The notes below the pieces were generated by a model. It did not search any database. It was not told the DNA's origin and saw only the letters and a list, made by a program, of their open reading frames with translations. Of a stretch of 32,109 nt of DNA, positions 1 to 32,109 are shown one piece after another (the stretch's first letter is position 1; the number at the start of each line of letters is the position of its first letter). The position numbers and the translations under genes are program-made. This stretch comes from Lachnospiraceae bacterium. GTDB lineage: Bacteria; Bacillota; Clostridia; Lachnospirales; Lachnospiraceae. The stretch is taken from NCBI GenBank assembly GCA_017467805.1, contig JAFUKJ010000020.1, positions 1-32,109 of the forward strand. Reading direction: 5' to 3'.

Positions 1-18
1 AATAAATAGCGCGATGGG

Positions 19-80
19 TATACTATAAAATAAATTATGTAATCTTTACATAAAAATAAATAATTTTAGTAAAAACTAAA
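19..80 (+). promoter_or_regulatory. Leader of the sugar-transport operon: -10-like box, palindrome, small hairpin
   Basis: A TATACT hexamer at 19-24 could be a -10 box, but its -35 would lie outside the window. An 8+3+8 inverted repeat (TTATGTAA, TCT, TTACATAA) spans 35-53 and could be an operator just downstream of the promoter. A second small hairpin (TTTAGT, AAAA, ACTAAA) spans 65-80. CTCCC at 87-91 can pair with GGGAG at 100-104, which would partly mask the Shine-Dalgarno of the first gene. All arms are directly visible; the regulatory roles are inference. Confidence 0.4.
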
Positions 81-117
81 GCAAAACTCCCAAAACATCG
101 GGAGGGATTGGAGGGGC

Positions 118-2280
118 ATGAAGAAGAGGGTTTTAAGCATTTTATTAGGATTGTCCATGGTTATGGGACTGTTATCAGGATGTGGAAGCAGCTCAGAGAA
201 GACAGAGGAGGTAAAAGAGTCAGCGACATCTTCAACACAGGAGGAGGTAGCGCAGACTACAGCCGAAACAGAGGTAGAGGAAGTCGAGACCTATGCAGGT
301 TTTGAGGAGACTCCAATGGACTTAGGAGGAAGAACCATCCGACTGAAGGTATTTAATACTACATACTGGACTTATGCTTCCAATGTAGATGATACATCTA
401 ATGAAACATTGGCATTAATGGAAGCGCTGGAGTCTATTGAAAAGGATTATAACTGCGTATTTGAAATTTCTCAGGCTGATAAGGGAGAGGATTTTGAAGC
501 AGCACTGTTGACTGCCAAGGCAGCAGGCGAAACCTATTGTGATATTTACGAAGGTATGCCATATTGCCATTTTGATGCAGCTAATGTATACGGTTACAAC
601 GTCATGATGGATATGAATGACCCACAGATTGCAGATATTATCAAGCTTGACAGCAATCCATGGGGAGATGCTAATAATTTAGGATATCTCTATGGTAAGC
701 AGTATGGTGTTAACTTTATGAGAAAGAATAATGGTGATATTATCCGTTCTGTTCTTTGTTTCAATAAGGACTATATTGAGCAGTACGGTATCGAGGACCC
801 ATATGAGCTTGTAAGAAATGGTGAGTGGACCTTTGATAAGTTTGAAGAGATTTGTGCGGAAATCGTTGCACAGTCTGACGGAACTGTAGCACCTTTATCA
901 TGTGGTTTGGAAGAGATTATTGTTCCACAGTTTGTATTGGCAAATAATGGTTCTATTGCAGAGTTGGATGAGACAACAGGCGGTTATAAGTTTACAGGAC
1001 TTTCAGATAATACAATGGAAGCTTTGAATTACCTTTCTAACCTGTCACAGAAGGAGTATTTGTCTTATGCAAATGCAAACTTCTACAATCAGGAATCAGT
1101 ATTCTACTGTGCGATTTATAACGAAATGAAGTACTTCGTACAGGGTGTAAATGATATCGGATTTAATGTAGGACTTCTTCCTGGACCTATGGGACCACAG
1201 GCAGATGATTATTGTACAACATCTTACTCAGCAGCTATGTATCACATTATGGAAGGTGTAGAGAAGCCTGAGGAGATTGCAGCAGTACTTGTTGCTATGG
1301 CAAACAGACTGACACTTGTAGAGGAAGAGGCTCTTGAGTATCAGGAAATGTACGGAATTCCTGATGAGGATTCTATTGAGATGTTCCAGATTATGTTTAA
1401 CAACTATAAGTATGATGCGTCAAGAGTTGTATCAGGTAATGAGCTTGTAAGTGTAAATAACGCAATCTTAGATTTGGAGAAAACACCAGCAGAAGCATAT
1501 GCAGAGATAGAGCCTGTTATTCAGGCTATGTATGACAAGGCAGTTGCTGGAGATGTTACATCTCTTGAAGATAAGTTTGCTGATTTGAATAAGCCTTATG
1601 TGGCAATTCCTGAGACAGATGGATTGCTTGCACATTTCACATTTGATGATGAAGCAACGGGCTTTACATCTAACGGAATTGAAGCGGTTGCATCAAATGG
1701 AGCAGCAGTGCTCGCTGATGACGGACATAATGGCAAGGCTATCCATATGGATGACGATGAGGGTAACTACTATCTGACCATTCAGGATGCTTCTGGTAAT
1801 AATCCTCTTGCAGGTAAGGATGAGTTCACAGTTATTGTATCAGTTAATACAAAGAGCATGACAAACTGGCCATTCTTTATGGCACCTGATGGTAATGCAC
1901 CTGAGTATTTATATGAGAAATATCTTGCAATTCTTGATACAGGTTCAAATGTAACAGTTGAGAGATATAACAATAATGGTGAAAGAGCGCAGACAGTAAG
2001 CTTGGCAAGTGATGCAAATGGATGGAAGCAGTACTTACTTGTTGTAAAAGAGAATTCGCATACATTGTATTCAACAAAGGGAGAAATTATTTCTCTTGAG
2101 ATGCCTGAAGGCTACAAGCCAACAGATATTACAGGCGGAGAGGGTGTAATCTTTGTAGGATATGCACCATGGGGTACAGGTGAGTATTATCATGGTTACT
2201 TAGATGAATTGGCAATTTATGATTATGCATTCTCAGATGATGAGATTAAGGCATTTTCAGGTTTAACTTCACTTGAATAA
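118..2280 (+). CDS. Sugar ABC transporter substrate-binding lipoprotein with C-terminal LamG-like domain
   Basis: This is a 720-residue extracellular solute-binding protein. A lipoprotein signal peptide ends in the lipobox LLSGC (lipidated Cys22), followed by a Glu/Thr/Ser-rich linker to about residue 55. Residues about 55-490 look like a family 1 (CUT1 sugar) binding protein. From about residue 500 a separate beta-rich segment begins with LLAHFTFDDEATGF and ends with GYLDELAIYDYAFSDDEI, the start and end signatures of LamG / concanavalin A-like lectin domains. Family 1 binding proteins are usually 400-500 residues, so the C-terminal module is an addition. Start ATG 118 uses GGAGGG at 101-106. 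It is the first gene of the operon and probably delivers glycans to one of the two downstream permease pairs. The fold assignment is from pattern recognition; the sugar is unknown. Confidence 0.85.
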   Translation: MKKRVLSILLGLSMVMGLLSGCGSSSEKTEEVKESATSSTQEEVAQTTAETEVEEVETYAGFEETPMDLGGRTIRLKVFNTTYWTYASNVDDTSNETLALMEALESIEKDYNCVFEISQADKGEDFEAALLTAKAAGETYCDIYEGMPYCHFDAANVYGYNVMMDMNDPQIADIIKLDSNPWGDANNLGYLYGKQYGVNFMRKNNGDIIRSVLCFNKDYIEQYGIEDPYELVRNGEWTFDKFEEICAEIVAQSDGTVAPLSCGLEEIIVPQFVLANNGSIAELDETTGGYKFTGLSDNTMEALNYLSNLSQKEYLSYANANFYNQESVFYCAIYNEMKYFVQGVNDIGFNVGLLPGPMGPQADDYCTTSYSAAMYHIMEGVEKPEEIAAVLVAMANRLTLVEEEALEYQEMYGIPDEDSIEMFQIMFNNYKYDASRVVSGNELVSVNNAILDLEKTPAEAYAEIEPVIQAMYDKAVAGDVTSLEDKFADLNKPYVAIPETDGLLAHFTFDDEATGFTSNGIEAVASNGAAVLADDGHNGKAIHMDDDEGNYYLTIQDASGNNPLAGKDEFTVIVSVNTKSMTNWPFFMAPDGNAPEYLYEKYLAILDTGSNVTVERYNNNGERAQTVSLASDANGWKQYLLVVKENSHTLYSTKGEIISLEMPEGYKPTDITGGEGVIFVGYAPWGTGEYYHGYLDELAIYDYAFSDDEIKAFSGLTSLE

Positions 2281-2294
2281 TAGGAAGAAATACG

Positions 2295-2322
2295 AAGCGA
2301 GTAGGAAAGCTCCTACTCGCTT
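2295..2322 (+). promoter_or_regulatory. Intergenic hairpin after the first binding-protein gene
   Basis: A perfect 12-bp stem (AAGCGAGTAGGA at 2295-2306, TCCTACTCGCTT at 2311-2322) closes a 4-nt AAGC loop in the 66-bp gap between the two binding-protein genes. The following TACTTTC is a poor U-tract, so it looks more like a leaky terminator or RNA-processing/stability hairpin than a full terminator. Such hairpins often keep binding-protein mRNA more abundant than downstream permease mRNA; that role is inference. Confidence 0.6.
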
Positions 2323-2346
2323 TACTTTCAGGAAGGCGTGTTTATA

Positions 2347-5220
2347 TTGAAGAGAATACCGAATAGAATGATTAGCTTAGCACTGACTCTTGTAATGCTT
2401 GCAGGAACATGTAATGTAGCAGTGGCAGGTAATCAGGAAAATACGCAGTCAGAGGTGGTTTCGACGAATAAAGTCAGCATTTCTGATGCAATAAGCTACA
2501 AATATTATCAGGAACAACATAATGATAAAGAGTTTCACAATGAAACTTTGACTATTTTGGCATCACAGGTAACAAAGCTTGATGGTGGTGAGATAGTAGA
2601 TGAATATTTTGGAAAAGAAAATGTAATTCTGACGGACGAACAGGGTTCGACCGAATGGGAATTTGTAATAGATAAGAGTGGAATGTACTCGATTAATGTA
2701 GAGTATTATCCAATGGAAGGCTATGGCAGTACCATTGTTAGAAATATTCTGATAGATGGTGAGGTACCATTTGAAGAGGCTAAAAATGTAGAGTTCAGTC
2801 GTTTCTATGCGGATGATGAGGCAGGAGGAAGAACAGATACAGTATGGGCGGACCAGGTAGAAATACCTCATTGGAGTCAGTGTCGCATTAAAGATGCCTT
2901 TTGCTATTACGGCGAAGCACTTTACTTTTATCTTGAGAAGGGAACACATACATTGAGTATCGTATCTGAGAAGGAGCCGATGGCAATTAGTCAGATTACC
3001 TTGTCTTCTGAAAAGATAGAAGTAGATTCGTATGAAGAAGTTTATGCAAGACATTTGGAAGCAGGTGCAGTGAATGCAGAGGGAGTTTTCGATGGCGGTG
3101 TATTGTATCTTCAGGCAGAAAGCTGTGATGAAAAGAGCGACCCGACACTTCACGGTAAGAATGATAATACCTCGACTAAGAATCACCCATATTCTACATC
3201 AAAGAAGCTGATTAATGTAGTGGCAGGTTCGGCGTGGAAGTATCCTGGACAGTGGATGAGCTGGAAGGTAACTATTCCAGAGAGTGGTTTTTACTACATT
3301 GGCAGTAGAAGCAAGCAGAATTATGCACAGGATATTTATAGTAACAGAACGATTTATATAGATGGCGAGCTGCCGTTTAAGGAGGCTGCAAATAATCACT
3401 TCTATTATGATGAAGACTGGCAGACAGATGAATTTGGTGGCGAGACACCTTACCTGTTCTATCTGGAGGAAGGCGAGCATGAGATTACATTAAAGCAGAC
3501 CTCTGGTGATATGTGCGACATATTGGTGGAGGCAGATGAGGTACTGGAGAATTTGAACAGTATCAACATTAAATTATTATCTCTCTTGGGTGCCACACCA
3601 GATACGGACAGAGATTATCAGATTGCGACTTATATGCCAGAGACGGTAGAGGCATTGAAAGTAAATGCAGAAGCCTTACAAGCGATACATGATAGCCTGA
3701 TAGAGATGACAGGAGCGAATAACTCTCTGACAGCGCAGTTGAATCAGTTAATTTTTGTTTTAGAGAAAATGTATACAAAGCCTTCTAACATCGCAAGCCA
3801 GTATACAAGATTCAGAGATTTGGTAGGAACCTTTGGTAACTGGATTATGACAGTTAGAGAGCATCATCTTATGATAGATTACATCTATATTTCAGAGCCT
3901 TCAGCAAATGTAGATAAGAGTAATGATTCATTTATTGTGAAGCTGACAAAGGGTGTTAAGGAGCTGATTTATTCCTTTACGGAGGATGAAAATATTCTTG
4001 GAAGCGGCGAGACGCTAAAGGATGCCGAGACGATTACGGTATGGATTGGAAGCGGTATTACAGGTGGTCGCGACCAGGCATCAGCCTTAAATGAGATGAT
4101 TTTAAAGGACTTTACAGAGGAATATGGTATTAATGTAGAGCTTCAGCTTGTGCCTGAGAATACGATTTTAATGGCAAGCTTAACAGATAACAGCCCTGAC
4201 GTGGTATTGCAGACACAGGGACAGGTTCCCGTTGATTTTGCATTGAGAAATGCTGTATATGATTTAACATTGTTTGAAGACTATGAAGAGGTTGCTGAAA
4301 GATTTTATGACAGTGCGATAGAGCCGTTCGAATATGATGGCGGCGTGTATGCACTTCCAGAAACTTTGTCATACAATATGCTTTTCTACAGAACAGATAT
4401 CCTTGAGGATTTGGGAATTGAGCCTGAGCAGTTGACTACATGGGAGTCAATTATTGAGATTCTTCCTGTATTGCAGTCTCAAAATATGAACATTGCGATG
4501 CCTGCAATTGTATCAAGCTTTACGATGTTCCTTTATCAGTTTGGCGGGGAATATTACACTGAGGATAACAAAGCGAGTGCTTTAGATGAGAAGGTTTCAT
4601 TGGATGCATTCAAGTTCTGGACAGATTTTTACACAGAATACAGCTTACCTGTAGATTACAGCTTTGAGAATCGATTTAGAACAGGAGAGATGCCGATTGG
4701 TGTTGCAGATTACACCATGTACAATCTGCTTTCCATCAGTGCTCCTGAGATTAAGGGAAAATGGGCAATGACCGTTCTCCCAGGAGTAGAGCAGGAGGAT
4801 GGCAGTATCAATAATGTTTCACCAGCGACATCAAAGGGCTGTATTCTGATGAACAGTAGCGATAACAAGGAAGCTGCATGGACCTTTATGAAATGGTGGA
4901 CAGATGCGGATGCCCAGTACGAATTTGGCAGCCAGTTGGAGGCAGTAATGGGCGCGGCTGCAAGATATAATACAGCGAATATTGAGGCTTTGAAGCGTAT
5001 GCCTTGGTCTGCAACTGATAGAATCGGATTGTTAGAGCAGCTGGCAAATCTTAGAGGCGTTCCGAATATTCCAGGTGGATACTATACGGAAAGAAATGTT
5101 AATTTTGCAAAGCTTGCAGTAATTAATAATGGTGAAGACCCAAGAGATCAACTGATGAAATATTCGGATAATATTACAGAAGAAATTACGGTAAAACGTA
5201 GTGAGTTTGGATTGGAGTAG
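2347..5220 (+). CDS. Large solute-binding protein with two tandem carbohydrate-binding-like modules
   Basis: The start is most likely TTG 2347, 10 nt after AGGAAGG (2330-2336). The in-frame GTG at 2338 lies only 1 nt from that site. Numbered from 2347, a Sec signal peptide ends near AVA-G (about residue 27). Two beta-rich segments follow, about 100-222 and 250-400. Each carries the motif R-x-I-x-IDGE-x-PF-x-EA (near residues 132 and 334) and each ends in a short acidic/Gly segment followed by LEKGTHTLSI or LEEGEHEITL, so they look like a duplicated CBM6/35-like domain. A helical linker leads to a family 1 solute-binding domain at about 560-950 (ETITVWIGSGITGG, then ALPETLSYNMLFYRTDIL). At 957 residues it is about twice the usual length. 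It lacks a lipobox, so how it is retained at the surface is unclear. The substrate is unknown. Confidence 0.82.
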   Translation: MKRIPNRMISLALTLVMLAGTCNVAVAGNQENTQSEVVSTNKVSISDAISYKYYQEQHNDKEFHNETLTILASQVTKLDGGEIVDEYFGKENVILTDEQGSTEWEFVIDKSGMYSINVEYYPMEGYGSTIVRNILIDGEVPFEEAKNVEFSRFYADDEAGGRTDTVWADQVEIPHWSQCRIKDAFCYYGEALYFYLEKGTHTLSIVSEKEPMAISQITLSSEKIEVDSYEEVYARHLEAGAVNAEGVFDGGVLYLQAESCDEKSDPTLHGKNDNTSTKNHPYSTSKKLINVVAGSAWKYPGQWMSWKVTIPESGFYYIGSRSKQNYAQDIYSNRTIYIDGELPFKEAANNHFYYDEDWQTDEFGGETPYLFYLEEGEHEITLKQTSGDMCDILVEADEVLENLNSINIKLLSLLGATPDTDRDYQIATYMPETVEALKVNAEALQAIHDSLIEMTGANNSLTAQLNQLIFVLEKMYTKPSNIASQYTRFRDLVGTFGNWIMTVREHHLMIDYIYISEPSANVDKSNDSFIVKLTKGVKELIYSFTEDENILGSGETLKDAETITVWIGSGITGGRDQASALNEMILKDFTEEYGINVELQLVPENTILMASLTDNSPDVVLQTQGQVPVDFALRNAVYDLTLFEDYEEVAERFYDSAIEPFEYDGGVYALPETLSYNMLFYRTDILEDLGIEPEQLTTWESIIEILPVLQSQNMNIAMPAIVSSFTMFLYQFGGEYYTEDNKASALDEKVSLDAFKFWTDFYTEYSLPVDYSFENRFRTGEMPIGVADYTMYNLLSISAPEIKGKWAMTVLPGVEQEDGSINNVSPATSKGCILMNSSDNKEAAWTFMKWWTDADAQYEFGSQLEAVMGAAARYNTANIEALKRMPWSATDRIGLLEQLANLRGVPNIPGGYYTERNVNFAKLAVINNGEDPRDQLMKYSDNITEEITVKRSEFGLE

Positions 5221-5226
5221 TGGATT

Positions 5227-6159
5227 ATGAAGGAGATGACCTTAAAGGAAAGGGTGCATGCAGATCTGGCGTATCAGTGGAAGCAGATTAAGAGAAATAA
5301 AGTGAAGTACCTGTTTCTTGCACCATATCTGATACTTTTTATTGTATTTACGGTGTGTCCAGTAGTGGTATCCATATATTTCAGTTTTACGGATTTTAAC
5401 ATGCTGGAGAAGCCTAATTTTATTGGAATTAAGAATTATTACAGATTATTTTTGGCGGATGATTTGTATATCAAGGCACTTGGTAATACACTGATGTTTG
5501 CATTAATCACGGGACCTGGCGGATATTTATTGTCACTGCTGATGGCGTGGTTTATGAATGAATTGCCAAGAGCCGTGCGCGTGGTGTTTACGGTGTTATT
5601 ATATTCGCCGTCCCTTGCAGGTGGTATGACGAATGTATTTAAGATTATCTTCAGTTCGGATGCGCAGGGATATTTAAACGCATTTCTCATTAATTACGGA
5701 TTTATTTCTGTTCCTATTAAATGGCTGGAAAATGCGGATTATGTAGTTCCGATTATTATTTTTACAGTATTGTGGGGAAGCCTTGGTACCTCCTTCCTGT
5801 CATTTATTGCAGGACTTCAGGGTATCGGTAAGGAGTACTATGAGGCAGGTGCTATGGATGGTATCAGAAACCGCTGGCAGGAGCTTTGGTATATTACTTT
5901 GCCATTGATGAAGCCGCAGATGCTGTTTAGTGCTGTTATTTCCATTACAGGAGCCTTTTCAATTGGTGCAATTATTACAGGTCTTGCAGGTAATCCTAGT
6001 GTTGACTATTGTGCGCATACAGTAATGCAGCATTTGGAGGATTACGGTACAGTGCGCTATGAGATGGGATATTCGTCCTCGATTGCGACGGTGCTGTTCC
6101 TGATTATGCTGGGACTTAATACAGCAGTGCAGAAGTTGATTAAGAAAATCGGAAGATAA
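5227..6159 (+). CDS. Sugar ABC transporter permease, MalF/UgpA type (pair 1)
   Basis: A 310-residue integral membrane protein with about six hydrophobic segments, preceded by a basic N-terminus. The cytoplasmic EAA loop that docks on the ABC ATPase is visible as EAGAMDGIRNRWQELWYITL at about 217-236. The length and motif fit the binding-protein-dependent permease family (CUT1, MalF-like subunit). Start ATG 5227 uses the GGAG at 5214-5217 inside the end of the previous gene, 6 bp away, so translation is probably coupled. It should form a heterodimer with the next permease. No ATP-binding subunit is encoded in the operon. Confidence 0.92.
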   Translation: MKEMTLKERVHADLAYQWKQIKRNKVKYLFLAPYLILFIVFTVCPVVVSIYFSFTDFNMLEKPNFIGIKNYYRLFLADDLYIKALGNTLMFALITGPGGYLLSLLMAWFMNELPRAVRVVFTVLLYSPSLAGGMTNVFKIIFSSDAQGYLNAFLINYGFISVPIKWLENADYVVPIIIFTVLWGSLGTSFLSFIAGLQGIGKEYYEAGAMDGIRNRWQELWYITLPLMKPQMLFSAVISITGAFSIGAIITGLAGNPSVDYCAHTVMQHLEDYGTVRYEMGYSSSIATVLFLIMLGLNTAVQKLIKKIGR

Positions 6160-6204
6160 GAATTTCTATTTTCACAATATTTTAGTAGCAGAATGGAGAT
6201 AGAT

Positions 6205-7080
6205 ATGAAAACTAAGAAAAAACAGCATTTGATTAAAAAGAGACTGTCAAGGTCCAGAGGCGGCGACGTGGTAATGATTCTGGCACTTAGTGTTTTTACA
6301 CTGATTATGATGATTCCGCTAATCTATGCGATAGGAATGTCATTAAAGCCTGCAAATGAGCTTTGGGTGTTCCCGCCTACGATTTTGCCGCAGCATCCAA
6401 CGTTGAAGAACTATAAGGACTTGTTTTCGTTGATGACAGATTCATGGGTGCCAATCCAGAGATATCTCTTTAACTCAGTATTTATCACAGCAGTGGGAAC
6501 CTTTGGACATATTATTCTGGCATCAATGGCAGCGTATGTTTTATCACGTTATACATTTCCTGGCTCAAGGTTCATATTCTCAATGATTAAGGGAACCCTG
6601 ATGTTTAGCGGTGCAGTACTTGCAATTCCTAATTATCTTGTGATGAATGCGTTAAATTTGACAGATTCTTATATGGTATATATTTTACCTGCTTTCAGTA
6701 ATACGCTTGGTTTATTCCTGATGAAGCAGTTTATGGACCAGATGATACCGATGTCACTTTTAGAGAGTGCAGAGATTGATGGAGCAAATGACTGGGTTAA
6801 ATTTTCACAGATTGTTATGCCATTGGTAAAGCCTGCGTGGTTGACCTTGATTGTATTCTCTGTACGTGATTTGTGGGCAACAGGAGCGTCACCATATGTT
6901 TATACTGAGCAGCTCAAGACATTGCCTTATGCCTTGAGTCAGATTGCGACAGGCGGCGTGGCAAGAGCAGGCGTTGGTGCGGCGATTAGTATTATTTTAA
7001 TACTTGTGCCACTCGTGGTATTTATCCTGTCACAGTCAAATGTTATGGAGACGATGTCAACATCGGGTATGAAGGAATAA
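6205..7080 (+). CDS. Carbohydrate ABC transporter permease, MalG/UgpE type (pair 1)
   Basis: Start ATG 6205 is preferred over the in-frame ATG 6193 because GGAG (6195-6198) sits 6 nt upstream of it and nothing comparable precedes 6193. The 291-residue product has a basic N-terminus, about six membrane segments and the EAA-type loop ESAEIDGANDWVKFSQIVMP. The MalG-like C-terminus is present. It partners the preceding MalF-type permease. The spacing and order (binding protein, MalF, MalG) is the standard CUT1 arrangement. Confidence 0.92.
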   Translation: MKTKKKQHLIKKRLSRSRGGDVVMILALSVFTLIMMIPLIYAIGMSLKPANELWVFPPTILPQHPTLKNYKDLFSLMTDSWVPIQRYLFNSVFITAVGTFGHIILASMAAYVLSRYTFPGSRFIFSMIKGTLMFSGAVLAIPNYLVMNALNLTDSYMVYILPAFSNTLGLFLMKQFMDQMIPMSLLESAEIDGANDWVKFSQIVMPLVKPAWLTLIVFSVRDLWATGASPYVYTEQLKTLPYALSQIATGGVARAGVGAAISIILILVPLVVFILSQSNVMETMSTSGMKE

Positions 7081-7102
7081 GGTATAGAAAGTGGAGAAAG
7101 CT

Positions 7103-8629
7103 ATGAGGAAAAAAATTCTAATGGGATTGGCATTGGCTCTTTGCATTGTGCTTGGTAGTACGCCTGTAAGCTATGCCAGTGAAGACTATTCTCAGGAATC
7201 TGCCTATATTTATTCAAGGGAAGGAAGAGCAGTCAGTATTCCAGATGCTTATGAATATAAGAAGTCATTGTCTTTAATGGATATCGAGGTAAACGGTGAG
7301 GGCTTAAGCAGCGCCGCAGATATGTTTGTCAGCGGAAGTGACAAGATTTATATTGTGGATTCCATTAAAGGTGCTGTAGTAAGGCTTGATGAGAATTTAA
7401 CAGTAGAGAGAATTTATACGGAGTTTATCTTGCAGGATGGTACTGTAACAACACTTAAGAAGCCAGAAGGTATTTTTGTTGCAGATGACGGTACTATGTA
7501 TATTGCAGATACTGAGAATAAAAGAATATTAATTACAGATGAAGAAGGTAATGTGCAGCAGGAGATTTTGAAGCCTGAGAATCTGGTGGGAATCAAGCTT
7601 ACATCCTTTTTGCCTACCAAGATTGTTGTAGATTCTACAGGCAGAATGTCAGTGGTTGCCAGAAATAACAACAATGGTCTGTTGCAGTTTACAAAGGATG
7701 GCGAGTTTACAGGTTACATGGGTGCGCCGTCTGTACAGATTTCGGCGCTGGATAAATTATTAAGAAAGATTTCGACAGATGAGCAGCGCGCACAGATGCA
7801 GTATTATGTGCCAACTGAGTATAACAATATTAAGATTGATGAGAAGAACTTTATTTGGGGAACAATCTCTTCTGTATCAGCAGAGGAAATTGACCAGGTA
7901 ATTATGTATGGTGATATGTCTGGTAAAGTAACACCAATTAAGAAGCTCAATACCATGGGAACGGATGTGTTGAAGAGAAAGGGACTGTTTGCACCTGTAG
8001 GAGAATTGTATTTTGGAGACACCCCTTCTAAGATGACGGATGTGGCTTTGGGTGAAAATGGAATCTATACTTTGCTTGACAGCTATTATGGAAAGCTTTT
8101 TACCTATAATTCGGATGGTGTTCTTCTTCATGTATCCTTGCGCAAGGGTACAAAGAAGGGGCAGCTTATGACACCTGTTGCCGTAGATTATGTAGGAAGC
8201 AGATTATATGTATTGGATTCGGGACTTGGACAGATTCTGATGTACAGTCCGACGACCTATGGCAGCCTTTTGATTGAGGCAGAGGGTTATGCTGCAAATG
8301 GTGATTATGACCTTGCAAACGAAACCTGGAGAAAGGTAGCAGAGAGAAATTCTAATTTTGATTATGCCTATGTTGGCCTTGGAAACTCTGAGTATTCGAC
8401 AGGTAATTATGAGCAGGCAATGGAATATTATATGAATGCGGATGAGGTGGAGAAGTATTCAGATACCAAGGAAGCGTTACGAAAAGAGCAGGCAGACAGT
8501 ATATTTCCTATAATGTTCATGGCGATTATATTACTGGTGGTTATTCTGACGCTTGCATCCTTAGCTCGCAGAATCAGATGCTACGTCAAAGGTGAGACTT
8601 ATATACAGCACGGAAGGGAGGATGAATAA
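7103..8629 (+). CDS. NHL-repeat / TPR membrane-anchored extracellular protein
   Basis: Start ATG 7103 has GGAG (7093-7096) at ideal spacing; the in-frame GTG at 7091 overlaps that site and is unlikely. The 508-residue product has a signal peptide ending near SYA-S. A beta-propeller region with NHL-like blades follows (for example KPEGIFVADDGTMYIADTEN, and later VAVDYVGSRLYVLDSGLGQI). Two TPR-like helical pairs come next (AEGYAANGDYDLANETWRKV; LGNSEYSTGNYEQAMEYY). One C-terminal transmembrane helix (FPIMFMAIILLVVILTLASL) precedes a short basic tail. The predicted topology places propeller and TPRs outside the cell. It may be a scaffold holding binding proteins or glycan at the transporter; that role is inference. 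Its stop overlaps the next start (TAATG). Confidence 0.8.
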   Translation: MRKKILMGLALALCIVLGSTPVSYASEDYSQESAYIYSREGRAVSIPDAYEYKKSLSLMDIEVNGEGLSSAADMFVSGSDKIYIVDSIKGAVVRLDENLTVERIYTEFILQDGTVTTLKKPEGIFVADDGTMYIADTENKRILITDEEGNVQQEILKPENLVGIKLTSFLPTKIVVDSTGRMSVVARNNNNGLLQFTKDGEFTGYMGAPSVQISALDKLLRKISTDEQRAQMQYYVPTEYNNIKIDEKNFIWGTISSVSAEEIDQVIMYGDMSGKVTPIKKLNTMGTDVLKRKGLFAPVGELYFGDTPSKMTDVALGENGIYTLLDSYYGKLFTYNSDGVLLHVSLRKGTKKGQLMTPVAVDYVGSRLYVLDSGLGQILMYSPTTYGSLLIEAEGYAANGDYDLANETWRKVAERNSNFDYAYVGLGNSEYSTGNYEQAMEYYMNADEVEKYSDTKEALRKEQADSIFPIMFMAIILLVVILTLASLARRIRCYVKGETYIQHGREDE

Positions 8630-9261
8630 TGACAGGGCTTTTAAAAGAATTAAAATATGCTTTGTATTTAATTGTACATCCCTTCGATGCTTATTGGGAT
8701 TTGAAGCATGAAAAGAGAGGTTCTTTGCGAACCGCAATTGTAATTTTTATACTGTTTAACCTGGTTTTGGTTGCAGAGAATTTGTTCACAGGATATATTT
8801 TTGGCGGAAGAAAGAATGTAGATTACAATATGTTCTCTACCTTTTGGGGAACCATAGGTGTTATGGCACTTTTTTGCGTAGGCAACTGGGGACTGACTTG
8901 TCTGAGTGATGGTAAGGGAACCATGTATGATATATGCACAGCAACCGCTTATGCTTTGGTTCCATATATCATTATTCATATTCCTATGATTTTTCTGAGT
9001 AATTTCTTTGTTCAGAGAGAGGCAACCTTTTATGCTGTGTTTGGTATGCTGGCAACCTTCTGGTGTGCATTCCTTTTGTTGGTAAGTCAGATTGTAACGC
9101 ATCAGTATACATTGTTTAGAGCATTAATTGTCCTGTTTGCAACATTTGTTGCGATGATGGCAATGGCGTGTTTATTGATTCTTTTTGTAAATCTGCTTCA
9201 GCAGGTAATTGTATTTGCCAGCATTATTATTGAAGAGATTTATCTTAGGATGAAATACTAA
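8629..9261 (+). CDS. Yip1-family polytopic membrane protein
   Basis: This 210-residue hydrophobic protein has about five membrane segments and the Yip1-domain pattern: an N-terminal amphipathic start (HPFDAYWDLKHEKRGSLRTA), then LTCLSDGKGTMYDICTATAY followed by ALVPYII. The ATG shares one base with the stop of the upstream NHL gene, so the two are translationally coupled. Yip1 proteins in bacteria have no established function. From memory, copies often sit beside DUF5696 and sugar-permease genes in Bacillota, as here. It may assemble with the NHL/TPR protein in the membrane; this is inference. Confidence 0.8.
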   Translation: MTGLLKELKYALYLIVHPFDAYWDLKHEKRGSLRTAIVIFILFNLVLVAENLFTGYIFGGRKNVDYNMFSTFWGTIGVMALFCVGNWGLTCLSDGKGTMYDICTATAYALVPYIIIHIPMIFLSNFFVQREATFYAVFGMLATFWCAFLLLVSQIVTHQYTLFRALIVLFATFVAMMAMACLLILFVNLLQQVIVFASIIIEEIYLRMKY

Positions 9262-9287
9262 ATGGGCGGTTAAGGAGATAGAAATGT

Positions 9288-11918
9288 ATGATAAGACAAA
9301 AGAATAAATGGCTTGTCCTGACCGCAGCACTTTTAATGAGTATTGGACTTGGCGGTTGCGGACTGACCGAAGCCACAAATAATGAGATAAGAGATGATTA
9401 CACTCAGGATGAGCAGGTAGTTATTTTACCTGAGAGTAATAACAAATACACAGGGAAGCTTCCACAAGGTTTATCCAATATGGAGCTTGCCATTGAGAAT
9501 GATTATCTTGCCATGTATTTTGGAGAGGATTTCCAGTTTGCCGTATATAACAAGACAGATGGTTCTGTTCGTTATTCTAATGAAATCTACAATCTTTCAA
9601 CGGCAGATTATAATACGATTCCAGAATCAGTGAAGAAGACCTTACAGAGTCAGGTAATGATTGAGTACTATACGACGGACCTTGCGAAATTCAAGATGAG
9701 CTCTTATCCGGATGCGAAGTCATCTATTAAGAATCAGATTTGGATGGAGGTAAATGAGGATAATACCGTTACAGTGACCTATGGATTGGGGACAAACTTT
9801 GATCAGTCGGCGGTATTTGCGTCACTTACCAAGGAAACCTATGAAAGCTATGACGCCAGATTAAATGAGATGATGGACGCTGGCGAGATTACCAGACTGG
9901 TTTATCGAGATTTTGTAAATAACTATACAAAGATTGTGTATGATAAGCTTTCGGATTTGGAGAAGGCTTCTTATACGGAGACATATCCGAATCTGCCAGA
10001 GCTTGGGACAATTTATATTGTAAAGCCTTTGAAGGTGAATAATGTCATCGAGAAGATTGCAGAGGTTTATGACTTATTAGGAATTACCAAGGAGGATAAA
10101 ATCGCGGAGGCTGAGAAGATTGGTTCTTTAAAGGGTGATTTAGATTTTACTTATTTTGAGATTCCAGTAACCTACTCTCTCGAAGGCGCAGATTTGGTAG
10201 TAAAGTGTGATATATCGGATGTGTATGTGTCTGGACAGGAGTATTTGACAAGAATTTATCTTCTGCCATGCTTTGCGGCATCTAATTACACACAGGATGG
10301 ATATCTCTTTGTGCCGGATGGAAGTGGATGTATTGTTGAGAATGATACTTCTGGTAATTCCATGACAAGTATGGCGGTATCCTTCTATGGCTATGACTAT
10401 GGTTTGGATTATTCGGATTACTCAGAGCTTGGACTTTCGGCAAGCTTCCCTGTATTTGGCGTAAAGAGCGATGATTATGCAACCTTTGGAGTGGTAGAGA
10501 ATGGTGCGGCAATGGGCGGTCTGACAGCTCAGATTGAGCAGTCAAAGTTTGGCTATAATTTGTTGTATCCGTATTTTGAATATGAGATTATTGATGACTT
10601 CGGTGTGGAAGGCGTGTCCTACGCATTCTATGAGAATCCTGCCGATACAGATTATGTAGTCAGATATCATATGTTGTCAGGAGAGGATGCAGATTATTCT
10701 GGAATGGCAAGATATTATGCTGATTACCTGACACAGAAGGGTGTATTTGATGGAAAGACAGAGGTTACTGGCCAGGAAGTAGATATTGAACTTATTGGAA
10801 GCATAGATAAGACAGTGAATTACATCGGAGTGCCAATTGATTCTGAATACGCTCTTACGGATTTTGAGCAAGCATATGAGATTGCGTCCTTATTAAAGGA
10901 ACAGGGTGTAAATGACTTATCATTGATTTACAAGGCAATGATGAATGGTGGTTATTATTACAAGAATCCATCAAAGGTTAAGGTTTCTTCAAAGCTTGGT
11001 GGAGAAAAGGGCTTTAATGAATTGCAGGAAAAGCTTTCGGCGATAGGGGCAGGGCTTGCGCCTAGCGTAGATTTTATAAGAATTTATGAAAAAGGAAACG
11101 GTATTACGGATTCGGAGGATGTTGTACAGTACTTGAAGAAGAGTACTGCTTATCTTGCTAAGCTTAATCCTGCAAGCCTGAATAAGAGCTACAGTGGAGC
11201 GTCATATCTGGTTTCACCAAAGCTTTACGGCGAGACTGTAGAGAGCTTTATCAAAGAATATGACCTTGCGTCTAATGAACTGTATTTATCAAGTATGGGA
11301 AGTATTCTGTGTGGTAATTATGATGTTAATGAAGGAATGACCCGCAATACAGCAAAGCTGTATCAGGAGGAAGTGTTACAGAAGCTTTCCGAGGAGGGCT
11401 TTGCATTAAAGCTTGATGGAGCCAATGAGTACGCTCTGCAATATGCTGATAGCCTGACGAATGTACCGACATCAAGCAGTCATCAGAGACTGGAGAGTTA
11501 TTCCATCCCGTTTGTAGGCATGGTGCTGAAAGGGAATATTCCATATACCTGTGGCAACATTAATCAGGAAAATAATCCTGATAGGAGTCTGCTTGAGGCA
11601 GTGGAGAGCGGTGCAGGTTACCATTTCCTCTTAATGTATGCAGACCAGTTAGAGCTTCAGGATACAGACCAGTCGGATTTGTTTTCAGTAAACTATGATT
11701 TGTGGATGGATTACATAGTGGATAGCTGCAAGGAGCGTGAGACCAGCTTTGGAGTGTTAGAAAATAGTAGAATATACAGTCATACACATATTTCAGAGGA
11801 TGTAAACATGGTTACATACGAGGATGGCACGAAGGTATATGTAAATTATGGTGACAGAGCTTATAAGAGTAAAGACGGAAGCGTTGAGCCTATGTCATAT
11901 TTGGTAGTAAGAAAGTAA
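9288..11918 (+). CDS. DUF5696-type large surface lipoprotein, possible glycoside-hydrolase fold
   Basis: An 876-residue lipoprotein whose signal peptide ends in IGLGGC (Cys24). Start ATG 9288 has AAGGAG 10 nt upstream; an overlapping ATG at 9284 opens only a 7-codon frame. Residues about 50-440 look beta-rich (for example GYLFVPDGSGCIVENDTSGN, then FPVFGVKSDDYATFGVVENG), resembling the sandwich domains that precede catalytic barrels. Residues about 480-830 alternate strand and helix in a TIM-barrel-like way (DLSLIYKAMMNGGYYYKNP, LKLDGANEYALQYADSL). I recognise it as DUF5696, a family repeatedly seen with sugar ABC permeases and Yip1 proteins. A glycan-cleaving or glycan-binding role is inferred from fold impression and context; catalytic acids were not identified. 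Confidence 0.75.
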   Translation: MIRQKNKWLVLTAALLMSIGLGGCGLTEATNNEIRDDYTQDEQVVILPESNNKYTGKLPQGLSNMELAIENDYLAMYFGEDFQFAVYNKTDGSVRYSNEIYNLSTADYNTIPESVKKTLQSQVMIEYYTTDLAKFKMSSYPDAKSSIKNQIWMEVNEDNTVTVTYGLGTNFDQSAVFASLTKETYESYDARLNEMMDAGEITRLVYRDFVNNYTKIVYDKLSDLEKASYTETYPNLPELGTIYIVKPLKVNNVIEKIAEVYDLLGITKEDKIAEAEKIGSLKGDLDFTYFEIPVTYSLEGADLVVKCDISDVYVSGQEYLTRIYLLPCFAASNYTQDGYLFVPDGSGCIVENDTSGNSMTSMAVSFYGYDYGLDYSDYSELGLSASFPVFGVKSDDYATFGVVENGAAMGGLTAQIEQSKFGYNLLYPYFEYEIIDDFGVEGVSYAFYENPADTDYVVRYHMLSGEDADYSGMARYYADYLTQKGVFDGKTEVTGQEVDIELIGSIDKTVNYIGVPIDSEYALTDFEQAYEIASLLKEQGVNDLSLIYKAMMNGGYYYKNPSKVKVSSKLGGEKGFNELQEKLSAIGAGLAPSVDFIRIYEKGNGITDSEDVVQYLKKSTAYLAKLNPASLNKSYSGASYLVSPKLYGETVESFIKEYDLASNELYLSSMGSILCGNYDVNEGMTRNTAKLYQEEVLQKLSEEGFALKLDGANEYALQYADSLTNVPTSSSHQRLESYSIPFVGMVLKGNIPYTCGNINQENNPDRSLLEAVESGAGYHFLLMYADQLELQDTDQSDLFSVNYDLWMDYIVDSCKERETSFGVLENSRIYSHTHISEDVNMVTYEDGTKVYVNYGDRAYKSKDGSVEPMSYLVVRK

Positions 11919-11933
11919 TGGAGGGTATGAATC

Positions 11934-12851
11934 ATGAAAAAAGGTAGAAAAAAAGCATTATTTACCAAGCGTGAATTATCAGGGTACATATTTTTACTGC
12001 CAGTAATTCTTGGTGCAATCTTTATATTTATTCCAGCCATTGCGAATTCTTTCATCTATTCCTTTAACAATGTTACAGTTGAGTTTAGTGGAATAGAAAA
12101 GACCTTTATAGGCTGGCAGAATTACATTGATGCCTTTATGGTAGATACAGAATTTCGATTGATATTAGCCAATGCCGCTAAGGGAATCGTATTGGATACG
12201 GTGGTAATTATTTTATTCAGCTTCTTCATTTCCAATGTGCTGAATCAGCAGTTTAAGGGAAGAGGAATTGCCCGTATGATTTTCTTCATGCCTGTTATTT
12301 TGACAACTGGTATTGTTGCTAAGGTGGAAGGGGCAAATGCTCTGTATAGCACGATGGAAATCGCAACAGACAGCAGTGGAAGTGCCTTTGGTCAGATGGG
12401 AATAAGAGGGTTCTTTCATTTGGAATCCATGCTGGCAGGCGTTGGACTTCCTGCATTTGCAACCAATCTGGTTATGAGTGTTGTAGGTAATATTCAGAAT
12501 ATTGTAAATTCATCAGGTGTACAGATTATTGTATTTATTTCAGCACTTCAGGCAATTAATCCTTCTGTTTTTGAAGCCTCTAAGATGGAAGGGGCAACCA
12601 AATGGGAGGAGTTTTGGAAGATTACATTCCCACTGTTACTGCCTAACGTATTGGTATGTGTGGTGTATACCATTATTGATACCTTTACAAATCCTGTGTA
12701 TGGAGTGGTGGATTATATTCAGTCACAGGCATTTAATAGTGGAAAAATGGGATATGCAGCGGCACTTTCATGGATTTACTTTGTGATTGTATTAGTATTT
12801 CTGGGTATTTCATCATCAATTATTTCAAGGAGGATAACATACATTGACTAA
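11934..12851 (+). CDS. Sugar ABC transporter permease, MalF/UgpA type (pair 2)
   Basis: A 305-residue permease with about six membrane segments, GGAGGG at 11920-11925 and ATG 11934. Its EAA loop reads EASKMEGATKWEEFWKITFP, close to the family consensus. The long periplasmic-type loop around residues 60-100 and the segment EGANALYSTMEIATDSSGSA between membrane helices are larger than in pair 1. The sequence differs substantially from the first MalF-like permease, so this is a second, separate transporter core in the operon rather than a recent duplicate. The start of its partner lies inside its last codons (8-bp overlap). Confidence 0.92.
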   Translation: MKKGRKKALFTKRELSGYIFLLPVILGAIFIFIPAIANSFIYSFNNVTVEFSGIEKTFIGWQNYIDAFMVDTEFRLILANAAKGIVLDTVVIILFSFFISNVLNQQFKGRGIARMIFFMPVILTTGIVAKVEGANALYSTMEIATDSSGSAFGQMGIRGFFHLESMLAGVGLPAFATNLVMSVVGNIQNIVNSSGVQIIVFISALQAINPSVFEASKMEGATKWEEFWKITFPLLLPNVLVCVVYTIIDTFTNPVYGVVDYIQSQAFNSGKMGYAAALSWIYFVIVLVFLGISSSIISRRITYID

Positions 12852-13755
12852 GCATACATCATTTGTGAAAAAGAAAAAATGTTGGAAAAAGCCGCAGATG
12901 AGAGATATTGCTCGTCTTACGTGGTCAATCATCAGATTTGGAATCCTGCTTGGATTGTGTTTTATGATTATATATCCGTATATTGTAAAGATATTGAACA
13001 CCTTTAAGAGTTATCCAGATTATCTTGACCCGACAGTGCGTTATATTCCAAAGTATTTCACTCTGGATAATCTGACAACGATTTTAGAGCAGATGAATTA
13101 TAAGAAGACATTGATTACAACAGTTCTATATTCTTCATTGATTGCTTTAATCGAAGTAATAGTGAGTGCATTGGCAGGGTATGGTCTTGCCAGAATTAAG
13201 TTTAAAGGGAATAAGCTTTTATTTATGCTGGTAATCTTTGAATTATTGGTTCCACCGCAGACGGTGTTTATGCCAATGTATATTAAATTCAGATTTTTCT
13301 ATGGCGGTTTGAATCTGATTAACACCTATTGGCCAGGTATTATTCTCGCATGTACGGGTTTGGGAATTAAGAATGGATTATTTATCTTCATGTTCAGACA
13401 GTTTTTCAAAAATATGCCAAAGGAGCTTGAAGAGGCAGCATATGTGGATGGCTGCAGTGTATTTAAGACCTTCTTCAAAGTCATGCTTCCTAATGCAGTA
13501 ACATTAATGGTAACAGTATTCTTATTTGCATTTGCATGGCAGTGGACGGATACAACAAATACCACATTATATATGCGTAATACAGAGTTAATGGCGAACG
13601 CGGTTAACAATGTAAATGGAGGAGAGTTGAGTTCTTTAGTTGTTGCGTATAACAATTCGGGTGCGATGCTTGCAGTACTTCCGATTGCGTTGGTATATTT
13701 AGTGGGACAGAAGTTCTTTATTCAAAGCGTAGAGCGTTCAGGAATAACAGGATAG
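12844..13755 (+). CDS. Carbohydrate ABC transporter permease, MalG/UgpE type (pair 2)
   Basis: Start TTG 12844 is supported by a perfect AAGGAGG at 12827-12833, 10 nt upstream. The next in-frame ATG is more than 50 bases further in, without a comparable site. The 303-residue product has a very basic N-terminus (KKKKCWKKPQ), about six membrane segments and the EAA-type loop LEEAAYVDGCSVFKTFFKVM followed by LPNAVT. It overlaps the upstream MalF gene by 8 bp and is the last gene of the operon, ending 9 bp before the terminator hairpin. Confidence 0.92.
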   Translation: MTKHTSFVKKKKCWKKPQMRDIARLTWSIIRFGILLGLCFMIIYPYIVKILNTFKSYPDYLDPTVRYIPKYFTLDNLTTILEQMNYKKTLITTVLYSSLIALIEVIVSALAGYGLARIKFKGNKLLFMLVIFELLVPPQTVFMPMYIKFRFFYGGLNLINTYWPGIILACTGLGIKNGLFIFMFRQFFKNMPKELEEAAYVDGCSVFKTFFKVMLPNAVTLMVTVFLFAFAWQWTDTTNTTLYMRNTELMANAVNNVNGGELSSLVVAYNNSGAMLAVLPIALVYLVGQKFFIQSVERSGITG

Positions 13756-13763
13756 GAGAATGA

Positions 13764-13804
13764 AAACAGCACTTCAATCAATGAAAATGGTTGAAGTGCT
13801 GTTT
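13764..13804. terminator. Bidirectional terminator between convergent units
   Basis: AACAGCACTTCAA at 13765-13777 pairs with TTGAAGTGCTGTT at 13791-13803 as a perfect 13-bp stem. It can extend inward through TCA/TGG with one G-T pair and outward by one A-T pair. It is followed by TATTTTA on the plus strand and by TTTTCATTC on the minus strand. It lies between the transporter operon and the minus-strand regulator, and the regulator stop codon is inside the right arm, so one hairpin serves both directions. Confidence 0.88.
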
Positions 13805-15023
13805 ATTTTATGTCCTTGTTAAATTGAGAATCAGGGAGTACTGGTTGAATAAAGTGATTGAGCTTTATCGGTGTGTGCGGATATTGCTGATAGAAGCCGT
13901 CGATTAACCTTTGCATGACCTTCTGGGTATTCTCAAAGTTAGCATTTGGAAGCAGGATAAGGAACTGGGAAGGGCTGCACATGGATACGATGTCACCTCT
14001 TCTTAGCTTATCGCAAAACAGGTTACGAAGGTTTTTTACACCTACTGCAAGACTTCTCTTGGAAAGTGGTTCGCCGTTGATATCAGTAATATTGATTAGA
14101 ATCAGATGAATCACAGTTCCGTTGCGTTCTATGCCTCTGGATGAAAAATGATAAATCTGCTTGAAGATATCAAATTCACAGTATAACGCCATAGTGCGGT
14201 CATCATTGTCAGCATGCATAAGTCTTGGAATATCACTAATATCAATCAAGTCAGTATGAAGTCCCTGGCGTGCCTGGCGGAAGAGGGCTTGTAATTCTTC
14301 ACATGGCTGAACACCGAACTCCGTATAGAGTTTTTCACGCAGGTTACGATATAATTCTGCGGCTGGCAGGTATTGTTCGACTTCCAAAAGAGCTTTCATG
14401 TAATAAATATATAGGCTCTCCTCATATTTTTCTGTTGAGCAGACATGCTGGCAAAGGTTAATGATTTCGCTGTATTGCTCTGCTGCTTCGTATAGCTGTA
14501 GCATCTCTTCTAACACTTCGACATATAACCCATGATAATAGGAGGCAATAGGGATAACCCATGCATCACCTACAAATTTTTCCAAAAAATCGCCCTTATA
14601 GAGAGCAATTGCATTCTGAAAGTGCGTTAGCCTCTTTGTGGTATCAGTTTGTTTTCTTCCAAGCTCTATTTCCTTTTCAAATTCTATAATATCCAGCTTG
14701 TAAGCAATTTCCGAATTTAGATAATACTCGCCCTTGCCTGACACAATCCATTGCTTTCCCAAATCAGTATCTAAGTCATTTAGCAGCGCTCTGGTTCGAT
14801 GAAGCATAACCTTTAGAACATTAGCTGGATTGTCTGTTTTCTCATCATCATTCCATACGGTAGAAAAGATTTCATTTTGCGATACTTGTCTTTCATGATG
14901 GTAAATCAGATACGCCAATAAAGCCCACATTTTACGTGAGCGATTATTGCGGTCGCTTATGCAATTACCGTTTTTTTCTATGGTAAATGAACCCAACAGG
15001 TTTATCTGTAGTGTATGAGGCAT
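13803..15023 (-). CDS. SARP/BTAD-family transcriptional regulator with degenerate GGDEF-like C-terminus
   Basis: A 406-residue protein read leftward, with a GAAAGGAG ribosome site just upstream. Residues 1-100 form an OmpR-type winged helix (LQINLLGSFTIEKNGN; KMWALLAYLIYHHERQVSQN; later NVLKVMLHRTRALLNDL). Residues about 105-255 are the helical bacterial transcriptional activation domain (IIEFEKEIELGRKQ; AIALYKGDFLEKFVGDAW; YIYYMKALLEVEQYLPAAEL). Residues about 275-390 match the GGDEF pattern: LILINITDINGE, then LRRGDIVSM, CSPSQFLILLPNANFE. SPSQF (350-354) replaces GGDEF, so diguanylate cyclase activity is not expected and a ligand-sensing role is more plausible. SARPs activate promoters through direct repeats; one lies in the divergent promoter to the right, making the two genes there likely targets. 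Confidence 0.85.
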   Translation of the reverse strand: MPHTLQINLLGSFTIEKNGNCISDRNNRSRKMWALLAYLIYHHERQVSQNEIFSTVWNDDEKTDNPANVLKVMLHRTRALLNDLDTDLGKQWIVSGKGEYYLNSEIAYKLDIIEFEKEIELGRKQTDTTKRLTHFQNAIALYKGDFLEKFVGDAWVIPIASYYHGLYVEVLEEMLQLYEAAEQYSEIINLCQHVCSTEKYEESLYIYYMKALLEVEQYLPAAELYRNLREKLYTEFGVQPCEELQALFRQARQGLHTDLIDISDIPRLMHADNDDRTMALYCEFDIFKQIYHFSSRGIERNGTVIHLILINITDINGEPLSKRSLAVGVKNLRNLFCDKLRRGDIVSMCSPSQFLILLPNANFENTQKVMQRLIDGFYQQYPHTPIKLNHFIQPVLPDSQFNKDIK

Positions 15024-15042
15024 TCTAAACTCCTTTCAGAGT

Positions 15043-15074
15043 ATTATCTATATAAGTATATTGTATCACAATAT
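15043..15074 (-). promoter_or_regulatory. Promoter of the BTAD regulator with overlapping palindrome
   Basis: Read on the minus strand, TTGTGA (plus 15066-15071) and GATAAT (plus 15043-15048) are 17 bp apart, a credible sigma-A promoter about 20 bp from the coding start. A perfect 7+3+7 palindrome (ATATTGT, ATC, ACAATAT; 15058-15074) covers the -35 region and could be an operator for autoregulation or another repressor. The boxes and palindrome are visible; the function is inference. Confidence 0.55.
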
Positions 15075-15087
15075 GTGCTTTGGTGAG

Positions 15088-15163
15088 TATGGTTACAAAA
15101 TAAAAAGAAATGAAAAACATATTTTGAAATGTAACCGTTCATGTAACCATAGACTGTTATACT
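15088..15163 (+). promoter_or_regulatory. SARP-type promoter for the surface-protein genes
   Basis: ATGTAACC occurs at 15129-15136 and again at 15141-15148, a direct repeat with a 4-bp spacer. Nine bases later comes TATACT (15158-15163) preceded by TG, an extended -10. The place where a -35 would fall (CCGTTC) is occupied by the repeat. SARP activators are known to bind short direct repeats with about 4-bp spacers placed about 8 bp upstream of the -10. A perfect 10-bp inverted copy (TATGGTTACA, 15088-15097) lies nearer the regulator gene. The link to the adjacent BTAD regulator is inference. Confidence 0.65.
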
Positions 15164-15194
15164 CGCCATAGAGATTGAGAGGAGGGAAGCTGTT

Positions 15195-15608
15195 TTGGGA
15201 GACAGAGCAGTAGCGAATAAGTATAGAGATACTGTTGTGTGCGTGGATTCCTATAATGAGAGAGTGATGAAAGGCAGGATATACAATCCGTTTTTTGATG
15301 GGAGTATAAAATTTAATGGATTGATGTCATTTATTCTGGCAATGGAGGAGCTGCTGGATGAAATGAAATATCCTCAGGCATATGAGCAGAGGAGGAGCTT
15401 TGATGCTGAGGATATGTACATAACAGATAAGGGTAATGAGCCTACGGGCGTAAGAGGAGAGCAGGAGACATTTGACGTGAAAATTTTTTACCGACAGAAT
15501 GCGAGCTGGCAAGGCACCATTTTGTGGGGAAAAACAGGAAGGGAGCAACCCTTTCGAAGTGTACTGGAGTTGGTATTACTAATGAACAGTGCGTTACAGA
15601 AAAGGTAA
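15195..15608 (+). CDS. Small protein with internal two-fold repeat, partner of the BTAD regulator
   Basis: Start TTG 15195 is 9 nt after GGAGG (15181-15185), and no other start is near. The 137-residue product has no signal peptide or membrane segment. Its two halves resemble each other: SYNERVMKGRIYNPFFDG then FNGLMSFILAMEELLDE in the first, and YRQNASWQGTILWGKTGR then FRSVLELVLLMNSALQK in the second, sharing G-x-I, F-x-x-L and a final M-x-x-x-L helix. An Asp/Glu-rich linker joins them. I do not recognise a named family with confidence. It is probably cytoplasmic and cotranscribed with the large surface protein 55 bp downstream, so a role in controlling or assisting that protein is possible. 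Confidence 0.75.
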   Translation: MGDRAVANKYRDTVVCVDSYNERVMKGRIYNPFFDGSIKFNGLMSFILAMEELLDEMKYPQAYEQRRSFDAEDMYITDKGNEPTGVRGEQETFDVKIFYRQNASWQGTILWGKTGREQPFRSVLELVLLMNSALQKR

Positions 15609-15663
15609 CGATTAAGCGGGGTATAAGCAGAAAAGGAAGTATAAATTAAAGAGAGGGATTATC

Positions 15664-18600
15664 ATGAAAAAGAACGAGAGCAGAATTAGAAAAACACCAA
15701 GAATTGTCGCGAATACATTGGCACTTTCGCTCATTATGGGAACTGTAGTACCTGTGGGAGGACTGGGAAGAGTTGCTTATGCTGAGGAGGCAAATGTTGA
15801 GTCACAGATTCAGGGTGAAGTGAAGCAGACGGCTGAGAATCTCGTTGATGAGGTTAAGGAGAGTATTGTAGAGGAGAAAGAGGAGCTGCTTGCCGAGGTG
15901 AAGGAGGACACCGAAGCAGTAGTAGAGGAGTTGAAGGAGAATCTCGATTCGGACGTGATTGAGGAAGCAAAGGATGCCTTGATGGATGCAGCAAAGCAGG
16001 AGGCTGATGCAGGAATTCAGGCGGTTGTAACCATTGGACAGGGCATCATTTCATCGGAAGCTTTGGGAATTATTAATGAAGTTCAGGCAACTCAGGATGT
16101 GGAAAAGGCTGAGGATGCGATTATTGAGGGAGAGCAGAAGGTAGACGAAGCATTAGATGGCTTTGATACAGATATTGAAGAGAGTAAGAATGCTGCAAAT
16201 GAAGCGGTAAAGGAAGCAGATAAAGCGGCTGATGAGGCTGATAAAGCAGCTGACGCTTTGGAGGAAGCTAAGAAAGCAGAAACCAGTACAGAGGCAAAGG
16301 AAGATGAAGCAGCAGCTTTGGATGCAGCAAATAAGGCACAGGACGCAGCAGAACAGGCAACTGGTGATGCACAGGCATCAAAGGATGCTTATATTGAGGC
16401 GGAGAAGGCATATAATGAAGCTGTAAAGGAAGCAGAGAATGCACAGGCTAAGGCTGATGAAGCCATTAATGCAGCCGAGAAGGATGCGCAGCAGGCTGTT
16501 GATAAGGCTACTGACGCAAAGGAGAAGGCAGAGGAATTAAAGGCAGAGGTAGAGGCAGCAAGAGGCGAGGCAGAGAAGCATTTTACAGAGAAGGAAGCTG
16601 AGCTTTCACAGGCACAGCAGGAATTAGTAGCAGCAAAAGAGAATTTAACAGAGGTAGCTGCTAAGGAAGAAACGGTAAGAGAAGAGTTAAAGACAGCAAC
16701 AGAGGCTGTAGTAGAGACAGGTGTATTCCTTGTGGCAGCAGAAGCATATGAAGCGTTATCAGAGCTGACAGTAGAAGGAATTGAAAATGCGATTACAGTG
16801 ATGGAAGAAGCAAAGGTTGCAGCTGATAAGGCACTTGCTGAGGCAGAAGAGGCATTGAACAATGCAGAAGGAAATGAGGCTGAGGCTCAGGCGGCATATG
16901 ATTCGGCTTTAGCAGCGTATAATGCAGCAAACTCTACATTAGAGCAGGCAAAGAGTGATTTGGATAAAGCAACAACAGAGCAGGAGAAGGCAGAGACTCT
17001 GGCGAATTCAAATTATGGTCAGCTTTTACAGGGAATAGAGAAAGAACTGTTAGATGCGGAGAGTACAGGTGATAAGACCGTAGTTGAAGAAAAGACAAAA
17101 GAGTTAGTGACTGCGGTTATCAAATATGACCAGGATTCTGCGGAGGCTAAGTATGATACTGTAGATTTAGTTGATACAAAGCAGATGATTTACGAGGCAA
17201 CAGATAAGGATGGAAATACAGCATACTATCAGTATGTTAAGAACGCAGATGGAAGCTTCAGCTTCTATGAGTGTAATAAAAATGAGGAAGCTACAACGGT
17301 AGCGAGAAGGGAAACTGTTACAGAACTGCCATCCTTTGAAGGTATGAATGCGTGGGAGTATCAGGTTGTAGCGTTAGAGGGTGGTTCTTACGAAATTATT
17401 TACTTTGATGTAAAGGATTCAGAAAGTGTATTTACAAGCGAGGAAGAGGCTAATAGCAGTATCACAGAGGGAGAGAATAAGGAGATTTATACATTTGAAG
17501 TTCCAACTCAGAGTACAAGCGATGCAATTGCGTATCCTACAGCGCCAGAGAAGCCTGTAGCACCGATAGAGCCAGTGGATTTGGAGACTTTCTTAGAAGA
17601 AAACGATATTGAAAAGCCTGTTGATTGGGAGACCTATAAGGCTGAGAACAGTATAACCGAGCCTGTGGCACCGACTATGACAATGGAGGAACCTGAAACA
17701 GAAAGACCAAGCGCAGAGGAGCCGAAAAAGCCTTCAAGAATGAATCCAAAGTATTATTCAGGATTTAAGTTCAATGAGAGCAAATATAATAGTGATATGG
17801 CTGCGTATAATGAGGCAATGGCTGAATACAATACACTTATGGGAGCTTGGGTTGAGTATGATAAAGCACTAGAAGAGTATAAAAACAGTTTATGGCTTTA
17901 TGAGAACGTTTCATATCCTGCATATAAGGGATTTGTAGATGGATATAAGAAGCTTGTGGATACATACCAGAATAAAGTGGATACTTATGATGAAGAGTAT
18001 GCAGCATACTTAGAGCAAAAGGCTCAGTACGATGCTGATATGGAAATCTACAGCACAGATAAAGCTGAGTATGATGAGGCAAAGGCAAAAGCAGACCAGG
18101 CAAACAACGATAGAACAGCAGTCTTACGCACATGTTTAGAGAATGGAGATACACTTACAATCACTGTAGATGGAGAAGAGAAGACTCTTCTTAGTGATGA
18201 GAGAGGCTTGTATTATACATATAAGGATTCGCTCACTGGTCTTGAATTGAAAAATTATAATGTTAGCGGCTATACAGTTAATGTATCGGGAACAGAGACG
18301 AATTATCGCGTTGTAGAGTATAACAAGATTATTAAGGTTGATTATTCTAAAGTTGATAATACGGCTGATGACAGCTATGAAAATGTTACACAGAAGGTAG
18401 AAACAGCTAAGAATAATTATGTATCTGCTACAGGAAAGGTAGAGACAGCGACATCTGAGAAGAAGGCAGCAGAGGAGAAAGAAAAGGCAGCGGCGACAGA
18501 GCTTGAAGCAGCAGAGGCTGAGCTTGCAAAGGCGCAGGAAGAGTTTGATGAGATTGAGGAAATTTACAATAGCTACTATGGAAATCAGGTAATTGATATT

Positions 18601-20130
18601 CCGTTTATGGGAGAGGTAGAGATTGAGATTCCAAATAGTTCACAGTATGACCAAGATAAGGCGGTATTAGAAATGTCTAAGCTTGCTGCCGAGAAGAATC
18701 TGGAGGAAGCACGCAAATTAGTAGAAGAAAAGCGTGGCGAGCATGAGCAGGCAGTTAACGAGCTTGAAGAAAAAGTGATTCAGTATGGAGAAGCGGTTAA
18801 AGAGTTGGCAGATGCAGCAGTCGAGGTAGGCAAGGCAGAATTAAAGGTTGGCGTTGCAACAGTAGACCTTAAGGCGGCAGAAGTTGCATTAGAGGCTGCT
18901 CAGGCGGCAGAGGCTTATGCAGCAGAGTTATTCGTGGAGGTTGAGGAAGCCAGAGTAAAGGCAGAACAGGCAAGAGCTTTGGTAGAGGCGTTGAAAGCTA
19001 ACTTAGCTGTAAGCAGTGAAGAACTGGCAGTAGCAGAGGCAGCATTGGCAGAGGCAGAAGCTGAGTTAAAGGCAGCCGAAGAGGCAGCAGTGCTTGCACA
19101 GGCAGAGGCAGATGCAGCAAAGGCGGCATATGAAGAGATTTCTGCCATTGTAGCAGATTTAGAAGCTAAGGAAGTGGAGCCAAGCGAGGACGAAGAGTCA
19201 TCAAGCGATGAAGAGCCAAACGAGGACGAAGAGTCATCAAGTGATGAGGAGCCAAGCGAGGACGAAGAATCATCAAGTGATGAGGAGTCAAGCGAGGATG
19301 AAGAGTCATCAAGTGATGAAGAGCCAAGCGAGGACGAAGAGTCATCAAGTGATGAGGAGTCGAGCGAGGACGAAGAGTCATCAAGCGATGAAGAGCCAAG
19401 CGAGGACGAAGAGTCATCAAGTGATGAGGAGTCGAGCGAGGATGAAGAGTCATCAAGTGATGAGGAGTCAAGCGAGGATGAAGAGTCATCAAACGATGAG
19501 GAGTCAAGCAAGGACGAAGAATCATCAAGTGATGAGGAGTCAAGCAAGGACGAAGAATCATCAAGTGATGAAGAGTCCAAGAAAGATGACGCTGACGATA
19601 AGAAGAATGACAACGCTAATAATAGCAGCAACAATAACAACAAGGGTGACTATGTCGTAATTGAAGATGAAGAAACACCGCTTGCTGATCAAATTATTGT
19701 AGAGGACGGAATTGTTCATATAGCATTACCAGCAGAAAAAGCAATTCTTAGAGTAGAGACCTTACAGAAGTATTATGGTATGAGAATGCATGTATATTCA
19801 TACCTTACAAATCTAGTAGGTTACACAATGAATGTAGATGACGTAAAGACTGATATTGATTTTAGTGCAACCATGGATGTTGTTGAGAACTTTTTAGAGG
19901 GCTTCCATACAGTATGCATCAAACAGATGAAATTTGCAAAGCTGGGAATGACAATTGGAGTTCATGCAAATATAGGAACTGAGTATGTAGGCAAGACCGC
20001 TTATATCTTTACATGGAATGCTTTAACAGGTGAGTATGAGCAAAAAGCGATTACAACTGTTAATGAAATTGGAAATGTAGGTTTCTTTACAGAAGAATTA
20101 ACAAATGTCATGATTATGATTGAAAAATAA
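15664..20130 (+). CDS. Giant secreted coiled-coil protein with acidic Ser/Asp/Glu repeat
   Basis: A 1488-residue protein with an extended signal peptide (to about residue 40, AYA-E). Residues 45-460 and 905-1170 are Ala/Glu/Lys-rich heptads typical of long coiled coils. Residues about 460-625 and 825-900 are short beta-rich islands. Residues 630-700 are Pro-rich with a near-duplicated PVD-x-ET-(F/Y) block. Residues 708-810 are Tyr/Ala heptads resembling streptococcal antigen I/II-type stalks. Residues 1172-1303 are eleven 12-residue acidic repeats, followed by an Asn/Lys linker and a C-terminal domain from about 1329 (ending TVNEIGNVGFFTEELTNVMI). No LPXTG, SLH or C-terminal membrane helix is visible, so anchoring is unclear. 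It is likely a surface or matrix adhesin, probably under the divergent BTAD regulator. GAGAGGG precedes the ATG. Confidence 0.82.
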   Translation: MKKNESRIRKTPRIVANTLALSLIMGTVVPVGGLGRVAYAEEANVESQIQGEVKQTAENLVDEVKESIVEEKEELLAEVKEDTEAVVEELKENLDSDVIEEAKDALMDAAKQEADAGIQAVVTIGQGIISSEALGIINEVQATQDVEKAEDAIIEGEQKVDEALDGFDTDIEESKNAANEAVKEADKAADEADKAADALEEAKKAETSTEAKEDEAAALDAANKAQDAAEQATGDAQASKDAYIEAEKAYNEAVKEAENAQAKADEAINAAEKDAQQAVDKATDAKEKAEELKAEVEAARGEAEKHFTEKEAELSQAQQELVAAKENLTEVAAKEETVREELKTATEAVVETGVFLVAAEAYEALSELTVEGIENAITVMEEAKVAADKALAEAEEALNNAEGNEAEAQAAYDSALAAYNAANSTLEQAKSDLDKATTEQEKAETLANSNYGQLLQGIEKELLDAESTGDKTVVEEKTKELVTAVIKYDQDSAEAKYDTVDLVDTKQMIYEATDKDGNTAYYQYVKNADGSFSFYECNKNEEATTVARRETVTELPSFEGMNAWEYQVVALEGGSYEIIYFDVKDSESVFTSEEEANSSITEGENKEIYTFEVPTQSTSDAIAYPTAPEKPVAPIEPVDLETFLEENDIEKPVDWETYKAENSITEPVAPTMTMEEPETERPSAEEPKKPSRMNPKYYSGFKFNESKYNSDMAAYNEAMAEYNTLMGAWVEYDKALEEYKNSLWLYENVSYPAYKGFVDGYKKLVDTYQNKVDTYDEEYAAYLEQKAQYDADMEIYSTDKAEYDEAKAKADQANNDRTAVLRTCLENGDTLTITVDGEEKTLLSDERGLYYTYKDSLTGLELKNYNVSGYTVNVSGTETNYRVVEYNKIIKVDYSKVDNTADDSYENVTQKVETAKNNYVSATGKVETATSEKKAAEEKEKAAATELEAAEAELAKAQEEFDEIEEIYNSYYGNQVIDIPFMGEVEIEIPNSSQYDQDKAVLEMSKLAAEKNLEEARKLVEEKRGEHEQAVNELEEKVIQYGEAVKELADAAVEVGKAELKVGVATVDLKAAEVALEAAQAAEAYAAELFVEVEEARVKAEQARALVEALKANLAVSSEELAVAEAALAEAEAELKAAEEAAVLAQAEADAAKAAYEEISAIVADLEAKEVEPSEDEESSSDEEPNEDEESSSDEEPSEDEESSSDEESSEDEESSSDEEPSEDEESSSDEESSEDEESSSDEEPSEDEESSSDEESSEDEESSSDEESSEDEESSNDEESSKDEESSSDEESSKDEESSSDEESKKDDADDKKNDNANNSSNNNNKGDYVVIEDEETPLADQIIVEDGIVHIALPAEKAILRVETLQKYYGMRMHVYSYLTNLVGYTMNVDDVKTDIDFSATMDVVENFLEGFHTVCIKQMKFAKLGMTIGVHANIGTEYVGKTAYIFTWNALTGEYEQKAITTVNEIGNVGFFTEELTNVMIMIEK
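19177..19572 (+). repeat. Eleven 36-bp in-frame tandem repeats
   Basis: Eleven units of exactly 36 bp encode E-(P/S)-x-(E/K)-DEESS-(S/N)-DE. Units 3 to 8 alternate Pro and Ser at position 2, so the recent duplication unit appears to be 72 bp. Units 5-6 and 7-8 are almost identical at the DNA level. Units 9-11 have diverged toward Lys and Asn. The repeat count is expected to vary between strains and to be collapsed easily in short-read assemblies. Confidence 0.95.
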
Positions 20131-20159
20131 TTCCTACTAAAATTTAAAATGATATGGAG

Positions 20160-20193
20160 AAGAGATAAAGTAGAGATGCTTTATCTCTTTTTC
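20160..20193 (+). terminator. Rho-independent terminator after the giant surface protein
   Basis: AAGAGATAAAG (20160-20170) pairs perfectly with CTTTATCTCTT (20179-20189) across an 8-nt loop and is followed by TTTTCT. It ends the unit that starts at the divergent BTAD promoter and separates it from the CotH promoter. Confidence 0.85.
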
Positions 20194-20224
20194 TATCAAA
20201 TATGTGGATTTATTATATAAATAT

Positions 20225-20254
20225 GTGACATATAGATGCTTTTTGTGTTATAAT
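20225..20254 (+). promoter_or_regulatory. Promoter of the CotH operon
   Basis: GTGACA (20225-20230) and a perfect TATAAT (20249-20254) are 18 bp apart, and the -10 is extended by TG at 20246-20247. Transcription would start near 20261, leaving about 30 bases before the coding start with AGGAGAAGG at 20280-20288. Confidence 0.75.
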
Positions 20255-20292
20255 TTTTTGTGCAAATTATGTAAACATTAGGAGAAGGTAGT

Positions 20293-22473
20293 GTGTGTAC
20301 GGTGAAAAAAAACAGACTTAAGAAAATCTGTGTGGGAATACTAGTTACGGTGCTGCTATCAGGTACCATAGCCGTGGAAGCGTCTGAGTGGCGTAGTGGG
20401 GGATTTGGCAGAAATGGAAGAGGGAATGGAAACGGTATTTCTCATGGAACATCAACAGAGAAGGTATCGGAGGATATGCTGAATAATACACCTCCTGCGG
20501 ATTATACAGTAAACCCTTCTACGCAGGCGGATGCAATGCTAGGAGAATATAATAAGTATTTCTTAGAGGATTCAATACAGACTGTTTCCATAGAGATAGA
20601 TGAGAATAATCTGAATTATCTTTTACAGAATGCCACAGCGGCTCCGTCGGTAATGACTACCAGTGTGACGATAGGAGATGTGACCCTAGGGTATTGCGGC
20701 TTAAAGACCAAAGGAAATTATACATTGGAGCATTCCTATACGGATAACTATGGAAGTGACAGATTCTCTTTTACCATTAATTTCGGTAAGTATGTGAAAA
20801 AGGCAGATTATGGTCAGACGCAGAATTTCTTTGGCGCGAATAAAATCAGTTTTAATAACTTTTTCTTTGATAAGTCCATGATGAAGGAGTTCTTCTCGCT
20901 GAAATTAATGGATGAAATGGGATTGCCGACACCGCAGTATGGTCTGGCAAAGCTATATATTAACGGAGAGTATTATGGTGTATATGCCATGATTGAGGCG
21001 TTTGATGAGTCTATTCTTGAGCAGTATTATCAGGTGGATGATGATGATTTGAGCAGTTATTTGTGTAAGCCTTCAGGGACAAATCTGATTTATGAGGAAT
21101 TGTTAGAGGATGATGCACCACTTTGGGCGTATGACGAGGAGACTTATGCGGATGTAGAGGATATGCTTCCGACAGTGATGGATTGGGTAAGGAAGCTAAA
21201 CTGCTTGAGTGCGGGGACGGATTTTGAAGGAAATGAGATTGATGTTAACAGCGAGTCCTATTTGGAACTGTTAAATCAGATTATGGATGTGGATTCTGCG
21301 GTGAGATATTTTGCAACCCATAGCTGGTTATGTCAGATGGATGATATGTTTGTGAATAAGCAGAATTATGGTCTGTATATAGATGAAGATGGAAAGTGCC
21401 TGCTTATGCCATGGGACTATGACCTTAGCTTTGGCTGTTATTTTCCAAGTAATGCAGAGTCAACAGCAAATTATGACATCGAAGTCATGTACAGTCGTAA
21501 TGTAAGACCAGGTGCAGATGGAACTGCGAATAAGGAATTTTCTACAAAGACTTATGCAAAGTATCCGATATTCAATGTCATTTATCAGAATGATGCGCTG
21601 ATGGAGCAGTATCGCGGTTACATGAAGGAGTGCTCAAAGATTGCTGCTTTGGGTGGTACGATAGAGCATACAGGAAAGTCTTATAATCCTGGATATTTTA
21701 ATTCTTACATAGAGACAATGGAAGAGGAGATTTACGAGGCGGCAGCAGAGGATTTGGCAGAAAATGTTTATTATATGAACTGGACGAATCAGCCTAATGA
21801 TGTGAAATCAGCATTGCCTAATCTTTCCAGGATTATTGCTATGCGTTCGGTGGGCGTCTACGAACAGGTAGAGCGAACAGGGGCAACTGTATGTGGCGAG
21901 GGCTGCGATTTGTCCACTCTTGGAAATGCAGGCAGAGGAAAGAATTCCACCAGTGGATTGTTGTCGGTGGTTGACTCTGCAACAGGTATCTTTGTAACTG
22001 CAGAATATGCAGAAGCGGCAAAGGGCAGCAGAGCGAATTCTCCAATGCTGGTATTGGATGAGCTGGAAGCAGAAGACGGCTATTATCAGGATATACAGGC
22101 ACAGCTTGGAGCAACAGAGGAAGATAGTCTCGTCGTGTATGGAATGAACACTTGGGTAAAGCCAGAGTCAGATTATACATTACATATTCCTTTAGCCCAG
22201 GCTTATATGGAGGCAGAGGGAGAAATTAAGTTTTTTAGTTATGACAGTAATAGCAAGACACTTACGGAGATTTCCATGACTACTGAGGATAATCTGTATA
22301 CAGGAGTGGCAGATAGTATAAAGTATATTGTGATTTATCAGGAGGGCGGTCATAACGTCGATATAGAGTATTCTGCAGAGATGATTAAAATAATAGTAGT
22401 AGCTGTGGTAATTTTTATTTTGGCAATGCAGGTATTATTGGCAAAATATTTTATGCAGAGACGTAAATATTAG
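20293..22473 (+). CDS. CotH-kinase family secreted protein with C-terminal membrane anchor
   Basis: The 726-residue product starts at GTG 20293 (GGAG 8 nt upstream); GTG 20302 in the same frame is an alternative. A signal peptide (to about residue 31, VEA-S) and a Gly/Arg/Asn-rich linker precede the CotH domain, about residues 90-520. Visible landmarks are KTKGNYTL, NKISFNNFFFDKSMMKEFFS, LYINGEYYGVYAMIEAFDES and MPWDYDLSFGC, the last matching the W-D-x-D-x-x-FG signature. Bacillus CotH is an atypical protein kinase that phosphorylates spore-coat proteins; non-spore homologues are also known. A C-terminal transmembrane helix (IIVVAVVIFILAMQVLLA) and basic tail imply display outside the membrane. 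Its extracytoplasmic substrate is unknown; the Ser-rich acidic repeats encoded just upstream are a speculative candidate. Confidence 0.87.
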   Translation: MCTVKKNRLKKICVGILVTVLLSGTIAVEASEWRSGGFGRNGRGNGNGISHGTSTEKVSEDMLNNTPPADYTVNPSTQADAMLGEYNKYFLEDSIQTVSIEIDENNLNYLLQNATAAPSVMTTSVTIGDVTLGYCGLKTKGNYTLEHSYTDNYGSDRFSFTINFGKYVKKADYGQTQNFFGANKISFNNFFFDKSMMKEFFSLKLMDEMGLPTPQYGLAKLYINGEYYGVYAMIEAFDESILEQYYQVDDDDLSSYLCKPSGTNLIYEELLEDDAPLWAYDEETYADVEDMLPTVMDWVRKLNCLSAGTDFEGNEIDVNSESYLELLNQIMDVDSAVRYFATHSWLCQMDDMFVNKQNYGLYIDEDGKCLLMPWDYDLSFGCYFPSNAESTANYDIEVMYSRNVRPGADGTANKEFSTKTYAKYPIFNVIYQNDALMEQYRGYMKECSKIAALGGTIEHTGKSYNPGYFNSYIETMEEEIYEAAAEDLAENVYYMNWTNQPNDVKSALPNLSRIIAMRSVGVYEQVERTGATVCGEGCDLSTLGNAGRGKNSTSGLLSVVDSATGIFVTAEYAEAAKGSRANSPMLVLDELEAEDGYYQDIQAQLGATEEDSLVVYGMNTWVKPESDYTLHIPLAQAYMEAEGEIKFFSYDSNSKTLTEISMTTEDNLYTGVADSIKYIVIYQEGGHNVDIEYSAEMIKIIVVAVVIFILAMQVLLAKYFMQRRKY

Positions 22474-22497
22474 GAAAGTACAACATAGGAGAAGAAA

Positions 22498-23487
22498 ATG
22501 CCAAAGGGAACGAATCAAAAACTGAAGCTGATTTATTTGATAAAAATTATGCTGGAGAAGACAGATGATGAACATGGAATCACGATGCCTGAGATTTTGA
22601 AGGCATTGGAAACCTATGACGTGACTGCGGAGCGAAAGAGCATTTATAATGATTTTGAGACAATACGAGAGCTTGGAATTGATATTATAGGAGAGCCATG
22701 CGGAAAGAGTCATATGTATCATGTAGCATCAAGACAGTTTGAGATTGCGGAGCTGAAGCTTTTGGTAGATGCGATTCAGTCTTCGAAGTTTATTACAGAG
22801 AAGAAATCTCATGAGCTGATTAAGAAGCTTGAAAGCTTTGCCAGCAATTACGAGGCAAAGCAGCTGCAAAGACAGGTATATGTGTCAGGCAGAATCAAGA
22901 CCATGAATGAGAGCATTTACTATAATGTGGATGAGATTCATGCGGCGATAGCTTCCAATAAGAAGCTTAAGTTTCAATATTTCCGCTGGAATATTCAGAA
23001 GGAAATGGAATTGCGTAAGGATGGTGAGTTCTATATCATCAGTCCATGGGCTTTGTGCTGGGATGATGAGAATTACTATATGATTGGTTATGATGCCCAA
23101 GCGGACAAGATTAAGCATTTCAGAGTGGATAAGATGGTTAAGAGTGCTTGCGTGGATGAACTAAGAGAAGGTAAGGAGAAGTTTGATGAATCAGACATGG
23201 TTGCCTATACGCAGAGGCGTTTTGGTATGTTTGATGGCGAAGAGGAGACGGTAAAGCTTTTATTTGACAACGAACTGATAGGTGTTGTTATTGACCGATT
23301 TGGCAAGGATATTATTACTGCACGCGCTGATGAAGGACACTTTACTATTCGTGTGAAGGTGGCGGTGAGCAATCAGTTCTTTGGCTGGATATTCGGTCTT
23401 GGAGACGGCGTGAAGATATTGGAGCCTGAGAATGTTGTCAACAAGATGCAAGAGCAGGTTAGCAGGGTATTTGACAGGTATCAGTAG
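22498..23487 (+). CDS. WYL-domain transcriptional regulator
   Basis: A 329-residue protein with an N-terminal winged helix (KLIYLIKIMLEKTDDEHGIT; AERKSIYNDFETIRELGIDI) and a WYL domain at about 140-215 (KKLKFQYFRWNIQKEMELRK, then YIISPWALCWDDENYYMIGY, ending KHFRVDKM). A C-terminal WCX-like segment follows (VKLLFDNELIGVVIDRFG). AGGAG precedes ATG 22498. It lies 24 bp after the CotH gene with no visible terminator, so the two are likely cotranscribed. WYL domains sense nucleic-acid or nucleotide-type ligands and this class usually controls neighbouring or stress genes; its target here is unknown. Confidence 0.9.
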   Translation: MPKGTNQKLKLIYLIKIMLEKTDDEHGITMPEILKALETYDVTAERKSIYNDFETIRELGIDIIGEPCGKSHMYHVASRQFEIAELKLLVDAIQSSKFITEKKSHELIKKLESFASNYEAKQLQRQVYVSGRIKTMNESIYYNVDEIHAAIASNKKLKFQYFRWNIQKEMELRKDGEFYIISPWALCWDDENYYMIGYDAQADKIKHFRVDKMVKSACVDELREGKEKFDESDMVAYTQRRFGMFDGEEETVKLLFDNELIGVVIDRFGKDIITARADEGHFTIRVKVAVSNQFFGWIFGLGDGVKILEPENVVNKMQEQVSRVFDRYQ

Positions 23488-23542
23488 TATATTTTGTGCT
23501 TGAGCAGGGAATGCTATCTATTGGAATGTGAGGTAGATAGCA

Positions 23543-23977
23543 ATGGTAAATAAAGATACAATCTGTTTATTAAAGGAATGTGATGCAGGCTCGAAGATGG
23601 CGGTGTCATCTATTGATGATGTGGTAGAGAAGGTAAGCGATTCGGCAATGAAGCAGCTTTTGCAGGAGAGTAAGAAGCATCATGAGAAGCTTGGGAATGA
23701 GATTCATGTGCAGTTAAATGAGTATGGAGCGAAGGAGAAGGAACCAACACCCATGGCAAAGGGGATGTCGTGGATGAAAACTACCATGAAGATGAACATG
23801 GATAACAGTGATGCCACAGTGGCTGACTTGATTACAGATGGATGTGACATGGGGATTAAGTCTCTTCACAAATATATGAACGAGTATAGTTCGGCGGATA
23901 GTACGTCAAAGGAACTGTGTAATAAGCTTATTGATATTGAGGAAGAGCTTAAGACGAAGTTAGAGAAATATTTGTAG
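23543..23977 (+). CDS. Small four-helix protein, DUF2383 / ferritin-like type
   Basis: A 144-residue, almost wholly helical protein without signal peptide: LLKECDAGSKMAVSSIDDVV, MKQLLQESKKHHEKLGNEIH, DLITDGCDMGIKSLHKYMNE, LCNKLIDIEEELKTKLEKYL. The pattern and length fit the DUF2383 / PA2169-like four-helix family, related to ferritin-like bundles. The usual metal-binding ExxH pairs are not clearly present. A hairpin (GCTATCTA 23513-23520, TAGATAGC 23534-23541) places the GTGAGG ribosome site in its loop just before the ATG. Function unknown; a strong terminator follows immediately. Confidence 0.72.
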   Translation: MVNKDTICLLKECDAGSKMAVSSIDDVVEKVSDSAMKQLLQESKKHHEKLGNEIHVQLNEYGAKEKEPTPMAKGMSWMKTTMKMNMDNSDATVADLITDGCDMGIKSLHKYMNEYSSADSTSKELCNKLIDIEEELKTKLEKYL

Positions 23978-23982
23978 GATTG

Positions 23983-24014
23983 AAAGAAACGTCATTACAT
24001 GGCGTTTCTTTTTT
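23983..24014 (+). terminator. Rho-independent terminator after the DUF2383-like gene
   Basis: AAAGAAACG (23983-23991) pairs perfectly with CGTTTCTTT (24003-24011), followed by TTT. It closes the CotH-WYL-DUF2383 unit. Confidence 0.85.
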
Positions 24015-24076
24015 GGGGCTGAATTCAGCATGGCGACATGAACCATGACAATCTCTATTTGGAAGATAAACAAAAA

Positions 24077-24255
24077 GTATACAGTAATAATAAACTTTAC
24101 TGTGGTACACCCGATTAGGCTATTTTTCTTGGATTTTTGCAAAAAATGGTATACAGCAAACTGAAAACTTGTTGTGGTGCACCCATTCTAGCTATTTTTC
24201 ATACATTTCAAGCCAAAATGGTATACAGTAAACGAAAAGTTCGCTCTAGTATACT
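24077..24255. repeat. 72-bp degenerate tandem repeat array, intergenic
   Basis: GTATACAG recurs at 24077, 24149 and 24221, exactly 72 bp apart. Copies 1 and 2 are full length and share the blocks TGTGGT-x-CACCC, CTATTTTTC and a terminal A-rich ATG; overall identity is roughly two thirds. Copy 3 matches for about 30 bases before diverging, and another GTATAC follows at 24249. The array sits in the 672-bp gap between 23977 and 24650, in which no convincing gene is seen. Function unknown. Confidence 0.8.
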
Positions 24256-24282
24256 CATAGGGAAATTGAGCTTCAGTTACAC

Positions 24283-24446
24283 CTGCCTACAAGGTACAGA
24301 AATACAAAAAACATCGTGAGACCTCGAATATAAGGAATTCATATCATTCCTACGGTGTTTTGAGGTACTGGAGTATTTTTCTTACTCTAGGGTATAGGTT
24401 TTTCTGTTTTTCGATATCCTACAAAAGATTATTTTAGTATGTACCT
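24283..24446 (+). repeat. 164-bp structured dispersed repeat, left copy
   Basis: This segment matches the reverse complement of 31946-32109 at 149 of 164 positions without gaps. Predicted stems are: outer ACCTCGAA (24321-24328) with TTTTGAGGT (from 24359); inner AGGAAT (24333-24338) with ATTCCT (24346-24351); and TAGGGTAT (24388-24395) with ATATCCTA (24414-24421). A further 24-bp match to the right copy resumes at 24523-24546 after an 82-bp interruption. It could be a noncoding RNA or an intergenic mobile repeat; neither strand can be assigned with confidence. Confidence 0.85.
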
Positions 24447-24579
24447 AGATGCTACATAAGAAGGGGGGAAAATCAGCAAAATTATGGAGTATTCGAGGTA
24501 CCAGAAGAAAAAAATTGCTCTTGTACCCCAATATGAGTAAATCTACAAAACCTAGATTCGAAAGTTTATTTCAGAATAA

Positions 24580-24608
24580 TTGACGTACAGAATGCAGTGG
24601 GATAGAAT
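24580..24608 (+). promoter_or_regulatory. Promoter of the eleven-gene small-enzyme operon
   Basis: TTGACG (24580-24585) and TAGAAT (24603-24608) are exactly 17 bp apart, close to the sigma-A consensus. Transcription would begin near 24615, which rules out the in-frame ATG at 24611 as the Nudix start and supports ATG 24650. The promoter lies 34 bp after the end of the left dispersed repeat. Confidence 0.8.
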
Positions 24609-24649
24609 AAATGTACGAGAATTATGTAAACAAACTAGGGGGATTATCT

Positions 24650-25144
24650 ATGGAATACGATTGCGGATTTACAAGAGATGATAAGTGGTTTCGATACAGG
24701 GCGGGAGCAATTATTATTGAAGAGGGCTGTGTATTATTTGTTGGAAATGCGAAGGAAAGCTATTACTACTCAGTTGGTGGGGGAATTCATATGGGAGAGA
24801 CTGCCGAGGATGCAGTAAAGCGTGAGGTATTCGAGGAAACAGGTGTGCATTATGAGGTGGACAGGCTGGCATTTATACATGAGAATTTCTTTGAGTCGGA
24901 CGGAAGTCTTGAGGGACTAAAGTGTCATGAGGTAGCGTTTTATTTCCTGATGAAGCCAAGAGGTACGAAGGAGCTTAACAGCAATAGCTATACATATGGA
25001 GTGAAGGAAGAGATGCATTGGATTCCAGTAGAGGAGCTTGGCAATTACAAGGCATTTCCAACTTTTTTTAGGGATAAGCTTAAGAATATAGGAGAGGGAA
25101 TTGAACACATTGTAACACATGAGGACAATTCAAAGAGTAACTAA
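24650..25144 (+). CDS. Nudix hydrolase
   Basis: The 164-residue product starts at ATG 24650, 6 nt after AGGGGGA (24637-24643) and downstream of the predicted transcription start; the upstream in-frame ATG 24611 is rejected. Residues 44-66 form a complete Nudix box, GGIHMGETAEDAVKREVFEE followed by TGV, with all metal-binding glutamates (G-x5-E-x7-RE-x2-EE-x-G). Nudix enzymes cleave nucleoside diphosphates linked to another group; the substrate cannot be told from sequence. It is the first gene of a same-strand set of small metabolic or repair-like enzymes and ends about 50 bp before the phosphatase gene. Confidence 0.93.
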   Translation: MEYDCGFTRDDKWFRYRAGAIIIEEGCVLFVGNAKESYYYSVGGGIHMGETAEDAVKREVFEETGVHYEVDRLAFIHENFFESDGSLEGLKCHEVAFYFLMKPRGTKELNSNSYTYGVKEEMHWIPVEELGNYKAFPTFFRDKLKNIGEGIEHIVTHEDNSKSN

Positions 25145-25195
25145 TATTCATGTAGAGAAAGAGCGGCAACCAAAAGTGGAAAGGAAAATAGCAAA

Positions 25196-25768
25196 ATGAC
25201 AAAAGTATATTTTGTGCGTCATGCACAGCCGAACTATGAAAATCACGATGATATGACAAGAGAGCTTTCACTAAAAGGATTAGAGGACAGGAAGCTGGTA
25301 ACTGAGTTTTTGAAGGACAAGGCAATTGATGTGGTATTATCAAGTCCTTTTAAGCGCTCGATAGATACGGTCAAGGATTTTGCAGATACATATGGACATG
25401 AGATTACAACAATAGATGATTTTAGAGAGCGTAAGATAGATAGCTGCTGGATTGAGGATTTCTATGGATTTTCCAAGAGACAGTGGGAGGATTTTGATTA
25501 TAAGCTGCAGGATGGCGAGACATTGCGTGAAGTGCAGACAAGAAATATTGCAGCTTTGAAGCAGGTAGTGCAGGAATATAAGGATAAGAATATTGTGGTT
25601 GGCTCTCATGGAACGGCACTTAGTACGATTGTTAATTACTATCAGCCAAGCTTTGATTTTATGGAGTTTGAAAGAATCAGAACCTTGATGCCTTGGATTG
25701 TTTGCTTTAGCTTTGATGGCGAGCAGTGTGTTGGGATTGAAGAATTTAATTTGTTTGAGGAAGAATAG
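25196..25768 (+). CDS. Histidine phosphatase (phosphoglycerate mutase-like)
   Basis: The 190-residue protein has the RHG-type motif VRHAQ with catalytic His9, Arg8 and Arg54 (SSPFKRS), the acid region FRERK (Glu78) and the second catalytic His138 in VVGSHGTAL. These are the complete active-site elements of the branch 1 histidine phosphatase superfamily. The size fits small cytosolic phosphatases such as CobC/GpmB-like enzymes, but no cobalamin genes are nearby, so the substrate is unknown. AAGGAAA precedes ATG 25196, and the next gene follows after 6 bp. Confidence 0.92.
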   Translation: MTKVYFVRHAQPNYENHDDMTRELSLKGLEDRKLVTEFLKDKAIDVVLSSPFKRSIDTVKDFADTYGHEITTIDDFRERKIDSCWIEDFYGFSKRQWEDFDYKLQDGETLREVQTRNIAALKQVVQEYKDKNIVVGSHGTALSTIVNYYQPSFDFMEFERIRTLMPWIVCFSFDGEQCVGIEEFNLFEEE

Positions 25769-25774
25769 ATAAGT

Positions 25775-26215
25775 ATGATAAGAGAAGCACGCAAAGAAGA
25801 TTTGCAAGAGATATTAGATTTGTATTTGTTCCTTCATGAGACATCAGTTCCGCAGGAGTCTGAGCATTTATCACAGACTTGGAAGAGAATCATAGAGGAC
25901 AGCAATCATCACCTTATTGTATGCGAAGTGGATGGAAGGATTGTAGCGTCCTGTGTCTGTGTCATTATACCGAATCTGACTAGAAATATTAGACCATATG
26001 CTTTCATAGAAAATGTGGTAACACATGAAGCATATCGGGGGAAGGGATATGCGACAGCCTGCCTTAATTATGCTAAGCAGATAGCGGAGGAGCAGAATTG
26101 TTACAAGATGATGTTGCTCACGGGTTCTAAGGAGACAAAGACACTGGATTTCTATAAAAATGCAGGCTATAACAGTGCAGATAAAACGGCGTTTATACAG
26201 TGGTTGGGTGTATGA
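25775..26215 (+). CDS. GNAT-family N-acetyltransferase
   Basis: The 146-residue protein starts MIREARKEDLQEILDLY, a typical GNAT N-terminus. The acetyl-CoA-binding motif A appears as FIENVVTHEAYRGKGYATAC (R-x-x-G-x-G/A). Motif B is LDFYKNAGYNSADKTAF. It transfers an acetyl group from acetyl-CoA to an unknown amine substrate. It is 6 bp after the phosphatase gene with the ribosome site inside that gene's end, so they are cotranscribed. Confidence 0.9.
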   Translation: MIREARKEDLQEILDLYLFLHETSVPQESEHLSQTWKRIIEDSNHHLIVCEVDGRIVASCVCVIIPNLTRNIRPYAFIENVVTHEAYRGKGYATACLNYAKQIAEEQNCYKMMLLTGSKETKTLDFYKNAGYNSADKTAFIQWLGV

Positions 26216-26233
26216 TAATAAGGAGGAAACACA

Positions 26234-26650
26234 ATGGAAGCTAAGATATTTTCAAGATGCGGTATGCGTTGCGACTTATGTCTGCTGTATCGCCCAAATG
26301 TAGAGAAGGAAGACAGACGCGAAGAAATTTGCAATGTATATAGAAAAATGTTTCCAGGATATAATCCTGATGCCAGTACGATTATTTGCGATGGCTGTTC
26401 TAGTGAAGCAGAGAATGCTGTATTGTTTGACGCAAATTGCAAAGCGCGTAAGTGCGTAATTGAAAAAGGTCATACACATTGTGGTTATTGTGATAGTTAT
26501 CCCTGCGATATATTCCCAGCCGAACCATCACATGAGGAGATAGTACATAAGATAGAGGTTGAGAAGCTGTGGACATGGGAGGATGAAAAGCTAATGGAGG
26601 CGTATGCCTGCAAGAAGAATATGGATGAGTTTAGGAGAAACAAGACATGA
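26234..26650 (+). CDS. DUF3795 cysteine-rich protein
   Basis: A 138-residue protein with cysteine clusters: CGMRCDLC near the N-terminus, CDGC, then isolated Cys residues and CGYCDSYPC. This spacing is characteristic of DUF3795, whose members probably bind metal (zinc or iron-sulfur) through these cysteines; the function is unknown. AAGGAGG precedes ATG 26234. Its stop overlaps the next start (ATGA, 26647-26650), indicating translational coupling to the HD hydrolase gene. Confidence 0.85.
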   Translation: MEAKIFSRCGMRCDLCLLYRPNVEKEDRREEICNVYRKMFPGYNPDASTIICDGCSSEAENAVLFDANCKARKCVIEKGHTHCGYCDSYPCDIFPAEPSHEEIVHKIEVEKLWTWEDEKLMEAYACKKNMDEFRRNKT

Positions 26651-27324
26651 ACAAAGAAACCTATTCATTAATAGAAAAATATATGCTTTCCTGCATGGAG
26701 GACAGCGCGCATGACAAAGAGCATGTATACAGAGTGTTGTACAATGCGTTAGCAATTGCGAAGACAGAAAATGATGTAGACTATGACGTATTGATTGGAG
26801 CCTGCCTCTTGCATGATGTTGGACGTAAGGAACAGTTCGAGAATCCCAAGCTATGTCATGCAATGGTTGGTGGAGAGAAAGCTGAGAAGTTTTTGAGAGA
26901 GAATGGATTTGCTGAGAATTATGTGGAGAAAGTGAAGCACTGTATTCAGACACATAGATTCAGACAGAACAATCAGCCGCAAAGTATCGAGGCAAAGATT
27001 TTATTTGATGCGGATAAGCTGGATGTGGTAGGTGCAATGGGAATTGCCAGAACATTAGTGTACAAAGGTGCAGTAGCTGAGCCGTTGTATTCTGTTTTGC
27101 CAGATGGCAGGGTATCAAATGGAGAAGGTGATACGAGTCCATCCTTTTTCCAAGAGTATAAGTATAAGCTGGAGCATTTGTATTCCAAGTTCTATACACA
27201 GAAAGGAACGCAGATGGCAATGGAAAGACAGCAGGCAGCGGTTGATTTTTATAATAGCTTGTATCATGAGGTCGAGGTGTCTTATGAAAATGGAAAGGAC
27301 GAGCTTGGGAAGATAATAGAGTGA
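26647..27324 (+). CDS. HD-domain phosphohydrolase
   Basis: The 225-residue protein carries HD-superfamily metal ligands: His26, His56-Asp57 (LLHDVGR), His71, His98 and His103, with FDADKLD at about 120-126. This is the YpgQ/YedJ-like arrangement that hydrolyses phosphate bonds in small nucleotides. The substrate is not predictable. The start overlaps the DUF3795 stop by 4 bp. The next gene's ribosome site begins 6 bp after its stop. Confidence 0.9.
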   Translation: MNKETYSLIEKYMLSCMEDSAHDKEHVYRVLYNALAIAKTENDVDYDVLIGACLLHDVGRKEQFENPKLCHAMVGGEKAEKFLRENGFAENYVEKVKHCIQTHRFRQNNQPQSIEAKILFDADKLDVVGAMGIARTLVYKGAVAEPLYSVLPDGRVSNGEGDTSPSFFQEYKYKLEHLYSKFYTQKGTQMAMERQQAAVDFYNSLYHEVEVSYENGKDELGKIIE

Positions 27325-27344
27325 TATTGTGGAGGGGAGAAAAT

Positions 27345-28352
27345 ATGGCACAATCAAAGGAATGGAATTGGAACAACGCAGATAAAGAGAAATGGTTAAA
27401 GCCGTCGGAGGATAGCATTTACTTTGCAAAGAAATGGAGAGAGGAAGGTGCGCGCTCTATCTTGGACTTAGGGTGCGGATTAGGCAGACATGCTTTATAT
27501 TTTGCCGAGAAGGGCTTCAAAGTAACCGCCGTTGATTTGTCTAAGGAAGCGGTGGAAAGTGCAAAGAAGTTGAGAAGGGAGAAGCAGGTCGATTTTCTTT
27601 GTAAAAGAGCAGATATGATGCAGCTTCCTTTCGCCAATGACGCCTTTGACAGAGTATTTTCCTATCATGTAATCTCACATCAGGATACCGAAGGCGTGCA
27701 GAGTGTAGTGGATGAAATCACCAGAGTGTTAAAGCCTGGTGGAAAAGTCTTTCTGACATTATGTTCAAAGGAGCATTATGCCTTTTCTGATGACAGATTC
27801 CCGCATATAGATGCGAATACGGTATTAAAGACAGAAGGCGCAGAGGTGGAGGTACCGCATTTCTTTGCAGATAAAGAGGCTTTGAAACAGCTCTTTCATG
27901 ATTACAGCTTTGTACAGGTACGTCACATTACAGACTGTGAAATGGGAGAAGCTGATAGCAGGGAGAGAAGTCATTATTTTATCGAGGCTGCGGTTCGCAA
28001 AGAGCCAACCAAACTGGACTATTCTGATGTTATAGGGAAAATGGTAGATTGCACCATAGACCGTCCGCTTGGAAGCTACCATCCAAGAAATAAAGACTTA
28101 TATTATTCAATTAATTATGGATATGTAAATGGCGTTTTTGCAGGAGATGGCGCAGAGCAGGATGTGTACATATTAGGTGTGGAGGAGCCGCTTCAAACCT
28201 TTACAGGTAAGGTAATTGCAGTGTATCACAGGCACAATGATAATGAGGACAAGTGGATTGTTGCACCTGAAGGTAAGGATTTTTCGGATGAAGAGATATT
28301 GCAGAAGATAGAGTTTCAGGAGAAATTCTTTGATGGGGTATTGGTAAGATAA
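27345..28352 (+). CDS. Class I SAM methyltransferase fused to a pyrophosphatase-like domain
   Basis: Start ATG 27345 has GGAGGGG 7 nt upstream; the in-frame GTG at 27321 overlaps the previous stop and is unlikely. Residues 35-215 are a Rossmann methyltransferase with SAM motif I ILDLGCGLGRHALYF (39-53), the acidic residue of motif II in VTAVDLS and motif VLKPGGKVFLTL. Residues about 230-335 resemble family I inorganic pyrophosphatases: TIDRPLGSYHP, YYSINYGYVNGVFAGDG, EQDVYILGV, GKVIAVYHR, DNEDKWIVAPEG. The usual DGDPxD metal motif reads DGAEQD (268-273), so one Asp is missing and activity may be altered. From memory, stand-alone versions of this second domain exist in clostridia. Substrates of both halves are unknown. 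Confidence 0.85.
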   Translation: MAQSKEWNWNNADKEKWLKPSEDSIYFAKKWREEGARSILDLGCGLGRHALYFAEKGFKVTAVDLSKEAVESAKKLRREKQVDFLCKRADMMQLPFANDAFDRVFSYHVISHQDTEGVQSVVDEITRVLKPGGKVFLTLCSKEHYAFSDDRFPHIDANTVLKTEGAEVEVPHFFADKEALKQLFHDYSFVQVRHITDCEMGEADSRERSHYFIEAAVRKEPTKLDYSDVIGKMVDCTIDRPLGSYHPRNKDLYYSINYGYVNGVFAGDGAEQDVYILGVEEPLQTFTGKVIAVYHRHNDNEDKWIVAPEGKDFSDEEILQKIEFQEKFFDGVLVR

Positions 28353-28356
28353 TAGA

Positions 28357-29139
28357 ATGGGACTGTTTGATATATTTAAGAAGGAAATGAAAGAATTTCA
28401 GTATTGTGGTAGCGGAGAACATCTAAAGAACGATGATGAAATGAAAGCCATGAATGCAGAAGAAGCAGATGCTGCATTTAAAAAGTATAAAAAAGAAATT
28501 TTAGATGTTTATATGAAAGAGCAAGGCTTTGATAAATATAAGACCTCAAGCTATGTTCGCCTCAACAAGATAGGTTTAATAGAATACATCAATCTACAAA
28601 AGGAGCAGCATGGCTCGAGAACCTTTACAGTTAATATCGCTTTATTTCCGTTATATGCACCTCATTTATTTATTACGATTGGATTTGGAGATAGGATAGG
28701 TCATTTTGTTGATGATAATGATTTTTGGTGGGATTACAAAGACATGGATACTGCTCGCAAGAGCTTTGGAAATGTTGTGTGTGCACTTAATGAATATGTG
28801 CTGCCCTGGTTTGAAAAGCATAATGATGAAACTCTATATGAAGAAGAATTGCGCAATGAAAAGTATAGATTAGGATATGATTCTATTATTTGGATAACAC
28901 ATATTTTTATTAAGAATAATGATATCGCAGGAGCAAGGAATTATATAGAGAACATTAAGGATATGAACTTTTATAAGGAAGCGACTGGCGGTAGAAAGGA
29001 ATACATTGATAATAAAGTAAAGGAAATGCAGGAGATATTAGCAGGATTGGATGATGTGAAGCAATATATTGCTGACGTAAAAAAGAAAAATGTGACTGAG
29101 TTTAAGCTGCCTGCAAAGATGATGGAGAATAAAAAATGA
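28357..29139 (+). CDS. DUF4304-type protein
   Basis: The 260-residue protein has at about 40-120 the DUF4304 pattern: a helix, then MKEQGFDKYKTSSYVRLNKI and LIEYINLQKEQHGSRTFTVN. The C-terminal part is helical and Lys/Glu-rich. There is no signal peptide or membrane segment. The ribosome site is weak and the ATG is 4 bp after the previous stop, so expression probably depends on coupling. The first 150 bases are richer in A and T than the neighbouring genes. DUF4304 has no known function and is often seen in variable genomic regions. Confidence 0.75.
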   Translation: MGLFDIFKKEMKEFQYCGSGEHLKNDDEMKAMNAEEADAAFKKYKKEILDVYMKEQGFDKYKTSSYVRLNKIGLIEYINLQKEQHGSRTFTVNIALFPLYAPHLFITIGFGDRIGHFVDDNDFWWDYKDMDTARKSFGNVVCALNEYVLPWFEKHNDETLYEEELRNEKYRLGYDSIIWITHIFIKNNDIAGARNYIENIKDMNFYKEATGGRKEYIDNKVKEMQEILAGLDDVKQYIADVKKKNVTEFKLPAKMMENKK

Positions 29140-29810
29140 TACGAGCAGTTATTTTTGATATGTTTGAGACACTAATTACCCACTATCAAAGTCCCTTGTA
29201 CTTTGGGATGCAGATGGCAGAAGATGCAGGGATTTCAGAGGAGCGATTTCAGGCGCTTTGGCGTCCAACAGAAGCTGACCGTTCTATAGGGAAGATGACA
29301 TTAGAAGAAGTGCTGGAAATGATCCTAAAAGAGAATCATTGTTACTCTGAGGAAATCTTGAAGAAGATAGTAGATAAGCGTATAGCAGCAAAGGAAGAGT
29401 GCTTTCGACATTTACATCCTGAGATTATTCCGATGCTTACGAAGCTGAGAGAAGAAGGAATTCTGGTTGGGTTAATCAGTAATTGTTTTTCAGAGGAAGC
29501 AGATGTAATTCGAGAAAGTGTACTATTTCCATACTTTGATGCACTATACTTGTCTTATGAACAGGGAGTTCAGAAGCCTGACAAAGAGATTTTTATAAGG
29601 TGTATGAATGAGTTGGGCGTGAAGTCGGAGGAATGTTTATATGTGGGAGATGGAGGCAGTCATGAGCTGGAGGCAGCAAGAGGATTAGGGATGCAGGCAG
29701 TACAGGCTTGCTGGTATTTGCAGGAAGGAACAACACAGCCAACAGGGCGTAAGCGGGAGTTCTTACAGATGGATAAACCATTGGATGTGTTAAAGTATTT
29801 AGGAAATTAA
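29136..29810 (+). CDS. HAD-superfamily hydrolase
   Basis: A 224-residue protein overlapping the previous gene by ATGA. HAD motif I is FDMFETL, with nucleophile Asp8. The usual second Asp is Phe10, as in haloacid dehalogenases. Motif II is LISNC, motif III has the lysine in QKPDKEIF, and motif IV is YVGDGGSHELEAARG. A helical cap (C1 type) lies between motifs I and II. It is probably a phosphatase or dehalogenase-like enzyme acting on a small metabolite; lack of the general acid/base Asp makes ordinary phosphatase chemistry uncertain. Confidence 0.88.
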   Translation: MIRAVIFDMFETLITHYQSPLYFGMQMAEDAGISEERFQALWRPTEADRSIGKMTLEEVLEMILKENHCYSEEILKKIVDKRIAAKEECFRHLHPEIIPMLTKLREEGILVGLISNCFSEEADVIRESVLFPYFDALYLSYEQGVQKPDKEIFIRCMNELGVKSEECLYVGDGGSHELEAARGLGMQAVQACWYLQEGTTQPTGRKREFLQMDKPLDVLKYLGN

Positions 29811-29821
29811 GGACGAGAAGC

Positions 29822-30400
29822 ATGAGAAAAAGACTATTATCACTATGCATTCTTATAGGAATTTCACTTATGGGATGTTCGGCTAAGGCGACTACAAGTA
29901 AGGTTGAAACACCCGAATTAACAGTAAATGTGGAGATTCCACAATACAAAGGAATGACATATGAACAATTTCGAGAACATACGGGAACAGATTTAGAGCA
30001 GTATTTTTCGTTTTATTACTTTGCACCTATACCGAATACAGAGCTTGATTTGGTTTATAGGGCGAATAAATATGATGAGGAGCTTATAAAAAATGTCCTG
30101 CAGGAGGATGATATCAGCTATCGTGTAGAAGGTAAGCTTGGAGCAATGTTTGATGGATTCACAACAGAAATGTCGTTAGAAGATTTTTTAGAAGCACTTT
30201 CTTGGAATCAGCAAATACCTGAGTGTGAAATGAAGGAAGGCGCAGGTACAGCATACTATGTGGGAAACCTCTATGCGGAGATACACTTTGACAGTGATGG
30301 AGATGCTGTGAAGGATATGCTATTGCAGATTTGTTTTGATTATTCGGATTGTGTAGGACCAGATTCAAGAGCATGGTTGTCGTGGAAATCTGAGGAATAG
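29822..30400 (+). CDS. Small lipoprotein of unknown function
   Basis: The 192-residue product has a lipoprotein signal peptide with lipobox LMGC (Cys19). The mature part contains YKGMTYEQFREHTGTDLEQY, a helix often found in small-ligand-binding or SmpA-like lipoproteins, and an acidic C-terminal half (AEIHFDSDGDAVKDMLL). I do not recognise a family. It lies 11 bp after the HAD gene and 11 bp before the epimerase gene, so it belongs to the same transcript although its neighbours are cytosolic. Confidence 0.7.
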   Translation: MRKRLLSLCILIGISLMGCSAKATTSKVETPELTVNVEIPQYKGMTYEQFREHTGTDLEQYFSFYYFAPIPNTELDLVYRANKYDEELIKNVLQEDDISYRVEGKLGAMFDGFTTEMSLEDFLEALSWNQQIPECEMKEGAGTAYYVGNLYAEIHFDSDGDAVKDMLLQICFDYSDCVGPDSRAWLSWKSEE

Positions 30401-30411
30401 GAGCTACCATT

Positions 30412-31320
30412 ATGAAGAAAGTATTAGTGACAGGTGGAACGGTATTTGTAAGCCGATATGTGGCAGAGTATTATGTGAAGGCAGGCTATGAGGTTTTTGT
30501 ATTGAATAGAAATAGCAGGCAGCAGTGCGAGGGAGTAACGCTGATTGAGGCAGACAGGAATGCGCTGGGAGATAAGCTAAAGGGGTATCATTTTGATGTG
30601 GTCTTTGATGTGACCGCATATAATGCCAAGGATGTAAACTGTCTGCTTGATGCATTGGACAGCTTTGATGACTATATTTTAATTAGTTCCAGTGCAGTAT
30701 ATCCCGAGTATTGTAAGCAGCCATTTACAGAGGAAACAGAGGTAGGGGCAAATAAGTTTTGGAAAAAGTACGGTACGGATAAAATAGAAGCAGAAGCAGC
30801 ACTTATGGAGCGCGTACCGAATGCCTATATTCTTCGTCCGCCATATTTGTACGGTTCTTTGAATAATGTCTATAGAGAGGCCTTTGTTTTTGATTGTGCC
30901 ATGCAGGAACGAAAGTTTTATCTGCCAAAGGATGGAGCGATGAAGCTACAGTTCTTTCATGTAAAGGATTTGTGTCGATTTATGGACATAATCCTTGAGA
31001 AAAAGCCAAGTCAGCACATCTTCAACGTAGGTAATAAGGAGAGTATTTCTATAAAAGATTGGGTAACCCTGTGTTATAGAATTGCAGACAAAGAGGCGGA
31101 ATTTGTAAATGTTTATGAAGAAATAGAACAGCGCAAGTATTTCAGCTTTTATGATTATGAATATGCATTGGATGTACAAAAACAGTGTGAGTTAATGCCT
31201 GTGACAGAGGACTTAGAGGTAGGATTGCGAGAAGCATATAACTGGTATTTAAATAATCAGGACAAGGTGATAAAGAGACCTTATATAGAATTTATCGATA
31301 AGGAATTGAAGGAGATATAA
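30412..31320 (+). CDS. NAD-dependent epimerase/dehydratase (extended SDR)
   Basis: The 302-residue protein opens with the Rossmann motif KKVLVTGGTVFVSRYVAEYY, a TGGTxFV(S/G)R variant seen in extended SDR nucleotide-sugar enzymes. Catalytic residues are visible as ISSSAVY (Ser 92-94) and Y120-x3-K124. The segment YILRPPYLYG fits the substrate-binding region. It likely acts on a nucleotide sugar or similar; the lack of glycosyltransferase neighbours prevents assigning a substrate. The next gene begins 1 bp after its stop. Confidence 0.88.
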   Translation: MKKVLVTGGTVFVSRYVAEYYVKAGYEVFVLNRNSRQQCEGVTLIEADRNALGDKLKGYHFDVVFDVTAYNAKDVNCLLDALDSFDDYILISSSAVYPEYCKQPFTEETEVGANKFWKKYGTDKIEAEAALMERVPNAYILRPPYLYGSLNNVYREAFVFDCAMQERKFYLPKDGAMKLQFFHVKDLCRFMDIILEKKPSQHIFNVGNKESISIKDWVTLCYRIADKEAEFVNVYEEIEQRKYFSFYDYEYALDVQKQCELMPVTEDLEVGLREAYNWYLNNQDKVIKRPYIEFIDKELKEI

Positions 31321-31321
31321 T

Positions 31322-31843
31322 ATGTATCTAATCTCAATTTATTTTGACGAGGCGACCAGCGGACGAATTCAACAGTATATCAATCAGGTGGCGAAGGCAT
31401 CGGGAAATACTTATATGATAGACGAGAAGGTGCCAGTGCATATTACGTTATCTGCAATTGACACCCGAAATATAGAAAAAGTAGAACAGGTTTTGGAACA
31501 GGTGATACAAACCTTGCAGCGAGGAACTTTGCAATGGGTAAGTATTGGAGCATTTTTACCACATGTATTATTTTTACAACCGTTACAGAATCACTATCTG
31601 TTTGAATTGATGAATCAAATATATGATGCTGTAAGTGCAGTAGAGGATGTGGCGGTTCGAAAGTGCTATCAACCTTTTTGCTGGATTCCGCATACCACCA
31701 TAGCTAAGAAGTTGTTACGAGAGGAAATGCAGGCAGGCTTTGAAGCATTGCAGAGCAGCTTTGGTATATTTGAAGGAACAGTAACACGGATCGGTCTTGC
31801 AAAGACAAATCCGTATAAGGATATAAGAAGCTGGGAACTATAG
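31322..31843 (+). CDS. 2H phosphoesterase (2'-5' RNA ligase / LigT-like)
   Basis: The 173-residue protein carries the two H-x-T motifs that define the 2H superfamily: VHITLS (His40, Thr42) and PHTTIA (His124, Thr126), at the usual spacing. Such enzymes open cyclic phosphates or act as RNA 2'-5' ligases/phosphodiesterases. Together with the Nudix, HD and methyltransferase genes it gives the operon a nucleotide or RNA-end-processing flavour, but a shared pathway is not demonstrated. It is the last gene of the operon; no clear terminator follows before the right dispersed repeat. Confidence 0.9.
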   Translation: MYLISIYFDEATSGRIQQYINQVAKASGNTYMIDEKVPVHITLSAIDTRNIEKVEQVLEQVIQTLQRGTLQWVSIGAFLPHVLFLQPLQNHYLFELMNQIYDAVSAVEDVAVRKCYQPFCWIPHTTIAKKLLREEMQAGFEALQSSFGIFEGTVTRIGLAKTNPYKDIRSWEL

Positions 31844-31927
31844 CTTATTTAGAAAAAGAATTGATAGGAAAATTGCGGTTTAGTTGAGTCATGGCGGGGA
31901 TGTGAATGAAAAGGGAATTATACTTTA

Positions 31928-32109
31928 GCAGATTTACTCATATTGAGGTACAGACCCAAATAATCTTTCGTAGGATATCGAAAAGCAGAAAAAACTATAT
32001 CCTATAGCAAGAAAAATACTCCAGTACCTCAAAATACCGTAGAAATGATATGAATTTCTTATATTCGAGGTCTCACGATGTTTTTTGTGTCTCTGTACCT
32101 TGTAGGTAG
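31928..32109 (-). repeat. 164-bp structured dispersed repeat, right copy (inverted)
   Basis: Positions 31946-32109 are the reverse complement of the left copy (24283-24446) with 15 substitutions and no gaps. The 24 bases 31928-31951 also match 24523-24546 with 2 substitutions, so this copy lacks the 82-bp interruption. Read on the minus strand, the stem AGAAAT/ATTTCT replaces AGGAAT/ATTCCT, and TAGGATAT/ATATCCTA replaces TAGGGTAT/ATATCCTA. TTGAGGTAC can also pair with GTACCTCAA about 90 bases on. The copy reaches the window edge, so its full length is unknown. Confidence 0.85.

Follow-up and report, generated by a model that had tools for sequence, protein, structure and literature searches.

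The inverted 164-nt repeats in this Lachnospiraceae genome are not a stand-alone RNA; each is a copy of the two-hairpin core found in a family of interspersed elements that are modular and non-coding. We consider it probable, at roughly 70%, that the family is a non-autonomous modular interspersed DNA element resembling BOX elements and MITEs, with the pair representing two copies of its core. The window (the whole stretch of DNA analysed, 32,109 nt) is an entire contig whose end cuts the right copy, so position 32109 is an assembly edge and not a repeat edge.

The arms, 24283–24446 and 31946–32109, are inverted, 164 nt long, ungapped and 91% complementary, and a recount gives the same 15 differences as the first-pass annotation. 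An additional inverted pair at 24522–24550 and 31924–31952 (29 nt, 90%) represents the repeat's far side. With its flanks, the left copy has 17 matches in its own genome, itself included, and the pair lies far above chance. The features to which we refer are as follows.

23983–24014, plus strand: hairpin and T-run, the intrinsic terminator of the upstream gene (read by eye)
24023–24548, minus strand: left element copy, a remnant retaining the hairpin array, the two-hairpin core and one more hairpin module (sequence comparison)
24076–24111, minus strand: array palindrome 1, AGTATAC / GTACACC foot (by eye, letters rechecked)
24148–24183, minus strand: array palindrome 2, GGTATAC / GGTGCACC foot (by eye, letters rechecked)
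24220–24255, minus strand: array palindrome 3 (palindrome analysis, letters checked)
24286–24447, minus strand: core of the left copy, two GTAC-footed hairpins and an AGGAAT..ATTCCT spacer hairpin (pair and alignment)
24495–24529, minus strand: hairpin module GAGGTACC...GTACCCC, absent from the right copy (sequence comparison, letters checked)
24580–24608, plus strand: promoter-like site of the NUDIX gene, 3' of the left repeat (scan, 10/12 matches)
31871–31898, plus strand: terminal inverted repeat of the right element copy, AATTGCGGTTTAGTTGAGTCATGGCGGG (comparison, letters checked)
31871–32109, plus strand: right element copy, cut by the contig end (comparison)
31945–32106, plus strand: core of the right copy (pair and alignment)

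The left element starts about 10 nt past the terminator at 23983–24014, whose loop of 11 caused the terminator scan to miss it. Both terminal inverted repeats are absent from this copy, and 24021–24550 matches an element on another contig, C23, at 83%. The right copy comes after a gene's stop codon and runs into the contig end, and one hairpin module has been deleted from it between two GAGGTACAG direct repeats.

Complete sister elements show what the window copies have lost. Nine of them span 299–807 bp with no long open reading frame (longest ATG-initiated frame at most 81 aa), and they have matched terminal inverted repeats, arrays of ~36-nt palindromes and end modules. The matched ends are 12 to 28 nt long in seven complete elements, with one mismatch in two of these, and ends are more similar within than between elements (n = 9, p = 0.0004), a comparison in which one of the nine was out of register, a bias against the result. 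Predicted folds of the same nine elements contain 11–20 end-to-end pairs, with folding z-scores of −4.6 to −20.7 across both strands. The sister elements are thus short, non-coding, multi-copy and bounded by terminal inverted repeats, the properties of MITEs, whereas the window copies are incomplete. No target-site duplication lies outside the ends in any of the seven complete elements, and we therefore call the elements MITE-like rather than MITEs. The sole direct repeat at these ends is AATT, which belongs to the inverted end rather than to a target duplication, since one element has AGTT/AACT instead. The suggestion of the first-pass annotation that the pair is a hairpin-dependent mobile repeat came close: it is multi-copy, intergenic and palindromic, and sits in elements with terminal inverted repeats. 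Mobility of the window copies themselves is unsupported, because one end is missing from the right copy and both from the left.

The missing duplications would also fit single-strand transposition of the REP/RAYT or IS200/IS605-like kind, with the palindromes as the recognised hairpin sites. Palindromes do run all through the elements, and both strands are predicted to fold strongly. However, the palindrome feet vary between elements (GGTGTACC, TGGACC, GGGTAY), so no single hairpin is recognised, and IS200/IS605 ends are not known for long matched terminal inverted repeats. We regard this mechanism as quite improbable.

The elements occupy dispersed intergenic positions in the genomes of a pair of related gut bacteria, the present one and G010, and the family is present in 2 of the 39 genomes searched within the genus. 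Related type II elements give 18 matches on 15 contigs of the own genome and nine in G010; array palindromes number 22 against 0 with the reversed pattern, and recur in type II arrays with a period of 61–62 bp. A search of 299 family genomes matched the core in the own genome alone (at least 1/299), with two other genomes weakly matching the GC-rich end module, and the end module searched alone was found in at least five of the 299; these counts are lower bounds because just two candidates were scored per genome. An exact internal pattern matched one contig record, which is contig C85 of G010. Carriage as phage or plasmid cargo was rejected: two elements searched against phage and plasmid collections had no match, and exact patterns gave 0 stretches each in viral contigs.

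One kind of element end is placed close to transcription terminators. Ends of the AATTCGGGTTTG kind occur at 22 places in G010 (0 with the reversed pattern), and 15 of 32 such ends tested across both genomes lie just beyond an intrinsic terminator, the 32 comprising 28 AATTCGGGTTTG loci, the second end of L191 and three opposite ends chosen by eye. Control windows within the same loci were near a terminator far less often (12/640), and control intergenic positions, drawn from one window and one 8-kb locus, in 52 of 1844 cases. Inspection by eye shows a minimum of three terminators (L184, L194 and L175b) that the detector overlooked. The adjacency is carried by G010 (14/24) and is weak in the own genome (1/8), and the test covers AATTCGGGTTTG ends, not the AATTGCGG ends carried by elements of the same type as the window copies; by eye, the AATTGCGG end on C61 follows a terminator and those on C23 and of the window's right copy do not. 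Group IIC introns likewise occur next to terminators, and Rfam group II intron models had no match in the window or the scanned loci. As for the array palindromes acting as terminators, neither L064 nor the left copy in the window yielded one in the scan. Several array palindromes have a T-run directly after them.

Comparison of orthologous sites reveals turnover. Where G010 carries an element on contig C27, the corresponding site on G000 contig C18 is empty with both flanks contiguous; the neighbouring terminator is missing there too, so the junction is not that of a clean insertion. The same G000 contig holds a 57-bp remnant that is little more than two ends, and the same places carry different modules or interiors in the genomes compared. 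At C61, the right flank in G010 adjoins another gene and synteny is therefore broken; no element is seen there. The empty site, the remnant and the shared places with differing interiors indicate mobile-like turnover. It could be argued that the copies are passive intergenic mosaics, old repeats reshaped by duplication and gene conversion only, without transposition: the left copy has no ends, a module was lost from the right copy between short direct repeats, and six of the nine places compared are occupied in both species. Yet a single kind of end at 22 places in G010, next to terminators, and an orthologous site that is empty count against such a history, and we judge it very improbable.

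The other readings offered by the first-pass annotation, a selected folded RNA or a riboswitch-like leader, rested on facing base changes. The first two stand as described, G24335 and C24349 of the left copy being A and T in the right. Of the third change, G24392 (opposite T24417) does read A in the right copy, but it is not compensatory, being one-sided and private to the left copy in a seven-copy alignment. A functional non-coding RNA or leader, in which a folded 164-bp transcript under selection regulates neighbouring genes, draws support from these seven close copies, where 3 of 48 pairs have changed on both sides and 98.5% of cells pair, a level reached by 2 of 500 shuffles. In 21 array palindromes, moreover, foot pairs exchange G-C, A-U and G-U with a covariation score that none of 500 shuffles attains, without control for relatedness, and certain sister elements hold an Rfam RNA.

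The controls are mixed. Among five measures on the seven close copies, three are reached by 2/500 shuffles, a fourth by 86 and the fifth by 474; in number, two-sided pair changes are matched by 86/500 shuffles for the core and 273/500 for the palindromes. RNAalifold keeps five pairs in a 21-copy alignment, none with both sides changed, and no pair exceeds a tree-based null on 20 copies (best E 2.5; one of 21 copies dropped as too short), a test of little power. Predicted energies of GTAC palindromes (n = 21) are divided 9 to 12 between the two strands (p = 0.24), and those of TGGACC palindromes (n = 10) split 5 to 4 with one tie (p = 0.86). One strand is favoured in 8 of 10 GGGTAY palindromes (p = 0.03); one palindrome was entered in both orientations in the TGGACC and GGGTAY counts. 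The 21-palindrome alignment, read by eye, has 6 G-U and 5 A-C cells. Finally, a leader role is not supported for the left copy, which lies upstream of the NUDIX promoter-like site at 24580–24608 and not between promoter and start codon. The promoter scan returned 2 sites against 2.9 in shuffles, and the stronger support for the site is that it recurs in G010, where the orthologous gene is preceded by the same hexamers (TTGACG, 17 nt, TAGAAT). Taken with the evidence in its favour, an RNA function for the repeat is unlikely.

The first-pass view that the repeat belongs to no recognised class of RNA is correct for the window, which at gathering thresholds matched no Rfam class, TwoAYGGAY included, but not for the wider family, in which TwoAYGGAY (RF01731) is present. 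In the region of the left copy (23950–24650) RF01731 gave nothing at E up to 5, and assignment of the window repeat to an RNA class was rejected, its best sub-threshold match being an unrelated sRNA family at E 0.16. In a covariance-model scan of all 28 loci bearing a AATTCGGGTTTG end, 16 contain TwoAYGGAY, in 20 copies scoring 57.3–107.2 bits (gathering 43); eight of the 12 loci without it are cut by a contig end at most 155 nt from the terminal repeat. The RNA faces outward in 18 of the 20 copies, with its 3' end 57–59 or 75–76 nt from the terminal repeat. Both G010 homologues of the core (L069, and L138, the same place as L195) share an element with TwoAYGGAY and a terminal repeat. It is absent from the own-genome core elements scanned (the window, L054, L055, L056, L057 and L058) and from ten type II copies of this genome (L062–L068, L135, L136 and L144), the scan having covered all 12 except those on C16 and C68.

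The GC-rich end module covers most or all of the Clostridiales-1 model (RF01699) at 25.8–34.1 bits in 11 loci (sub-threshold matches in 6/7 loci of one scan and 5/20 of another). No locus reaches the gathering score of 48 bits (best 34.1), so these modules are not assigned to the class, and the end module of the window's own type (L054) had no match in either scan. TwoAYGGAY was listed in 2010 as an orphan candidate RNA; the literature considers it likely to be an RNA and unlikely to be cis-regulatory, and names it as a candidate CsrA-binding sRNA (PMC2864571, PMC4333381). In the sources available, which exclude most subscription journals, we found nothing tying TwoAYGGAY or Clostridiales-1 to terminal inverted repeats, or TwoAYGGAY to mobile elements. 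We tentatively suggest that TwoAYGGAY, and perhaps Clostridiales-1, may be fixed outward end modules of modular mobile elements that insert immediately beyond intrinsic terminators and have exchangeable palindrome arrays, the RNA structure serving mobility or tolerance beside terminators, and not free-standing regulatory RNAs.

Two described systems come near in architecture. Streptococcus BOX elements, compared by architecture and not by sequence, are likewise many-copy composite repeats in which two end modules flank variable tandem units and terminal inverted repeats pair in the fold; in S. suis, common boxB units are flanked by either of two sets of end modules, boxA/C or boxE/F (PMC3049150). 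BOX elements make target-site duplications, none of which was seen in the present elements, and the portions of that source available do not mention palindrome-foot exchange or terminator adjacency, both features here. BrickBuilt, a Porphyromonas gingivalis MITE with an internal minisatellite, is likewise confined to a few species and has ~20 intergenic copies; its tandem array lies between a leader and a tail bearing short inverted ends, target duplications are irregular or missing, and some sites are occupied in a sister species as well. It differs in its 23-nt units without spacers, compared with ~36-nt palindromes with spacers here, and in ends that match IS5-family elements (PMC4596501).

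In our model of a non-autonomous modular DNA element, a complete copy would run from a terminal inverted repeat through an end module, palindromes and/or the core, and often a second end module to the other terminal inverted repeat. The end module would be either the GC-rich hairpin module or an outward-pointing TwoAYGGAY, and the middle would consist of tandem imperfect ~36-nt palindromes and/or the two-hairpin core. An enzyme encoded elsewhere may recognise the matched ends and move copies in trans, with insertion or survival favoured right after terminators. Recombination between short direct repeats would grow and shrink the arrays, compare the deletion in the right copy. DNA-level processes (end recognition, or self-templated correction of quasi-palindromes) may maintain pairing within the palindromes at least as much as RNA function does.

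Gathering the family makes the riboswitch-like covariation of one inverted pair fade, and replaces it with a testable proposition: repeat elements lying beside terminators carry an orphan Rfam RNA whose distance from their ends is fixed. Should this hold generally, it would explain the lack of genes associated with TwoAYGGAY, and a position immediately after a terminator would become a further placement rule for the known kinds of bacterial miniature elements. Places that are the same but hold different palindromes provide a natural series for studying the turnover of palindrome arrays.

The two 164-nt repeats of the window, at 24283-24446 and 31946-32109, are a genuine inverted pair. They align without gaps, a recount returns the 15 differences reported by the first-pass annotation, and the facing exchange of G-C for A-T that it described at 24335/24349 is confirmed in the letters. 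The window is the entire contig C8 and the right copy is truncated by the contig end, a location shared by many copies, as expected for repeats in a draft assembly. The left copy lacks both terminal ends; in the right copy, one palindrome module has been deleted between two GAGGTACAG repeats. About eleven same-strand ORFs (24611-31843; Pfam identities include NUDIX, GNAT, HD, methyltransferase and 2'-5' RNA ligase) lie between the two oppositely oriented copies of the repeat, and an inversion of this segment between the copies is possible. The methyltransferase (27321-28352) has its Pfam match at residues 48-144; its C-terminal part has no Pfam match and by motif resembles a family I inorganic pyrophosphatase. 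Elsewhere in the window, a 1488-aa protein (15664-20130) carries an SSDEEPSEDEE repeat tract as well as long stretches rich in Ala and Glu; Pfam, searched at E up to 0.001, gave nothing for it.

Searched against its own genome, the left copy together with its flanks gives 17 matches, itself included: seven at 90-100% over at least 164 nt (again counting itself), three short fragments and, at 69-74%, seven relatives. These relatives form type II, which has at least 18 matches in the own genome, spread over 15 contigs, and at least nine in G010, a related genome of the same genus, and type II occurs in at least two of the 39 genomes of the genus. With the complete element of contig C23 as query, at least nine of the 39 genomes match; among the scored matches outside the own genome, only that on G010:C85 is to the element and the remaining ones are to the flanking gene. 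The genus counts are lower bounds, as the searches scored part of the first-look candidates. An internal pattern of the element has one match in the species-level collection, on a G010 contig. In the wider family search proposed with the annotation, which covered 299 genomes with two candidates scored per genome, the own genome alone yielded the core.

Complete elements are readable in the own genome on C23 (583 bp) and C61 (807 bp), with terminal matches of 27/28 and 22/23 nt, respectively (lengths read off the printed alignment). Their interiors hold a GC-rich end module, the two-hairpin core and imperfect palindromes of ~36 nt bearing a GGTGTACC/GGTACACC foot; of these palindromes one pattern finds 22 in the own genome and its reversal none. 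In type II arrays the palindromes recur every 61-62 bp. The end module has 20 own-genome matches, ~15 of them the module by reading and the others either bare ends or a fragment of the same copy. It is followed by TGGACC-footed palindromes in some G010 elements (L142, L143) and by GGGTAY-footed palindromes elsewhere in the own genome (L126, L132). A further array in G010 (L189:1900-2180), with a AAAGACCAA/TTGGTCTTT foot and a period of ~50 nt, comes after a second end sequence, AATTGGGGTTTAGTTGAG. A tRNA gene lies directly past the C61 element (L054:1809-1880) and an RNase P RNA gene directly past the element on C53 (L065:493-858).

The annotation had recognized no known RNA class in the repeat, in agreement with an Rfam scan of the window, which gave zero matches at gathering. 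Sister elements do contain one. Ends of the AATTCGGGTTTGTYGAGC type (at most one mismatch) number 22 in G010 and six in the own genome; they are absent from 37 other genomes of the genus, and the reversed pattern gives no match. The Rfam scan took in all 28 of these loci, four via the overlapping loci L069, L125, L129 and L065, and found the orphan RNA TwoAYGGAY (RF01731) at or above gathering in 16, with 20 copies in total (7 and 13 over two scans). Eight of the 12 loci without it are cut by a contig end no more than 155 nt from the terminal repeat and four are uncut. In 18 of the 20 copies the RNA 3' end points at a terminal repeat 57-59 or 75-76 nt away, one of these bearing an additional terminal repeat 5' of the RNA; for the other two, the search pattern finds no terminal repeat up to 200 nt away. 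Copies lie within matched-end elements at L069:698-1216, L138:141-657, L175, L177, L188 and L191, and form inverted pairs in L177, L188 and L191. Both G010 homologues of the core (L069, and L138, the same place as L195) share one stretch with TwoAYGGAY and a AATTCGGGTTTGTYGAGC end. In the own genome, the core copy on C53 (L065) has the AATTCGGGTTTGTYGAGC end and no TwoAYGGAY in the Rfam scan, and the RNA is absent from the remaining core copies among those scanned. The link to the window thus runs via the common core, ends and modules across elements; the window's own copies are without TwoAYGGAY. The GC-rich module gives sub-threshold matches to Clostridiales-1 (RF01699) in 6/7 loci of one scan and 5/20 of another, and none in L054. 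In the accessible parts of the sources, PMC2864571 classes TwoAYGGAY as probably an RNA and probably not cis-regulatory, and PMC4333381 proposes it as a CsrA-binding sRNA; neither these parts nor those of PMC11661157, PMC11701678, PMC7657543 and the MITE review PMC10969869 place it in a mobile context.

A terminator-like hairpin with a T-run lies within 70 nt upstream of 15/32 AATTCGGGTTTG ends, as against 12/640 same-locus windows, and the stem-to-element gap is 8-13 nt in 12 of the 15. By genome, this holds for 14/24 ends in G010 and 1/8 in the own genome; in a stricter control, 52/1844 intergenic positions sit 5-25 nt past such a stem. The test covered AATTCGGGTTTG ends. Among window-type AATTGCGG ends, judged by eye, that of C61 follows a terminator, unlike those of C23 and the window's right copy.

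The two species were compared at nine places: six are occupied in both, one is empty and two were reached by a single flank.

Places occupied in both genomes
Upstream of the NUDIX gene: TGGACC element in G010; right flank only orthologous
C61: TwoAYGGAY element in G010, just past the same gene's terminator
C30: end-like sequence starting directly after the stop codon in each, judged by eye
C23: single palindrome in G010
C17: TwoAYGGAY element in both; G010 right flank inspected, left flank on another contig
G010:C83: own genome has a 57-bp remnant; right flank only

For C61, the other flank is located elsewhere in G010, without an element. The place of the G010:C27 element is empty in the own genome, where both flanks are contiguous and the adjacent terminator is missing too. 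For C58 and C20 a single flank was found, with no element in the stretch shown, and the flanks of a tenth element, G010:C107, give only short matches in the own genome.

The annotation had called the paired changes expected if the folded form is selected. Against a null in which changes are replayed along the tree, the best pair in 20 copies of the core has an E of 2.5. RNAalifold keeps five pairs on a 21-copy core alignment and 48 on seven close copies, three of the latter changed on both sides, and the seven-copy shuffle controls are mixed (five observed values reached by 2, 86, 2, 474 and 2 of 500). Among 21 array palindromes, two of nine pairs are changed on both sides, a number reached by 273/500 shuffles, and the covariation score is reached by 0/500. 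Predicted folding energies favor no strand in two of three palindrome classes. Self-templated correction of quasi-palindromes yields paired changes without selection, and may account for those seen here with no selection on an RNA. The palindromes are kept; selection at the RNA level is not demonstrated.

Nine whole elements have folding z-scores of -4.6 to -20.7 on both strands against 20 shuffles each, and in the predicted fold the two ends pair with each other. Because no target-site duplication was found at the complete elements, which counts against a plain DDE-type MITE, we call the family MITE-like. The nearest architectures, in the accessible parts of their descriptions, are BOX elements (PMC3049150) and BrickBuilt (PMC4596501). 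Matched ends, the missing long ORF and the predicted fold fit a non-autonomous element, which an enzyme encoded elsewhere may serve in trans.
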